A DNA stretch of 62,735 nt from Ihuprevotella massiliensis (GTDB lineage Bacteria; Bacteroidota; Bacteroidia; Bacteroidales; Bacteroidaceae): contig LT608321.1 in the NCBI GenBank assembly GCA_900095835.1, positions 613,581 to 676,315 on the forward strand, read 5' to 3'. The position numbers and the translations under genes were made by a program. The notes beneath the pieces were generated by a model. It worked only from the letters and a program-made list of their open reading frames with translations. It did no database searches and had not been told where the DNA came from. How positions within the stretch are numbered: position 1 is the stretch's first letter; every line of letters begins with the position of its first letter. Shown here one piece after another: positions 1 to 62,735 of this stretch.

Positions 1-7
1 ATAGTTT

Positions 8-38
8 AAGACTATCCTCTTTTGGATAGTCTTTTTTT
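8..38 (+). terminator. Rho-independent terminator of a gene upstream of the window
   Basis: A perfect stem (GACTATCC at 10-17 with GGATAGTC at 24-31, extended by two A-T pairs) is followed by seven T. It reads rightward and so ends a plus-strand transcript that begins outside the window. Confidence 0.85.
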
Positions 39-344
39 GTGCCCAATATTAACTATGCTACGCACTCCGCTTTTCGCCTTTTATCCCACATAGCAAAGAA
101 AACTTTCAAGATGAAGAAAGGTATATTATTGAGAGAATATTTTGCTACCACTGATTTTCAAACTAAAACTCCCAACATTCTATTAGAAAAAAGGAAAATC
201 GAGAGAGGTTAGTGCCTAGCACCCTGAAAGTAATCTCTACACCTTTACATCTTTCCCTCTAAAGTCAGTCACGTATTGATGATTTTATAGTGGTCAACAT
301 TGCATTTTTGCTGCAAAAAAACACGTCATTTCGAAAGAAGTTTG
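39..344. other. Intergenic stretch, no gene seen
   Basis: About 300 bases between the upstream terminator and the malQ promoter box. No ORF with protein-like composition, no tRNA-like fold and no strong inverted repeat were seen. Confidence 0.5.
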
Positions 345-352
345 TACTTTTG
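345..352 (+). promoter_or_regulatory. Bacteroidetes -7 box for malQ
   Basis: TACTTTTG fits the Bacteroidetes -7 consensus TAnnTTTG and lies about 70 nt upstream of the malQ start. A convincing TTTG -33 box at 19-21 nt is absent, so this rests on the -7 element alone. Confidence 0.4.
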
Positions 353-419
353 AGGACGAAACGTTATCATGTCAGAACATAGGCATCTTAAATAATACCG
401 ATAAAAAGACTAACGAAAT

Positions 420-3098
420 ATGGTTATCCACTTCCAACTTAATTACCTCACACAATGGGGAGAACACATTGCAGTTGAAATAGATGGCAATGCGAATAAC
501 CCTGTTGTTTTATCTACAGAGGATGGCAAACAGTGGGAAACAACTGTCAAATTGCCTCATCGACACGCAGGAGAATTGGTCACCTACCGCTATAGCGTAT
601 GGCGCGGCACACAACGCGTGCGTCAAGAACGTGGAGCACAACGCCACATCATTCACGCAGAAAGCCAAGTCGAAGCCGCCTATTTTGCGACTGACAATTG
701 GCGCGACCTTCCACAACATAATGCTCTCTTCTCACTTGCCTTTTCTGGTGACTTTGGAGCAGAACATCCTGCTAGCGCTTCACTAGCCAAATCTACTTAT
801 ACTCTTCGAGTTCTTTGCCCCACCCTTCGTCAGCGTGGGCTTAAACTCGCTCTTGTCGGAGAAAGCAAGGCACTCGGTGCGTGGAATCCTGCTGAAGCTA
901 TCGTTCTTGAAGAGGTTGCAGCCAACCACTGGCAACTCACACTTGACACCAAACAACTGGAACCGTCAAGCGACTACAAATTTGTTACTCTCAACAGCAC
1001 AGGGAAGGTGGAAGAATGGGAAGGTGGAAATAATCGACAACTCCTACTTCCTCAACTAGACGAAGGAGTACATTTCTTTGCTCCAGAAATAGAAGTTTAC
1101 TTCTCTAACATCCACCCACGCATTGCAGGAACTGCCGTTCCTGTTTTCTCCCTTCGCAGTGAGGGCAGTCAGGGCGTGGGCGACTTTGGAGATTTGAAAC
1201 ACATGGTGGATTGGGCAGTTGCAACCAAACAGAAAGCGCTGCAAATTCTTCCCATCAACGACACCACTATCACAGGAACCTGGGTAGACTCATATCCCTA
1301 CAACTCCATCTCTATCTACGCTTTCCATCCCATGTACGTAGACTTAAGAGAGGTGCCCAAATTGAATAATGCACAGAAGCAAGCTCAATTCGATAAAGAA
1401 TTCCGCGAGCTCAATGCACTTCCACAAGTGGACTACGATCGCGTCAATAAGACGAAGCGAGACTACTTGTTGCTTGCATTTAGAGAAAGTGGTAAGCAAT
1501 TGCTAGAAACTCAAGAGTTCAAGATATTCTTAGACAAGAATTCCCATTGGCTCCGTCCTTATGCCGCCTTCTCTTATTTGCGCGACAAGTTTGGTACTCC
1601 GGACTTCAGTAAGTGGCCCGAACATTCCACCTACGATAAAGTTGCGATAGAACAACTCTGTTCCAAAGAGAATAAGGCATGGGAAGTAGTTGCTTACTAC
1701 TATTATATCCAATACCTCCTTCACGTGCAACTCCTTGCTGCAAGTGACTATGCACGAAGCAAAGGTGTCATGTTCAAAGGTGACATCCCCATCGGTATCT
1801 CTCGCAACTCTGTAGAAGCCTGGATTGAGCCATACTATTTCAACATGAACGGACAAGCAGGTGCACCACCTGATGCCTTCTCTGCCAATGGTCAAAACTG
1901 GGGCTTCCCCACCTACAATTGGGAGGTGATGAAACAAGATGGCTACCAATGGTGGAAGCGTCGTTTCGCGAAGATGGCAGAATATTTCACAGCTTATCGC
2001 ATCGACCATATCCTTGGATTCTTCCGCATTTGGGAAATTCCAAGCCATAGTGTACAAGGATTGCTCGGACAGTTCACCCCTGCTCTCCCCATGTCGCCCG
2101 AAGAAATTGGAACTTTCGGACTTTATTTCCAAAAAGACTTCATGACTTCTCCTTTCATTTGCGATGAAATCCTCCATCGCGTGTTTGGAGATCAAAGCGA
2201 ATGGGTGAAACAAACCTTTTTAGTGCATAGCCACTACGATGTGTGGTCACTTCGTCCCGAATATGCTACACAGCGTGCCGTGGAGGCTTATTTCAACAAG
2301 GAAGGCAAGTCGATGACTAATGCTGAAGCCTTGAAAAATGGAGTATTCTCGCTCATCAACAATGTGCTTTTTGTAGAAGACCACAAACAGCATGGATTGT
2401 ATCATCCACGCATTGCAGCGCAACAAAGTTTCATCTACGAGCGTCTGCAGCAGCACGAGAAAGAGGCTTTCAATCGCTTATACAACCACTACTTCTACGA
2501 GCGTCACAATCAGTTCTGGTATGACTGCGCAATGGAGAAACTTCCCGAACTTTGCGAAGCAGCTCCTATGCTTCCTTGCGGAGAAGACCTCGGTATGGTG
2601 CCCGACTGCGTGCCTTGGGTAATGAATGAATTGCAACTTCTTTCTCTCGAGATAGAACGTATGCCCAAAAATCCACAACACGAGTTCGGCAACGTGGAAT
2701 GGTATCCGGAACGCTCTGTTTGCACGATTGGCACTCACGACATGGCTACATTCCGTGGTTGGTGGCGTGAAGATTACAGTCAAACTTGTCGCTACTACTA
2801 CGATGTGCTCCACCTCGGTGGTGAAGTTCCTGGAGATGCTCCTGGTTGGGTGTGCGAAGAAGTGGTGCGCCGTCATCTCAATAGTCCTTCTATGCTTGCC
2901 ATCTTGGCACTCCAAGATTGGTTTGCGATGGATGAAAAATTGCGCTTTGCAGATGCTGAAGGCGAACGCATCAACGTTCCTGCGAATCCCCGACACTACT
3001 GGCGCTATCGCATGCACTTGAGCATCGAAAGTTTGCTTCAACAAACAGCTTTCAATCAACGTGTAACCTCTTTGGTGGAACAAAGCGGACGACAATAG
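420..3098 (+). CDS. malQ: 4-alpha-glucanotransferase (amylomaltase, DPE2-like, two CBM20)
   Basis: An 892-residue GH77 disproportionating enzyme that moves alpha-1,4-glucan segments between maltooligosaccharides, releasing glucose, in the cytoplasm. The N-terminus carries two CBM20-type starch-binding domains (about residues 1-105 and 125-230), the plant DPE2 layout usual in Bacteroidetes. GH77 motifs are intact: the nucleophile Asp529 in YRIDHILGFFRIW, the acid/base Glu722 in CGEDLGM, and Asp774 in GTHDMATFRGWW. The ATG follows an A-rich leader with no Shine-Dalgarno, normal for this phylum. It is followed after 149 nt by a sugar transporter on the same strand, suggesting a maltodextrin uptake and use unit. 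Confidence 0.95.
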   Translation: MVIHFQLNYLTQWGEHIAVEIDGNANNPVVLSTEDGKQWETTVKLPHRHAGELVTYRYSVWRGTQRVRQERGAQRHIIHAESQVEAAYFATDNWRDLPQHNALFSLAFSGDFGAEHPASASLAKSTYTLRVLCPTLRQRGLKLALVGESKALGAWNPAEAIVLEEVAANHWQLTLDTKQLEPSSDYKFVTLNSTGKVEEWEGGNNRQLLLPQLDEGVHFFAPEIEVYFSNIHPRIAGTAVPVFSLRSEGSQGVGDFGDLKHMVDWAVATKQKALQILPINDTTITGTWVDSYPYNSISIYAFHPMYVDLREVPKLNNAQKQAQFDKEFRELNALPQVDYDRVNKTKRDYLLLAFRESGKQLLETQEFKIFLDKNSHWLRPYAAFSYLRDKFGTPDFSKWPEHSTYDKVAIEQLCSKENKAWEVVAYYYYIQYLLHVQLLAASDYARSKGVMFKGDIPIGISRNSVEAWIEPYYFNMNGQAGAPPDAFSANGQNWGFPTYNWEVMKQDGYQWWKRRFAKMAEYFTAYRIDHILGFFRIWEIPSHSVQGLLGQFTPALPMSPEEIGTFGLYFQKDFMTSPFICDEILHRVFGDQSEWVKQTFLVHSHYDVWSLRPEYATQRAVEAYFNKEGKSMTNAEALKNGVFSLINNVLFVEDHKQHGLYHPRIAAQQSFIYERLQQHEKEAFNRLYNHYFYERHNQFWYDCAMEKLPELCEAAPMLPCGEDLGMVPDCVPWVMNELQLLSLEIERMPKNPQHEFGNVEWYPERSVCTIGTHDMATFRGWWREDYSQTCRYYYDVLHLGGEVPGDAPGWVCEEVVRRHLNSPSMLAILALQDWFAMDEKLRFADAEGERINVPANPRHYWRYRMHLSIESLLQQTAFNQRVTSLVEQSGRQ

Positions 3099-3155
3099 TT
3101 ATCTAATACCTCACACGCGCAGCAGCAACCGTTTTGGCGTAACAGCAGCAATTCA

Positions 3156-3207
3156 CTTTCTGTTCAATGTAGTAGGCTCTAATTCTAGAGCACTACATTG
3201 CAGAAAG
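3156..3207 (+). promoter_or_regulatory. Long hairpin between malQ and the sugar transporter
   Basis: An outer stem pairs CTTTCTG-TT-CAATGTAGT (3156-3173) with ACTACATTGCAGAAAG (3192-3207), leaving a two-base bulge. An inner perfect hairpin is GCTCTA (3176-3181) with TAGAGC (3186-3191). No T-run follows, so this is not a simple terminator. It could be an mRNA processing or stabilising structure, or a regulator site upstream of the transporter. Confidence 0.55.
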
Positions 3208-3247
3208 GAGAATAAGCAAAGCCTCATGCGCAAGATATGCTATAAAA

Positions 3248-4630
3248 ATGAAACACCTACCTCGCCTTCCCTTTTCTCATCTCTTTAATTTGAGTTTTGG
3301 ATTCTTCGGCGTACAAATCGCTTATGCACTGCAAAGTGCTAACATTTCTCGCATCTTTTCTACCCTAGGTGCAGACCCACACAATCTTTCTTATTTTTGG
3401 ATTCTCCCCCCTTTGATGGGAATCTTGGTGCAACCCATCATCGGTGTACTCTCAGACCGCACGTGGACACGCTTCGGACGACGCATACCCTATCTATTTG
3501 TGGGTGCTCTCATCGCTGTTTTGGTGATGTGTCTTCTTCCTAATGCAGGAAGTTTTGGTATGAGCGTAGGAGTGGCAATGATTTTCGGCTTGATTTCTCT
3601 CATGTTTCTTGACACGAGTATCAACATTGCCATGCAACCCTTCAAAATGATGGTGGGCGACATGGTGAACGAAGAACAAAAATCAACGGCTTACTCCATT
3701 CAATCGTTCCTCTGTAATGCAGGTAGTCTTGTGGGATATCTTTTCCCCATAGTTCTCACTTGGTTGGCAGTGAGCAACACAGCAGAACAAGGAAAGGTGC
3801 CCGACACGGTGATTTATTCCTTCTATGGTGGTGCAGCCATCCTCATCTTCTGTGTCATCTACACCACACTGACGGTAAAGGAATATCCTCCTCAGCTCTA
3901 CAACGAATATCACCAAATTACTCCTGATACTGCGACAAATGCAAGCAATCAAACAGAAAGCAAAAAGGAAGCGGAGTCTTCCAATGTGTTCGCACTGTTG
4001 GTTAAAGCTCCTTCCACTTTCTGGACAGTAGGTTTGGTGCAGTTCTTCTGCTGGGCAGCCTTTATGTTTATGTGGACTTACACCAATGGTTCGATAGCAA
4101 ACAACATTTTCCACACACCAACAATATTGAAAGACGGAGCGGTTGTGTTGAACACCACGAGCAGTGCTTACAATGAAGCAGGTAACTGGGTGGGTGTTTT
4201 GTTTGCTGTACAAGCCGTGGGTTCGGTGTTGTGGGCAACGGTGATTCCCTTCTTCAAAAATCAAAAGTTCATCTATGCGCTGAGTCTTCTTCTCGGAGGT
4301 GTAGGTTTTGCTTCGGTTTATTTCATCCACGATCAATACCTTCTCTTCGTAAGTTTCCTCCTCATCGGTTGCGCTTGGGCAGCAATGCTCGCCTTGCCTT
4401 TCACCATCCTCACCAATTCATTGAAGGGTGGACACATGGGAACCTATCTCGGTTTGTTCAATGGCACCATCTGTCTCCCACAAATCGTGGCAGCAGTGGT
4501 AGGTGGTTTGATTTTGAAAGCCTTTACTGTACCCGGACAACTTGCTCCTGAAATTTTGATGCTCGTTGTCGCTGGTGGTTTACTAGTGGTAGGTGCTTTG
4601 TGCGTCAGCTTCATTAAGCTACGCGATTAG
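3248..4630 (+). CDS. MFS sugar transporter, SLC45-like (maltose/sucrose type)
   Basis: A 460-residue integral membrane protein with about twelve hydrophobic segments. The motif-A-like loop DRTWTRFGRR (residues 70-79) after the second helix, and the N-terminal GVQIAYALQSANISRIFSTLG, are typical of the SLC45 / glycoside-proton symporter-like MFS group annotated as maltose or sucrose carriers. A hydrophilic, low-complexity central loop (about 215-245) separates the two six-helix halves. Inferred role: proton-coupled import of maltose or maltodextrin feeding the neighbouring MalQ. The substrate is inferred from context, not from any residue. A strong terminator follows 22 nt after the stop. Confidence 0.88.
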   Translation: MKHLPRLPFSHLFNLSFGFFGVQIAYALQSANISRIFSTLGADPHNLSYFWILPPLMGILVQPIIGVLSDRTWTRFGRRIPYLFVGALIAVLVMCLLPNAGSFGMSVGVAMIFGLISLMFLDTSINIAMQPFKMMVGDMVNEEQKSTAYSIQSFLCNAGSLVGYLFPIVLTWLAVSNTAEQGKVPDTVIYSFYGGAAILIFCVIYTTLTVKEYPPQLYNEYHQITPDTATNASNQTESKKEAESSNVFALLVKAPSTFWTVGLVQFFCWAAFMFMWTYTNGSIANNIFHTPTILKDGAVVLNTTSSAYNEAGNWVGVLFAVQAVGSVLWATVIPFFKNQKFIYALSLLLGGVGFASVYFIHDQYLLFVSFLLIGCAWAAMLALPFTILTNSLKGGHMGTYLGLFNGTICLPQIVAAVVGGLILKAFTVPGQLAPEILMLVVAGGLLVVGALCVSFIKLRD

Positions 4631-4652
4631 CGCCAATTTTTCATCTTTCATA

Positions 4653-4697
4653 ATGCCACATCAAAACGTTTCTGTTTTGATGTGGCATCTTCTTTAC
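4653..4697 (+). terminator. Terminator after the sugar transporter
   Basis: A perfect 15-bp inverted repeat (ATGCCACATCAAAAC at 4653-4667 with its complement at 4674-4688) has a 6-nt loop and a short T-rich tail. It ends the malQ-transporter unit. Confidence 0.8.
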
Positions 4698-5081
4698 TCA
4701 CTATTCCCCTTTTTCTATGTAAGATGAAAAAATGGTATGTGCCACTTTTGTCACATATCATTTTACAATCTCTCAACCTTACTTTTTTTGACGTCATAAA
4801 AATACAAAGTAGCACCGAAAGATTCTTTTTTTTCTGCAAAACTACATTCTCTTTCCACCTTTTTATTGTACCTTTGCTAAGGATAAGTCCCCAATGAAGA
4901 TACATTTCTAGGGTCTAGATTCAGTACAGCACAAAGGCTACAAAAATATTGTGCCTTTGCCGCTACACATTTCAAATCACAACAGAACTTTATCATTTTC
5001 CAATTTTCACTTCTTATTCTTTATCTCGCAAAAACCTCGTTTTTATCTCGCAGTTACAACAGCAATAATACAAATTCATCA
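4698..5081 (+). promoter_or_regulatory. Upstream region of the efflux operon with -7 box and inverted repeat
   Basis: No gene is seen here. A perfect -7 box TACCTTTG lies at 4869-4876, about 200 nt before acrA, without a clear -33 box. An inverted repeat CAAAGGC (4932-4938) / GCCTTTG (4953-4959) lies just downstream and could be an operator or leader hairpin. No regulator gene is adjacent. Confidence 0.4.
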
Positions 5082-6251
5082 ATGAAAAAAATAGCTTATC
5101 TTCTGCTGGGCATCACGTTGGTTGCGTGCTCTAGCAATAAACAGCAAGCATCGCTCCCGTCCAGCAATGAATTCGCAGTAGAAACCATCGCTCCACAAAC
5201 AGCGGACCTCAACACCACCTACCCAGCCGTTATTCGTGGTGTTCAAGATGTGGAAATTCGCTCCAAAGTATCGGGAAACATTGTAAAACAATTTGTGGAC
5301 GAAGGTGACTTTGTTAAAGCCGGTCAGCCTTTGTTCCAAATAGATCCCACACAATATCGTAGTGCAGTTGAACAAGCGCGTGCTGCAGTAAACGTGGCTA
5401 AGGCTTCAATTGCAACTCAAGAACTCACCGTTCAAAACAAGCGTATGCTGCGTCAGCGCGACATCGTGTCACAATATGACCTTGACGTAGCAGAAAACCA
5501 ACTTGCCACGATGCGCGCCCAGTTAGGACAAGCCAAGGCTTCTTTAGCTGCCGCAACTGACCAATTGAACTTCTGCACCATCCGCGCCACCAGCTCTGGC
5601 GTCATTGGTAGCATCCCCTACCGTCTTGGTACTCTTGTCGGCCCTTCTAGCCAAGAGGCTCTCACTGTCGTGTCCAACCTCAGCACGATGTATGCTTACT
5701 TCTCTCTCACCGAAAAACAACTACTTGAGATGACCCGCACTAGCGGTGGTAGTGCAGCAGCTATGAAGGAATTACCCGAAGTAAGCCTCATTCTTGCAGA
5801 CGGCACAACCTATGATCAAAAGGGAAAAGTAAGCAGTCTTTCTGGAGTACTTGATGTGGCTACAGGAAGTGTAAAAATGCGCGCCACCTTTGCAAATCCC
5901 CAAAGCATTCTTCGCTCAGGTGCCACGGGCCAGATTTCATTCCCTGTGCACCGCACCAATGCTATTCTTGTACCTCAAAAAGCCACTTACGAAATTCAAA
6001 ACAAGAAATTCGTCTATGTTGTGGGTAAAGGTAACAAGGTAAAGGCAACTGAAATTGAAGTACTTCCCCAAAATAATGGTCAATACTATGTAGTGACCCA
6101 AGGTTTGAACATCGGTGACAAAATCGTAGTGGAAGGTGTCAATAAGTTGAGCAACGATATGGAAATCAAGCCTATCACTCCTCAACAAAGCGAAGCACAA
6201 CAGAAAAAATCGCAACAACACATGGCAGAGAAGAAGATGCCAGGTCAATAA
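5082..6251 (+). CDS. acrA: RND efflux periplasmic adaptor, lipoprotein (AcrA/MexA type)
   Basis: A 389-residue membrane-fusion protein linking the inner-membrane pump to the outer-membrane channel. A lipoprotein signal peptide ends in LVAC with Cys16 as the lipidation site. Next come a barrel-sandwich lipoyl domain (GNIVKQFVDEGDFVKAGQPLFQID), an alpha-helical hairpin (about 95-145, rich in Ala, Gln and Lys), and beta-barrel and membrane-proximal domains. The C-terminus is Gln/Lys-rich. It is first in acrA-acrB-tolC-lpxA-like, with 121 nt to acrB. Drug substrates cannot be told from sequence. Confidence 0.95.
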   Translation: MKKIAYLLLGITLVACSSNKQQASLPSSNEFAVETIAPQTADLNTTYPAVIRGVQDVEIRSKVSGNIVKQFVDEGDFVKAGQPLFQIDPTQYRSAVEQARAAVNVAKASIATQELTVQNKRMLRQRDIVSQYDLDVAENQLATMRAQLGQAKASLAAATDQLNFCTIRATSSGVIGSIPYRLGTLVGPSSQEALTVVSNLSTMYAYFSLTEKQLLEMTRTSGGSAAAMKELPEVSLILADGTTYDQKGKVSSLSGVLDVATGSVKMRATFANPQSILRSGATGQISFPVHRTNAILVPQKATYEIQNKKFVYVVGKGNKVKATEIEVLPQNNGQYYVVTQGLNIGDKIVVEGVNKLSNDMEIKPITPQQSEAQQKKSQQHMAEKKMPGQ

Positions 6252-6372
6252 TTCACGACTAGGCTCAAGACTTCGCGCGTCTTATTGTGTATTCTGCATT
6301 GAACACTATATTAGTCGCAGCCACTAAGTCTTTTTCTCTTTTCTATAACAGCCTAACATTCATAGCACATTC

Positions 6373-9300
6373 ATGAAACTCGATCTATTTATCAACAGAC
6401 CGGTGCTATCGACGGTGATTTCCATCTTCATCGTCATCTTGGGTACTATGGGCTTGATGCAAATCCCCATCACTCAATACCCAGACATCGCACCACCCAC
6501 AGTGCAGGTTTCGACTAGCTATATGGGTGCAAATGCCCAAACCGTGTTGAACTCTGTGATTGCTCCGCTTGAAGAGCAAATCAATGGCGTGGAGAACATG
6601 GACTACATGTCTTCTTCTGCCACCAACACGGGACAAGCCTCTATTCAAATCACCTTTAAGATGGGAACTGACCCAGATATGGCCGCGATTAATGTACAAA
6701 ACCGCGTGGCCAAAGCTACTGGTCTACTCCCAGCGGAAGTGACGCAAGTGGGTGTTATTACCCAAAAACGCCAGAGTTCTATGCTCATGGTTTTCTCACT
6801 CGTCGACACTGAAGACCGCTACACCTCTGACTTTTTGGAAAACTATGCCAAGATTAACCTCATTCCTCAAGTGCAACGCGTATCTGGTGTAGGTGATGCT
6901 CAGGTATTTGCAGGTTCTTATGCCATGCGCATTTGGCTCGATCCCGAAAAAATGGCTTCTTATGGACTCGTCCCCTCTGACGTATCGGGAGTTTTGGCAG
7001 AACAAAACATCGAAGCTGCGCCTGGTAATATCGGTGAACGCGAAAACCAAACTTTCCAATACACCCTCCGCTATCGAGGTCGCCTTCAGGAAGTCGCTCA
7101 ATTTGAAGATCTCGTCATCAAATCCAATGCCAATGGTAGCCTCATCCGCTTGAAAGACATCGCTCGTGTCGAACTCGGTAGTGAAGCCTACTCCTTTGGT
7201 AGCCGCACCAATGGCCACAAGTCTGTAGGATGCATGGTATCTCAGATTGCAGGTTCCAACGCAACACAGATTATTCAAGACATCGAAAAGACTCTTGAAG
7301 AAAGCAAGGCCTCTATGCCCGCAGGTTTGGAAATCAGCATTGCACAAAATGTCAACGACTTCCTCTTTGCCTCCATTCATGAAGTTGTGAAGACGCTCAT
7401 TGAAGCCTTCCTCCTCGTGTTTTTAGTGGTCTTTATCTTCCTCCAAGACCTTCGCTCCACACTCATCCCCACCATTGCCATTCCTGTAGCTTTGATTGGT
7501 ACATTCTTGGTGCTCAACCTCATTGGCTTCTCTCTCAACCTTCTCACGCTCTCAGCTCTAGTACTCGCCATCGCAATTGTAGTCGATGATGCCATTGTGG
7601 TGGTGGAAGGTGTGCATGCCAAACTCGACATGGGTTATACCTCTGCACGTAAGGCATCTCTTGATGCCATGAGTGAACTGGGTGGCGCAATTATTTCGAT
7701 TACTCTCGTCATGATGGCAGTGTTCGTACCTGTGTCATTCATGGGTGGTACTAGTGGTACGTTCTATCGCCAGTTCGGTATTACCATGGCAATCGCCATC
7801 GGCTTCTCTGCTCTGAACGCTTTGACCCTCTCTCCTGCACTTTGTGCCATTTTCCTCAAAGCTCATGGCGACGAGCGTAGCCTTGGAGAACGAGTGCAAA
7901 TCGCTCAAAAGGAAGCCTTGGAGCAAATGAAACAAAAGTATGCCGTTAAAAGCAGAAAGTTTGGTCTTGCGCTTCCCCCATGGCTCACACTGCTATTGCT
8001 CATTGCCACAATTGTAATGATGGTGGTGGGTCTCTTCACTTTTGAAAATGTCATCGTAAGCATCATTGCATGGGCAGTAGCTATCGTGGCTGTGCTCGGT
8101 CTTTTCTCTGATCGCTTCATCAATGCTTTCAACAATTGGTATGAAAACATCCTAGAACGCTACAAAAAAGGCGTAAGTCACTTTGTGAAGCGTCCATGGC
8201 TCTCTATGGGCTTGGTAGTCGCTTCCATCGGTGGTTTGTTTTGGATGATGCAAGTCACCCCCACCACCCTCGTGCCAACAGAAGATACGGGTACAATCAT
8301 GGGTATGGTGTCGATGCCTCCAGGCACATCTCAAGACCGCACGGACAAAGTGCTCCAAGACGTAGAAAAGATGGTTATGGCTTCTCCATTGGTGAGAAAC
8401 ACGATGGTCATCTCAGGTTTCTCCATGATGGGTGGTCAAGGCCCCTCTTATGGTTCTTTCTTCATTAGACTCAAACCTTGGGAAGAGAGAAACGCCGTTA
8501 CAGAGAGTGCCAAAATGGTGTTCATCAACTTGTTGCTCGAATCGCAGAAATCCTTCAAAGACGCGCAAGTCTTCTTCTTTCAACCACCGATGATCATGGG
8601 ATATGGTATGACCAATGGTTTCACCCTTAATCTTCAAGACCGCACGGGTGGTGAACTCTCTAAGTTTAAGGAAGTAGCTACAGACTTCATCGCAGAATTG
8701 TCTAAGCGTCCCGAAATTCAGAGTGCACAAACCACCTTTGATACGAAGTTCCCACAATACATCATCGACATCGACGCTGCACAATGTAAGCGCGCTGGTA
8801 TCTCTCCACGCGACATTCTCTCCACATTGCAGGGTTATTTCGGTGGTCTATATTCCTCCAACTTCAACCGCTTCGGTAAAATCTATCGTGTCATCGTTCA
8901 AGCTGAATTTAGCGCACGTACTAACATTGAGTCGCTCAATAACATCAAGGTGCGCAACTCACGTGGTGAGATGGCACCCATCACGCAGTTCATGACACTA
9001 ACCCCAACAGAAGGTCCAGACAACATCAACCGCTTCAACATGTTTACCTCGATTTCGATCAATGGTAACCCTGCCAATGGCTACACCTCTGGTCAAGCCA
9101 TCCAAGCCGTAGAAGAAGTAGCCAAAGAAAGTCTGCCTGTGGGTTACACCTACGAATACTCTGGTCTCACTCGCGAAGAACAATCTTCTGGTGGCAGCAC
9201 CACAGCTATCGTGTTTGGACTCTGCTTCCTCTTCATCTACCTCCTCCTTGCTGCACAATATGAGAGCTACCTCTTGCCTCTCGCTGTGTTGCTCTCCGTG

Positions 9301-9816
9301 CCCTTCGGTTTGCTCGGTTCCTTTATTTTCATCCAAGGTATAGGAAGTCTGAGTCTTCTCCCTGGCATGGCAGGTCAGATTATGGGAGCCGTGTTTGGTG
9401 AAGCCCAAAACAACATCTATGTGCAGATTGCACTCATCATGCTCATCGGGCTTTTGGCTAAGAATGCCATCCTCATCGTTGAGTTTGCGCTCGACCGCCG
9501 CAAGATGGGCATGAGCATCACAGCCGCTTCACTCCATGGTGCCGCTGCTCGTCTCCGCCCTATCTTGATGACATCGCTCGCCATGATCATCGGTTTGCTC
9601 CCCATGATGTTCGCCTTCGGCGTCGGTGCCAATGGTAACCGCTCATTAGGAACAACCGCCATCGGTGGTATGTTGATAGGTATGATTTGTCAAATCTTCG
9701 TAGTACCTGCTCTCTTCCGCATCTTCCAAGGATTGCAAGAGCGCATCAAGCCTATGGACTTCTCTGATCTTCACAATGAAGAAGCAGAAGCTGACATCGA
9801 ACAATATGCTAAATAA
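6373..9816 (+). CDS. acrB: RND multidrug efflux pump, inner-membrane HAE1 transporter (AcrB type)
   Basis: A 1147-residue proton-driven trimeric pump. The proton-relay residues are present: Asp405-Asp406 in TM4 (VVDDAIVVVE) and Lys1030 in TM10 (LLAKNAILIVEFA). The start MKLDLFINRPVLSTVISIFIV is typical. It is about 100 residues longer than E. coli AcrB (about 1050). One addition lies between TM6 and TM7 (about residues 500-600) and contains two extra hydrophobic segments (PPWLTLLLLIATIVMMVVGL and IVSIIAWAVAIVAVLGLF). A second addition of about 20 residues (SLSLLPGMAGQIMGAVFGEA) precedes the TM10 Lys region. A hairpin separates it from tolC. Confidence 0.95.
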   Translation: MKLDLFINRPVLSTVISIFIVILGTMGLMQIPITQYPDIAPPTVQVSTSYMGANAQTVLNSVIAPLEEQINGVENMDYMSSSATNTGQASIQITFKMGTDPDMAAINVQNRVAKATGLLPAEVTQVGVITQKRQSSMLMVFSLVDTEDRYTSDFLENYAKINLIPQVQRVSGVGDAQVFAGSYAMRIWLDPEKMASYGLVPSDVSGVLAEQNIEAAPGNIGERENQTFQYTLRYRGRLQEVAQFEDLVIKSNANGSLIRLKDIARVELGSEAYSFGSRTNGHKSVGCMVSQIAGSNATQIIQDIEKTLEESKASMPAGLEISIAQNVNDFLFASIHEVVKTLIEAFLLVFLVVFIFLQDLRSTLIPTIAIPVALIGTFLVLNLIGFSLNLLTLSALVLAIAIVVDDAIVVVEGVHAKLDMGYTSARKASLDAMSELGGAIISITLVMMAVFVPVSFMGGTSGTFYRQFGITMAIAIGFSALNALTLSPALCAIFLKAHGDERSLGERVQIAQKEALEQMKQKYAVKSRKFGLALPPWLTLLLLIATIVMMVVGLFTFENVIVSIIAWAVAIVAVLGLFSDRFINAFNNWYENILERYKKGVSHFVKRPWLSMGLVVASIGGLFWMMQVTPTTLVPTEDTGTIMGMVSMPPGTSQDRTDKVLQDVEKMVMASPLVRNTMVISGFSMMGGQGPSYGSFFIRLKPWEERNAVTESAKMVFINLLLESQKSFKDAQVFFFQPPMIMGYGMTNGFTLNLQDRTGGELSKFKEVATDFIAELSKRPEIQSAQTTFDTKFPQYIIDIDAAQCKRAGISPRDILSTLQGYFGGLYSSNFNRFGKIYRVIVQAEFSARTNIESLNNIKVRNSRGEMAPITQFMTLTPTEGPDNINRFNMFTSISINGNPANGYTSGQAIQAVEEVAKESLPVGYTYEYSGLTREEQSSGGSTTAIVFGLCFLFIYLLLAAQYESYLLPLAVLLSVPFGLLGSFIFIQGIGSLSLLPGMAGQIMGAVFGEAQNNIYVQIALIMLIGLLAKNAILIVEFALDRRKMGMSITAASLHGAAARLRPILMTSLAMIIGLLPMMFAFGVGANGNRSLGTTAIGGMLIGMICQIFVVPALFRIFQGLQERIKPMDFSDLHNEEAEADIEQYAK

Positions 9817-9855
9817 GGAGACACTTCTCTGACCTCAATCCACTAAACATTCCGC

Positions 9856-9892
9856 GCTGGGGAGCGCAGTGTTCTCTACTATGCTCCCCAGC
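9856..9892 (+). other. Hairpin in the acrB-tolC spacer
   Basis: A perfect 10-bp inverted repeat (GCTGGGGAGC at 9856-9865, GCTCCCCAGC at 9883-9892) with a 17-nt loop and no T-run. It may be an intra-operon processing or mRNA-stability structure. It lies upstream of the tolC start chosen here and overlaps the longer alternative start at 9869, arguing against that start. Confidence 0.6.
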
Positions 9893-9952
9893 AAAGTTTT
9901 CAATAGTGGACTAAAGGTCTCCGATAAGTCTCCCCACCAACACGATATTTTC

Positions 9953-11356
9953 ATGAAATCATTTCTATATATTGCTGCCGCTGCCACGCTCCTCACGAGC
10001 TGCAACACCTTGTTTGGCAAATACGAGCGCGACACAGCACGCACAGAAGCCTTTGTGAAGCAGCTCTATCGCGACACCGTAAATGCTGATAGAGCACTTC
10101 CTTCTGCCGACACTACTTCGTTTGGCAATCTCCCTTGGCGCGAAGTTTTCACCGATGCCCAACTCCAGAAGCTCATCGCCACAGCATTGGAGCGCAACAC
10201 CGATATTCGCAAGGCTGATCTCACCATCAAACAAGCCGAAATCGGATTGCGCCTCAACAGATTGGCATATCTTCCGCAGATAACCTTTTCTCCCTCTGGC
10301 ACTGTATCTAAGGTGTTCATGGACGGTATGACCACCAACGAGACCTATGCTTTTCCCGTGCAAGCCTCATGGCAAATTGATGCTTTCGGAAAACTCTATA
10401 ATGCGAAGAAGCAAGGAGAACTCACCGTGATGCAAGCAAAAGCAGCGCGCCAAGCCACGCAAACAGCCATCATTACGGGTGTTGCCAATCTCTATTTTGG
10501 GCTGCAGATGCTCGACGAACAGCTTGCAACCACTGAGGCTACCCTGAAACTCTGGCACAAGAACATCGAAGCTATGGAAGCCATGAAGGAGGCTGGCTAC
10601 ACCAACTCAGCAGCCATAGCAAGCGCCAAGGCTCAAGTGCTACAAATCGAAGCCACTGTACCCACGCTCAAAGACAATATCCGACAAGCTGAAAACTCCC
10701 TATGTGTGCTGCTTCACGAAGCTCCACACAGCATCCAACTTAGTGCCTTCAGCACAGAAGACTTCCCCACTGCTTTCTCTGCAGGACTTCCCTTATCACT
10801 CTTAACGAGTCGTCCAGACGTGGCGATTGCTGAAGCCAAACTTGCAAATGCTTTCTACGGCATCCAGTCGGCACGAGGCTCTTTCTTCCCTCAACTCACC
10901 ATTACAGGACAAGGTAGCTTCACAGATGCACTTGGAGCTATGGTGGTCAACCCTGGTAAGTTCATCGCGTCTGGCATAGCTTCTCTCACCCAACCCCTCT
11001 TTGCACAAGGCAAATTGAAAGGCGCACTCGAAGTAGCGAAGTTGCAACAAGAATCTGCGCAACTCGACTTTGAGAAAACTCTACTCACCGCGGGACAAGA
11101 AGTGAGCAATGCGCTTAGTAAATACCACACTGCTAGCCTTGCCACAGACATTGCGAAAATGCGTCTGACAGAACTCCAGAAGGCCAATGATGACACGGAA
11201 TTTCTCTTCCACAATGGAAATACGACAACCTATCTCGAAACGTTGACGGCGCAGATGAACCTCCTCAATGGTCGCCTTTCGCTCATCAACAATCGTTTTG
11301 AAAAGGTACAAGCAGCCATCAAGCTCTACCAAGCACTTGGTGGTGGTAGAATGTAA
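9953..11356 (+). CDS. tolC: Outer-membrane efflux channel lipoprotein (TolC/OprM type)
   Basis: A 467-residue outer-membrane factor completing the tripartite pump. The start is taken at 9953 because it gives a clean lipoprotein signal (MKSFLYIAAAATLLTSC, Cys17). An in-frame ATG at 9869 would add 28 polar residues before the signal. Two OEP repeats of long alpha-helix plus beta-strands are visible, including the family motif LLTSRPDVAIAEAKLANAFYGI and ISARGSFFPQLT-like text, with Ala/Gln-rich coiled helices between. It ends 23 nt before the LpxA-like gene. Confidence 0.93.
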   Translation: MKSFLYIAAAATLLTSCNTLFGKYERDTARTEAFVKQLYRDTVNADRALPSADTTSFGNLPWREVFTDAQLQKLIATALERNTDIRKADLTIKQAEIGLRLNRLAYLPQITFSPSGTVSKVFMDGMTTNETYAFPVQASWQIDAFGKLYNAKKQGELTVMQAKAARQATQTAIITGVANLYFGLQMLDEQLATTEATLKLWHKNIEAMEAMKEAGYTNSAAIASAKAQVLQIEATVPTLKDNIRQAENSLCVLLHEAPHSIQLSAFSTEDFPTAFSAGLPLSLLTSRPDVAIAEAKLANAFYGIQSARGSFFPQLTITGQGSFTDALGAMVVNPGKFIASGIASLTQPLFAQGKLKGALEVAKLQQESAQLDFEKTLLTAGQEVSNALSKYHTASLATDIAKMRLTELQKANDDTEFLFHNGNTTTYLETLTAQMNLLNGRLSLINNRFEKVQAAIKLYQALGGGRM

Positions 11357-11379
11357 TAACCTCTCACAAAGATAACACC

Positions 11380-12174
11380 ATGATCAGTCCACTTGCCTAC
11401 GTTGATCCGAATGCTCGTATCGGACAAAATGTAGAAATTATGCCCTTCGCCTACATTGAGGGCGATGTCGCCATCGGCGACAACTGTGTGATTATGCCGC
11501 ACGTGTCTATCCTCAATGGTACGACTATTGGCAATAACAACACGATTCACCAAAACACCGTAATTTGTGCCAAACCTCAATCATTTCACTACGAAGAGGA
11601 CGAACAACCTCACGTCGTGATTGGTGACCACAATGTGATTCGTGAAAACGTGCTCATTGCTGGTAGCAACAAATCCGAAGATGCCACACGCATCGGCAGC
11701 CACAACCACCTCATGAACAAGGTGCACATTTGTCATGACGTACAGATTGGTGACTACTGTGTCTTGGGCATTTCAGCTAGCGTTGCTGGAGCTTGCCAAA
11801 TTGGTGACTACACCATCTTGTCCTCCTCCACCATTGTACAACGCAAGGTGCGTGTGGGCAAGTTTGCGCTCTTGCAAAGTGGTACTCGTGTGCAAAAAGA
11901 CGTAATGCCTTATGCTATCTTTGGCGGCAACCCTCCTGCCTATCGCGGAGTAAATACCAAAGTCATCGAGTACTTCCACCCCACAGTGAGCGATCGTGTG
12001 TTGCGCCATCTTGCCAACGCCTTCCGTTTGGTCACTGCAGGCAACTTCTCCTTGGAAGATGCAGTTATCAAGATTCACGAACAAATCGAGATGAGCGATG
12101 AAATCAAAACTCTCACCGACTTCATCGACTCTGCTTCTCGCGGCCTCATCCGCTACGTGGAAGACGAACAGTAA
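11380..12174 (+). CDS. LpxA-like acyl-ACP O-acyltransferase, left-handed beta-helix
   Basis: A 264-residue hexapeptide-repeat protein, close to the 262 residues of E. coli LpxA, which adds a 3-hydroxyacyl chain to UDP-GlcNAc in lipid A synthesis. The first about 190 residues are hexapeptide coils (IGDNCV, IGNNNT, IGDYCV). The catalytic-His region HICHDVQIGD is kept, as is the C-terminal helical signature TDFIDSASRGLIR. The LpxA active-site segment IHRGT is replaced by IAGSN, and GNHA by GGNPPA, so this may be a paralogue with a different acceptor or acyl chain. Its place at the end of an efflux operon rather than beside lpxC-fabZ supports that. Confidence 0.8.
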   Translation: MISPLAYVDPNARIGQNVEIMPFAYIEGDVAIGDNCVIMPHVSILNGTTIGNNNTIHQNTVICAKPQSFHYEEDEQPHVVIGDHNVIRENVLIAGSNKSEDATRIGSHNHLMNKVHICHDVQIGDYCVLGISASVAGACQIGDYTILSSSTIVQRKVRVGKFALLQSGTRVQKDVMPYAIFGGNPPAYRGVNTKVIEYFHPTVSDRVLRHLANAFRLVTAGNFSLEDAVIKIHEQIEMSDEIKTLTDFIDSASRGLIRYVEDEQ

Positions 12175-12244
12175 TTTTCACATGCTAGATGCACCCGCTG
12201 GATGCTCCTGTATTCATTAATCTCACCTCTAGCTTACTCTCTAC

Positions 12245-12285
12245 ACACGGCACCATTCTTCACGAGTGGTGCCGTGTTTCTTCTG
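12245..12285 (+). terminator. Terminator of the efflux operon
   Basis: Stem ACACGGCACC (12245-12254) with GGTGCCGTGT (12268-12277), 13-nt loop, then TTTCTTCT. It lies 70 nt after the LpxA-like stop and ends the acrA-acrB-tolC-lpxA-like transcript. Confidence 0.85.
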
Positions 12286-12419
12286 CAGTTATCCACGATG
12301 TTGGGTTGCAACCAGAGTAAGTTCCCATATCGCAACTTCAAAATCCAAGATATCCCAACGTAGGCGAAAGCTACGTATAGAATGTCTTCGGGAGCATTCC
12401 GACAAATCCCATAGACATC

Positions 12420-12467
12420 AAAAAAACAGCGCGACTATTCTTCAATCCAGAAGAAAAAGTCGCGCTG
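12420..12467 (-). terminator. Minus-strand terminator of the TPR-protein gene
   Basis: Stem CAGCGCGACT (12427-12436) with AGTCGCGCTG (12458-12467), extended by TTCTTC/GAAGAA. Seven A at 12420-12426 read as seven T on the minus strand. It lies 70 nt past the TPR-gene stop. Confidence 0.85.
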
Positions 12468-12536
12468 AACAAGACGAAAATTAGCGTCTAAGTATCAGTG
12501 AAAGAATGTAGCTACACTCACCAAAGAAAGCAATCG

Positions 12537-14687
12537 CTACTGATGCTGCAATTCACTATTGAGGAGATCGCGCATGAAAGAAGCTACTTGAGGAGTAAAG
12601 CCAATGGGTTGCAAATACTTTATGGCATTGTCAAAGAAATCTTCGTGCACAAACTTAAGTTCTTCTTCCTCGAGATATGCCATATACAAACGAGCTGCCA
12701 TCGCATGATCCCCTAAGAGTAAGGCACAATGAGCCGCATTTTTCAAGATTTTGGCATGCTCGGGTGCTTGCTCAAGCAACATAGTGTAGTGATTTTGGGC
12801 ATCCGCTACGCGCCCCATCAATAGATAGCATTGCGCCTTCAAAAGGATGGCTTCAAACTCTTCAGGCTTGTGATAAAGTATCTTATGTAACTGGTCAAGT
12901 GCATCGCTATAGAGTTGCAAATCAAAGAAACGCTGCGCGAGTTGCTTTGCAATTTCAAGACTATCTGGATAGAGTTGTTCTAAGCGGATCCAAGCTACCA
13001 AGGCATCTTCACGACTTTCCAACAGATCATAGCAATTGGAAAGCAAACGCAAAAGACTTTCATCATCTTCCTCTTCTACCAATTGTTCCAACAGCTGAGC
13101 AGCCTCTGCATAATGACCAGTGGCATGGTTGCACTGTGCCAAACGCAGACGCACATCGCGGTGCTCACGAGGAAGGAGTTGGAAGAAGGTTAGGGCATGA
13201 CGATAATCCTTGATGGCAAAACTAAGTTGTCCTAACACAGCGAGTGACGCTTCTTCCTCAAATGCCCCACGAAATAAGATAGAATCGCGAAGCAGGAGGT
13301 TGTCACGATAAGGATTCTCCCCTTCATTGCGCGCTACGAAAAGATGGAAAAAACGATAAGTGTCGTGGATATAGCCATTATACGTCAACTTTAGCATGCG
13401 AAATTCCTGTGACTCCGTAGAAATAAGGTCAGCTACTCCGCTATTCTTACGATGATTGCGCAAAATTTGAAGCATCGCCGTATCTTCTTCTGCAAGATCA
13501 AATTTTACGTCCTTTCTTTCGTCAGGGAGTTCAGCAGAGACTTCATCGATTTTGTCCTTCATTTCTTGCGGCATTTGCTCAACAAGTCTTTTACTAGCGA
13601 GATTCATCTCTGCAATGATATAGAGATCGGTGGTGCCAAACGCGCGATGTTGCAATTCGAGCGTTCTACTGTCTACCTCTTCTAAATGCCGAAGTTCTGG
13701 ACGTTCTACAGAGAAGGGGATAAACCAATTGGCTGCTTCTTGAAAAAAGGGAAAGCGACGATACATCCGCTTAAATCCTCCCAAAGCAATGTCAATCCCT
13801 GCCCAACCATCTACAAAGCGTTCTGCCACCATACTTGCCATCTCACGCATGAAAGTTTGTTTGGCTTGTGCATTTGAAGAATCTGGCATCTGTGAAAATC
13901 GCTCCATCAGTTGTGAAGCATCAGTAGCCGTATCACGCGATTGCGCAGAAGCCAATATGGTAGACTGCACAATGCGCAAATCTTCTTGCCAAACTTCACG
14001 ATTTGTCCACGCCTTCCATTGTTGAACCAAGGAAGGAAACAAAGCAATCTGTGCCGCTTGATGAATGCCAATATACACCAGTCCCACACAAAGACGCACC
14101 CGCAATAGAGAAGAAAGTGTTTTTTCGGTTTGACGCAACAACCACGCGCATTGCGTTGGATCAAAACTTGCCAACAAACTTAACGTCACCGCAGAAAGCA
14201 CTGTAGCACGAGTGTCTTCGCTTCGATTGGGATGCTGCATAAGTTCTTCAGCAGCTTCCACTACTTCGGCTGTCCAAGGCGCTGCACAATAGAGTCTATC
14301 GAAGAGAATGTGATTGTCTACTTCGTAACGCAATACATTCTCAAGAGGTTGCTGTAGACGCTGATCGGCATACTTCTGCCACAATTTGGCACGCAGCTGC
14401 TGCGTATGCTCCACTATAAAGGCGTGATGCAAGGAGAGTCCGAGGAGATAAGTGCGCTCAAACAAGCTCTCATTGCGCTCTTGATAAGTGGCACTCGCCT
14501 CACCTTGTCGGAAATCACGCAACAAGTGTTCGTAATCCGTCACAATTCGCTCATGCTCTTGACGACTATTCCAGCCCCCTACCCATGACAACTGCCCTTG
14601 AAGCGCGCGAAGCGCATCAAGCAACCGACGATTGTGAATGGCTTTCACAAAATCATCGCGGAGAGTGAGGTAAACGGTCGTGTCCAT
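12537..14687 (-). CDS. TPR-repeat protein of unknown role
   Basis: A 716-residue soluble protein with no signal peptide or membrane segment. The start is placed at 14687 (MDTTVYLTLRDDFVKAI); the longer reading from 14786 adds 33 residues that look like translated leader. The C-terminal third (about 490-690) holds at least five TPR-like helix pairs, for example AIKDYRHALTFFQLLP, GHYAEAAQLLEQLV and DLQLYSDALDQLHKIL. The N-terminal two-thirds is helical with no catalytic motif I recognise. It lies 131 nt downstream of the NMT1-like lipoprotein gene on the same strand and ends in a strong terminator. A scaffold or partner-binding role is inferred from TPRs only. Confidence 0.8.
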   Translation of the reverse strand: MDTTVYLTLRDDFVKAIHNRRLLDALRALQGQLSWVGGWNSRQEHERIVTDYEHLLRDFRQGEASATYQERNESLFERTYLLGLSLHHAFIVEHTQQLRAKLWQKYADQRLQQPLENVLRYEVDNHILFDRLYCAAPWTAEVVEAAEELMQHPNRSEDTRATVLSAVTLSLLASFDPTQCAWLLRQTEKTLSSLLRVRLCVGLVYIGIHQAAQIALFPSLVQQWKAWTNREVWQEDLRIVQSTILASAQSRDTATDASQLMERFSQMPDSSNAQAKQTFMREMASMVAERFVDGWAGIDIALGGFKRMYRRFPFFQEAANWFIPFSVERPELRHLEEVDSRTLELQHRAFGTTDLYIIAEMNLASKRLVEQMPQEMKDKIDEVSAELPDERKDVKFDLAEEDTAMLQILRNHRKNSGVADLISTESQEFRMLKLTYNGYIHDTYRFFHLFVARNEGENPYRDNLLLRDSILFRGAFEEEASLAVLGQLSFAIKDYRHALTFFQLLPREHRDVRLRLAQCNHATGHYAEAAQLLEQLVEEEDDESLLRLLSNCYDLLESREDALVAWIRLEQLYPDSLEIAKQLAQRFFDLQLYSDALDQLHKILYHKPEEFEAILLKAQCYLLMGRVADAQNHYTMLLEQAPEHAKILKNAAHCALLLGDHAMAARLYMAYLEEEELKFVHEDFFDNAIKYLQPIGFTPQVASFMRDLLNSELQHQ

Positions 14688-14818
14688 GGGAGAAGCGTGA
14701 AAAAAATTTTGGAGCAATCTAAAGCAAGCTAGAGAAGATGCACGAAATGTGGAATACAGCGTATAAGGCAGAGGTAATATGGGCATCTCCTCTGGATGTC
14801 TCGTGCTATTTGCATCGA

Positions 14819-15712
14819 CTACTTGTCGGTTTTCACCTCATTATAGTGAGGCAAACGCACTTGTTTCACTTGCTCAGGTGTGAGTTTATAGGTGCGGATG
14901 AGTACACTGTCTAACACAGCACCAGGCTTATGGTTGATACGCTGCACAGCTGCATTATACACTCGCTGCAACAACTCAGCTTGCTTGGATTTTTTAGCAT
15001 CTTGCTGAGCTTGTGCACTGAGATAAAGCGCATGCTGATGATAAGAGGAAGGCAATGTGGCTAACACACGTTGCCCATTTCCTTTGGCACGAAGGGCGAA
15101 AGGCTGCGGCAACACAGCTGCGTCTATTTGCTCATTGTCGAGCATTTGTTGGCGGATACGGTAATCGTTGATTTGAGGACGCAACATATCGTCAAACTTC
15201 CAACGAAGACTGTCGCGCAAATGCGCTGTATATTGATCAGAACTACTATAACGCGCAATGGCAATGGTGCGTTGCTTGAGCTGCTTCATCTCGGTGAGAC
15301 GCAAACGCCCACCGACTAACAGTTGCCACTCACCTTGCAGCGGAATCCATGCCACGTAACCGCGCATCTTTCCTTGTGTAGCATAATGTTGTTGGCGCAC
15401 GATGTCAGTGACGCCTGCATCAGCTCTAGTGCCCAACAAAGCTGTATCTGCATCAAACTGAGATTGGTATGTTTTGATGCGAAGAGGAAGCGACAAAGAG
15501 TCTGCTATTCCAGCGGCTTTGGCATAGTAGAAAGGAAGACTCTCGTAGGTGGGAAGACAGGCTATGATGAACGAAAGACTATCAGGCACATCATTGACAC
15601 TACTCACCTCTGTATTTTCGTCTTTGTTCGCTTTCTCTCCACCACAACTAGTGGCAAAACATCCCACAAAGAGAGCGATGAAAAGGAGAAGGGGAAGTTT
15701 TAGACTATTCAT
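14819..15712 (-). CDS. Lipoprotein with NMT1/SsuA-like substrate-binding fold
   Basis: A 297-residue exported lipoprotein. The ATG at 15712 is used rather than the TTG two codons upstream. The signal peptide has Cys at 18 (FVGC) and 23 (ATSC); either could be the lipidated residue. The body resembles NMT1/THI5-like periplasmic binding proteins: a first strand and helix like SFIIACLPTYESLPFYYAKAAGI, the segment ADAGVTDIVRQQHYA, and a later NEQIDAAVLPQPFALRA, matching the ligand-cleft layout of ABC-importer binding proteins. No ABC permease or ATPase is adjacent, so the ligand and partner transporter are unknown. Confidence 0.72.
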   Translation of the reverse strand: MNSLKLPLLLFIALFVGCFATSCGGEKANKDENTEVSSVNDVPDSLSFIIACLPTYESLPFYYAKAAGIADSLSLPLRIKTYQSQFDADTALLGTRADAGVTDIVRQQHYATQGKMRGYVAWIPLQGEWQLLVGGRLRLTEMKQLKQRTIAIARYSSSDQYTAHLRDSLRWKFDDMLRPQINDYRIRQQMLDNEQIDAAVLPQPFALRAKGNGQRVLATLPSSYHQHALYLSAQAQQDAKKSKQAELLQRVYNAAVQRINHKPGAVLDSVLIRTYKLTPEQVKQVRLPHYNEVKTDK

Positions 15713-15716
15713 AAGC

Positions 15717-15767
15717 AAAAAAAGTTATAGAGCAGCAGTGACGGTGCACCGCTGTCCCTATAACTTT
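15717..15767 (-). terminator. Minus-strand terminator of pgk
   Basis: Stem AAAGTTATAG (15721-15730) with CTATAACTTT (15758-15767) around an inner GC-rich hairpin. Seven A at 15717-15723 give a T7 tail on the minus strand. It lies 30 nt past the pgk stop and abuts the start of the next lipoprotein gene. Confidence 0.8.
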
Positions 15768-15797
15768 ATAATTATCTATTAAGTTTTTGGCGATAGA

Positions 15798-17045
15798 TTA
15801 GCCTTTGATGGCAGCTACACCGGGGAGTTCCTTACCTTCGATGGCTTCGAGCAAAGCACCACCACCAGTTGAGATATAAGAAACTTGATCAGCCATACCA
15901 AACTTGTTGATGCAAGCTACAGAGTCACCACCACCGATGAGAGAGAATGCACCGTTCTTAGTCGCTACAGCGATAGCGTCAGCGATAGCACGTGAGCCAC
16001 CAGTGAAGTTATCGAACTCAAACACACCAGCAGGACCGTTCCAGAGGATAGTCTTGGCGGGTTCGATGGCAGCAGCAAATGCTTTGCGGCTTTCGGGACC
16101 TGCATCAAGACCTTCCCAACCTTCGGGGATGTCACCCACGGGAACAACTTGTGTGTTGCAATCGTTCTTGAAGTCGTCACCAGCCACGCAGTCAGTGCCG
16201 AGCACGAGGTTCACACCCTTAGCCTTAGCCTTCTCGATGATAGAGAGAGCGAGGTCGAGCTTGTCTTCTTCGCAGAGAGAAATACCAATCTTGCCACCGA
16301 GTGCACGAGCGAAGGTGTAAGTCATACCACCGCAGAGGATGAGGTTGTCCACCTTGTCCATGAGGTTTTCGATGATACCAATCTTGGTAGACACCTTAGA
16401 ACCACCCATGATAGCAGTGAAAGGATGCTTGATGTTGTTGAGCACGTTGTCAACAGCAGTCACTTCTTTTTCCATGAGATAGCCGAGCATCTTGTGGTCT
16501 GCATCGAAATAGTCAGCGATGACAGCAGTAGAAGCGTGCTTGCGGTGAGCGGTGCCGAATGCGTCCATGATGTAGTAGTCAGCATAGCTAGCAAGCGTCT
16601 TGGCAAATTCCTTTTGGCTTTCCTTTACTGCCTTCTTTGCAGCTTCGTAAGCAGGATCTTCCTTGTCAATGCCAGCAGGCTTGCCTTCTTCCTCAGGATA
16701 GAAACGGAGGTTCTCGAGAAGAAGCACTTCGCCAGCCTTAAGAGCGGCAGCAGCTTCTTGTGCCTTTGCGCAATCAGGTGCAAAAGAAACAGGAGCATCG
16801 AGGGCAGCAGCTACAGCGTCCTTGATTTGTCCCAAAGAGAACTTGGGGTTAACCTTGCCTTTGGGCTTACCCATGTGGCTCATGATGATGAGAGCACCAC
16901 CATCAGCAAGCACCTTCTTGAGGGTGGGCAACGCACCGCGGATGCGAGTGTCGTCGGTGATTTGGCCATTTTCATTGAGAGGCACGTTGAAGTCTACACG
17001 TACGATGGCCTTCTTGCCTGCAAAGTTACAAGAGTCGATAGTCAT
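15798..17045 (-). CDS. pgk: Phosphoglycerate kinase
   Basis: A 415-residue glycolytic enzyme converting 1,3-bisphosphoglycerate and ADP to 3-phosphoglycerate and ATP. Signatures are clear: [20 protein letters not shown] near the N-terminus, HMGKPKGK, the hinge [12 protein letters not shown], the nucleotide loop [10 protein letters not shown] and the C-terminal IGGGDSVA. It is slightly longer than the usual 390-400, from inserts such as [19 protein letters not shown]. It is monocistronic by its own terminator. Codon use is strongly biased (GTG, AAG, GAG), as in highly expressed genes here such as rpsA. Confidence 0.97.
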
Positions 17046-17170
17046 AATGATATGAGTATTGATGAATTATTTGTGATTGTCGAGGATTCCAGAATGCTCC
17101 GAGACACCCTTAAAGAGACTTTTGATAGCCCCCAACAGAGAGGTACAGAGCGTGTCAAGAATTTACAGGG

Positions 17171-17178
17171 CAAATTTA
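17171..17178 (-). promoter_or_regulatory. Candidate -7 box for pgk
   Basis: CAAATTTA on the plus strand reads TAAATTTG on the minus strand, fitting TAnnTTTG, about 125 nt upstream of the pgk start. There is no good -33 box at the right distance. Confidence 0.35.
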
Positions 17179-17324
17179 CGAAAAACTTTGGGATGTTGAC
17201 TGTTTTATAGCAATTATTTTCGCCTTCTTCATCCAATGCAAAGAGAAAGTTGTGCTTCTCTTTGTCCACTACCCTTCGGATTGGGTCTCAAAAGCGAAAA
17301 AGCACAGTCAAAGCCTCCCTTCCC

Positions 17325-20300
17325 TTACAACGAAACGGGCTCCACGATGCCCGATGCCACATACCACAGATAGCCTTTCACGTTCTGTTTGCCCATTTGT
17401 TGAAGGAGCTGACAGTAGTGTCGCACTTGTTCGTGATAGTCCGGACGCGGTAGTCCGAATTTATAGTCCACCACAATGGCCTCATCTCCACGCATCATCA
17501 CGCGGTCAGGACGAGGAGCATGCACATTGCCGTTTTCATCGCGAGTCAAAATGGTGCATTCACGATAGAGTTGCCACGTGCCATCAAACCATTCCTTGGC
17601 GATTTCATGCTTCATCGCGCGGTGCAGGAGTTTTCGCATTTCGCCCACCTCTTCGATCGGCGCAATCTTTCCTTCGCAAATCGCAGATTGCAACACGGTT
17701 TCCACATCGGCTTCGCTTTCAATCTCTTCCATCAGATGATGCAGCAGTGTACCACGTCGCTTAGCTGCTTCGCGTTTGGCAAAGAACTCCAAATCTAGTT
17801 CGGAAGTATTCGACACCTTCGCCGCATCACCTTCGGCATTGCCCGCTTGCACCGCTTCCATAAGAGCAGCATTATACAAGCGCGCACTTTGCGACTGACG
17901 GAACTTCACATCGTGATTGGAAGTTTCAAGGTTCACTCTTTCGGTAATCGCATTGATTTTGAAGGGATTCTTCTTTTTTTCATTCACTACTTTCGCGGGT
18001 TTCCCATCCTCGAGAGAAGTTGTTTGAGTAGCGACTATGCACTCTGCGGTTGAAGGTTGAGCAATCTCTAGGAGTATCTGTGTATCATCCTCTTCGAGTC
18101 GCACATCGCCATCGATCAAATCCGTCCATCCTAGTTGGGTGATTGTTTTCTGCAAAGCAGGCACGATGCTCTTATCATAATTTCTCGGCAATTTTGGTGC
18201 ACAAATCACCAAGTTTTGACGCGCACGGGTGAAAGCCACATAGAGCAAGTTGAGATTTTCGATGCGCTGATTTCGCAATTCCTGCAGATACTCGTCTTTA
18301 TAGATACTATTTTCTGCAGCCGCACTCAATTTTACGGGCAGCAATGGAATCTCATTGAAGGGCACCTCCTGAGGACTTGTCCATATCATCGACTGCTTTT
18401 GACCACTACTCACCAGTTCCCAGTTGCAGTAAGGAATAAACACACTGTGAAAATCCAATCCCTTGGATTTGTGAATGGTCAAGATGCGCACTCCTTTCAC
18501 CACTGAAGCGGGCACCGACTTTTTGCCTAAAGACTCCTCGCAAACTTGAAGGAAACGCCCAATGTCAGGCACATTATCATCCAAGAATGCCACTACCATA
18601 TCTAGCAAACTATAAAGATAACTCGCCTCACCTGGTTGTTTATCGAGCTCTAAGTAGTGAATCAACTGCTGAATGAGGTCGTAGAATGGCAGCATTTGAT
18701 AAGACTGTTTACTCCATTCTACCAAAAGACCATGAACTTTATCCTTCGCTTCCTCTGGACAGTGTTTTAATACATAGTTCAAAGCCACTTCGTCCGTGCG
18801 ATTGTGGATATACTGTAGTGCTTTCACTATGAGCTGCACTCCTCTAGAAGCAGATAACACGTAAGCCTCATCAGAGACTAATTCAATGCGAATGAAATCC
18901 TTATCGTTGGCGTGCTCCTTTTCATATTCAGCAAAATACTCGATGAGTTTTCCGCTATCTTTATTGTTACGCACCAAAATCCCCATCTTGTCAAAGGGCA
19001 CTCCGGCACGATATAAGCGCATGATCTGTTCTCGCAAATCATCTTCTGGCGAAAATTCTGCTGTTTCTCCTTCGTTGTCTTCGCTTGCTTCTATTGCATC
19101 CGCCTTGTTCTTAGCAGAAGAAGTTGTCTTCTCGGGCTTTTTCTCTATCAAGACACGCACAAAGCCGCCTTCGCGCACGGGGTTTTGCTTCACCAAATCT
19201 TCTGCATAAAGCGACGTGAGCACACCACCCTCTCCTGCTGCACCTCCTTCGCTAGCATCAGCTATCACTTGCGCCATCTTCACGAAGATCGCATTATTGA
19301 AGTTCACAATCTTCTCTCCACTTCTGAAGTTGGAATCGAGGGTTTGAATATCCGTGATTGCATCATCTTTGATATTTGCCAATCCCGACCAGTCTCCTCC
19401 ACGCCAACGATAGATGCCTTGTTTCACATCGCCCACCAGCATGCAACTATTGCCGTGTGCAATGTTCTCCACAAAGAGGTTGCGCAAATTGGTCCACTGC
19501 AGTTCGGAGGTGTCTTGGAATTCATCGATCATCACGTGGTTAAACTGGGTGCCAGCTCGTTCAAACACAAACGATGCCTCACTCTGTCCCACCATTTCGG
19601 CAAAAAGAATCGGGGTATAAGCCAAGAGGAAAGTGTCGTTCTCCGTATTGAGTTCTTGCACGGAAGCTGAGATGGCATCGAGCAAGCGAAGTTCATTGAA
19701 GTGCTGAAGACTCAAGTCGCACGAATTGATGGTAAAGTTGGCGTTATCAATCGTGGTGAGCAACTGTTCTAAGTGATTGGACAAATCACTTGCCCAACTA
19801 TCATATTTTCCTGTCTTCTTATCTGCGGCTTTGAGGGCTTTGCCACTATCATCCACAATCTTAAGCACTGTGTTACTCGGATCTGTCGTAGAAAATTTGT
19901 ACTCCATCGCACGATGCAGATACTTTTCCACATCTCCACCGCGGCTGATTCTGCTATATCCTTCAGAACCAACAATAAAATTTTCCGCATCCTGCGCAGA
20001 CTGCTGAATTTCTTCAATCGAGTTCTTCTTTAAACTATGCAAAACATCACGATAACGCTTTGCTAAGTCATTGTCAAGCGTGAAATTTTGAAGCAAACGT
20101 CGCTGTTTCACATAACTCTCTTTAGTCAGCTCTCGCGCCAGATTGGACAGAGAATGCTCCACACGCCAACTTTTGTCGCTATCGTCTTCCAATCGCTGTT
20201 CGATGTATTGCGACACCCATTTCAATTCTTGCGAATCGGGTTCGAGACCTTGGAGCATTTTGTCCACACCTCGCTGCAACAAATCATCGTTGTTGAGGTC

Positions 20301-20723
20301 TACTTTGAAAGTAGCGGTCAAACCAAGTTCATGAGCCAAATTACTGAGCAACGACTGGAAGAAAGAGTCGATGGTGGTGACATGAAATCGGTCGTAACCA
20401 TGCAGAATCTGGCGCAACAAGCTCCGTGTCATGAGCGAAATCTCACGATCACTTGCTGGCACCAACAACTTCTGGCGCACCACATTCAAGAAGGCTTGTT
20501 GCTCTTCCACGCAGTGCGCGAGTTCATAGAGATTTTCCAAGATACGCTCCTTCATCTCCGTGGTCGCCTTGCGCGTGAAGGTTATCGCCAACTGATGACG
20601 ATGCGGTTCACGAGTTGTCTTGAAATCATTCAGAAGATTGGCTATAAATTCCGCAGCCAGCGTATAGGTTTTTCCAGCACCAGCCGAAGCTTTATACACG
20701 TGTATTAGTTTGGAAGTGTTCAT
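17325..20723 (-). CDS. addA: UvrD/RecB-like helicase-nuclease (AddA type)
   Basis: An 1132-residue helicase-nuclease subunit for processing double-strand DNA ends. Walker A is ASAGAGKT (12-19), Walker B with motif II is IDEFQDTSELQW, motif V is TIHKSKGLDF and motif VI is LLYVAFTRARQNLVI. The C-terminus carries a PD-(D/E)XK nuclease with Asp1086 and Lys1088 in VVDYKFG followed by QVRHYCQLL. Length and layout fit AddA of the AddAB (RexAB) family. An acidic insert (about 535-560) lies in the helicase core. The AddB-like partner is at 36.0-38.8 kb rather than adjacent. Confidence 0.9.
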   Translation of the reverse strand: MNTSKLIHVYKASAGAGKTYTLAAEFIANLLNDFKTTREPHRHQLAITFTRKATTEMKERILENLYELAHCVEEQQAFLNVVRQKLLVPASDREISLMTRSLLRQILHGYDRFHVTTIDSFFQSLLSNLAHELGLTATFKVDLNNDDLLQRGVDKMLQGLEPDSQELKWVSQYIEQRLEDDSDKSWRVEHSLSNLARELTKESYVKQRRLLQNFTLDNDLAKRYRDVLHSLKKNSIEEIQQSAQDAENFIVGSEGYSRISRGGDVEKYLHRAMEYKFSTTDPSNTVLKIVDDSGKALKAADKKTGKYDSWASDLSNHLEQLLTTIDNANFTINSCDLSLQHFNELRLLDAISASVQELNTENDTFLLAYTPILFAEMVGQSEASFVFERAGTQFNHVMIDEFQDTSELQWTNLRNLFVENIAHGNSCMLVGDVKQGIYRWRGGDWSGLANIKDDAITDIQTLDSNFRSGEKIVNFNNAIFVKMAQVIADASEGGAAGEGGVLTSLYAEDLVKQNPVREGGFVRVLIEKKPEKTTSSAKNKADAIEASEDNEGETAEFSPEDDLREQIMRLYRAGVPFDKMGILVRNNKDSGKLIEYFAEYEKEHANDKDFIRIELVSDEAYVLSASRGVQLIVKALQYIHNRTDEVALNYVLKHCPEEAKDKVHGLLVEWSKQSYQMLPFYDLIQQLIHYLELDKQPGEASYLYSLLDMVVAFLDDNVPDIGRFLQVCEESLGKKSVPASVVKGVRILTIHKSKGLDFHSVFIPYCNWELVSSGQKQSMIWTSPQEVPFNEIPLLPVKLSAAAENSIYKDEYLQELRNQRIENLNLLYVAFTRARQNLVICAPKLPRNYDKSIVPALQKTITQLGWTDLIDGDVRLEEDDTQILLEIAQPSTAECIVATQTTSLEDGKPAKVVNEKKKNPFKINAITERVNLETSNHDVKFRQSQSARLYNAALMEAVQAGNAEGDAAKVSNTSELDLEFFAKREAAKRRGTLLHHLMEEIESEADVETVLQSAICEGKIAPIEEVGEMRKLLHRAMKHEIAKEWFDGTWQLYRECTILTRDENGNVHAPRPDRVMMRGDEAIVVDYKFGLPRPDYHEQVRHYCQLLQQMGKQNVKGYLWYVASGIVEPVSL

Positions 20724-20853
20724 GGCGTTTTCTTTGGGAAGTTGTGCTTCACTATTGGTCCTTGTCGATGGTTTTCGATATATTTTTCCGCGATGTCCAC
20801 CCTCGCAGAGCTACAGTGCGAGGCATGTCTCACACTCACTATTTGACGACAAA

Positions 20854-20881
20854 GAGATGGTCACTAATCAGTCACCATCTC
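20854..20881 (-). terminator. Candidate terminator of the small lipoprotein gene
   Basis: A 12-bp stem with one mismatch: GAGATGGTCACT (20854-20865) with AGTCACCATCTC (20870-20881), loop of four. The minus-strand tail is only CTTTG, so termination may be weak. It lies about 50 nt past the lipoprotein stop and before addA. Confidence 0.5.
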
Positions 20882-20928
20882 CCACGCAAAGGAGGTATTC
20901 CTCTGTTGTTTATTTCTAGTATTACTAC

Positions 20929-21414
20929 TTATTTCTTGCCCAAACGATACACCTGCGTTGCACCCTTTGCAATCAAACTGTCGGCAGAAAGGGTCATGAT
21001 TTGCACCGTATCAGGACTTGTTGCCACATTGAGCAAGAGTTTGCCATTGATGATTTTGAAATCGTTGGTCAATGCCTTCACTTCCGTCACGTTGATGGCA
21101 CGATCAAGCGCTTCTCCGCCATCGGTGGTGGTCAAGGCAAACTCATCGCCTACACGCACATCACCATAGATTTCTGCTGCACCGCCATCTTGATGCGAAC
21201 GCAACAATTCAAGTACTTGACCAGAAGTCTGCTGCACTGCAAACGTGCTCATACCAAAATCGTCTACAACCTTCCCATAAAGGGTGCTATCGACCTCTGC
21301 TGGAGCAACAACAGTGGTGGTGTCACCCTCTGCGTCCTTTTTCGACTTGAACCAATCGCACGAAGCAAACATAGTGAGCACGGAAGCCACCATGATATAA
21401 AGTAATTTACGCAT
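20929..21414 (-). CDS. Small lipoprotein of unknown function
   Basis: A 161-residue lipoprotein with a signal peptide ending in FASC (Cys19), then an acidic, Thr-rich linker (about 24-42) and a mostly beta-strand body (about 43-160) in which segments such as YGKVVDDFGMSTFAVQ and IYGDVRVGDEFALTTTDGG suggest a small barrel. No enzyme motif is seen. It is divergent from rpsA and upstream of addA by 205 nt. A degenerate minus-strand -7 box (TAAATTCG, 21450-21443) lies about 30 nt before the start. Function unknown. Confidence 0.75.
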   Translation of the reverse strand: MRKLLYIMVASVLTMFASCDWFKSKKDAEGDTTTVVAPAEVDSTLYGKVVDDFGMSTFAVQQTSGQVLELLRSHQDGGAAEIYGDVRVGDEFALTTTDGGEALDRAINVTEVKALTNDFKIINGKLLLNVATSPDTVQIMTLSADSLIAKGATQVYRLGKK

Positions 21415-21546
21415 TGCGTTATCTTTTAGGAATTAGTAGCAGCGAATTTACACAAAAAAGAGCACCAAAACAAGCAAAGGCGAGGAAAATATCTCATATA
21501 TAGCTAAATATCTCACACAAAGAGCGTAAAATCCAGAAATAATTAC

Positions 21547-21554
21547 TATATTTG
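21547..21554 (+). promoter_or_regulatory. -7 box for rpsA
   Basis: TATATTTG fits TAnnTTTG exactly. Transcription would begin near 21561, giving a leader of about 145 nt. This places the in-frame ATG at 21572 within the structured leader and supports the start at 21707. Confidence 0.6.
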
Positions 21555-21566
21555 CAGCGGCTTATG

Positions 21567-21645
21567 GCTCAATGGCTCATGAGCCACCATTGATACGTCG
21601 GTCAACGTGGGTGCAGCCCCCGTTTCTCCAATATGGGACACCCAC
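21567..21645 (+). promoter_or_regulatory. Structured 5' leader of rpsA
   Basis: Two stem-loops lie between promoter and start codon. The first is a 14-nt palindrome TGGCTCATGAGCCA (21573-21586) that can extend outward. The second closes with GTGGGTG (21607-21613) and CACCCAC (21639-21645) around a C-rich loop with an inner TCC/GGA pairing. Ribosomal-protein leaders often mediate autoregulation, and E. coli S1 represses its own mRNA, so a regulatory role is plausible here. Confidence 0.5.
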
Positions 21646-21706
21646 TTTGTGCGGACTTTCGATGGCACATCATTCATTCATTTATTTATCTACAAACTTA
21701 ACATTA

Positions 21707-23491
21707 ATGGAGAATCTCAAAAACATTGCTCCTTTGGCCGATTTCGACTGGGACGCATTTGAAAACGGTAGCGTAGCTGGCGAAGCTAAGGAAACTCTCG
21801 TTGCTGCCTACGACCAAACTCTCAACAACGTTCACGAGCACGAAGTTGCTGAAGGTGAAGTTACTAACATCACCAAGCGTGAAGTTGTGGTGCGCATCGG
21901 TTCTAAGAGCGATGGTATCATCCCCGTAAGCGAATTCCGCTACAACCCCGATCTCAAGATTGGTGACACTGTAGAAGTTTACGTGGAAAGCCTCGAAGAC
22001 AAGAAGGGTCAACTCGTACTCTCTCACAAGAAGGCTCGCGCTAGCAAGTCTTGGGAGCGTATCAACGAAGCCCTCGAGAACAAGGAAATCATCAAGGGTT
22101 TCATCAAGTGCCGCACCAAGGGTGGTATGATCGTAGACGTATTCGGTCTCGAAGCGTTCCTCCCCGGTTCACAAATCGACGTGAAGCCCATCCGCGACTA
22201 CGATGTATTCGTTGGTAAGACTATGGAATTCCAAGTTGTCAAGATCAACCAAGAATACAAGAACGTTGTAGTTAGCCACAAGGCACTCATCGAAGCTGAA
22301 CTCGAAGCTCAAAAGCAAGAAATCATCAGCAAGCTCGAAAAGGGTCAAGTGCTCGAAGGTACCGTTAAGAACATCACCAACTACGGTGTATTCATCGACC
22401 TCGGTGGCGTTGACGGTCTCGTACACATCACTGATCTCTCTTGGGGTCGCGTGAGCAATCCTCGCGAAGTGGTTCAAGACGACCAAAAGCTCAACGTGGT
22501 TATCCTCGACTTCGACGAAGAAAAGAAGCGCATCGCTCTTGGTATCAAGCAACTCACTCCTCACCCCTGGGATGCACTCGATCCTAACCTCAAGGTGGGC
22601 GACAAGGTTAAGGGCCGCGTAGTAGTGATGGCTGACTACGGTGCATTCGTAGAAATCGCACCTGGTGTTGAAGGTCTCATCCACGTTTCTGAAATGTCTT
22701 GGAGCCAACACCTCCGTTCTGCACAAGACTTCCTCAAGGTAGGTGACGAAATCGAAGCTGTGATCCTCACCCTCGACCGCACTGAACGCAAGATGTCTCT
22801 CGGCATCAAGCAACTCAAGGAAGATCCTTGGAAGGATATCGAAGTGAAATACCCCGTTGGTTCTCAGCACACTGCTAAGGTGCGCAACTTCACTAACTTC
22901 GGCGTATTCGTAGAGCTCGAAGAAGGTGTTGATGGTCTCATCCACATCTCTGACCTCTCTTGGACTAAGAAGGTGAAGCACCCCAGCGAGTTCACTCAAG
23001 TTGGTGCTCCTATCGAAGTTAAGGTGCTCGAAATCGACAAGGAAAACCGTCGTCTCAGCCTCGGTCACAAGCAACTCGAAGAAAATCCTTGGGATGTATT
23101 CGAAACTGTATTCACCGAAGGTAGCACTCACGAAGGTACTATCATCGAACTTCACGACAAGGGTGCTGTTGTTCAGCTCCAATATGGCGTTGAAGGCTTC
23201 GTAACTCCTAAGCACCTCGTGAAGGAAGATGGCAGCAAGGCTCAACTTAACGACAAGCTCAACTTCGTTGTGCTCGAGTTCAACAAGGACAGCAAGCGCA
23301 TCCTCCTCTCTCACACTCGCACTTTCGACCAAAGCGTATCTGCAGAACGCAGCGAAAAGAAGACTCGCCGTGCTGCTGCTCCTCGCAAGGAAGAAAACAC
23401 TGCTAACATCCAAAACCAAGCTGCTTCTACTAGCCTTGGTGACATCGATGCTCTTGCAGCGCTTAAGGCTAAGATGGAAAAGGGTCAATAA
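21707..23491 (+). CDS. rpsA: 30S ribosomal protein S1
   Basis: A 594-residue RNA-binding protein of the small subunit, with six S1 (OB-fold) domains. Repeats 3-5 are the most canonical, with NYGVFIDLGGVDGLVHITDLSW, DYGAFVEIAPGVEGLIHVSEMSW and NFGVFVELEEGVDGLIHISDLSW at equivalent places (quoted in part). Domains 1, 2 and 6 are diverged. The start MENLKNIAPLADFDWDAFE matches the Bacteroidetes family; the upstream in-frame ATG is in the leader. Codon use is highly biased (CTC, AAG, ATC), as expected for a very highly expressed gene. Followed by a perfect terminator. Confidence 0.96.
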   Translation: MENLKNIAPLADFDWDAFENGSVAGEAKETLVAAYDQTLNNVHEHEVAEGEVTNITKREVVVRIGSKSDGIIPVSEFRYNPDLKIGDTVEVYVESLEDKKGQLVLSHKKARASKSWERINEALENKEIIKGFIKCRTKGGMIVDVFGLEAFLPGSQIDVKPIRDYDVFVGKTMEFQVVKINQEYKNVVVSHKALIEAELEAQKQEIISKLEKGQVLEGTVKNITNYGVFIDLGGVDGLVHITDLSWGRVSNPREVVQDDQKLNVVILDFDEEKKRIALGIKQLTPHPWDALDPNLKVGDKVKGRVVVMADYGAFVEIAPGVEGLIHVSEMSWSQHLRSAQDFLKVGDEIEAVILTLDRTERKMSLGIKQLKEDPWKDIEVKYPVGSQHTAKVRNFTNFGVFVELEEGVDGLIHISDLSWTKKVKHPSEFTQVGAPIEVKVLEIDKENRRLSLGHKQLEENPWDVFETVFTEGSTHEGTIIELHDKGAVVQLQYGVEGFVTPKHLVKEDGSKAQLNDKLNFVVLEFNKDSKRILLSHTRTFDQSVSAERSEKKTRRAAAPRKEENTANIQNQAASTSLGDIDALAALKAKMEKGQ

Positions 23492-23516
23492 TCTCCCCTC
23501 TTTCTCTTCTCACCTA

Positions 23517-23550
23517 GCACCTACTCCACCTCGGAGTAGGTGCTTTTTTT
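23517..23550 (+). terminator. Terminator of rpsA
   Basis: A perfect 11-bp stem GCACCTACTCC (23517-23527) with GGAGTAGGTGC (23533-23543), five-base loop and T7. Confidence 0.95.
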
Positions 23551-23620
23551 GTATCCCCCCAATCGCCAAAAGATCCTTACATTCTCAACAGATTTTATTT
23601 GATTGTGGAGGAAATTGTTT

Positions 23621-23901
23621 ACCGTTTGCCTTTGGTGTAGTAGACCAAGACTAGAACCACCGAGAGATAAGATGCCAATAAGAAAATGAAAAAGGAGAGG
23701 TCCTAATCTTTTCCGTTACCAGTAACGCTTTTACGGTCTAATGACCAATTTGGGTTAAAAGCAAAGTGCTACATTATTTTCGAGCTTCAGCTTTGTTCAC
23801 GTACTTCAGTACGCTCCCTTCAGCCTCAATGCCTTACATTTTATCCCTATATAAAAGACCCTAAGGAGCTGCTGTAAAAACAAGTTTTGCAACACCTCCG
23901 C
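23621..23901 (+). repeat. 281-bp direct repeat, copy A1
   Basis: This stretch has the same length as, and roughly 85% identity by eye to, 31565-31845 in the same orientation. The best-kept part is the right half: TCGAGCTTCAGCTTTGTTCA, the hairpin CGTACTTCAGTACG (23800-23813), and the end CTAAGGAGCTGCTG through CACCTCCGC. On the minus strand both copies show remnants of the same reading frame (LLASY...VLVLV.YTKGKR), so it may be the decayed tail of an old gene. It lies between the rpsA terminator and an IS element inserted at its right edge. Confidence 0.8.
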
Positions 23902-23917
23902 TTAAAAACATATATAG

Positions 23918-24999
23918 CTGTCCGGTAAAAGTTTTTCTGATGATAAAAATAAGGCTGAAACCCTCTTGCAGGATTTCAGCCTCTTTTGTTACTTTGCTTG
24001 TTGGAAAAAAAACTAGCAACATGAGCAAAAGTACATATTTTACCGGACAGCTGCTCAGTGAGCTGTCAAAAAGCCTAGGAACAGCAGCTGTATATGATGG
24101 ATTCTACCACAATCACGCTCTTTGATAACATTCTCAAAGGAGTAGGCAGACATCCTAAAAGCGGAAAGAAGAAAGGCGGCATGAAGGTACACACCATTAT
24201 GAAGTATCAAGTAGGTGTACCCATGGTGGTAGAACTGACCTCTGCTGCCAAACACGATCATTATCTTCTCAAAAAGGTGCACCTGCCCCAAGATTCCACC
24301 TTGGCAATGGACAGAGCCTACATTGACTATGCTCAGTTTCAAAGGCTTACCGAAGAAGGTGTCTGCTATGTGACTAAGATGAAGAAGAATCTTAACTACA
24401 AGGAGCTCTATTCTACAGCCTATGTTTCTCGTGATGGTCTAGTCACTCATATCGACAAACACATTCTTTTTGAGAAAGAGAAGGTAAGGCACGAAGCCCG
24501 ATGTGTAGAGCTATGGAGCAATAACTCTCGTAAGTCAGTGAGATTGCTGACCAACAATTTTGAACTATCGGTTGAGCAACTTGCTGAAATCTACAAGTGC
24601 AGGTGGGCTATAGAAACGCTATACAAACAACTGAAACAGAATTTTCCTTTGCACTTTTTCTATGGTGAGAGCGTGAATGCCATCCAAATACAAACCTGGG
24701 TTGTACTCATTGCCAACCTCTTGTGCACAGTGCTCTCTAGAATGATAAAAAGACACGTTTCTTTTTCTCAAATCGTAGCCATGCTTAGATTGACGCTCAT
24801 GTATTACACCAATTTCATCGCTTTCATGGAAGATCCTCAAAAGGATGAGTGTACAATTTGGGCTGAAAGAGCTAAATCCCCACCCTCGGAACCATCATTA
24901 TTCGATTAGGGGGCTTGTTTTCTCAAAATGAAAGCCCGAAGTCCTATTCTAAAGGGCTTCGGGAAACTTTCTTGTGTCGTTTGGAAGTTTACCGGACAG
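23918..24999 (+). mobile_element. Internally deleted IS4-family insertion sequence
   Basis: Terminal inverted repeats CTGTCCGGTAAA (left, 23918) and TTTACCGGACAG (right, ending 24999) delimit about 1.08 kb. Just inside the left end is a hairpin (GGCTGAAA 23953-23960 / TTTCAGCC 23974-23981, then TCTTTTG), a common guard against read-through into a transposase. The transposase is broken. No clear target-site duplication is visible. Confidence 0.85.
24021..24909 (+). pseudogene. IS4-family transposase, internal deletion and frameshift
   Basis: The N-terminus MSKSTYFTGQLLSELSKSL reads from 24021 in one frame; the rest reads from 24094/24097 (MMDSTTITLFDNILKG) in another. The DDE core is intact: first Asp in MDSTTI, second Asp in LAMDRAYIDYAQF, and the IS4-family Y(2)R(3)E(6)K signature in YKCRWAIETLYKQLK. 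Compared with usual IS4-type transposases (about 380 or more residues), some 100 or more residues between the start and the first catalytic Asp are missing, with a frame change at the junction. It is likely inactive, though the terminal repeats could still be moved in trans. Confidence 0.82.
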
Positions 25000-25044
25000 C
25001 AATAATTTGTATTGTTGTCAATCTATATAGGATGAACACCTATG

Positions 25045-26112
25045 TTAAATTTCATTTTGTACTTCTTCTATCAGATTTCTTGTTCTAATAAGCATTTCGC
25101 TGTAGAGGGCAAACTCTTTATCCTTGATAGTTTGCTCATTCTCGATTTCTTTGATTTGATTGTCAATATCGGCGATCTTTGGATTCAAATTATCTTCAAC
25201 CCATGTTTGAGTGTCCTCATCAAAACGCATGTCGATAACGTTTGCTACTTCACCAAAAGAGTTTCGGATGTCACTACGATATGAAATAAGTTGTTTCTCA
25301 GCCTTACTTTCTTCATGATCGTTCCAAATCTGCAAACCAATTCCTAAAAGAGCACCTCCTACACCGAGTATCTTGCCAAATTTGCCGATCTTAGATGCTG
25401 TCTTTACGGCCTCCCAAGGCTTAAATTTATGGCCAAAGAAATGACCAACTTTAAGAACTGATTGATGTGCATTAGAACCTGAGTATGTACCAAGCTTGAA
25501 AATGGCATTCCATCCGGATTCGGCACTCTTACCTGTTGCAAATTTTGACATCCATTTTCCTGCTTCACCTGCTTTTTCAGCACCTGATTTAAGATTGGAT
25601 GCAGTTTGCTTCGACATTTTAACATCTTGAATTTTTCTTTCGATAGCAGATTTTAAGGACTTTACAAATTCTGACTTCTCCAGTTTTTGAGCAAACTTTT
25701 GGAGTTCGTTGTTTTCGTACATAATAACTTCCTCGAGTTCTTTGGCTGCTTTCTTATAAACGCTATCTGTTGCATCATATTTTTCTTGTAAACGATTGTT
25801 TACTTCTTTTTCATTATCAGACGAAGACAACAGATTCGCAATTTCATATCCCCAATTTCGAACTTCTTGTGTGTTTCGTCTGATTATGTTATATGACTTA
25901 GTCTTAATATGTTCTTTAGCGTCAACAAGGGCTTTGCGTTGCTGGTTAAGCAAGTCCAAAGTACCATCAACACATATATCTCCTGTCTTGAATTCAGACA
26001 ATGCTTCTGAAAGCATCTGTTCTAGTTTATACAAAGAAGTTGTACACTTGCCAATTACTTTCTTTTTTTTGAATAAATTTATTGGTGTTATCAAAAAGAG
26101 AAGAAAATCCAC
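25045..26112 (-). CDS. C-terminal part of a LeoA-like dynamin GTPase (split by frameshift)
   Basis: This 355-residue frame is almost all alpha-helix and has no start context of its own; its first about 17 codons overlap the end of the upstream GTPase frame. From KVIGKCTTSLYKLEQML onward it reads as the natural continuation of that GTPase: a long helical stalk (about 15-165), then a Gly-rich hydrophobic tip GKILGVGGALLGIGLQIW (about 265-285) like the membrane paddle of LeoA-type bacterial dynamins, then a closing coiled coil. Joined to the 248-residue part at the A8 tract it gives about 576 residues, near the size of E. coli LeoA. The inferred job is membrane association and assembly of the GTPase. 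Confidence 0.7.
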   Translation of the reverse strand: MDFLLFLITPINLFKKKKVIGKCTTSLYKLEQMLSEALSEFKTGDICVDGTLDLLNQQRKALVDAKEHIKTKSYNIIRRNTQEVRNWGYEIANLLSSSDNEKEVNNRLQEKYDATDSVYKKAAKELEEVIMYENNELQKFAQKLEKSEFVKSLKSAIERKIQDVKMSKQTASNLKSGAEKAGEAGKWMSKFATGKSAESGWNAIFKLGTYSGSNAHQSVLKVGHFFGHKFKPWEAVKTASKIGKFGKILGVGGALLGIGLQIWNDHEESKAEKQLISYRSDIRNSFGEVANVIDMRFDEDTQTWVEDNLNPKIADIDNQIKEIENEQTIKDKEFALYSEMLIRTRNLIEEVQNEI

Positions 26113-26773
26113 TCATTTCTAACAACTGATCCTTATCCTCACCTTCTGCCTCAATAGAGTCAAGATAAGAATATGTGTCAATGTATGTAACGAACAAATC
26201 TTCTGCAGAATACTCTGGAGATATCACTGGGAGCACGTCGCACTTGAAGAATTCTTCTTGTCCTTCTTTGGTGTTACCATACTTGGAATCCTCCATTTTG
26301 TTGAATACCAACATCATCTCATTTCCTTTCCCTTTTTCTATCAAGAGTTTTCTGAAATGAGTACCCAATCCGTCACTAAAACCTTCTGCTGTACAAACAA
26401 ACACTATAAGGTCGGCTTCAGACATCGCATTGTAAGTGATTTCATCATGGTCAGGACGCTTTTGAGTATGAATTCCAGGAGTGTCAACCACCTCAATACC
26501 ATTCCAATCAAGGAAGTTGCACTTATTTGTTGTAACACCTTGACCAACTTCCAGTTGTTGTCCTGTTAAAATGGACAGAATAGAAGACTTACCAGCACTG
26601 TACTGCCCCACAAATACGATTCTAACTTTTTTGTCATCATCTACAAATTTTGTGGGCACAGACTTGGATTGTGATCTTAGTTTCTCTGATGATGACGAAG
26701 CGAAGGCTTTAGTCGCATCCGAAAACAAATCGAGCGAAGCCTTGTTGAGTTGTTGAATTTTAATGCTATCCAT
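26027..26773 (-). CDS. GTPase domain of a LeoA-like dynamin protein (split by frameshift)
   Basis: A 248-residue frame carrying a complete dynamin/GIMAP-type G domain: G1 GQYSAGKS (56-63), G2 Thr81-Thr82, G3 DTPG (97-100) and a G4-like FNKMED (157-162). After residue about 236 it runs through eight A (plus-strand T 26063-26070) into a short tail and stop. Removing one A fuses it in frame to the helical ORF at 25045-26112. It starts one nucleotide after the stop of the 711-residue GTPase gene, so the two are tightly coupled. Together they resemble the two-gene Eleos (LeoA/LeoBC) defence system. Confidence 0.72.
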   Translation of the reverse strand: MDSIKIQQLNKASLDLFSDATKAFASSSSEKLRSQSKSVPTKFVDDDKKVRIVFVGQYSAGKSSILSILTGQQLEVGQGVTTNKCNFLDWNGIEVVDTPGIHTQKRPDHDEITYNAMSEADLIVFVCTAEGFSDGLGTHFRKLLIEKGKGNEMMLVFNKMEDSKYGNTKEGQEEFFKCDVLPVISPEYSAEDLFVTYIDTYSYLDSIEAEGEDKDQLLEMSGFSSLFDNTNKFIQKKESNWQVYNFFV

Positions 26774-26774
26774 A

Positions 26775-28910
26775 TTACTTTAGAATTATATGTACATTTA
26801 ATATTTGTTGAATAAGATCCAAAGAATCAAGTTCAGTCTGTTTATATCCATTGCCATAAAGATAAACAACAGTCTGAGTTTCGTTGTTCACTTTCTTAAT
26901 AAGTGGTTTATTCTTAAATCCGAAATATATGAGAAGGAATACTATTTGAGATTCTAGTTTTCTGTGAGGATCAAGTTTTATAATACTTATAGTTTCATTA
27001 TTGCCTAGATGTGAAGCCAATTCTGATATTTTTAATGGAAGATTGTCCCTTCCATCTATGACAATAGCAATTCTTCTTCCTGGTACCCTTGCCACGCATA
27101 TGATACGATCAAGCTCAGAAATAGGTATATTCATCAAATAGAATATATTTGCAATCATCATTTTCGTGATATTTCTGTGGTTCTTGCTATATCCGATTGC
27201 AAGTTGCCTTTCACCACTAGATAGCGAGAGCATGCTACGTCCAACCAAAGATAAGCGTTTGGTAATCTGTTCTTCCTGAACCTCAATATTGCGTTCATAC
27301 CATTTTGTGATTTTCTCTTTTGCTTGGTTTTCAGCTTTGTCTATTCTCTCATTCAGCTTTTTTGAGAGTTTCGCTCTTCTTTCTCGAAGTTTATCTTCTC
27401 GAGAATCGCATAACCAAGTAAAGAATCCAAAGATTGCAGTAACACTTAGTGCTGCCCAACCTAATGGTCCAGAGGAGAGTGCAACTGCAGCAATTGTTAG
27501 ACCTGCAGAACCAATTGCACCAGCCCATTTCATTCCTCTTTTCCAATTGATAAATTGGTAATTACCCAACCCCGTATCAACTTTCCACTTAAGCGAAAAG
27601 TTCATTTCTGTTTTTAATTCAGAGAAGATGTCATTGATTTTTTCTTCAAGTTTGTCTTTGACTGAATTGACACTTTTTTCGATATTGTTGTGAGTATTGA
27701 ATTGAGCACAATGGTTTTTCCAAGCATTGTTAACATCGTCATCTTCTAAATGACGTTCAACAAAACCTGGGATAGAGTTCCTAACCTTATTGTATTCCTG
27801 TGTAACTACTCCTTGTATTCTTTCCTTTTGGTTCTTATTGAAAGATACACACCAGTCATTAAATAAAGACACCTTATCCTGAATGACTCTAAATTGACTA
27901 TAAGCTTCTGCACTGAAAGCAAAAAGTTGATTCATTTGTTGATACAAAGGTGCATCAATTATTGAAAGGTAACACTTTTTACGATGAAGTACTCCATTAG
28001 TATATACCTCATTGATAATTGATTGCTCAACATTTGAGAAACGGCTAACTTTCTCTAATTCTGCGCTTTTTGAGGCATATTCTGGTTGTTGCGAACAAAA
28101 TTTAGCAAGCAAATGTGTAATAAGGAAATCAACATGCTCGTTTGGTAATTGTTCGTGTAAAAAAATATTGAATTGATTTACTAGCTCCTTAATATTCATT
28201 CTTTCCTCAAGTTTTTGAGGATTTGATAGAAGTCGTTTTAAGCGGAAATCATCCACACCTTCTCCAAGACTTTGTTTATAGTTACAAATACAAAGGATTG
28301 GTTTATCCATTTTCTTGAGTTTAACCATCCAGTCTGCTTCTGTTCCTTCTGGCTGTCCTGCTGTTATCATGAAAAGGATCAAGTCTGCATAAACAGCCGC
28401 TTCTTCTGCCTTCGCATCATCTTCTTGTCCTCCATAAGCGTCTATTCCTGGAATATCTGTTACACTCATCCCTTTCCACTCATAGCTACGAACGTCTCGA
28501 GTTGTTCTTTGCCCCCCTTTGCCCATGTGTGAACCATCTCCATGGGTAAGAATTTCCATAAGAGTACTTTTCCCAGCTTTTGTTTTACCAAACAAAGTTA
28601 TATTAAACTTATCAGACATCTTTCGCTTGATATTCAAGTTGCTTTGAGTGTCATGATATGAGTTTTCAAATTCAGTTTGAACAGTCTGAAGCTGAGTTCG
28701 TATATTATTGATTAGTGACGCGTCATTAATATGAAATCTTTTCATTCCATCAATACAGTCTCTAATAATCTCTGTGGCTTGGGAAATAGAATCGTGAAGT
28801 TCGTCCAAATATATCAAAGCCTCAGTATATCCTTGTTTGTTAGCGGCTTGGCAAGCTTTCAGAGCGGCTTCCAAACTATTTGGTTCTACTTTCTTGAATA
28901 AATTAAACAT
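26775..28910 (-). CDS. Dynamin-like GTPase, LeoBC-like (Eleos-type defence candidate)
   Basis: A 711-residue predicted membrane-remodelling GTPase. An N-terminal helical region (1-100) precedes the G domain: G1 GKTKAGKS (108-115), G2 Thr136-Thr137, G3 DIPG (152-155). The G4 position reads NYKQS, a degenerate NKxD. A hydrophobic hairpin at about 460-503 (MKWAGAIGSAGLTIAAVALS and a second segment) is flanked by long charged helices, as in bacterial dynamin-like proteins. The C-terminal about 120 residues form a separate alpha/beta domain of unknown role. It is first of a two-gene operon with the split LeoA-like GTPase. Its DNA is visibly more A+T rich than rpsA or pgk, and MITE copy 1 ends 52 nt upstream of its start. 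Confidence 0.72.
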   Translation of the reverse strand: MFNLFKKVEPNSLEAALKACQAANKQGYTEALIYLDELHDSISQATEIIRDCIDGMKRFHINDASLINNIRTQLQTVQTEFENSYHDTQSNLNIKRKMSDKFNITLFGKTKAGKSTLMEILTHGDGSHMGKGGQRTTRDVRSYEWKGMSVTDIPGIDAYGGQEDDAKAEEAAVYADLILFMITAGQPEGTEADWMVKLKKMDKPILCICNYKQSLGEGVDDFRLKRLLSNPQKLEERMNIKELVNQFNIFLHEQLPNEHVDFLITHLLAKFCSQQPEYASKSAELEKVSRFSNVEQSIINEVYTNGVLHRKKCYLSIIDAPLYQQMNQLFAFSAEAYSQFRVIQDKVSLFNDWCVSFNKNQKERIQGVVTQEYNKVRNSIPGFVERHLEDDDVNNAWKNHCAQFNTHNNIEKSVNSVKDKLEEKINDIFSELKTEMNFSLKWKVDTGLGNYQFINWKRGMKWAGAIGSAGLTIAAVALSSGPLGWAALSVTAIFGFFTWLCDSREDKLRERRAKLSKKLNERIDKAENQAKEKITKWYERNIEVQEEQITKRLSLVGRSMLSLSSGERQLAIGYSKNHRNITKMMIANIFYLMNIPISELDRIICVARVPGRRIAIVIDGRDNLPLKISELASHLGNNETISIIKLDPHRKLESQIVFLLIYFGFKNKPLIKKVNNETQTVVYLYGNGYKQTELDSLDLIQQILNVHIILK

Positions 28911-28962
28911 GTGCGTTTTGTGTATTTTGTATTTTTGTAAAACATGAACTGCTAATTAGTTC

Positions 28963-29418
28963 CCTTAATTCCGCAGCATAAATTCTTGTAAGAACTCCAA
29001 GTGCCTGAGAAACATAGTTCTCAAAACCCTTGGATATGTCAGAAATTCCCCTATCTCGGTGCTGTAAACATAACAAGTAAGCAAAAAAACTGACATGGCA
29101 AAGGTAGCAATTAAAAACGAGAATTTCACTTCTTTCAGTGGAATTTATTACATTATGGACATTTTCTCAAAGTTGGGTTGTGAAAAACTCATCGAATCTG
29201 TATTGGGTAAACGTGGAAGTAGCGGCAAGGCATTCAATCATGGAAGCATTTTCGGCTCTATCTTCTTCAGGTACCTTCCCCATTCGTTTGGGTGGAGGAT
29301 TTCATGCATAGACAAGACCCAGGAAGCCCCCAAAAACCTCAAAACAACACGAAGAGCCTCAAAAAGACATCTCAACACATAAAATCGCCTCACAAGGAAA
29401 AACGCTGCGGAATTGAGG
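28963..29418 (+). mobile_element. IS1380-derived MITE, copy 1
   Basis: About 456 bp with terminal inverted repeats CCTTAATTCCGCAGC (28963-28977) and GCTGCGGAATTGAGG (29404-29418). It contains the first about 60 codons of an IS1380-family transposase (from 29095: MAKVAIKNENFTSFSGIYYI, then MDIFSKLGCEKLIESVLGKR), then jumps to the right end. The second copy at 31123-31563 shares this deleted structure, so it looks like a non-autonomous family rather than two independent decays. No target duplication is visible. Confidence 0.8.
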
Positions 29419-29427
29419 TTTTAAACA

Positions 29428-29464
29428 AATAGGTGCTTAATTGGACTTCAATTAAGCACCTATT
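29428..29464 (-). terminator. Minus-strand terminator of the secreted-protein gene
   Basis: A perfect 16-bp stem, AATAGGTGCTTAATTG (29428-29443) with its complement at 29449-29464, loop of five. The minus-strand tail TTTGTTTAAAA is T-rich. It lies about 115 nt past the stop at 29579 and next to the MITE right end. Confidence 0.7.
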
Positions 29465-29578
29465 GGAGGTTAAGTAAGGCTTAGTTGCGATGCAAGTAAG
29501 CACCTGTAAGGATTGGAATAAGGAAAAAACAGGACATTATGCCCCTCCCTTTTAGGAGGAGGAGGGGAAGTCCTCCTT

Positions 29579-31060
29579 TTAATTTTCAGTATAATCTGCG
29601 ATGAGCTGCTGGAGTCCTTCTTTTGTGCGGGTGTCATACTTGGCAGCATCCATGCTCGGCTTATTCAGATATTCCGTAGTCAGCTTAATTCTTTTCTTCT
29701 CGCTTCGTGTACCTAATAATGCTTTGTCGCCAAGATAGATAGCTTCCTTTCTGTCCTTCAGCTTCAGATAAAGTTCATTTTTATCTAATGGATGTTCCAG
29801 GATGTAATTGTCCTTTCCGTCGGTAAAGAGTACCTCGAAGAACTGTGGGTGGCGTGTTCCGATATTAAGAGAACCATTGCCGCCGGCGTTTCTTAACACA
29901 CCGTCTTTTGAACCCTTTGCACCGATATAGGTTTTGCCACCTGCATAGACGGTTACGTTGTCTGCAGCCTTGAACTTCTGTTCGGTCTTGCCGTTCGCAC
30001 CGTTGTGCGTCAGTGTTACGGTTGATCCCATTGCCGGTGCGTCAAGGTCGAGGATTCCACTGGTTCCTTTACCCATCTTCTTTTCAATAGATTCATATAC
30101 GATAGTGATGTTGCCTTCATGTGTTGTGCCGTCAGCAAGTACCACCTTGCCGGGCACATTATAGATGTTCACGGAAGCATCTCTGACCTCTTTCACCAAC
30201 TGTCGTTCCTCTTCGGCAGCCTGTTGCTCATCTGCTTTTGCCTTGTTTGCCAGTCGCAGCTTGATATTCTCCGTCATATCTCCCAGTGCATAGCCGTTTG
30301 CAAGCAGTTTTGATACCATACGGCGCAACATCTCGTCCTCGGAGAGTTTGGATGCAGTATTGTATTGCAGGAAGGGAAGTTTTCTATTATCACAGGTTGT
30401 TATGTTGCTGAAATTCTCGCTCCTGGTCCAAGATTCGAGCTTAATCTCCGCTACTTGGTTGCCCACACGGTCCTTGACATAATAGTCTCTTTTGCCTAAT
30501 GAATGTTCATTGACAAAAACCTTTCCCACCATCTCTTTGTTGATGATAATGTCACCATTGTTGTTGATGGAGAAGGGATGCTGTGCGGTAAACTCCTCAT
30601 CGGTTTTCTCCATATTTTTGACTATGGTATAGAGGCTGTCCCATTTTGCAGAGAAAGGACGCGAGCCCTGCTTGAAGAGGTCGTCAATGGTGGATGTCTT
30701 GATACCGTCCACTGCGATGATCTGGGGTTTGCTGTCTAACAGTTTGTAGACAAGGTACTTCGTGGTGGACAGTACAATCCTGTCTTTCGGGTTTTGCAGT
30801 TCAAAGACTGCGCCCTCAGGTGATGTGAACTGGAGCCAGTCTTCTGGTGTGATGATGCCTTGTTTTGTCTTGTTCGTAATGAAGAATGTGAACACCTTTT
30901 TCCCATCTGGCGTAGAAAGGTCGCAGACTCTTTTCGCTTCTTTTACAAGTGCTACTGGTGTTCCGCCAAGTAATACCTCCCCTTTCTTTATTTTCAGGTC
31001 TTGGGCATGTGCGGAAAGCAACATGAAGCTGGCGATGAAGCCTAATACTGTTTTTCTCAT
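29579..31060 (-). CDS. Secreted protein of unknown function
   Basis: A 493-residue protein with a classic type I signal peptide (MRKTVLGFIASFMLLSAHAQ). The start at 31060 is preferred over an in-frame ATG at 31123, which lies on the MITE end. The mature part looks like a beta-rich N-terminal half, a charged helical stretch (about 255-285) and a C-terminal half with repeated strand-turn segments (GKVVLADGTTHEGNITI and later GGKTYIGAKGSKDGVL). No catalytic motif, lipobox or sorting domain was recognised. It is flanked by two copies of the same MITE in direct orientation. Confidence 0.75.
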   Translation of the reverse strand: MRKTVLGFIASFMLLSAHAQDLKIKKGEVLLGGTPVALVKEAKRVCDLSTPDGKKVFTFFITNKTKQGIITPEDWLQFTSPEGAVFELQNPKDRIVLSTTKYLVYKLLDSKPQIIAVDGIKTSTIDDLFKQGSRPFSAKWDSLYTIVKNMEKTDEEFTAQHPFSINNNGDIIINKEMVGKVFVNEHSLGKRDYYVKDRVGNQVAEIKLESWTRSENFSNITTCDNRKLPFLQYNTASKLSEDEMLRRMVSKLLANGYALGDMTENIKLRLANKAKADEQQAAEEERQLVKEVRDASVNIYNVPGKVVLADGTTHEGNITIVYESIEKKMGKGTSGILDLDAPAMGSTVTLTHNGANGKTEQKFKAADNVTVYAGGKTYIGAKGSKDGVLRNAGGNGSLNIGTRHPQFFEVLFTDGKDNYILEHPLDKNELYLKLKDRKEAIYLGDKALLGTRSEKKRIKLTTEYLNKPSMDAAKYDTRTKEGLQQLIADYTEN

Positions 31061-31098
31061 CTTACTTATTTGAGTTTTAGATTGATATGAATTGGCTG

Positions 31099-31129
31099 CA
31101 AAGGTAGTGATTTTACATATCACCTCAAT
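31099..31129 (-). promoter_or_regulatory. Promoter of the secreted-protein gene; -33 box within the MITE terminal repeat
   Basis: The plus-strand CAAAGGTA (31099-31106) reads TACCTTTG on the minus strand, a perfect -7 box. Nineteen bases upstream, CAAT (31126-31129) reads ATTG, three of four bases of the TTTG -33 box. That tetramer lies inside the left terminal repeat of MITE copy 2 (starting 31123). Confidence 0.55.
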
Positions 31130-31563
31130 TCCGCAGCATAAGTTCTTGTGAGAACTCCAAGTGCCTGAGAAACATAGTTCTCAAAACTCTTGGAACTGTC
31201 AGAAATTTCACCTATCTCGGTGCTGTAAACATAACAAGTAAGCAAAAAACTGACATTGCAAAGGTAGCAATTAAAAACGAAAATTTCACTTCTTTCAGTG
31301 GAATTTATTACATTATGGGCATTTTCTCAAAGTTGGGCTTTGACAAACTTACCAAATCTGTATTGGGTAAACGTAGAAGTAGTGGCAAAGCATTCTGTCA
31401 GCTCTCTCTTCTTCAGTTACCTTTCCCTTTGGTTTGGGTGGGCGATTTTAGGCTTAGAAAAGACCCAAGAAACCCCGAAGCATCTCATATCAACATATAG
31501 AACCCAAAAAGGCATCTCAACATATAAAATTTTCTCACAAGAAAAAATACTGCGAAATTAAGG
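31123..31563 (+). mobile_element. IS1380-derived MITE, copy 2
   Basis: About 441 bp. Left terminal repeat CCTCAATTCCGCAGC (31123-31137), decayed right repeat ACTGCGAAATTAAGG (31549-31563). It has the same order as copy 1: imperfect hairpin (CCAAG...TGAGAA / TTCTCA...CTTGG), transposase start with GIYYI and SVLGKR segments, the same jump to the right end. The right end abuts direct repeat A2 (31565) almost base to base. Confidence 0.8.
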
Positions 31564-31564
31564 A

Positions 31565-31845
31565 ACCGTTTGCCTTTGGTATAGTTGACCAAGACGAGAA
31601 CCAACGAGAAATAAGATGCCAATAAGAATATGAAAGAGCTCAGGAAGTTATCTGCTCCATTATGCTCTGCACTATAACGCTCTAATGACCAATTTAGGAT
31701 AAAGACAAAGTGCTGCATTATTTTCGAGCTTCAGCTTTGTTCACGTACTTCAGTACGCTCACTTCAGCCTCAATGCCTTACATTTTATCCCTATATAAAA
31801 GCCCCTAAGGAGCTGCTGTAAAAACGAGTATTGCAACACCTCCGC
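31565..31845 (+). repeat. 281-bp direct repeat, copy A2
   Basis: Second copy of the repeat at 23621-23901, same length and orientation. Together they bracket about 7.7 kb holding the IS4 remnant, the dynamin-like operon, both MITEs and the secreted-protein gene. The hairpin CGTACTTCAGTACG is unchanged. A third, short and degenerate piece lies at about 35231-35262. Confidence 0.8.
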
Positions 31846-31862
31846 AAAAACGTACGAGCTAT

Positions 31863-31955
31863 TGAAGAAAATCTCCCACGTTTTTGGAAAAACGTGGGAG
31901 ATTTTTCCAAAAACGTCGGAGTTTTTTCAGCATACGTCGCACGATTTTTCCAGCC
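31863..31955 (-). repeat. 21-nt degenerate tandem repeats with an 18-bp hairpin, locus 1
   Basis: On the minus strand three to four units fit GAAAAAnnCTCCnACGTTTT. Two inverted units form a stem of AAAATCTCCCACGTTTTT (31868-31885) with its complement (31888-31905) followed by T, so this could also act as a terminator. The same unit family recurs at 55503-55590. On the minus strand it reads as heptapeptides (EKTPTFL EKSPTFF), but no credible gene is present. Confidence 0.6.
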
Positions 31956-32120
31956 CTTACTAGATGATGCAATGATGAGACTCACGAAATTAGTACTTTT
32001 CATTAAGCATCACTATCACACAAGGTAACTCTAAAGCTAAGCTCACCAAAAAACGCTCTCGAAAATCAAGGAGGAAAAAAAGACGGAGTTCTTCGCATAT
32101 CGTGGAAGCAAAGAAAGAGC

Positions 32121-32427
32121 TCCCTCGCGCGCGCATACGCGCGCACCTACAGCAATTTTCAACTTTTTGCTTTCACAACCTTCACAAAATTCTCTGTAGG
32201 ACAATCATATTCAGATGATTACAGCCCTATTAGGAACGAAGTTCGTCAAACGAACAGAAAACATCGTTAAAAGGTGCTCACCAATGCTCAAAAGTTAGGA
32301 AACTCTTCCATCCATGAACCTGATACGAAACATGGTATCTTAACGGAAAAATCCACCCTTCTGTGAAGGTTGTGAAAGCAAAAAATCAAAAATCCCAGGG
32401 AAGGCGCGCATGACGCGCACGCGTGAG
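32121..32427. repeat. Long inverted-repeat element with CG-alternating ends, locus 1
   Basis: Left arm: a CGCGCGCATACGCGCGC tract (about 32126-32143), then CAATTTTCAA, then a 24-nt core at 32163-32186 (CTTTTTGCTTTCACAACC and on). Right arm: the complement of the core at 32362-32384, 23 of 24 bases, then a tract GCGCGCATGACGCGCACGCG ending about 32423. The interior of about 175 bp has no ORF of note and does not resemble the interior of locus 2 (55006-55396). The type of element is unknown. Confidence 0.7.
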
Positions 32428-32965
32428 AAAACTCACTACTCATTTGCATTTCATCAAGACATGAGCAGGCTAGTTTAGAATCTCGCCTTATCTGGCAATC
32501 GCCTAACCACAAATCAGAAAAATAATACTCTAAAAACTCTCTGGCAGCGACACAAAACTTAAAAGATTCAGCAATAGTTTCTGCTTAAAACATCTTTTAA
32601 GGTTGAACAGCCCTGTTTTTGACTTTTACTCACACAGGTAGATTCGAAGGCGGCGTGGCTCAAACACAACGCCTTCCCCAAAATTCTCTTTCATTTTACC
32701 TCAACATATACCGATTTTACCCAGAAAATCGCCCTAAAACTAAGAAAATGCTATCTAGAGATTGAAATTTTCAAGGAAAAAGTTGGTCAATTCAGAGCTT
32801 CTTTGTAATTTTCGGTCGAAAACAGAGCCATCCCCCTCCATTACCATGAAATTTGGGGTTGGTTCGCTCCTTATTTGACCTCCGATTTTCACAATCGGGC
32901 AATCTTTACCCACCACGATGTGCCTTTCCTCAAGTCTGTGCACACCGCCTAAATCTTTACCTCGT
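32428..32965. other. Non-coding stretch upstream of EF-G2
   Basis: No gene is seen. A hairpin GAAGGCG (32646-32652) / CGCCTTC (32670-32676) is present but lacks a T-run. No convincing -7 box was found; the nearest fit, TAATTTTC in the 32805-32815 area, is imperfect. Confidence 0.4.
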
Positions 32966-35119
32966 ATGAAAGTTTATAACTCTCACGACATCAAAAACAT
33001 TGCCCTACTTGGCAACGACCGTTCTGGTAAAACCACGCTCACAGAATGCATGCTCTATCATGCTGGTGCTCTCCCACGCCGCGGTCGTATTACCCAGAAA
33101 AATACCGTTTCCGACTACTTCCCAGTCGAACAAGAATATGGATACTCCGTTTTTGCTACTGCTTTCCACGTAGAATGGAATGAGAAGAAGCTCAATATCA
33201 TCGACTGCCCAGGTTCTGACGACTTTGTGGGCGCAGCGATGACCGCTCTCAATGTGACCGACACAGCTATCCTCCTCATCAATGGTGCTTTCGGTCCTGA
33301 AGTAGGTACACAAAACCACTTCCGCTACACCGAAAAACTCAACAAGCCCGTCATTTTCCTCGTCAATCAACTTGACCACGAGAATTGCGACTACGACGCT
33401 ATCCTTGACGATTTGCAAACCATCTACGGTGAGAAGGCTGTTCCTGTGCAATATCCTTTGGCAACTGGGGCTGGATTCAATAGTCTCATCGACGTGATTT
33501 TGATGAAAAAACTCACATGGAAGGAAGAAGGCGGTGCTCCCGTCATTGAAGACATTCCTGCTGAAGAAATGGAACGCGCTACAATGCTCCACAAGGCTTT
33601 GGTGGAAGCAGCAGCAGAAAATGACGAACAACTCATGGAGAAGTTCTTTGAAACAGAGCAACTCACCGAAGACGAAATGCGCGAAGGCATCCGCAAAGGT
33701 ATGGTGACTCGCAGCATCTTCCCAGTGTTCTGTGTTTGCGCAGCCAAAGACATGGGTGTGGGTCGCTTGATGGAATTCTTGGGCAACGTGGTGCCTTACG
33801 TTAATGAAATGCCCGTGGTGTACAACTCTCGCGGTGAGGCTGTGCCTCCAGTGGAAGACGCACCTACCAGCATCTATTTCTTCAAGACTGGCGTTGAACC
33901 TCACATTGGCGAAGTGCAATACTTCAAGGTGATGAGCGGTGTGGTGAAAGAAGGTGACGATTTGCAAAATGCCGACCGCGGTTCTAAGGAACGTATGGCA
34001 CAACTCTTCGTTTGCTCTGGCGCTAACCGCGAAAAGGTGAGTCAACTCTCTGCGGGTGACATCGGTTGCACGGTGAAACTCAAGGACGTGCGCACCGGCA
34101 ACACGCTCAACGGCAAGGGCAGCGAACATCGTTTCAACTTCATCAAGTATCCTAATCCTAAATTCACTCGTGCCATCCGTGCGGTAAATGAAGCCGAAAC
34201 GGAAAAGATGATGGCTGCGCTCACTCGTTTGCGCCAGGAAGACCCCACTTGGGTGGTGGAACAAAGCAAGGAGTTGCGTCAAGTGCTCGTGCACGGTCAA
34301 GGTGAATTCCATCTGCGCACACTCAAATGGTGCTTGGAAAACATCGACAAGATTCAAATCGAGTTTTACCAACAACGTATCCCCTATCGCGAAACCATCA
34401 CGAAGGCTGCGCGCGCAGACTATCGTCATAAGAAACAATCGGGCGGTGCAGGACAGTTTGGTGAAGTGCACCTCATCGTAGAACCCTACTTTGAAGGTAT
34501 GCCTGATCCTACCAGCTTCACTTTCAATGGTCAAGAAATTCGCATCACTCCTCGTGGCAAAGAAGAGATTTCTCTCGAATGGGGCGGCAAACTCGTCTTC
34601 ATCAACAGTGTTGTGGGCGGTGCCATCGATGCTCGCTTCATGCCTGCTATCCTCAAGGGTGTGATGAGCCGCATGGAACAAGGTCCACTCACTGGCTCTT
34701 ATGCTCGCGACGTGCGCGTCATCGTTTATGATGGTAAGATGCACCCCGTAGACAGCAACGAAATTTCGTTCATGCTTGCTGGTCGTCACGCCTTTGCCGA
34801 AGCCTTCCGCAATGCAGGACCTAAGATTCTCGAACCCATCTATGATGTGGAAGTGTTCGTTCCCTCCGACAAGATGGGCGATGTGATGAGCGACTTGCAA
34901 GGTCGTCGCGGTATGATCGTGGGCATGAGTTCCGAAAATGGCTACGAGAAGTTGCAAGCCAAAGTGCCTCTCAAGGAAATGAGCAACTACTCCACTGCCC
35001 TCTCTAGCCTCACCGGTGGACGCGCTTCCTTCATCATGAAGTTTGCTAGCTACGAACTTGTTTCGGCCGACATCCAGCAGGCACTTATCGCTGAGCATGC
35101 TCAAAAGGAAGAAGAATAG
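32966..35119 (+). CDS. Elongation factor G paralogue, EF-G2 type with altered GTPase site
   Basis: A 717-residue translation-factor paralogue with the five-domain EF-G layout. The start at 32966 (MKVYNSHDIKNIALLGNDRSGKTTL) is used; the upstream in-frame ATG at 32918 adds unrelated residues. G1 is GNDRSGKT (16-23). The switch II motif reads DCPGSDDF: Ser84 replaces the catalytic His of DTPGHVDF. Switch I reads GYSV (59-62) where EF-G has GITI, and G4 is NQLD (134-137). These changes match the Bacteroides EF-G2 reported to work without GTP hydrolysis and to matter during carbon starvation. The canonical fusA must lie elsewhere. Confidence 0.9.
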   Translation: MKVYNSHDIKNIALLGNDRSGKTTLTECMLYHAGALPRRGRITQKNTVSDYFPVEQEYGYSVFATAFHVEWNEKKLNIIDCPGSDDFVGAAMTALNVTDTAILLINGAFGPEVGTQNHFRYTEKLNKPVIFLVNQLDHENCDYDAILDDLQTIYGEKAVPVQYPLATGAGFNSLIDVILMKKLTWKEEGGAPVIEDIPAEEMERATMLHKALVEAAAENDEQLMEKFFETEQLTEDEMREGIRKGMVTRSIFPVFCVCAAKDMGVGRLMEFLGNVVPYVNEMPVVYNSRGEAVPPVEDAPTSIYFFKTGVEPHIGEVQYFKVMSGVVKEGDDLQNADRGSKERMAQLFVCSGANREKVSQLSAGDIGCTVKLKDVRTGNTLNGKGSEHRFNFIKYPNPKFTRAIRAVNEAETEKMMAALTRLRQEDPTWVVEQSKELRQVLVHGQGEFHLRTLKWCLENIDKIQIEFYQQRIPYRETITKAARADYRHKKQSGGAGQFGEVHLIVEPYFEGMPDPTSFTFNGQEIRITPRGKEEISLEWGGKLVFINSVVGGAIDARFMPAILKGVMSRMEQGPLTGSYARDVRVIVYDGKMHPVDSNEISFMLAGRHAFAEAFRNAGPKILEPIYDVEVFVPSDKMGDVMSDLQGRRGMIVGMSSENGYEKLQAKVPLKEMSNYSTALSSLTGGRASFIMKFASYELVSADIQQALIAEHAQKEEE

Positions 35120-35186
35120 GCTTTGCCACTTCCACCTCGACGCAAGCAACTACAATGTTTTGACGACATAGACCTCTCTATACAGA

Positions 35187-35232
35187 CATCCCCCTCAGCA
35201 CCGAAAGGTGTTGAGGGGGATGAATTTTGTAC
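35187..35232 (+). terminator. Terminator of the EF-G2 gene
   Basis: A 16-bp stem (CATCCCCCTCAGCACC, 35187-35202, with complement 35207-35222, one G-T pair) capped by a GAAA tetraloop, followed by AATTTTG. Confidence 0.85.
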
Positions 35233-35262
35233 TATAATGGTCTGATGACCGATTTGGGATTG
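35231..35262 (+). repeat. Short degenerate fragment of repeat A
   Basis: ACTATAATGGTCTGATGACC and the next 12 bases match 31671-31702 of copy A2 at about 25 of 32 positions, same orientation. It may be a remnant of a third copy. Confidence 0.4.
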
Positions 35263-35361
35263 TTGAGGACTGTGCTGTGACAGAGGCTAACACAGCAACA
35301 CAAAACCAAGTTGCCGTAGCATCTCCACAAAGAAAAGGGTCCGTGCTAGCGTTACACGAAG

Positions 35362-36027
35362 TTAGAAATTCACGATTCTCGCTTCTCCTGCGTGGGCATA
35401 GCGTTGGAGCAAGTCTTGTGCTAGGTCAATGCTCTCTTGCAGCAGTTGCTCATCACCATCATAACCGTTGATGATGAAAAGCAGACGGCTCGTAGTAGGT
35501 GAGAGCATGGTACGCGTGCTGTCGGAAGTGGGCGAAGCAATGGCACCCACTGCATCGCGATAAACAGGAAGTCCCTCGATGTTGAGTGTGCCACGTCCGA
35601 TACCTTCATAGGGTTCGTCCGCTATGCCTATGCCCAACTCCACAGATTCTCCCACGATTTTGTCGGCATCAAGCAGTCCCGTGGGATAACCACTAAAAAT
35701 GGACACCAGATTTCCCAAATCGACTAAAGTGTCTACACTATACAAGCCTTTTCCCTGCAAGACACGGCGGGAAAGTTGTTCACTAGCAGGACGATAGCGC
35801 GAAGGGTCTTTGCCACAAGCCTTATAAGCTGCGCGCGTGGCAGCAATGCTCGAGCGTGATTTGATGGTGTCGGTGGTGAAATCGGCTTGTAATTTTTCGC
35901 AACTTGCTTCGATTTCAGCCCAAAGTTCGGGAGAAGTGGCAGAATTTTGCACTGTCACCTCTAGAAATGCCCCTCTAAATTGGGGCACACGCTCAGAAAA
36001 TTCGGAAGAAACGGATATAGAAAGCAT
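35362..36027 (-). CDS. B3/4-domain protein (tRNA-synthetase editing-like)
   Basis: A 221-residue protein matching the B3/4 domain also found in the PheRS beta subunit, where it clears mischarged tRNA. Visible features are TRAAYKACGKDPSRYRPASEQL and SVDTLVDLGNLVSIFSGYPTG (quoted in part), then GLPVYRDAVGAIASPTSDS, all typical of the free-standing family. A possible trans-editing or amino-acid-binding role is inferred from the family; none is shown here. It begins 12 nt after the AddB-like stop on the same strand and so is probably cotranscribed. Confidence 0.8.
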   Translation of the reverse strand: MLSISVSSEFSERVPQFRGAFLEVTVQNSATSPELWAEIEASCEKLQADFTTDTIKSRSSIAATRAAYKACGKDPSRYRPASEQLSRRVLQGKGLYSVDTLVDLGNLVSIFSGYPTGLLDADKIVGESVELGIGIADEPYEGIGRGTLNIEGLPVYRDAVGAIASPTSDSTRTMLSPTTSRLLFIINGYDGDEQLLQESIDLAQDLLQRYAHAGEARIVNF

Positions 36028-36039
36028 AATGGAGTCAGT

Positions 36040-38841
36040 TTATTGGTAGCACAAAGAATAGTAAGGGCAAGTATTACACATCTGCACTTCTTTGGTGTTG
36101 GGTTCAAAGGGTAGATTTGGATTTAGGATTTCTGCCACTAATTCGCTTAGGCATTCACGAAACTCGGGGAATCTAGCCCGAAAATCTAAGACCTCCTTTT
36201 TATCCACTTGCAAATAAGGCGAATAGTCCTTTTTACGCAGTCTGTGGACAAAGAACAACGACGGAGCTATGGGGAGCTGAGATAGCTCAGCAGATAAATG
36301 GGGCACACTCTGTCCCTTTTGCAAACGTTCAAACTCATCTTCTAGCATCGCTGCATAGATGAAAGTTTGCAGCATATAGTGCTTTTGCTTGGAACCTCGA
36401 ATGGAGAATAGTTCGTCCAATACTTTGGCGTCCTCAATTTGTCCTCCTGTTTTATAGTCGACAACACGGAGTAGCTCCTGTCCTTGATGGATAATGGTGT
36501 CTAATCGGTCGATGATACCTCCGATGGCAACTTGGGAGATGGGAGCTGACGAGGGAAGATTGAGCCACATCGTGTGATAGCTTTCCAAGGCTTTAATGCG
36601 AAAATCAGGATATTTCGCATCATGCTCAAGAAGTGACTGGAGGAAAATCTCGATAATGTTGAGCAGCAAAGGGGTATATTTCACCTTCTCTTTGTCGATA
36701 GCCTCCCTAATATAACCTTGTAATAACGCTGGATGAGCCACCAAGTGCTTAAAGTGGTCGCTGTCCCCTTTTCCACCTCGCTCTTTGAGGAGATTTTTAT
36801 AAATCAACTCCGCAGCAGTGTGGAATATCGTACCCAGTGTGTTGGGCTGCACTTCTTCTGCATCAGGTTTAGGCTGCTGTATGCCAAGCACACGCTCATA
36901 ATAAAAGCGAAGTTGGCAGCGCAGATAGGTGTTGATGTCGGAAGGCGAAAGAGATACATGCTCCTTCTTCTCTATCTTATCATCTTTTCGTTTGATTTTA
37001 AGCCGTTCTATCAGATCAGCAGGCTTATCCACAGGTTGTGGGGTGTCGTGCGATGAAACGGGATCACTGGAAAGTGCGATATGCTCGATGGGCAACTGAG
37101 ATTCTACCATGAGTTGGGTTAAGAATCTGGACTTTTCCCCATCCACAATGCCTTCTGACGAAGAATTATAAAGGAGGCGCAAGCGTTTGGAACGCTGTAT
37201 CAAACGGTAGAAATAGTAGGCATAGACAGCGGTCTTGCGCTCGGGGGTGGTGAGTCCAAAGGCTTTGCGCAAGAGATAGGGGATGAACGAATTGTCACTA
37301 GATTTTTGTGGCAACACGCCTTCGTTGACAGACAACATGATGATATGCTCGAAATCTAGACAACGCGTTTCGAGTACACCCATCACTTGCAATCCCACTG
37401 CGGGCTCTCCAGCAAAAGGAATGACCGACTGACGCACAATCTGGCGCACAATACGTCGCAACGTGGTGGGATTGACCATCAAACGTCCACTCTCGGCGAT
37501 GAGCAACAGACGATTGAGCAAGGCATTCATCTGCGCATAGGCTTCGGACTGCAAGATGTGTTCAAAGCGTTCGCTGTCGAAATCGGATGTTACCACCAAA
37601 GTTTGAGCAGCTTCTTCCACGGCCTGCACCAAATGGGTAAGCGATTCCACCGTGGTTGGTGCTTGGGCTTGGCGTTCTAACTTTCCGAGTTCGCGCTCCA
37701 CGAGGGTGGCTACTGCGGTGTGATTGAGCGGAAAACCTTTGGTGACATTCACCTCTTCCACATTGGAAGGCAGCGCATGGAGCAAAGGCTGCAACAAAGA
37801 CTCATTGCAGAGTACTACTGCTGTGCGCTTCGCATCGGGGGTGAGATTATCCTTGAGCCAGGGCAATACACTCTGCACCTGCATAGTTTCGGTGGAAGCT
37901 GCCACCATCTCCACCTTTTCAATATGACGGAGGTTATCGAAATGCTCCGCGGGGAGTTCGTTGGGAAACTGTTGGAGATTTTGTCGCAAGAACAAACCTG
38001 CTTCAGCATCTTCCCACAACATCTGACTGAAACGTCGCTCTTCGGGGCTGAGTTGTCGGTCATCTTCCGACAAAAAACGCTCTTTCTCGCTGGGCAAATA
38101 ATATTTATCGTAATCCCAATAGAAAAGCGCTTTCTCCATCTGCTGAAGTTGTGAGAAAAGTTGCCATTCTACTCGATCGAGCACATTGAATCCCACAAAA
38201 ACGTACTTTTCTATGTGAGCAGGTGGTGCGACTTCTCCAGCTTTGAGTCGCTCCACCGTGCGACGGAAAGCTGCTCCTTCATAGGCTAATCCTTCGGAAG
38301 CAAGTTCTTCATTGAGTTGCTCATAAATGGGCAGAAGTGCATTCCACAATCTGCTGAACCGCTCGCGAATCTCACTTTGATGCTCGGGATCAAACTCCTT
38401 AAAAAATCGCTGCAACACCTCTGTTTGCTCCTCCGTCAAATAGTCGGTACGCTCTAATTCTCGTAAATCACGGATATTCTGAAAGAGCGCACTTGCATCT
38501 GCCATGTTTTTGTCTACATCATCAAAATCAGAGAGTAGACGCTCTGCCCATCCATAGAAATTGTCGAGCGAAACCCTATCTCCCGTGGCTTTTACATAAT
38601 GCTGGTGCACACGGCAGATGGTGTCAATGGAATCATTGATGTTTCGATCGCCAAAAGCACGAAAAAGTTCATTGATGGTAATGTATCGAGGTGCCCAAAT
38701 AGGTTGAGACGCTTGTGCTGAAAGATAATCGTTCAAAAACAGCGATGCACGCTTATTAGGGAACACCACCACCACCTTACTTAGGTCGTGCCCAAATTTA
38801 TGGAGAAGGTCTGTGGCAACAAGTTGAAGGAACGCTAGCAT
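36040..38841 (-). CDS. addB: AddB-like PD-(D/E)XK nuclease with iron-sulfur cysteines
   Basis: A 933-residue partner of AddA. The N-terminal half is a degenerate UvrD-like fold (VVVVFPNKRASLFLNDYLS where Walker A would lie). The C-terminal nuclease has Asp795 and Lys797 in VVDYKTGG. The cysteines expected to hold a 4Fe-4S cluster are visible: Cys642 in YLRCQLRFYYE and Cys922, Cys925 and Cys931 in CNTCPYYSLC at the very end. It is transcribed from a near-perfect promoter, with the B3/4 gene downstream. Confidence 0.88.
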   Translation of the reverse strand: MLAFLQLVATDLLHKFGHDLSKVVVVFPNKRASLFLNDYLSAQASQPIWAPRYITINELFRAFGDRNINDSIDTICRVHQHYVKATGDRVSLDNFYGWAERLLSDFDDVDKNMADASALFQNIRDLRELERTDYLTEEQTEVLQRFFKEFDPEHQSEIRERFSRLWNALLPIYEQLNEELASEGLAYEGAAFRRTVERLKAGEVAPPAHIEKYVFVGFNVLDRVEWQLFSQLQQMEKALFYWDYDKYYLPSEKERFLSEDDRQLSPEERRFSQMLWEDAEAGLFLRQNLQQFPNELPAEHFDNLRHIEKVEMVAASTETMQVQSVLPWLKDNLTPDAKRTAVVLCNESLLQPLLHALPSNVEEVNVTKGFPLNHTAVATLVERELGKLERQAQAPTTVESLTHLVQAVEEAAQTLVVTSDFDSERFEHILQSEAYAQMNALLNRLLLIAESGRLMVNPTTLRRIVRQIVRQSVIPFAGEPAVGLQVMGVLETRCLDFEHIIMLSVNEGVLPQKSSDNSFIPYLLRKAFGLTTPERKTAVYAYYFYRLIQRSKRLRLLYNSSSEGIVDGEKSRFLTQLMVESQLPIEHIALSSDPVSSHDTPQPVDKPADLIERLKIKRKDDKIEKKEHVSLSPSDINTYLRCQLRFYYERVLGIQQPKPDAEEVQPNTLGTIFHTAAELIYKNLLKERGGKGDSDHFKHLVAHPALLQGYIREAIDKEKVKYTPLLLNIIEIFLQSLLEHDAKYPDFRIKALESYHTMWLNLPSSAPISQVAIGGIIDRLDTIIHQGQELLRVVDYKTGGQIEDAKVLDELFSIRGSKQKHYMLQTFIYAAMLEDEFERLQKGQSVPHLSAELSQLPIAPSLFFVHRLRKKDYSPYLQVDKKEVLDFRARFPEFRECLSELVAEILNPNLPFEPNTKEVQMCNTCPYYSLCYQ

Positions 38842-38890
38842 AAAGTGTTATATCTGTATCGATGATGTATTCTAAAAAAATAAGTAACAG

Positions 38891-38922
38891 CAAAGTTAAG
38901 AAATCCAAGCAGAATAGGCAAA
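38891..38922 (-). promoter_or_regulatory. Promoter of addB (TTTG-20-TAACTTTG)
   Basis: On the minus strand, TTTG (38922-38919) is followed after exactly 20 bases by TAACTTTG (38898-38891), matching both Bacteroidetes promoter boxes. The start codon is about 50 nt downstream of the -7 box. Confidence 0.8.
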
Positions 38923-39035
38923 CCTTCGAGCGTTCATTTTATGGAAGTGAGAGACATCTACAGAAAAAGTGAATATTTCTGTAGTTAGCAGCAGAAAAAA
39001 CTGAATTCTTCGGCATATAGAATGAAATAAAATCG

Positions 39036-39043
39036 TAACTTTG
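39036..39043 (+). promoter_or_regulatory. -7 box for galE
   Basis: TAACTTTG fits TAnnTTTG; no good -33 box is present. It lies 130 nt before the galE start and just before the alternative upstream ATG at 39062. Confidence 0.5.
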
Positions 39044-39172
39044 CTGCATAAATGAAGGGGCATGAAGCAGAATCTTCGACCAATAAACAAAAGGTATTCA
39101 CAGCTTCATGGCATAGAGCTTTCACGTGAGTGTCTGCCCTCGCTAAATAGTCAATCAACGACACATATCAAT

Positions 39173-40213
39173 ATGAAAAAGACCATCCTTGTCACTGGTG
39201 GTACGGGCTTTATTGGTTCGCACACCACCGTTGAACTTCAAGCCGCAGGCTATGATGTGGTAATCATTGACAACTTGAGCAATTCAAAGGCTGAAGTTGT
39301 AGAAGGTATCGAAAAAATTAGTGGCGTGCGTCCTGCTTTTGAAAAAGTGGACTGCTGCGACCTTCCAGCTCTCGAAGGTGTATTCCAAAAGTATCCTGGT
39401 ATCGAGGGTATTATCCACTTTGCAGCTTCTAAGGCTGTAGGTGAATCAGTGGAGCAACCTCTCAAGTATTACGAGAACAACCTCGTGAGCCTCATCAACT
39501 TGCTCAAGTTGATGCCTAAATACAATGTGAAGGGCATTATCTTCTCTTCTTCTTGCACCGTATATGGTCAACCAGACGCTAAGGACCTTCCTGTGAGCGA
39601 ACAAGCTCCTATCAAGAAGGCGGAATCTCCTTATGGCAACACGAAGCAAGTGAACGAAGAAATCATCCAAGACTTCATTCACAGTGGTGCTCCCATCTCA
39701 GCGATCATTCTCCGCTACTTCAACCCCATCGGTGCGCACCCCACTGCACTCATTGGCGAAGTGCCCAACGGCACACCTGCCAACCTCATTCCTTACCTCA
39801 CTCAAACAGCAATCGGCATCCGCGAACAACTCGCTGTGTTTGGTGACGACTACAACACTCCCGACGGTTCTTGCATCCGCGACTTCATCTATGTGGTGGA
39901 CCTCGCTAAAGCGCACGTGGCTGCTATGGCGCGCATCGTAGACGGTAAGAACGATGAACCTGTGGAAATCTTCAATGTCGGTACGGGTAACGGCGTGAGT
40001 GTATTTGAACTCATCAACACCTTCGAGAAGTGCACAGGCGTGAAGCTCAACTACAAGGTGGTTCCTCGTCGTGCTGGCGATATTGAACAAGTTTGGGGTA
40101 ATGTGGACAAAGCCAACAAAGTTTTGGGCTGGAAGGCTGTTCATACCCTCGAAGAAGCACTCTCTTCTGCATGGAAGTGGCAAGAAAAACTTCGCGCTGA
40201 CGGTGTGATGTAA
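39173..40213 (+). CDS. galE: UDP-glucose 4-epimerase
   Basis: A 346-residue NAD-dependent SDR-family epimerase interconverting UDP-glucose and UDP-galactose. The start at 39173 puts the Rossmann motif at the usual place (MKKTILVTGGTGFIGSHT, GxxGxxG at 9-15). Earlier in-frame ATGs add residues unlike the family. Catalytic features are the Ser-Ser-Cys-Thr-Val-Tyr segment and SPYGNTKQVNEE (YxxxK). Later YFNPIGAHPTALIGE and RDFIYVVDLAKAH are diagnostic of GalE. It supplies nucleotide sugars for surface glycans or galactose use. Confidence 0.95.
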   Translation: MKKTILVTGGTGFIGSHTTVELQAAGYDVVIIDNLSNSKAEVVEGIEKISGVRPAFEKVDCCDLPALEGVFQKYPGIEGIIHFAASKAVGESVEQPLKYYENNLVSLINLLKLMPKYNVKGIIFSSSCTVYGQPDAKDLPVSEQAPIKKAESPYGNTKQVNEEIIQDFIHSGAPISAIILRYFNPIGAHPTALIGEVPNGTPANLIPYLTQTAIGIREQLAVFGDDYNTPDGSCIRDFIYVVDLAKAHVAAMARIVDGKNDEPVEIFNVGTGNGVSVFELINTFEKCTGVKLNYKVVPRRAGDIEQVWGNVDKANKVLGWKAVHTLEEALSSAWKWQEKLRADGVM

Positions 40214-40311
40214 TTCTACCGCTGTTCCTGCAACAGCAACAAATAAAGGAAATGATAAGGCTATATCAGTATTGCTGAACATAATTGGCTTTGGCTTTTC
40301 CTTGATAAAAC

Positions 40312-40353
40312 AAAAAGTCCGTGTCATACTTGGGTTTGACACGGACTTTTTTT
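40312..40353. terminator. Bidirectional terminator between galE and the nucleotidyltransferase gene
   Basis: A 15-bp perfect stem AAAAAGTCCGTGTCA (40312-40326) with TGACACGGACTTTTT (40337-40351), then further T. A-tracts and T-tracts on both sides let it serve the two convergent genes. Confidence 0.9.
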
Positions 40354-40370
40354 CGACTGCTATCACTTTA

Positions 40371-41480
40371 TTATTTCCAGAACTTCAGACGCAGGAATGC
40401 GCGTTTCAACAAATTTGGGGGGCTTGCTAGGAACTCTGTGGGTGACCAAGAGAAGAAACGAAAGGCATTGACGAAGAATTCGACATAGTAGTGTGCGATG
40501 CTTGACAATCCTTTGCCACTCTTACGAACACTACCGTGTTTGCCAGTGCGAATGATCCATCGTAGCAACTGCTGAGCACGCCATCCATCAACCGGATGAT
40601 AGAGATGTTCATCTTTATGTAGCAGCGTCTTGGCATTTGCACCTAAATACTCCACAGAGATAGCCGCTAACATACGATAGAATCGCCCAAGATGCAGGTA
40701 TTTCAACCCATTACGGAGCAACGCTTCGTCGATTTGCTCGTGACTTTGTTGCTGCACCATCATCCAATCCACCACTTCGCGCAACCCTACTCCACCATGA
40801 CTGGCATGCACCAACGTGTGTGCCGTAAGAAGAATGACATTGAGATGCGGAGGAAGCACAGCTACTTGATAGCCGTCTATCTCAACGTAATTGTGCCACT
40901 CTTCCACTTGATCAACCTCAGTCGCTACCATCTTACGCAATCTGCGCGCAGTAGCAGGCCATTGCATGGGTTGCAGTTCCCGATGCACCTCCACCTCTAT
41001 ATCACCTTTTCTGAACGTATCGTGTAACGCAGTCTGATGATCTGGCACATAGCCACGATGAAGGAGAAGCGCGATGGAAGACTGGAAGTGCTGAGGAGCA
41101 ACATAGATGTCGATATCTCCAGGACGACGCAAGAGTGGGTGCGGATAGGCAGTAGCAGATGCTTGCCCTTTCAACACGACATAGCGAATGCCAGCAGCAT
41201 CGAAGGCTTTGGCAAGTTCCACTACTTCTGCATTGAAGTTGAGACTCACCTGCTCCAACATGGGCCACCCACCAAGCCATTGCATCAGTTGGAGGCGTTG
41301 CTCGGGAGCTACTTCGATTTTAGGCAATCCATAGAGCAAACCATCCACTGTTTGACGACGTGCCTCACGAATGACAGCAGAAAAATCCACGACTTTGGGA
41401 GATTCCTCCTGTCCATGGAGCGCACAACGCAACAATGCGAGGAGTGTTTCGTAAGTTTGATTCAGAGTAAGGTTAGACAT
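40371..41480 (-). CDS. Nucleotidyltransferase-family protein (PF14907-like)
   Basis: A 369-residue protein of the uncharacterised nucleotidyltransferase family often found in surface-polysaccharide loci. The active-site pattern is visible: VVLKGQASA (Lys104) then RRPGDIDIYV (GDID at 121-124), the Gly-Asp-x-Asp of a pol-beta-type fold, followed by a helical C-terminal half. Substrate unknown. It begins 12 nt after the stop of the upstream ABC-F gene and is likely cotranscribed with it, ending at the shared terminator. Confidence 0.8.
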   Translation of the reverse strand: MSNLTLNQTYETLLALLRCALHGQEESPKVVDFSAVIREARRQTVDGLLYGLPKIEVAPEQRLQLMQWLGGWPMLEQVSLNFNAEVVELAKAFDAAGIRYVVLKGQASATAYPHPLLRRPGDIDIYVAPQHFQSSIALLLHRGYVPDHQTALHDTFRKGDIEVEVHRELQPMQWPATARRLRKMVATEVDQVEEWHNYVEIDGYQVAVLPPHLNVILLTAHTLVHASHGGVGLREVVDWMMVQQQSHEQIDEALLRNGLKYLHLGRFYRMLAAISVEYLGANAKTLLHKDEHLYHPVDGWRAQQLLRWIIRTGKHGSVRKSGKGLSSIAHYYVEFFVNAFRFFSWSPTEFLASPPNLLKRAFLRLKFWK

Positions 41481-41492
41481 CGGCTTGTGAAA

Positions 41493-43130
41493 TTAGGATT
41501 TACGTTCCAATTCTTGGAGATTTTCCAAACGCTTAGTTTCCAAGAAATCGTAAATACCTCCGAGGTGTTCCTTCACTTTTCCTCCACCAAACTCATAGAC
41601 TTTCGTCACCAAGCCATCGAGGAAGTCACGATCGTGACTCACCACAATGAGTGTGCCATCAAAGTCTTGCAATGCTTGTTTGAGCACGTCTTTTGTACGC
41701 AAATCAAGGTGGTTAGTCGGTTCGTCGAGAATGAGCAAATTGAATGGTTCAAGCAAGAGTTTGAGAATTGCCAAACGCGTGCGCTCACCTCCAGAAAGCA
41801 CTTTTACTTTCTTGGTTCCTTCTTCTCCGCCAAACATGAAAGCACCGAGCAAATCACGAATCTTCAAACGGATTTCTCCCTTTGCCACACTGTCGATGGT
41901 GTCATAAACGGTGATTTCTCCATCCAACAATGTGGCTTGATTTTGTGCAAAATAACCTATTTGCACATTGTGTCCAAGGGTGAGTGTGCCTTCGTGTTCG
42001 AGTTGTCCCATGATACATTTGACAAGCGTGGATTTACCTTCACCGTTTCGTCCAACAAAAGCCACTTTGTCACCACGCTCCACCATGAGCGATGCATTTC
42101 TGAACACCACGTGGTCACCATAAGTCTTACCTACAGCATCCATGGTCACAGGATAACTGCCGGAACGTGGAGAAGGTGGGAACTTCAAACGCAAGCGTGA
42201 AGTATCTTCTTCGTCCACTTCCACTAGCTCAAGCTTTTCGAGCATGCGCACACGGCTCTGCACCTGGTTCGTTTTGGAATAAGTACCCTTGAATCGCTCA
42301 ATATACAACTTGGTTTCAGCAATCATCTTTTGCTGATCGTCATATTGTTTCTGCTGTTGTTCACGACGCTCCTTGCGCAACTCTAAGTATTGCGAATACC
42401 CCGCCTTGTAGTCGTAGATGCGGCCGAGTGTTATCTCGATGGTGCGCGTAGTGATGTTGTCCACAAACTTACGGTCGTGACTGATCACCACCACAGCTTT
42501 GCCAGAGGTCATGATGAAATTCTCCAACCATCCGATACTTTCTATATCCAAGTGGTTAGTGGGCTCGTCGAGCAGGAGCACATCAGGATTTTGCAAGAGC
42601 AATTTTGCTAACTCAATGCGCATGCGCCAACCACCAGAGAAGTCACTTGTAGGACGTTGGAAGTCGGTGCGTTCAAATCCTAATCCGAGAAGCATTTTCT
42701 CCACATCTTCCTCAAAGTGAGTAAGATCAATCGCATAAAACTTCTCACTCATCGCAGCCACTTTCTCTATGAGTGCCATATATTCTTCGCTCTCATAGTC
42801 GGTGCGCGTCATGAGTTCTTGATTCAGTTTCTCGATTTCACCTTCCATCTCCTTGAGATGCTCAAAGGGCAAACAAGCCTCTTCAAATACGGTGCGACCA
42901 TCTTCAGTGAGCAAATGCTGTGGAAGATAGGCAATCACTGTATCTTTAGGTGCGCTTACACGTCCGCGGGTGGGTTGTCGTGCACCTGCAAGAATTTTCA
43001 AGAGCGTGCTTTTGCCCGCTCCGTTCTTCCCCATCAAAGCGATGCGGTCTTTCTCGTTAATCTGAAATGAAATGTCTTTGAAGAGGGTTGTTCCTCCAAA
43101 TTCTACGGTTAAACCGTCAACTGATATCAT
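41493..43130 (-). CDS. ABC-F family ATPase (copy 1)
   Basis: A 545-residue soluble protein with two ABC ATPase domains and no membrane part, as in ribosome-associated ABC-F factors. Walker A sites: GKNGAGKST (34-42) and GRNGEGKST. Signature loops: FSGGWRMR and LSGGERTRL. Both domains have LILDEPTNHLD-type Walker B. The interdomain linker (about 240-310) is charged and helical, the part that reaches the ribosomal P/E sites in the family. No long C-terminal extension, unlike copy 2 at 46584-48530. Role in translation or antibiotic protection cannot be decided from sequence. Confidence 0.92.
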   Translation of the reverse strand: MISVDGLTVEFGGTTLFKDISFQINEKDRIALMGKNGAGKSTLLKILAGARQPTRGRVSAPKDTVIAYLPQHLLTEDGRTVFEEACLPFEHLKEMEGEIEKLNQELMTRTDYESEEYMALIEKVAAMSEKFYAIDLTHFEEDVEKMLLGLGFERTDFQRPTSDFSGGWRMRIELAKLLLQNPDVLLLDEPTNHLDIESIGWLENFIMTSGKAVVVISHDRKFVDNITTRTIEITLGRIYDYKAGYSQYLELRKERREQQQKQYDDQQKMIAETKLYIERFKGTYSKTNQVQSRVRMLEKLELVEVDEEDTSRLRLKFPPSPRSGSYPVTMDAVGKTYGDHVVFRNASLMVERGDKVAFVGRNGEGKSTLVKCIMGQLEHEGTLTLGHNVQIGYFAQNQATLLDGEITVYDTIDSVAKGEIRLKIRDLLGAFMFGGEEGTKKVKVLSGGERTRLAILKLLLEPFNLLILDEPTNHLDLRTKDVLKQALQDFDGTLIVVSHDRDFLDGLVTKVYEFGGGKVKEHLGGIYDFLETKRLENLQELERKS

Positions 43131-43174
43131 AAATGTCTATATTATACTGCGATAGTCTATATGTAATGCGGTTG

Positions 43175-43206
43175 CAAAGTTACTCATTCTTCCTCGCTTT
43201 GCCAAA
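43175..43206 (-). promoter_or_regulatory. Promoter of ABC-F copy 1 (TTTG-20-TAACTTTG)
   Basis: On the minus strand TTTG (43206-43203), 20 bases, TAACTTTG (43182-43175): both boxes and the spacing are exact. It overlaps the last codons of metA, so the ABC-F gene has its own promoter although it follows metA by only 49 nt. Confidence 0.8.
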
Positions 43207-44244
43207 TGCGACACGTTGATTTGCCCCAGAGTAAGGGAAATCCTTGCTCGTAGAGCCACCCAAATGAGTCACCACCCAATTGCGGTAGAACAACAAAGCC
43301 GTTTGTTGCCAAGAGAAGTCGATGCCTTTTTCAGGATTATCCTCTACATAATAATGAAGAGGAGGAGCAATCGGCAATCCCTTTGCCAAGTCGCGACGGT
43401 ACTCTCCATCTAAGGTATCGGCTTTGTACTCCAAATGCCCTGTCACAAAAGTTTGCAGCCGAGCGGCATCGTAGAAAATGCTCTGCCCCACCTCGCTATC
43501 AGCAAGCACCTCCAACTCTTCTGGAAGAAATTGCGTATCACCACCCTGCAAAGTGGATTCAGTGTCAGTATCTCCTAGATAAACTTCGGTGTGTCTACTA
43601 TGCGGCATGGGAAAAGTCTCACCCAAACCACAGAGTAAGGGATGTTGCGGAGCTAGATTACGTTGTGCAAAGATACCGAAGCACTTGTGAGAAAGTGGAC
43701 GCTTGTCAATGCCGTAGAAATGATAGAGTGCGGCTTGCGCTGCCCAGCAGATATTGAGCGTGGGAATGTTCATCCTCACTGTCCAATCCCAGATATGTTG
43801 CAATACACTCCAATAGCGCACTTCCTCAAAAGGCATTTGTTCCAAAGGAGCTCCCGTGATGATGAGTGCATCAATGTGAGGAGATTTGAAAGTGTCAGAG
43901 GAATAGGAAGAATACGCAACACTTTCGTCAGTATTCTTGGAAGTTTCAGATTTCAATCTCAAAGCATTCTCACAATATGTGGGAGCAAAATCTACATAGT
44001 GCGTATCTACATATTCCTGTGGCGTAGTTTTATACTGCTGTCCTGGGATTTTCAGTAGCACGAGATTGAGAGGAATGCCAGAAGCTGCAAGCATGCGACA
44101 GAAATCATGCTCAGTCTCAGCTTTCTTTGGCATGAGATTGAGCAAACCCACAGTAGGCAAAGTGCGTTCGTGCCCTACTCTGAGGGAATACCCTAAACTC
44201 GCTAAGGATTCAATGGCTGGAATCAAACTATTTACGTGGAGCAT
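43180..44244 (-). CDS. metA: Homoserine O-acyltransferase (MetA family)
   Basis: A 354-residue enzyme activating homoserine as O-succinyl- or O-acetylhomoserine, the first committed step to methionine. Catalytic residues: Cys166 in NICWAAQAAL, His270 and Glu272 in TGHLEY. The family block GLLNLMPKKAETEHDF (33-48) is clear. A Ser/Thr-rich insert (about 97-120) lies before the ITGAPLEQMPFEEVRYW block. The acyl donor depends on one active-site residue that I did not assign, so succinyl versus acetyl is open. It follows the M13 peptidase terminator. Confidence 0.9.
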   Translation of the reverse strand: MLHVNSLIPAIESLASLGYSLRVGHERTLPTVGLLNLMPKKAETEHDFCRMLAASGIPLNLVLLKIPGQQYKTTPQEYVDTHYVDFAPTYCENALRLKSETSKNTDESVAYSSYSSDTFKSPHIDALIITGAPLEQMPFEEVRYWSVLQHIWDWTVRMNIPTLNICWAAQAALYHFYGIDKRPLSHKCFGIFAQRNLAPQHPLLCGLGETFPMPHSRHTEVYLGDTDTESTLQGGDTQFLPEELEVLADSEVGQSIFYDAARLQTFVTGHLEYKADTLDGEYRRDLAKGLPIAPPLHYYVEDNPEKGIDFSWQQTALLFYRNWVVTHLGGSTSKDFPYSGANQRVAFGKARKNE

Positions 44245-44262
44245 CGCAACAATATAGGAAGA

Positions 44263-44310
44263 AAGAAAAAGAAAAGGTGGTCAGCTGCAAAGGAGTGTGC
44301 TGACCACCTT
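44263..44310 (-). terminator. Minus-strand terminator of the M13 peptidase gene
   Basis: A perfect 12-bp stem AAGGTGGTCAGC (44274-44285) with GCTGACCACCTT (44299-44310). The minus-strand tail TTTTCTTTTTCTTTC is T-rich. It lies about 85 nt past the peptidase stop and 20 nt before metA. Confidence 0.85.
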
Positions 44311-44393
44311 ACTGATGTATGAACTTTATTGAGATATGTAAACTTAGCTAAATAGACTAACCTAACGACTACGCTACAAACTACTGCTAAGCC

Positions 44394-46418
44394 TTACCAC
44401 ACATCCACTCGTTTTGACTTAGGGACAAAGAGTTTGTCGCCCTTCTTGATGTTGAAGGCCTTATACCACGCATCGATTTGGGGTAAAGCAGCATTCACAC
44501 GCCAGCGACCAGGAGAGTGAGGGTCAGTGCGTACGCGGTTGCGCAAGGCTTCAGGACGCGCATTACCAGCCCACACCAAAGAGTAAGCCAAGAAGAAGCG
44601 TTGTTCGGGAGTAAAACCATCGTTCACAGTCGAAGGATTCTGTGCCTGCGCTTTCTGGAATGCTTGATAAGCAATCTTCAAACCACCATGATCGGCAATA
44701 TTCTCTCCACAAGTAAGTGCGCCATTCACGTGCAAACCTGGTAAAACCTCCACAGCATTGAAAGTCTTCACCATGCGTTGTGTGCGTTGCTCAAAGTTCT
44801 TCTTATCTTGCTCCGTCCACCAGTTGCGGAGGTTACCATTCTTATCAAATTGTGCACCTTGGTCGTCGAAGCCATGTGTCATCTCGTGACCAATCACCAC
44901 GCCGATAGCACCATAGTTTAGAGCATCGTCTCCATCCGCCATGAAGAAAGGAGGTTGAAGAATGCCTGCAGGGAAGCAAATTTCATTGGTGGTAGGATCA
45001 TAATACGCATTGATGGTTTGAGGAGTCATGCCCCATTCATCACGATCCACAGGCTTATTCACCTTGCGCTGAATCATATCATCATTGGCAAAGGCAGCTG
45101 CGCGTTGGAGGTTCTCATAGAAAGAGAGCGACTCATCGATGTTCAAGCCATCATAACTGCGCCATTTTTCGGGATAACCGATTTTGACGTAGAAACTATT
45201 GAGTTTTTCGTGAGCTTGTGTCTTTGTGGCTGCGCTCATCCACGTTTGTTGATCGATGCGCTCACCGAGAGCCACTTGAAGGTTCTTCACAAGTTGAAGC
45301 ATACGTTGCTTGGAAGATTCAGGGAAATAGCGTTCCACATACATCTTACCCACAGCCATGCCCAAAACGTTTTCCACTGTGCCAACGGCACGCTTCCAAC
45401 GTGGACGATCTTGCTGAGACCCCGACATCACTTTACCATAGAAATCGAAGTTTGTACGACGAAAATCATCGCTCAAAGCACTAGCTGCATCATCAAGCAC
45501 CTGGAACTCAAGATAATTCTTCAAAGATTCCAGAGAACTCTCGCTCCAAACCTTCTCCACTTCGTGGATGGGTTCAAGCTGATTGACAGAAACTTCAGTG
45601 ACAGCGGGGAAGTTTTGTTGCAAGAAATAAGCATTCCAGTCGAAACCAGGGAAATCACGGAGCAACTCATCGTAGCTCATCTTGTGATAATTCCCTTCAA
45701 CGTCACGTAACTCTGTGCTAGAGAAAGACGCCTTTGCAATGCGTGTCTCGATTGCCAGCACATCTTGCATCTTCTTAGCTGCATCTGCAGAAGAATAGCC
45801 TACCAGTTGAAACAACTGTTGGATATATTTCTTATAACCTTCGCGGATTTTCACCGTTGCTTCATCATCATTGACATAGTAGTCACGGTCGCCGAGTGTG
45901 ATACCGCCTTGGTTGATTTGCACCAAATTTAGTTTGGCATTCTTAATATCGGCATATACGCCGATTTCGAGGAAGGGAGAAAGTCCCAAACGAGACAAAC
46001 GTGACATCGTCATGAAGAGTTCGCGCTTGTCTTTTGCCCCATTGATGGTAGCCAACACAGGACGAACTGGAGCAGCACCTTCTTTGTTCAAACGTACACT
46101 ATCCATCGCCAAGCGATAGAGTCCACCGATTTTCTGTGGCAAAGAGCCCTGTTCCGCCTTTTGCTTTGCGAGATCTTCGATAAGCGTGAGAATGCGTTTA
46201 CGATTCGCCTCATCAAGAGCATGAAACTGTCCAAATTCAGCATGTTCAGCAGTGAGCGGATGAGTTTTCATCCATCCACCACCAGCATATTCATAGAAGT
46301 CTTGTCCAGGACGAGCCGACAAATCCATATTGCTCTTATCATAGCCCTTCAGTGCGGTCTGTGCGAAAGCACTTGTCGCTACCAAAGCAGCAGAGAGCAA
46401 AGCGTGTTTTAGTTGCAT
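44394..46418 (-). CDS. pepO: M13-family zinc metallopeptidase (PepO/neprilysin type), exported
   Basis: A 674-residue exported endopeptidase. It begins with a signal peptide (MQLKHALLSAALVATSAFAQ). The zinc site is HEMTH (His511, Glu512, His515) in VIGHEMTHGFDDQGAQ, with the third ligand Glu572 in GENIADHGG. The substrate-binding INAYY segment and the N-terminal RPGQDFYEYAGGGWM complete the family pattern. No lipobox is seen, so it is probably periplasmic or released. PepO-type enzymes cleave oligopeptides; in asaccharolytic oral Bacteroidales they serve peptide feeding and host-peptide processing, a possibility here. Confidence 0.94.
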   Translation of the reverse strand: MQLKHALLSAALVATSAFAQTALKGYDKSNMDLSARPGQDFYEYAGGGWMKTHPLTAEHAEFGQFHALDEANRKRILTLIEDLAKQKAEQGSLPQKIGGLYRLAMDSVRLNKEGAAPVRPVLATINGAKDKRELFMTMSRLSRLGLSPFLEIGVYADIKNAKLNLVQINQGGITLGDRDYYVNDDEATVKIREGYKKYIQQLFQLVGYSSADAAKKMQDVLAIETRIAKASFSSTELRDVEGNYHKMSYDELLRDFPGFDWNAYFLQQNFPAVTEVSVNQLEPIHEVEKVWSESSLESLKNYLEFQVLDDAASALSDDFRRTNFDFYGKVMSGSQQDRPRWKRAVGTVENVLGMAVGKMYVERYFPESSKQRMLQLVKNLQVALGERIDQQTWMSAATKTQAHEKLNSFYVKIGYPEKWRSYDGLNIDESLSFYENLQRAAAFANDDMIQRKVNKPVDRDEWGMTPQTINAYYDPTTNEICFPAGILQPPFFMADGDDALNYGAIGVVIGHEMTHGFDDQGAQFDKNGNLRNWWTEQDKKNFEQRTQRMVKTFNAVEVLPGLHVNGALTCGENIADHGGLKIAYQAFQKAQAQNPSTVNDGFTPEQRFFLAYSLVWAGNARPEALRNRVRTDPHSPGRWRVNAALPQIDAWYKAFNIKKGDKLFVPKSKRVDVW

Positions 46419-46583
46419 AATATATGAGGATTATGAGTAGTTACTTTTATAGTCAGAATATACTTTATAGAAAGGAGCATCAACAACGAAGTGAGAATAA
46501 GAAAGCCATGCAAGCTCGCTTCGTTCTCTTTTCTCCATCCGTGGTTCGCAGAGAGCATCAGCTTCCCACGACTATTTTGTGTG

Positions 46584-48530
46584 TTAATCTCCAAGAGCTT
46601 CGACAGCTTCGCTCCAAATGTCTTCAGCCGCTGCGAGCTGTTTGCGCAGTTCACCATGTTGCGTGAAAAGTTCCACATTAGCTGCACCTTCAGGAGTGGA
46701 GAGTTGCGATTCGAGTGCTTCGATTTTCTGTTCGAGTTGTTCGATATTCTTCTCCGCCTCTTTCACGGCTTGTTCCAGTTTGCGACGCTGTTTCGCAGCC
46801 TCCTTCTGTTCGGCATAACTCAAAGCCCCTTCCGAAGGCGCATTATTGTTGACAGTCGTCGTAGCAGAGGCAGAAGGTGAAGTACCATTGTTGGAGAGCT
46901 GCGTGCCTATTTCATCAAGACTTGCAATTTCTTTCTGACGAAGGAAATCGTATATACCTCCTAAGTGCTCGCGCACTCGACCACCAGCAAATTCATACAC
47001 TTTGGTCACCAAGCCGTCAAGGAATTCACGGTCGTGGCTCACCACAATCACCGTGCCATCAAATGCCAAAATAGCCTCTTTCAGCACATCTTTGGTGCGC
47101 ATATCGAGGTGGTTCGTCGGTTCGTCAAGAATCAGAAGATTCACAGGTTCGAGGAGGAGCTTGATCATCGCCAAACGACTGCGTTCACCGCCCGAAAGCA
47201 CCTTCACCTTCTTCTCCGATGCCTCGCCACCAAACATAAAGGCTCCGAGAATGTCACGGATTTTCAGGCGAATATCTCCCTTTGCCACATGGTCGATGGT
47301 GTCAAACACCGTGAGTTCGTCGTCGAGAAGTTGTGCCTGATTCTGTGCATAATAACCGAGTTGTACATTATGTCCAATCTTCAACACTCCTCCATGGGGA
47401 ATTTCCTCCATGATGCACTTCACAAGTGTCGACTTACCTTCACCATTCTTACCGACAAATGCCACTTTTTCTCCACGCTTGATGGTAAGATTCACCTGAT
47501 CAAACACCACGTGTTCGCCATAGTGCTTCTCCACATCATCACAAATCACGGGATAGTCACCGCTTCTAGCACATGGAGGGAACTTGAGATGAAGGCGCGA
47601 AGTATCAATTTCGTCAATTTCGATGGGAACTATTTTCTCCAACTGTTTGATGCGGCTCTGCACCTGCACGGCTTTGGTAGGCTTATAACGGAATCTTTCG
47701 ATGAAATCTTTCAAATCCGCTATTTCTTTCTGTTGATTTTCATAAGCACGGAGCTGGCTCTCTCTGCGCTCTGCACGGAGTTGCACATACTCATCGTACG
47801 ACACGCGATAGTCCACCACCTTGCCGCAAGAAATCTCCAACGTGCGATTCGTCACGTTGTTGATAAAGGCGCGGTCGTGGCTCACCAAGATTACCGCACA
47901 ACCACTGTGTGCCAAAAACTGCTCCAACCAGCGAATACTCTCAATGTCGAGATGGTTGGTAGGCTCGTCGAGCAATAAAACATCATGTCGTGCTAGGAGC
48001 AGCTTTGCCAGTTCAATACGCATGCGCCATCCACCCGAAAACTCTTGTGTGGGACGTTCAAAATCACTACGCAAAAATCCCAAGCCCGAGAGGGTTCGTT
48101 CGATTTCTGCATGATAATTTTGCGCACCCATCATCTGCAAACGGTCATTTTCACGACTAAAAGCCTCCACAAGTTCCATATACTCAGGCGACTCGTAGTC
48201 TGTACGCTCCATCAATTCACTATTGAGTTGCGCCACATGGTCGCGCAGTTCATGGAGATGTGCAAAGGCTTTCTCCACCTCTGCCACCACAGTGGTGTCA
48301 TCACTGAGCACCATCACCTGCGGCAAATAACCCACACTCACTTCACGCTGCACCGCCACTCGCCCATCAGTGGGCTGCTGCAATCCAGCGATAATCTTGA
48401 GCATCGTACTCTTGCCTGCGCCATTCTTACCCACGAGGGCTATGCGGTCTCGCTTGTTCACCACGAAACTCACATCTTCGAAGAGAGCCTTGGCGGAAAA
48501 TTCTACTTTGAGGTGTTCAACTGAAATCAT
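46584..48530 (-). CDS. ABC-F family ATPase (copy 2) with C-terminal coiled coil
   Basis: A 648-residue two-domain ABC-F ATPase, clearly paralogous to copy 1 (shared MISVEHLKVEFS start, GKNGAGKST, GKNGEGKST, LSGGERSRLAMIKLL). The start at 48530 aligns with copy 1; an ATG three codons upstream is also possible. It differs by about 100 extra C-terminal residues: a low-complexity Ser/Thr/Asn linker, then a charged coiled coil (AKQRRKLEQAVKEAEKNIEQ), like the Uup C-terminal domain that binds nucleic acid. The next gene on the strand is the M13 peptidase, 165 nt away. Confidence 0.92.
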   Translation of the reverse strand: MISVEHLKVEFSAKALFEDVSFVVNKRDRIALVGKNGAGKSTMLKIIAGLQQPTDGRVAVQREVSVGYLPQVMVLSDDTTVVAEVEKAFAHLHELRDHVAQLNSELMERTDYESPEYMELVEAFSRENDRLQMMGAQNYHAEIERTLSGLGFLRSDFERPTQEFSGGWRMRIELAKLLLARHDVLLLDEPTNHLDIESIRWLEQFLAHSGCAVILVSHDRAFINNVTNRTLEISCGKVVDYRVSYDEYVQLRAERRESQLRAYENQQKEIADLKDFIERFRYKPTKAVQVQSRIKQLEKIVPIEIDEIDTSRLHLKFPPCARSGDYPVICDDVEKHYGEHVVFDQVNLTIKRGEKVAFVGKNGEGKSTLVKCIMEEIPHGGVLKIGHNVQLGYYAQNQAQLLDDELTVFDTIDHVAKGDIRLKIRDILGAFMFGGEASEKKVKVLSGGERSRLAMIKLLLEPVNLLILDEPTNHLDMRTKDVLKEAILAFDGTVIVVSHDREFLDGLVTKVYEFAGGRVREHLGGIYDFLRQKEIASLDEIGTQLSNNGTSPSASATTTVNNNAPSEGALSYAEQKEAAKQRRKLEQAVKEAEKNIEQLEQKIEALESQLSTPEGAANVELFTQHGELRKQLAAAEDIWSEAVEALGD

Positions 48531-48593
48531 TCCTATCATTCATTGAAGCCATTCGACCGTCTTTATCGAAGTCGAAAAGCCACATTTTAATCG

Positions 48594-48625
48594 CAAAATT
48601 ACGAAATTCTTTACTATTGGACAAT
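48594..48625 (-). promoter_or_regulatory. Promoter of ABC-F copy 2
   Basis: On the minus strand ATTG (48625-48622), 20 bases, TAATTTTG (48601-48594). The -7 box is perfect; the -33 box matches three of four bases. The start codon is about 65 nt downstream. Confidence 0.65.
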
Positions 48626-49007
48626 TTTCTAAGCCTTAGTCCGTTATTACATTGTTAATTTACGACTCTCCTTCGTAAGGAATTTCCCATCACCCGTCTT
48701 TTTTAGGACAACAGCAACACTGTTGACGCACACAACTGTCAGCACCTTCACACAGCACTCACCTTCCTAGTCCACTATTCGAATGGCGATGGTTACGAAA
48801 GTCAGCAAAATCAACCACATGCTGTCGACACCACACTTTAGAAGATGCTACGCACAAACATCCACGCCATTTGGTGCAAGGATTCTCCTTAAACGGCACA
48901 AGTATCTGACTCCAAAAGAAGTAGTCCATTTCCCCCCAGACTGCACGCTAAGAGATAGCACTTCAGCACTAGTCTACATATTTTAAGGTGTAAAAATAGA
49001 ACATCTA
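48626..49007. other. Divergent intergenic stretch, no gene seen
   Basis: It lies between the promoters of ABC-F copy 2 and the M23 peptidase gene. A 67-codon plus-strand frame (48783-48986) has no protein-like features and no start context. No strong inverted repeats. Confidence 0.4.
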
Positions 49008-49039
49008 TTTGGCAGAATGCAAGGAATTCAATACATTTG
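49008..49039 (+). promoter_or_regulatory. Promoter of the M23 peptidase gene (TTTG-20-TACATTTG)
   Basis: TTTG (49008-49011), 20 bases, TACATTTG (49032-49039): exact match to both Bacteroidetes boxes, 27 nt before the start codon. Confidence 0.85.
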
Positions 49040-49066
49040 CAGAATTGAAACTTATTATTCGTTCCA

Positions 49067-50026
49067 ATGAAACCTACTTTCTCTAGATATTATCTCCTAT
49101 TACTCCTCATAATTAGCAGTTTTTCCTCGGCGGCAGCACAAGATCTCATTGCCCGTCAAGCCCCTATCGACCGCCGTATCAAAGCCGCAGATTCACTCAC
49201 CATCAATCGTGTGATTCACAAGGCGAGTTTTACCAACTACGAAAGCAATGATCTCTACAATTCGTGGAACACTTCCAAAGTGCATTGTTACACCAACATT
49301 GAGCTCCCCGAAACGCACCGCATTGATTTGCGTGGTTTTCACATGCCCACGCCTAGCCGCATGGTAACCTCTAATTTTGGTTATCGCACCACCTTCCGCC
49401 GCTACCACAAAGGACTCGACATCAAAGTCTACACTGGCGACACCATCGTTGCTGCCTTTGAAGGTAAAGTCCGCATCGTGGGCTATGAAGCCTCTGGATA
49501 CGGCAACTACGTAGTGATTCGCCACAAGAATGGCCTCGAAACCATCTACGGCCACCTTTCCAAGAGCATTGCTCAAATAGGAGAAGTGGTAAAAGCAGGA
49601 CAACTCATCGGTCTTGGTGGTAACACCGGACGATCCTTTGGTTCGCACCTTCACTTTGAAACCCGTTTTCTCGGTGTAGCCATCGATCCCACACTGCTCT
49701 TCGACTTCCCCAACCAAGATGTTACTGCCGACTATTTTGTCTTCAATCGCAGCGACTGCCAAGGCGGTCTTCTCACCAAAGCAGCTGTTTCAGGAAGCCA
49801 CCAAGATTTGGCACAGGTGGATCATCCTAATCGTAAGGACTTCCCCAGCCAACCTGCACAATCTAAATCACAACCACAAGTAACGGGCAACTTCTACCAA
49901 GTGAAAAACGGAGACAACCTCTACAGTATCTCTCGCAAGATTGGGGTTTCCGTAGAAGACATCAGCCGTCTCAATAGTTTAGGTAGCAAACCGGTGCTCC
50001 ACACTGGACAAATCCTTCGCTACTAA
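49067..50026 (+). CDS. M23 peptidoglycan endopeptidase with C-terminal LysM
   Basis: A 319-residue cell-wall hydrolase. It has a signal peptide (to about residue 25, SSAAAQ), a lysostaphin-type M23 domain (about 110-220) and a LysM peptidoglycan-binding module at the end (YQVKNGDNLYSISRKIGVSV, about 275-319). Zinc and active-site motifs are present: HKGLDIKVYTGD for the HxxxxD motif, and SHLHFETR for the HxH motif, with GHLSK between. It is therefore probably catalytically active, unlike EnvC-type relatives that have lost zinc ligands. It has its own promoter and terminator. Confidence 0.9.
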   Translation: MKPTFSRYYLLLLLIISSFSSAAAQDLIARQAPIDRRIKAADSLTINRVIHKASFTNYESNDLYNSWNTSKVHCYTNIELPETHRIDLRGFHMPTPSRMVTSNFGYRTTFRRYHKGLDIKVYTGDTIVAAFEGKVRIVGYEASGYGNYVVIRHKNGLETIYGHLSKSIAQIGEVVKAGQLIGLGGNTGRSFGSHLHFETRFLGVAIDPTLLFDFPNQDVTADYFVFNRSDCQGGLLTKAAVSGSHQDLAQVDHPNRKDFPSQPAQSKSQPQVTGNFYQVKNGDNLYSISRKIGVSVEDISRLNSLGSKPVLHTGQILRY

Positions 50027-50121
50027 ATTTAAGTCCTTTCACACAAACATTAACATCAAGGCTTTAGGAAGATATCCCCAAAAGATTCCTCCAATAGCGC
50101 AAAGCTAGAAATAGAAATTGC

Positions 50122-50159
50122 AAACACCACTTGACAACTCTTTGTCATGTGGTGTTTTT
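50122..50159 (+). terminator. Terminator of the M23 peptidase gene
   Basis: Stem AAACACCACTTGACA (50122-50136) with TGTCATGTGGTGTTT (50143-50157), one mismatch, then T5. Confidence 0.85.
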
Positions 50160-50257
50160 CGTATTTACTAGCTGCAAAATGCAGTTTACACATTAGCCCA
50201 AAACACTGCGCAAAATGCTAGAAAATAGCACCTTTACGGCAAATTGAAGCTAAAATA

Positions 50258-50289
50258 GTTGTTAAGTACAAGTGGAATGAGTATATTTG
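50258..50289 (+). promoter_or_regulatory. Promoter of the glycogen operon
   Basis: GTTG (50258-50261), 20 bases, TATATTTG (50282-50289). The -7 box is perfect and the -33 box matches three of four. Because the ATG at 50259 falls inside this promoter, translation must start downstream, at 50313. Confidence 0.75.
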
Positions 50290-50312
50290 CAGCAGACAAT
50301 GTATATCCCATC

Positions 50313-51968
50313 ATGAATCAAACAACAATACTTCCCGACGTAGTCTTCGAAACTAGCTGGGAAGTCTGCAACAAAGTCGGTGGCATCTACACCGTACTCT
50401 CTACTCGCGCCAAGACGCTCCAACAGCAACTTAAGGATAACCTCATTTTCATCGGACCAGATCTCGGTCAAGGTGGAAAAGACAACCCTCTCTTTATCGA
50501 AGACAAAAAAATCCACAAAGATTGGAAGAAAAGTCTTCAAGAAATTGGGCTTCCCATCCGCATCGGACGTTGGGACATCCCTGGACAACCTCTCACTGTC
50601 CTCGTAGATTTCCAACCTCTCTTCGCGCAAAAAGACGAGATTTATGGTCGTGCATGGGAACTGTTCCAAGTGGATTCTCTCCACGCCTATGGTGACTATG
50701 ACGAAGCTTCTATGTTCTCCTATGCAGCAGGTAAAGTGGCTGAAGTCATCACTCAACAGTCCTATTCTGGAAAACGCGTCATTTACCAAGCACACGAATG
50801 GATGTCGGGTCTTGGCATGCTCTTCCTCCAGCACAACTGCCCAGAGGTACGCACCATCTTCACCACACACGCCACGAGCATTGGTCGCTCCATAGCTGGC
50901 AACAACAAGTTGCTCTATGCTTATTTCAACGGATACAACGGCGACCAAATGGCAAGTGAGCTCTCTATGGAAGCCAAGCACAGCATAGAAAAGCAAAGTG
51001 CCCACCGCACTCACTGCTTCACCACTGTGTCTGACTTCACCGACCGCGAGTGCGCACAACTTCTTGACAAACCAGCAGACGTTGTGCTCCCTAATGGTTT
51101 TGAACTTGATTTCGTGCCCAAGGGTCCTGCCTTCACCAGCAAGCGTCGCCAAGCCCGTCAACGCATTTTCCAAGTGGCAAAAGCGCTCACTGGACAAACT
51201 TTTGACAACGACACACTCATCATCTCCACTTCAGGCCGCAACGACTTCCGTTGCAAAGGCTTTGATGTTTACATGGAAGCGATGAAGCAACTCAACGAGC
51301 AGTTGCGGGGTACTAACCAACAAGTGCTCTCGCTCATCGAAGTCCCCTGTTGGTTGCTCGGTCCACGCGCTGATGTGCAAGAACGTCTCCAACTTAAAGG
51401 TAAAAAAGCGGCAGCCATTGATACTCCGCTCCACACCCCCATCATCACTCACGACTTATACAACCTCAACGAAGACCGCATCGTCAATCTCATCAAGAGC
51501 ATGGGCTTTGAAGACTGCACGAACAACAACGTGAAAGTCATTCTCGTGCCTTGCTATCTCGACGGCAACGATGGTATCTTCGATTTGCACTACTACGACC
51601 TTCTCACTGCCAACGACCTCACCATCTATCCCTCCTACTACGAACCTTGGGGATATACTCCTCTCGAGAGCGTAGCGTTCAAAACTCCTTGCATCACCAC
51701 TGATCTCAGCGGTTTCGGACAATGGGTAAACAGCGTATTGGGACACACTGGCACCCTAGAGGATGGCGTAAGTGTATTGCACCGCGACGACAACAATTAT
51801 TTTGAGTGCGCTGCAGAGATTAGCCAAGTCATTCAGCAATACCTCGCAGCTCCCAAGACAGCTCGTGACAAGATGCGCCGCAATGCCGCAAAATTTGCCA
51901 ATAAGGCACAATGGGAACACTTCATCGCCTACTATTATAAGGCATACGAATTTGCTCTCAACAAGTAA
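50313..51968 (+). CDS. Glycogen synthase, GT3 family
   Basis: A 551-residue glucosyltransferase that extends alpha-1,4-glucan chains. It belongs to family GT3 (animal/fungal type), not the bacterial GlgA family GT5: the start FETSWEVCNKVGGIYTVLSTRA and the C-terminal block YYEPWGYTPLESVAF with the two acidic GT3 residues are diagnostic. The start at 50313 (MNQTTILPDVV) is set by the promoter. Twenty-six nt separate it from the glucan phosphorylase, so synthesis and breakdown enzymes share one transcript. GT3 synthases in Bacteroidetes use nucleotide-glucose donors; which nucleotide cannot be read from sequence. Confidence 0.92.
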   Translation: MNQTTILPDVVFETSWEVCNKVGGIYTVLSTRAKTLQQQLKDNLIFIGPDLGQGGKDNPLFIEDKKIHKDWKKSLQEIGLPIRIGRWDIPGQPLTVLVDFQPLFAQKDEIYGRAWELFQVDSLHAYGDYDEASMFSYAAGKVAEVITQQSYSGKRVIYQAHEWMSGLGMLFLQHNCPEVRTIFTTHATSIGRSIAGNNKLLYAYFNGYNGDQMASELSMEAKHSIEKQSAHRTHCFTTVSDFTDRECAQLLDKPADVVLPNGFELDFVPKGPAFTSKRRQARQRIFQVAKALTGQTFDNDTLIISTSGRNDFRCKGFDVYMEAMKQLNEQLRGTNQQVLSLIEVPCWLLGPRADVQERLQLKGKKAAAIDTPLHTPIITHDLYNLNEDRIVNLIKSMGFEDCTNNNVKVILVPCYLDGNDGIFDLHYYDLLTANDLTIYPSYYEPWGYTPLESVAFKTPCITTDLSGFGQWVNSVLGHTGTLEDGVSVLHRDDNNYFECAAEISQVIQQYLAAPKTARDKMRRNAAKFANKAQWEHFIAYYYKAYEFALNK

Positions 51969-51994
51969 GTAAGAAATAACAACACATACACAAC

Positions 51995-54634
51995 ATGAAC
52001 GTAAAAATCACAAACGCCAACCAACCTAGTTGGAAGAATGTGACCGTAAAAAGCCACATCCCCGCTGCGTTCCAACCCCTTGATGAGATTGCGCACAACC
52101 TTTGGTTCTGCTGGAACCAAGAAGCCCTCGACCTCTTCCGTAGCTTGGACGCAAAGGTTTGGGAAGAAGTGGATCAAAACCCTGTTGAACTTCTCAACCG
52201 CATTTCCTATAAGCGTCTCACTGAGCTGAGCGAAGACAAGGAAGTTTTGACACGCATCAAGAAGGTGTACAAACTCTTCCGCGACTACATGGACGAGAAG
52301 CCTAACGCCCAACGTGCGTCTGTGGCTTATCTCTGCATGGAGTATGGTATGAACCACAACGTGAAGATTTATTCTGGTGGTCTCGGTGTCCTCGCTGGTG
52401 ACTACGTGAAAGAAGCTTCAGACTCCAACGTTGACATGTGCGCTGTTGGCTTCCTCTATCGTTATGGCTATTTCACTCAGACCCTCTCTATGGATGGTCA
52501 ACAAATTGCCAACTACGAAGCACAGGATTTCGACCGTATGCCTATCGAGCGTGTGCTCGATGCTAACGGCAACCAAGTTGTTGTAGACGTGCCCTTCTCC
52601 ACCTTCACTGTTCATGCCCTCATCTGGCGTGTCAACGTAGGTCGTGTGCCCCTTTATCTTCTCGACACTGACAATGAGATGAACTCTGAATACGATCGCC
52701 AAATCACTCACGCTCTCTATGGTGGTGACTGGGAAAACCGCATGAAGCAAGAGTACCTCCTCGGTATCGGCGGTATCCTCGCCCTCAAGAAGCTCGGCAT
52801 CGAAAAAGACGTATATCACTGCAACGAAGGTCACGCTGCACTCGCTAACCTCCAACGTCTCACCGACTTCGTGGAAAGTGGTCTCAACTTCGACGAAGCA
52901 CTCGAACTCGTACGTGCTAGCTCACTCTACACCGTGCACACTCCCGTGCCTGCTGGTCACGACTACTTCGACGAATCTCTCTGCGGCAAATATCTCGGAC
53001 AATTCCCTGGCCGCCTCGGCATCAGCTGGGACGACTTCATGGGTCTCGGTCGCCAAAATCCCAACGACAAAAGCGAACGTTTCTGCATGTCTACCTTCCT
53101 CTGCAAGACTTGTCAAGAGGTCAACGGTGTAAGCTGGTTGCACGGTAAGGTTTCTCAGCTCATGTTCCAAGAAATCTGGCCTGGCTACCTCCCTGCTGAG
53201 TCTCACCGCGACCACAAGATTCTCTCTCACGATGAGTATGCAGAAGTTTACAATGTGAATCCCGAGGAAAGCCACGTGGGCTATGTCACTAATGGTGTGC
53301 ACTACCCCTCTTGGTGTGCTAGCGAGTGGAAAAACCTCCACAAGAAGTATTTCGGCGAGGCATTCATCAAGGATCAGAGCAACCAATCTCTTTGGGAAAA
53401 CATCTACAAGGTGTCTGACAAGGAAGTTTGGGAAACTCGTGTGGCTTTGAAGAAGAAGCTCATCGACTACATCCGTGAACGCTTCCGCGACAACTGGCTC
53501 AAGAACCAAGGTGATCCTGCACGTGTGATGTCACTCCTCGACAAGATCAACCCCAACGCTCTCATCATCGGTTTTGCTCGCCGTTTCGCCACCTACAAGC
53601 GTGCGCACCTCCTCTTCTCCGACCTCGATCGTTTGGCTAAGATTGTCAACAACCCTGACTATCCCGTACAATTCCTCTTCGCAGGTAAGGCTCACCCCGC
53701 TGACGGTGCTGGTCAAGGCCTCATCAAGCACATCCACGACATCTCTCAACGTCCTGAGTTCATCGGTAAGATCATCTTCCTCGACAACTACGACATGGAG
53801 TTAGCTCGTCGCCTCGTGAGCGGTGTGGACATCTGGATGAACACCCCCACACGTCCTCTCGAAGCTTCTGGTACTTCTGGCGAAAAGGCACTCATGAATG
53901 GTGTTGTCAACCTCTCTGTACTCGACGGTTGGTGGTACGAAGGCTACCGCGAAGGTGCAGGTTGGGCACTCACCGATGTGCGTACTTACCAAGACCAAGG
54001 TCAGCAAGACAAACTCGATGCTGCTACTATCTACAGCTTGCTCGAAAACGAAATCATTCCTCTCTACTACAGTCGCAGCGCCTCTAAGGGATACAGCGAA
54101 GGTTGGGTGAAGACCGTGAAGAACTCTATCGCGCAAATCGCTCCTTACTACACCATGAAGCGTCAGCTAGACGACTACTACGATCGTTTCTACAATCCTC
54201 TCCGTGACCGCTACACTATCATCTCTGCTGAGAACAACCGCCTCGCTCGCGAAATCGCTGCTTGGAAGGAAGCGGTTACCCAACGTTGGGACAACATCCG
54301 CGTAGTAGAATCACAACTTTGCGACAACCTCTACGGTGGCAACTTGGTGAGCGACACCGAATTCACCGTGCGCCACGTTGTAGACGAACAAGGCTTGGAT
54401 GATGCCATTGGCATTGATCTCGTAGTGATGCGTCAAGACCCCGAAACTGGTAACGACGTAATCTACAAGACCTATCCCATGCAAGTGGTGAAAAACGAAG
54501 GCAACCTCTACACCTTCGAACTCAAGACCGCTATCGACGTGGCTGGTTCGTTCCGCACTGCCTTCCGCATGTATCCCAAGAACAAGCACTTGTCTTCTCG
54601 TCAAGACCTCTGCTACGTTCGTTGGTTCAACTAA
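51995..54634 (+). CDS. glgP: Alpha-glucan (glycogen) phosphorylase, DUF3417 type
   Basis: An 879-residue GT35 phosphorylase releasing glucose 1-phosphate from glycogen or maltodextrin. It starts with a DUF3417-like module ([20 protein letters not shown], 25-45) typical of the short bacterial alpha-glucan phosphorylases. The pyridoxal-phosphate lysine is Lys631 in [29 protein letters not shown] and [15 protein letters not shown] are other family blocks. A C-terminal extension (about 770-879) is beta-rich. Codon bias is strong. It is coupled to the GT3 synthase upstream and ends in a terminator. Confidence 0.94.
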
Positions 54635-54691
54635 TCTACTTTTCCGTGCGACAGCAACCCCGCTTCTCTCGCACTGGAAATTCCCCTTTTT

Positions 54692-54727
54692 GCTCCTCAC
54701 TGCCACGCAGTGGGGAGCTTTATTTTT
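54692..54727 (+). terminator. Terminator of the glycogen operon
   Basis: Stem GCTCCTCACTG (54692-54702) with CAGTGGGGAGC (54708-54718), one G-T pair, then TTTATTTTT. Confidence 0.85.
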
Positions 54728-55005
54728 GTGCTACCCTATACTACCTGTATTAACAAAATACAAAAACAGAGAATTGTGGCATAAACTTTCTTTCAGTTCG
54801 AGAGATCTTAAAATTCTTTAGCTTTTCTCGCCTTATTGGCTACCAACTAGTCAGCCCATTTAGATACTATTACTATTTTCTTCCCACTGGCGCATCATGA
54901 TAGTTTGGGACACGAAGCAAGAACCCAGATGCAATGTCCATTAGAAAAGATTGCTCAGATCACGATTTCGCTCCTTCCATGCTAAAACCACTACTTACTG
55001 CCGTT
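54728..55005. other. Intergenic stretch, no gene seen
   Basis: Between the glycogen-operon terminator and the inverted-repeat element. No ORF, RNA gene or clear repeat was recognised. Confidence 0.4.
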
Positions 55006-55396
55006 CCTCGCGTGCGCGTGCACAACGCGTGTACGTACAGCAATTTCGCACTTTTTGCTTTCACAACCTTCACAAAAAGTTTTATAGACCTCTGTGCATC
55101 AACTAAATAAGCACAACTTTTGAACGACTCTCAATGCGATGTACTGAAAGAATCCATCTCGAGTCCCAAATAACGAAGGTTCACCCCATAGCCTTCTGAG
55201 TTCATTTACAAAACTCTCCTTTTCTCCCCATCCCAAAATTGGGCATTTTCCAGCCATTTTCCAGAGAGACACACAGCAAGCGTTAACACCTACTAAAACA
55301 GCCCTTATATCTCCCTCACTTTCATAGGTTTGCAGATAAAAGTGTGAAGGTTGTGAAAGCAAAAAGTGCAAAACTCCTGTGATGCGCGCGCGAGGG
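55006..55396. repeat. Long inverted-repeat element with CG-alternating ends, locus 2
   Basis: Left arm: CTCGCGTGCGCGTGCAC (from about 55007), then GTACAGCAATTTC, then a 27-nt core at 55048-55074 (GCACTTTTTGCTTTCACAAC and on). Right arm: its perfect complement at 55343-55369, then GATGCGCGCGCGAGGGAG to about 55398. The interior of about 270 bp does not resemble that of locus 1 (32121-32427), whose arms share the same core. A 110-codon minus frame inside (55431-55099) shows no protein family. Confidence 0.7.
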
Positions 55397-55502
55397 AGAG
55401 GGGCAAACGCTAGATTGTTAAAGAAAACCACACGCCATTTTCAGCTTATCACAGCAGCATTCACCAATTGTCCGAGAAGCAATCAAAAAACTGCGACTTT
55501 CC

Positions 55503-55590
55503 CGAAAAAACGTCCGACATTTTAGAAAAAAACTCCCACGTTTTCTGGAAATCCTCCGACATTTTAGTCAACAACCTCGGAAAGATTTTC
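55503..55590 (+). repeat. 21-nt degenerate tandem repeats, locus 2
   Basis: Three to four units fit GAAAAAnnCTCCnACGTTTT on the plus strand (for example GAAAAAACGTCCGACATTTT, then GAAAAAAACTCCCACGTTTT). They lie about 105 bp after the inverted-repeat element, the same relative order as locus 1 when that locus is read on the minus strand. The frame reads as heptapeptides (EKTSDIL EKNSHVF) in a 70-codon ORF (55468-55680) that I do not accept as a gene. Confidence 0.6.
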
Positions 55591-55763
55591 TCCATTAATG
55601 GCAAGGAACTTTTAGCAACCTCGAAAACCTCACTGCGACGACACGCTGCCCTTCTTTATAAAAACCAACTTACCGTTTGAAAAGCGCAATAGTTGGTGCT
55701 AAAAAGATATAAACCAATAAAAATAATTGGCATAAAGGAACTATGTTTTATCGAATAAATGGC

Positions 55764-55771
55764 TAACTTTG
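55764..55771 (+). promoter_or_regulatory. -7 box for the Big_2-repeat protein gene
   Basis: TAACTTTG, 29 nt before the start codon, fits TAnnTTTG. The -33 position is only loosely matched. Confidence 0.6.
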
Positions 55772-55799
55772 CATCAACTAAAAAGACTCCAATTTCACT

Positions 55800-58700
55800 A
55801 TGAAACTCTTCCTGCAAAGCATTTTGCATCGTTTATGTTCATCACGACTTCTTTTTGCTGTGATGGCATTCTTTTGTCTACTCATTTCCCCTGTTAAAGC
55901 CCAAAATGTCAGTTGCTCCTTAGCCAATAAGGTCTATACCGCACCTGGACAGATGGGTAAGGCTTATGCGATATTAAACAACTGGGAACGCAACACTTTG
56001 GTACACAAGGTGGGCTACACCTTAAACCTGAATGGGAAGACCACCGAAGAACGCACTATTACGTTAGACACTCCATTGGATTACAATGGCAGTTCAACTA
56101 TCGCCATTGACATACCCGCTGGCACTCAACCAGGGCTTGACGATTTCTCCGTTACGATTGTATCGGTCAATGGAGCACCCAATCGCAATTTTTCTCCCAC
56201 AAGCGGAAGCGAGCGTTACACCCTCACTCGTCCAGTATGGCGCAAAGCTGTGGTGGAGGACCTCACAGGAATGTGGTGTCCCAACTGCCCCACTGGCATA
56301 GCTTCTCTGGAGCACCTCAACAAAGTTGCTTCTGACCGCGTCATCGGACTAGCAGCGCACGATGGTGACGCATTGAATGCAGGCGATTATAATCATGTCT
56401 TCAGAAAATTCCCAGGACGTCCGAAAATTGTACTCAATGGCGCACATGTTGTGGCGCCCTATTACGGCAACAGCGGTACAGACGAACAACCCTTCGGTTT
56501 GCTTGCCGATGTAGAAAAGGCTTCTGGGGCACAAAGTGCGGTGGAGGTGAAAGTACAAGCAGCATGGACCGCCGACCACAAAGGCATAGAAGTACGTAGT
56601 TCCACGACCTTCCGCTGTCCTGTTTCAGAAAACAAGTATCGTTTGGCTTATGTGCTGACTGCAGATAATTTGAGACATCCTAGTTTTTATCAAAACAACA
56701 ACGCAACGGGTGACTCAAGATGGGCGAATAGCGTACCAGAGATGAAGTTCTTCTATAATGCACCAGGCACTGTAAAAGACTTGCCTTTTAACGATGTAGT
56801 TTTCGCAGCAACGGGTATCTATCAAGGTATCGAAGGTAGTCTTCCTAAGCAAATGCCACTCGATGCTCCCTTCATTCACACTCAGAAATATGGAAGCTTT
56901 TCCAACTTAACATCTAGAGCATTCAACTTCATCAAGAAAGACACGAAGGTTCACGCTGTGGTGTTAGTCATTGATCCCGAAAATCGAGAGATTATCAATG
57001 CAGAACGTTGCGTTGTAGGGGATTCCTTTTCTCCTTTCTCACAAGACCCAGAGGCGCCTCTCAAGGTTGAACGCATCGAAATGCCTGAGACAGTGACGCA
57101 ACCACTCAACAGCGAATTTACGCTACAAGCAAAAACTTTCCCCCAAGAAGCCACCAGTGACATCGTGTGGGAAGTGGCAGATTCAAAGGTTATAGAGTCA
57201 CTCGGTGGCGGTAAATTCCGCGCCCTCAAAGTGGGAGAAACAACTATTACCGCTCGTGCAAAAGACGCTGGCGGAGTGACTGCAAAATGCGTAGTGCGCG
57301 TGCCTGCTCCAAATGTGGTACGCATCGAAATGCCTGCGAATTTAACGCAAGCACTCAACAGCGAATTTGTCTTGACAGCTAGGACTTTCCCCCAAGAAGC
57401 CACCAGTGACATCGTGTGGGAAGTGGCAGATTCAAAAATCATAGCATCCCTCGGTGACGGCAAATTCCGTACCCTCAAAGTAGGAGAAACCATCATCACC
57501 GCACGTGCACAAGATGCAGGTGGTGTGACCGCAAAATGCGTGGTACGCGTGCCAGCTCCCAATGTGGCACGCATCGAAATGCCTGCGACAGTGACGCAAC
57601 CACTCAACAGCGAATTCGCCTTGACAGCTAAGACCTTCCCCCAAGAAGCAACCAGTGCCATCGTGTGGGAAGTGGCAGATTCAAAAATCATAGCATCCCT
57701 CGGTGGTGGCAAATTCCGCGCACTCAAAGTAGGAGAAACCACCATCACCGCACGTGCAAAAGACGCTGGCGGAGTGACTGCAAAATGCGTAGTGCGCGTG
57801 CCTGCTCCAAATGTGGTACGCATTGAAATGCCTGCGAATTTAACGCAAGCACTCAACAGCGAATTTACGCTACAAGCAAAGACTTTCCCTCAAGAAGCCA
57901 CCAGTGCCATCGTGTGGGAAGTGGCTGATAAGACCATCATTTCCTCTATCGGTGGTGGCAAGTTCCGCGCCCTCAAAGTGGGAGAAACCACCATCACCGC
58001 ACGTGCAAAAGACACTGGCGGAGTGACTGCAAAATGCGTAGTGCGTGTGCCTGCGCCCAATGTGGCACGCATCGAAATACCTGCAAATTTAACGCAACCA
58101 CTCAACAGCGAATTTACGCTACAAGCAAAGACTTTCCCCCAAGAAGCCACCAGTGACATCGTGTGGGAAGTGGCAGATTCAAAGGTTATAGAGTCACTCG
58201 GTGGCGGTAAATTTCGCGCCCTCAAAGTAGGAGAAACGACTATTACCGCACGTGCACAAGATGCAGGTGGTGTGACCGCAAAATGCGTGGTGCGTGTGCC
58301 TGCGCCAATTGTAGCACGCATCGAAATGCCTGAGACAGTGACGCAACCACTCAACAGCGAATTTACGCTACAAGCAAAAACTTTCCCCCAAGAAGCCACC
58401 AGTGCCATCGTGTGGGAAGTCGCAGATTCAAAGGTTATAGAGTCACTCGGTGGTGGCAAATTCCGCGCACTCAAAGTAGGAGAAACGACTATTACCGCTC
58501 GTGCAAAAGACGCTGGCGGAGTGACTGCTCAATGCGTAGTGCGCGTGCCTGCGCCCAATGTGGTACGCATCGAAATGCCAGCGACATTGACGCAACCACT
58601 CAACAGCGAATTTACCTTGCAAGCGAAGACATTCCCCCAAGAAGCCACCAGTGCCATCGTGTGGGAAGTAGCAGATTCAAAGGTTATAGAGTCACTCGGT

Positions 58701-59525
58701 GGCGGTAAATTCCGCGCCCTCAAAGTAGGAGAAACCACCATCACCGCACGTTCAAAAGACGCTGGTGGTGTGACTGCAAAATGCGTAGTGCGCGTGCCTG
58801 CGCCAAATGTGGCACGCATTGAAATGCCTGCGAATTTAACGCAACCACTCAACAGCGAATTTACCTTGACCGCTAAGACTTTCCCCCAAGAAGCCACCAG
58901 TGACATCGTGTGGGAAGTGGCTGATAAGACCATCATTTCCTCTATCGGTGGTGGCAAGTTTCGCGCCCTCAAAGTGGGAGAAACCACCATCACCGCACGT
59001 GCACAAGATGCAGGTGGTGTGACCGCAAAATGCGTAGTGCGCGTGCCTGCGCCAAATGTGGCACGCATTGAAATGCCTGCGAATTTAACGCAACCACTCA
59101 ACAGCGAATTTACGCTACAAGCAAAAACTCTCCCCCAAGAAGCCACCAGTGCCATCATGTGGGAAGTGGCAGATTCAAAGGTTATAGAGTCACTCGGTGG
59201 TGGCAAATTCCGCGCCCTCCAAGTAGGAGAAACAACCATTACCGCACGTGCAAAAGACGCTGGCGGAGTGACTGCAAAATGCGTAGTTACTGTTATTGCC
59301 CCCACGGCAATAGTGTCTCAGACTATCCCTCTCGTAGTTTATCGCAACAACACGACGCTTCTGATCGAAGAGGCACCAGCAGGACTTCCTGTTGTGATCT
59401 ACGACTTATTGGGACGAAAATTAGCTAGCGGTCGTACGAATGCCTCAACAACCCGTCTCCATGTGGGAGAATCTCCGCTGTGGATTGTGGTTGTTGGGAA
59501 CAAAACATATCGCTTAAAACAGTAG
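55800..59525 (+). CDS. Secreted protein: CxxC thioredoxin-like region, nine Big_2 repeats, T9SS-like C-terminal domain
   Basis: A 1241-residue exported protein. The signal peptide ends near VKAQ (about 35). Residues about 145-400 resemble the Omp28/thioredoxin-fold family, with a redox-type Cys160-Pro-Asn-Cys163 in EDLTGMWCPNCPTG. Residues 425-1171 are nine Big_2 (Ig-like) repeats of exactly 83 residues each, beginning RIEMP and ending VVRVPAP. The last about 60 residues (VVIYDLLGRKLASGRTN, then WIVVVGNKTYRLKQ) match the type IX secretion C-terminal sorting domain. A surface-anchored or released stalk protein is inferred. The C10 protease gene follows 43 nt later. Confidence 0.88.
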   Translation: MKLFLQSILHRLCSSRLLFAVMAFFCLLISPVKAQNVSCSLANKVYTAPGQMGKAYAILNNWERNTLVHKVGYTLNLNGKTTEERTITLDTPLDYNGSSTIAIDIPAGTQPGLDDFSVTIVSVNGAPNRNFSPTSGSERYTLTRPVWRKAVVEDLTGMWCPNCPTGIASLEHLNKVASDRVIGLAAHDGDALNAGDYNHVFRKFPGRPKIVLNGAHVVAPYYGNSGTDEQPFGLLADVEKASGAQSAVEVKVQAAWTADHKGIEVRSSTTFRCPVSENKYRLAYVLTADNLRHPSFYQNNNATGDSRWANSVPEMKFFYNAPGTVKDLPFNDVVFAATGIYQGIEGSLPKQMPLDAPFIHTQKYGSFSNLTSRAFNFIKKDTKVHAVVLVIDPENREIINAERCVVGDSFSPFSQDPEAPLKVERIEMPETVTQPLNSEFTLQAKTFPQEATSDIVWEVADSKVIESLGGGKFRALKVGETTITARAKDAGGVTAKCVVRVPAPNVVRIEMPANLTQALNSEFVLTARTFPQEATSDIVWEVADSKIIASLGDGKFRTLKVGETIITARAQDAGGVTAKCVVRVPAPNVARIEMPATVTQPLNSEFALTAKTFPQEATSAIVWEVADSKIIASLGGGKFRALKVGETTITARAKDAGGVTAKCVVRVPAPNVVRIEMPANLTQALNSEFTLQAKTFPQEATSAIVWEVADKTIISSIGGGKFRALKVGETTITARAKDTGGVTAKCVVRVPAPNVARIEIPANLTQPLNSEFTLQAKTFPQEATSDIVWEVADSKVIESLGGGKFRALKVGETTITARAQDAGGVTAKCVVRVPAPIVARIEMPETVTQPLNSEFTLQAKTFPQEATSAIVWEVADSKVIESLGGGKFRALKVGETTITARAKDAGGVTAQCVVRVPAPNVVRIEMPATLTQPLNSEFTLQAKTFPQEATSAIVWEVADSKVIESLGGGKFRALKVGETTITARSKDAGGVTAKCVVRVPAPNVARIEMPANLTQPLNSEFTLTAKTFPQEATSDIVWEVADKTIISSIGGGKFRALKVGETTITARAQDAGGVTAKCVVRVPAPNVARIEMPANLTQPLNSEFTLQAKTLPQEATSAIMWEVADSKVIESLGGGKFRALQVGETTITARAKDAGGVTAKCVVTVIAPTAIVSQTIPLVVYRNNTTLLIEEAPAGLPVVIYDLLGRKLASGRTNASTTRLHVGESPLWIVVVGNKTYRLKQ
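57072..59312 (+). repeat. Nine 249-bp tandem repeats encoding Big_2 domains
   Basis: Units start at 57072 and recur every 249 bp (checked at 57321, 57570 and 59064), with no length variation. Most differences are at a few positions: PETV/PANL/PATV, FTLQAK/FALTAK, DSKVIESLGG/DKTIISSIGG. Blocks of variants are shuffled between units, which suggests recent unequal recombination or gene conversion. Confidence 0.95.
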
Positions 59526-59568
59526 TTTCCAATAATATCCGATTTTTACGCATCAAACTAATCAACTC

Positions 59569-62500
59569 ATGATAAATAACAAACTTATTCTATCATTTGC
59601 GGTCAGTGTGCTCAGCATGGTTGGGTACACGGCTAAAGCAAATCCTGTGGATATCAGGAAAGCAACAGACATTGCGCGTCAATATATGAGACAGCCAGTG
59701 GCAGTGCCTACTCCTGGTTCTTCTACTATTAGCACAAGATCTGTAGCTGAAGCCCCTGCTTACCACCTCTTTGTCAGCAAAGAGGAGCAACGATTTGTCA
59801 TTGTTTCAGGGGAAAGCCAAATGAATGAAGTGGTGGGTTATGGAAAATTATCCACAGGCGATGTCAATGCTTTGCCACCACAAGTTCACGCTTTGTTGCA
59901 ACAATACACGGAAACAGTGCGTCAAGTGCGCAGTGGACAACAGCCTGCAGCTTCTCTTCCTAAATCGCTGAAGCGCTATGTGACTCCTCTTGTCACAGCT
60001 CAGTGGGGGCAGAGTTATCCTTACAATAGCAAAACCCCTGTTATCAATGGGAAACCCACCTACACGGGCTGCGTAGCCACAGCTGCTGCACAATTTTTGT
60101 ATTTCTACAAATGGCCTAAACAGCGTCCAGCACTCTATGTCCGCAAAGCTGGTGACGGAGACGAAGCCGACACATCGCCCACCTATCTTTGGGAGGCAAT
60201 GAAGGACACACGCGAGCAAATGAAAGACTTCCGTTCTGTGCACGCTGTTGGTCGTCTGCTGGTAGACGTGGGTAAAGCCATTCGCATCACATTCGGCACC
60301 CAAGCCAGTCCCTCCAACATCGAATACACCCTCGATGCTTTGCAAAATGACTTTGGTTATACCACACGCTTGTTGCACCGCGATCGCATGCAAGCGGACG
60401 AATTTCGTGAAGCAATCATGCAAGAGCTTTCCGATGGCTACCCTGTGATGGTTTGCGGTGGTATCCATGCCTTTATTTATGATGGCTATGACCGACGCGG
60501 CTTCATTCATGCCAACTTTGGTTGGGATGGTCAAGGCGATGGCTATTATGATATTAACACCATCACCACTCCTCTGCCTGGTCCGTTTATGGGCAATGGG
60601 CAGTTTTGGGAAAACCAAGTGGTACTGATGGCGCACCCTAAGAATGGACAATACCCGGACTTCCCCACCCCACAACGCACATTGGGCGCGCGCAAGAATG
60701 CTGCTTTTGAAATTAGTCCCCGAACAGGAGACGCAAACACTCGTTTTAATGCAACGATTTCCTCTGGTTCTTACCATCCAATGAATGGAGAGTTCTATCG
60801 TTTCACTGGACAAGTGGGCATTGCGGTGATGGATCAAAAAGGGAATACGGTAAAACTGATTAACTCTAACAATAGGAATTTTGAATGGACAACCATTTTC
60901 ATGACACAAAATATCCCTATTGAAGACATTCATTTTGCTGACATTCCTCAAGGCGACTATCTCTTGGTGCCCGTTTCACGTGAGCTAGTGGCGAAGAATC
61001 CAGATAAATACGAGGCGTGGTATCCTATTGAATATGCCAATCGCATGAAGTTGGCAGTAACCAGTAGCGGAGTCTCCGTGACGGATGAGATCCAAGGGGG
61101 TGCCTTGACCGTGTGCCGAGCCCCCGAAATGCTCTTCCCCGCTTATGCAAACGTAGGAGAACCTGCCATGATAACCTTCGGCGTGCGTAATCCCAATGTG
61201 GATGAAGTGCATGGCAATTTGAGAATGACGTTTGAACCCGTGAATGGTGGGGCTAAATTTGTGGCTCCTTTCACCAACAATAGCATTGTGTCATTCCGCC
61301 GTTTGGCAGACACACAAGTGGCAGTGAACTTTCCCACAAATTACTCCGACAACACGGGTCCTCATGCGATGGCTCCAGGACGTTACAATGTGAAACTAGT
61401 GTTGGAAACAACCAATACTAAGACCAAACAATTCATACCTCTTGGTGCAGATCAAAATTTCCAAATCGATGTTTTGCCTTATCCTGAAATCAAAATTAAG
61501 GTAGACAATATTGATTTCTTGGTGAATGGCAATGAAGTCAATCAACAAGTATTTGATGTCACCAAACAACGAGAAATTGGTATGCGGATTCATACAGAAA
61601 TCCGTGGCAATAATCAAAAGTACTATTATAGCAAGATTTACTATCGTTTAGTTTGTCCAGAAGCCAACGAGTCGATTGAAGCTGGACAATCTGGAAATGT
61701 GACATTACGCCCCTTCCAACGCACAGAACCAAACTCAACAGTTGCCAAAATTGACCTCAAACGCTTAACGCCTGGACGTCGCTACGAGGTTCACGTTGAG
61801 ATTGACGAGAATGGTAAACGCCGTGAGATTTGGACAAACGACTATCCTCGTGCGCAAATAATGGTGGTGAATGGAAAAAGCAATTCGACACCAGACCACC
61901 CCACCAAGCCTGTTGTTCCCCCAACTCCCGAACAACCTTCTCAACCCGAAACCCCGAAGGCTACACAGGTGGTGCTGGATGCAACCCTACGCAATGTGAC
62001 TGTGGACGATGTCTTCAATCTAGTTGCTAATGTCTTACCCAAGGAAGCTAACCAAAAGGTGACGTGGCACTTGAGCCAACCTGGTATTCTGGACATGGTC
62101 GGAAATGGTCAATTCAAAGCCTTGAAAGCGGGAGAAGTGACCATCACTGCTACTGCACAAGATGGTAGCGGAATGAAGGCTACATGCCACGTAACGGTGA
62201 AGAATCCGATGACTACACAAGTGGTGCTGAATGAAACGCAACACCACGCGATTGTAGATGATGTATTCACCCTTACTGCTAATGTAATGCCCGAAAAGGC
62301 AGCACAATACGTGGTTTGGACGATGGATAGAACTGACATCCTCCAAGACTTGGGTGAAGGTAAGTTCAAAGCCTTGAAAGCTGGAGAAGTGATCATCACC
62401 GCTACTGCACAAGATGGTAGCGGAATGAAGGCTACATGCCGCGTGGTGGTTAAGAATCCGATGGCTACACAAGTGGTACTGAACAAAACTCAGCATAATG

Positions 62501-62735
62501 CGATTGTAGATGATGTATTCACCCTTACCGCTAAAGTAATGCCCGAAAAGGCAGCACAAAACGTGGTTTGGACGATGGATAAAACCAACACTCTCCAAGA
62601 TTTAGGCAATGGCAAGTTCAAAGCCTTGAAAGCTGGAGAAGTGACCATCACTGCTACTGCACAAGATGGTAGCGGAATGAAGGCTACATGCCACGTGGTG
62701 GTTAAGAATCCGATGGCTACACAAGTGGTGCTGAA
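59569..62735 (+). CDS. C10 (streptopain-family) cysteine protease with Big_2 repeats, 3' end beyond the window
   Basis: An open frame of 1055 codons runs off the window with no stop, so the gene is partial. The signal peptide (MINNKLILSFAVSVLSMVGY, cut after about residue 24) is followed by an inhibitory propeptide with SpeB-like features (YHLFVSKEEQRFVIVSGE). The peptidase then shows AQWGQSYPYN, Cys168 in YTGCVATAAAQF and His300 in GGIHAFIYDGYD, with NFGWDGQGDGYY after it, as in streptopain and interpain A. A long beta-rich region (about 380-765) and a Pro-rich linker lead to Big_2 repeats from residue 799. It probably shares a transcript with the preceding gene. A type IX C-terminal domain would be expected past the edge. 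Confidence 0.9.
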   Translation, partial: MINNKLILSFAVSVLSMVGYTAKANPVDIRKATDIARQYMRQPVAVPTPGSSTISTRSVAEAPAYHLFVSKEEQRFVIVSGESQMNEVVGYGKLSTGDVNALPPQVHALLQQYTETVRQVRSGQQPAASLPKSLKRYVTPLVTAQWGQSYPYNSKTPVINGKPTYTGCVATAAAQFLYFYKWPKQRPALYVRKAGDGDEADTSPTYLWEAMKDTREQMKDFRSVHAVGRLLVDVGKAIRITFGTQASPSNIEYTLDALQNDFGYTTRLLHRDRMQADEFREAIMQELSDGYPVMVCGGIHAFIYDGYDRRGFIHANFGWDGQGDGYYDINTITTPLPGPFMGNGQFWENQVVLMAHPKNGQYPDFPTPQRTLGARKNAAFEISPRTGDANTRFNATISSGSYHPMNGEFYRFTGQVGIAVMDQKGNTVKLINSNNRNFEWTTIFMTQNIPIEDIHFADIPQGDYLLVPVSRELVAKNPDKYEAWYPIEYANRMKLAVTSSGVSVTDEIQGGALTVCRAPEMLFPAYANVGEPAMITFGVRNPNVDEVHGNLRMTFEPVNGGAKFVAPFTNNSIVSFRRLADTQVAVNFPTNYSDNTGPHAMAPGRYNVKLVLETTNTKTKQFIPLGADQNFQIDVLPYPEIKIKVDNIDFLVNGNEVNQQVFDVTKQREIGMRIHTEIRGNNQKYYYSKIYYRLVCPEANESIEAGQSGNVTLRPFQRTEPNSTVAKIDLKRLTPGRRYEVHVEIDENGKRREIWTNDYPRAQIMVVNGKSNSTPDHPTKPVVPPTPEQPSQPETPKATQVVLDATLRNVTVDDVFNLVANVLPKEANQKVTWHLSQPGILDMVGNGQFKALKAGEVTITATAQDGSGMKATCHVTVKNPMTTQVVLNETQHHAIVDDVFTLTANVMPEKAAQYVVWTMDRTDILQDLGEGKFKALKAGEVIITATAQDGSGMKATCRVVVKNPMATQVVLNKTQHNAIVDDVFTLTAKVMPEKAAQNVVWTMDKTNTLQDLGNGKFKALKAGEVTITATAQDGSGMKATCHVVVKNPMATQVVL
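61963..62735 (+). repeat. 252-bp tandem repeats encoding Big_2 domains in the C10 protease
   Basis: Units beginning at the TQVVL codons recur at 61963, 62215, 62467 and 62719, every 252 bp (84 residues). Three are complete and the fourth is cut by the window edge. The core GKFKALKAGEVTITATAQDG is the counterpart of GKFRALKVGETTITARAKDA in the upstream gene, but the two arrays are distinct in sequence and length. Confidence 0.9.

Follow-up and report, generated by a model that had tools for sequence, protein, structure and literature searches.

A predicted NusA-like tandem KH tail on LeoBC of an Eleos dynamin pair in Ihuprevotella massiliensis

The window analyzed here, a stretch of 62,735 nucleotides on contig LT608321.1 of Ihuprevotella massiliensis, carries two adjacent genes that are almost certainly an Eleos pair, encoding the dynamin-like GTPases LeoBC and LeoA. 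The C-terminal ~140 residues of LeoBC very probably form a degenerate NusA-type tandem KH module related to NusA by homology, as judged from alignments of its relatives and from predicted models. The Eleos pair itself is already known; the NusA-type KH module on LeoBC is new. Besides this predicted tandem KH, profile and model comparisons bring out a G domain in each protein, helical stalks with hydrophobic tips, and the pairing of the two genes in relatives. With some reserve, we favor on balance a probably horizontally acquired membrane dynamin pair whose KH tail would have a regulatory role in sensing RNA or transcription.

The locus and its assignment to Eleos

The sequence-only reading had described two coupled minus-strand GTPase genes, with the motifs GKTKAGKS and DIPG in LeoBC and GQYSAGKS and DTPG in LeoA. 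Both were found as described, in the order leoBC-leoA on the same strand, the leoA ATG lying one base past the leoBC TAA. The locus and its neighborhood contain the following features:

26775..28910, minus strand: leoBC, encoding a 711-residue dynamin-like GTPase (PADLOC LeoBC, AF2 and Foldseek matches)
28281..28601, minus strand: LeoBC residues 104-210, the G domain (40.9 bits to Pfam MMR_HSR1, whose cut-off is 21.9)
27402..27521, minus strand: hydrophobic stretch of LeoBC, about residues 464-503, from its sequence a likely paddle or membrane tip
26778..27203, minus strand: LeoBC residues 570-711, the predicted NusA-like tandem KH tail, without GxxG
26973..27122, minus strand: KH1-like half, about residues 597-646, strands plus one helix, VARVPG motif at 606 (NusA alignment)
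26781..26957, minus strand: KH2-like half, about residues 652-710, alpha-beta-beta-alpha-beta in the model (also by alignment)
26027..26773, minus strand: leoA front piece, a 248-residue ORF including the G domain
25045..26112, minus strand: leoA back piece, a 355-residue ORF in another frame, with stalk and hydrophobic tip
26063..26070, minus strand: eight consecutive A where leoA loses its frame, the two frames overlapping around them
23917..25000, plus strand: IS4-family element remnant with inverted ends, lying 44 bp past the leoA stop
about 28963..29420, plus strand: repeat B, a shortened IS1380-type relic beginning 53 bp upstream of the leoBC start codon

The proposed Eleos identity was borne out by the PADLOC reference models (PDLC03839 and PDLC03841), the best defence-model matches being LeoBC for the first protein (E = 1.6e-88, residues 12-552) and LeoA for both pieces of the second (front piece, E = 2.3e-56, profile positions 6-261 of 559; back piece, E = 2.1e-36, positions 245-555 of 559). 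The front piece also matches Pfam Dynamin_N (47.1 bits, cut-off 27) and the back piece DLP_helical (41.3 bits, cut-off 25.5). On LeoBC, Dynamin_N scores 17.8 bits, under its cut-off of 27, and both leoA pieces stay below the cut-off of 325 of the NCBIfam LeoA/HP0731 subfamily model (45.1 and 40.9). The AF2 model of LeoBC has a mean pLDDT of 80.9, with a low-confidence stretch at residues 442-503 between the stalk helices. Its best Foldseek matches are BDLP, LeoA, IRG-type GTPases, IniA and mitofusin, all at low TM-scores of about 0.2, and chains of EF-Tu and Era are also matched at E <= 0.001, at ranks 42-44. The model, these matches and Pfam together give the pair the large G domain, helical stalk and hydrophobic membrane tip of the dynamin superfamily, and by likeness to BDLP and LeoA we infer that the hydrophobic stretch may have a membrane role. 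A housekeeping GTPase (MnmE, HydF, Der (EngA), EngB or Era), the kind of best match that would have spoken against the Eleos proposal, was rejected: NCBIfam equivalogs, with cut-offs of 116-326, score no more than 36.5 bits on LeoBC and 40.3 bits on the front piece of leoA, and the best structure matches are dynamin-like.

The locus shares with Eleos both genes, their order and coupling, the G domains, the stalks and the hydrophobic tips, and differs in its broken leoA; the intact leoA frame of a working system is absent from the window assembly. Among the closed LeoA ORFs of relatives, 75 of 79 are a single frame of 552-662 residues, which makes a conserved programmed frameshift unlikely and rules it out as a family trait. 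Because leoA is broken, the window's copy is probably inactive, barring an error in the assembly, and we regard the locus as an ordinary, probably inactive member of Eleos. It is quite possible, though short of probable, that the break is a homopolymer assembly error or a phase-variable switch at the A run instead of the mark of a dead gene. It sits in one of only three A/T runs of at least 8 in the window, none of these three runs falls within the 24 intact long ORFs checked, and the two leoA pieces are 70% and 55% identical to LeoA of a relative locus (L036), with synonymous sites saturated; the single-frame LeoA of the relatives counts against it.

The locus is richer in A+T than its surroundings, as had been claimed, with a G+C content of 0.353-0.365 in all four bins of 25-29 kb against 0.387-0.523 in the remaining bins of the window. 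Of the suggested setting, the direct repeats and adjoining IS4 and IS1380-type relics were found. The IS4-family transposase ORF (24094-24909) matches NCBIfam transpos_IS4_1 at 148.8 bits (cut-off 115), and partial copies of this element are present elsewhere in the genome. Direct repeat A (23621-23906 and 31565-31850) has 30 further matching places in the genome; repeat B has a second window copy at 31123-31563 and 13 genome matches, these two counted, and larger related copies elsewhere are IS1380-type by transposase family. As both repeats match many places, they are dispersed elements and do not show one mobile unit.

The pair is rare: among 58 genus genomes a single one carries it, so that it is not fixed in relatives, and 2 of 201 family genomes match at E <= 1e-10. 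At 12 EF-G loci of genus relatives, only EF-G was matched among the 13 window genes searched. We consider the pair probably horizontally acquired. The pairing itself recurs in relatives: in 80 of the 86 LeoBC ORFs examined, a LeoA ORF starts at most 400 bp from the LeoBC end. The 115 neighbors of the relatives' loci include BREX (BrxL, PglX), DISARM (DrmA, DrmD) and restriction-modification proteins, in a PADLOC scan that counted members per family, listed 25 families and excluded 14 loci (near-copies, short, or from other sources), with control loci drawn from one genus. Phage records gave no match to the pair, and a single-protein scan of viral contigs, with a reach of close relatives only, gave none that was confirmed.

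The C-terminal tail of LeoBC

The C terminus of LeoBC had been reported as matching no familiar domain. This holds for the single sequence, as the window tail alone could not be placed with domain models, and ceases to hold once relatives are included, which place it as a NusA-like tandem KH. The existing profiles stop short of it. The PADLOC LeoBC profile (601 positions) ends before the KH pair in the window's LeoBC, L036 and L083 and enters KH1 by 14-32 residues in P0004 and in L105 of Rossellomorea aquimaris 97B, whose pair is intact and GxxG-bearing, leaving KH2 uncovered in all five proteins. The LeoB profile (568 positions) reaches residue 585 of the window's LeoBC at position 564, and this model shows no KH tail.

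With the NusA model TIGR01953 searched against 22 genomes, LeoBC ranks next after NusA itself in 7 of the 10 hosts with a GxxG-bearing LeoBC, at a best E of 5.7e-10 and within NusA positions 218-338; it goes unmatched in the other 3 of these hosts and in the remaining 12, the window's included. Aligned to NusA by hhalign, the GxxG-bearing tails (15 rows) give P = 8.9e-21, and the tails lacking GxxG, among them the window's (61 rows), give P = 8.5e-8. The best of 100 column shuffles of the latter has P = 0.027 (score 17.8 against 47.5), and control regions of LeoBC reach probabilities of only 1.6 (G domain) and 0.3 (mid-region). Chance resemblance was thus rejected, since nothing emerges from shuffled columns, from the alignment in reverse or from the two other regions of LeoBC. 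The window's LeoBC and L036 as a two-row alignment give an insignificant probability of 2.0, so the link of the window tail to NusA runs through the family. Pfam KH or NusA-KH models touch several LeoBC members, all under the curated cut-offs. By contrast with LeoBC, no KH family is among the 25 families listed, out of 54, for 27 LeoA proteins of relatives and both window leoA pieces.

The predicted structure agrees with the profiles. In AF2 models, built from alignments containing GxxG-bearing kin, the tail folds into two KH units arranged as in NusA, and its best 12 PDB matches are all NusA (TM 0.43-0.54, Foldseek E of 3e-3 or worse). Compared with NusA KH1-KH2 (PDB 7ubn, 5lm7, 5lm9, 2atw), LeoBC lacks the rest of NusA, its KH1 GxxG stretch is shortened, and the KH2 GxxG is missing in the window's clade.

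The tail is common to most LeoBC relatives examined, in differing states. Of the 86 LeoBC rows sorted, 15 have GxxG in KH2; this loop, the mark of a canonical RNA-binding KH, is absent from the window's LeoBC and from L036, and from 58 of the 73 tails of at least 105 residues. We infer that it was lost in the window's clade; in the quick tree used, neither the fork at the GxxG-bearing part (86) nor the one at the window's part (91) is starred. The tail is short in seven cyanobacterial LeoBC and in L003, the sole relative found within the family, so some pairs of this kind do without the KH module.

These states bear on the possibility, which we hold as doubtful, that the NusA-related tail is now only structural, packing against the neck or the G domain and aiding LeoBC-LeoA pairing with no part in RNA binding or sensing. 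Such a role would fit the many tails lacking GxxG, the short-tailed cyanobacterial proteins, and the shortening of the KH1 stretch even where the KH2 loop persists. It fits less well with the IGK/IGR-type or similar GxxG loop kept in 15 tails over long divergence and with the presence of the tail in both large groups of the LeoBC tree. Convergence on a small alpha/beta fold is very improbable: VIA Z rises to 8.6 for unrelated 40S ribosomal chains, the Foldseek E of the tail is just 3e-3 and the two Bacteroidota tails alone match NusA insignificantly, but the profile matches of the family (E = 5.7e-10, P = 8.9e-21), both KH units in NusA order, the shared ARxPG and RLAxxLTG-like motifs, and rmsd values of 3.1-3.9 for bacterial NusA rows against 5.9-7.5 for 40S rows speak for homology.

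Proposed function and comparison with known systems

In the membrane-dynamin reading that we favor, LeoBC and LeoA would form a heterotypic dynamin working at the inner membrane, and upon infection the pair would cluster and remodel or stabilize the membrane, with the result that fewer phages are released or that the cell is lost. The KH tail would be the regulatory end: during infection it would read RNA or a transcription complex, licensing GTP-dependent assembly. Canonical RNA binding is to be expected of it in the clade that bears GxxG; where the loop is gone, as in the window's clade, it more likely binds the other GTPase of the pair, some protein or an RNA site that has changed. Its kinship with NusA suggests a defence that may sense RNA or the machinery of transcription, and we propose only tentatively that the tail is an infection sensor or regulator. 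Some phage factors hijack NusA, among them antitermination proteins like N and Q of lambda. A captured NusA KH1-KH2 might accordingly be a sensor that reads phage transcripts, or decoys such factors, and triggers membrane assembly, having become a protein-binding decoy in the window's clade with the loss of GxxG; this elaboration strikes us as rather unlikely.

LeoC-LeoB-LeoA of ETEC H10407 is likewise a dynamin-like pair with LeoC/LeoB upstream of LeoA, and differs in that LeoBC is split (PMC4159319). That study links LeoA to vesicle release and places it in the periplasm. RNA sensing would make no sense there, which counts against the favored reading. DynA of B. subtilis, a dynamin of bacteria, gathers in clusters at the membrane upon phage infection and delays lysis (PMC8844932); it differs from Eleos in being a single fused double dynamin (PMC4159319). 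The NTP-dependent conflict systems described in PMC7159879 share NusA-type S1-KH RNA-binding domains inside a conflict system, and the word dynamin is absent from that text, unlike the dynamin context of LeoBC. Among the open-access papers searched, none was found to link dynamins or Eleos with NusA or KH domains.

A dynamin pair for membrane vesicles or membrane stress and not for defence, as first proposed for LeoABC, is improbable here. In its favor, leoA and leoB mutants are reported to show about 50% less vesicle release (PMC4159319). Against it stand the patchy presence in genus and family, the low G+C, the IS neighbors and the defence genes adjoining some relatives' loci. Anti-phage activity of Eleos was also reportedly observed by Millman et al. 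in 2022.

We know of no established infection-sensing mechanism for Eleos, and the NusA-type KH tail of LeoBC is a concrete, testable candidate sensor that points to the phage functions of transcription, antitermination and RNA. The tandem KH accounts for the previously unplaced C terminus, both in the window and in the majority of the relatives studied, and is a domain by which LeoBC models can be extended for annotation. If the sensor reading is true, Eleos would be a transcription-sensing membrane defence that links dynamins and NusA.

The Eleos pair and its setting

The locus is an Eleos pair, as the sequence-only reading had proposed from its resemblance to LeoA and LeoBC: the 711-aa protein matches the PADLOC LeoBC profile (E = 1.6e-88), and the two frames of leoA, which is broken in this assembly, match that of LeoA (front piece 2.3e-56, back piece 2.1e-36). 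The features concerned are:

26775-28910, minus strand: leoBC, 711 aa
26027-26773, minus strand: leoA front piece, 248-aa open frame
25045-26112, minus strand: leoA back piece, 355-aa open frame, in a different frame from the front piece
23917-25000: IS4-family element, 44 bp beyond leoA

The genes are coupled on the minus strand, with the leoA ATG one base past the leoBC stop, and the overlap of the two leoA frames coincides with an eight-A run (26063-26070). Pfam MMR_HSR1 matches the G domains of both LeoBC and LeoA above cut-off. Dynamin_N is above cut-off in the leoA front piece and under it in LeoBC, and DLP_helical is above cut-off in the back piece. The comparison with housekeeping GTPases by HMM and Foldseek, proposed earlier, came out on the dynamin side. 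A housekeeping GTPase is rejected, as the NCBIfam housekeeping equivalogs score far under cut-off; the NCBIfam LeoA/HP0731 subfamily model is also far under its own (45.1 and 40.9 bits vs 325). With an AF2 model of LeoBC (46-row alignment, mean pLDDT 80.9, below 50 at residues 1-6 and 442-503), Foldseek ranks BDLP, LeoA, IRG-type GTPases, IniA, and mitofusin at the top, at TM-scores of about 0.2, with GIMAP5 39th, GIMAP7 41st, and EF-Tu and Era chains 42nd to 44th.

The 25-29 kb bins have a G+C of 0.353-0.365 vs 0.387-0.523 in the remaining bins of the window, which bears out the A+T richness noticed earlier. The pair is single copy in its own genome by DNA search, and ARAGORN found no tRNA in the window. 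Direct repeat B lies 53 bp upstream of leoBC and is a shortened kin of IS1380-type copies at other places in this genome, for which the best IS1380 score is 158.1, below the cut-off of 180. Two copies of it flank a 514-aa ORF (29579-31123, minus strand) without meaningful Pfam or NCBIfam match. The other direct repeat, A (modules at 23621-23906 and 31565-31850), is a dispersed small repeat with 30 more matching places in the genome. Two long ORFs (55800-59525 and 59569-62733) contain near-identical repeats of ~80 residues. Elsewhere in this genome (C6:978000-992000), a tandem array of 2753-bp units carries three CfxA-family class A beta-lactamase ORFs (707.4 bits vs cut-off 625 for the one tested) among fragments of an IS1380-type transposase, an element that is kin of repeat B.

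Relatives and the state of leoA

At E <= 1e-10, and with its own genome included in each count, the pair has matches in 1 of 58 genus, 2 of 201 family, 2 of 393 order, and 2 of 395 phylum genomes. No phage record matches; seven plasmid records do, none covering >80% of the query. A scan of genome contigs confirmed 234 relatives, of which 80 were kept; adding L003, L032, and L033 (genomes), L034 and L035 (plasmids), and the second LeoBC of L065 gives 86 LeoBC ORFs. A LeoA ORF starts within 400 bp of the LeoBC end in 80 of these. Outside those 80, BLAST missed a dynamin-like ORF that directly follows the LeoBC of L033, and in L032 the LeoA ORF lies 469 bp further on. An uncultured proteobacterium (L065, 157-8393) carries two LeoBC-LeoA pairs in tandem on a single contig. 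L003 (family relative G048) and L035 encode LeoBC of 810 and 842 aa with a short tail and an additional N-terminal stretch of >100 residues; the N- and C-terminal end modules of LeoBC vary from pair to pair.

Closed ORFs are typically near 700 aa for LeoBC and near 570 for LeoA, 75 of 79 closed LeoA ORFs spanning 552-662 aa. The short ones are of 212 and 361 (both L104), 426 (L038), and 518 aa (L088); these split or short leoA genes stand next to a full leoBC, and breakage is not confined to the window. The closest relative, Candidatus Sodaliphilus limicaballi (L036, Bacteroidota; 61% identity), has an intact LeoA of 577 aa. Synonymous sites are saturated between the two, and the proportion of nonsynonymous sites changed is 0.27 in leoBC; in leoA it is 0.19 over residues 1-235 of the front piece and 0.30 in the back piece from residue 31. 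Judged from the coding sequences, both proteins evolved under constraint, so the leoA break, if real, would be late.

The KH tail of LeoBC

The C-terminal ~140 residues of LeoBC form a NusA-type tandem KH tail (KH1 and KH2). Among 86 rows (the window and 85 relatives, the partial L112 being left out), 15 have the GxxG loop, 58 a tail of at least 105 aa without it, and 13 a short tail, truncated by the contig end in at least L090. In a quick, unrooted tree of the LeoBC core, with neither main fork starred, one part (support 86) holds all 15 GxxG rows and 10 short ones, including seven Cyanobacteria, L003, and L035; the other (support 91) holds the window among 57 rows without GxxG, and three short ones. 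L033, whose branch is very long, stands separate. On this tree the three states require 7 changes vs 26.1 in shuffles. In the simplest history, a NusA KH pair would have been captured once and GxxG lost once, in the ancestor of the larger part, with loss or absence elsewhere. The short cyanobacterial tails (L092, L099, L101, L109, L110, L113, L115) are without a KH-like stretch.

The PADLOC LeoBC profile ends before the KH1 motif in the window's protein (552 vs 606), L036 (581 vs 606), and L083 (603 vs 624), and just past it in a further LeoBC, P0004 (611 vs 598), and L105 (647 vs 616); KH2 is outside the profile in all five. For 27 LeoA proteins of relatives and both pieces in the window, the best 25 of 54 families include no KH family. 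The experimentally tested Eleos reportedly comes from Bacillus vietnamensis NBRC 101237, classed in taxonomy as Rossellomorea vietnamensis; since the congeneric L105 carries a LeoBC tail with GxxG, the tested system probably has one likewise.

Possible action of the pair

The gene pairing, the GTPase and dynamin anatomy, and, by homology and prediction, the KH-type tail are established here. The tail may be a regulatory end of LeoBC for reading either RNA or a transcription complex; the hydrophobic tip would act on membrane. PMC4159319 reports vesicle release of about half in leoA and leoB mutants, a periplasmic location of LeoA, and no nucleotide binding seen for LeoA alone; that location, if true of the family, counts against a tail of this function. 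Other papers describe DynA membrane clusters and delayed lysis on infection (PMC8844932), dynamin-like defence systems including Eleos (PMC11811056, PMC10482375), and NusA-type S1-KH domains in other conflict systems (PMC7159879).

A PADLOC scan of the 115 nearest neighbours of the relatives' loci found BrxL, PglX, DrmA, DrmD, DrmMI, HmaA, and type I and type IIG restriction-modification proteins among the best 25 of 246 families. For 94 control proteins from genus relatives, the best 25 of 75 families include mad3 in two, and RTasHel, a GajB-type helicase, PDC-S01, and MkoA in one each. The window's locus is a rare member of Eleos, probably inactive, and the novel element is the NusA-type tandem KH tail on LeoBC.
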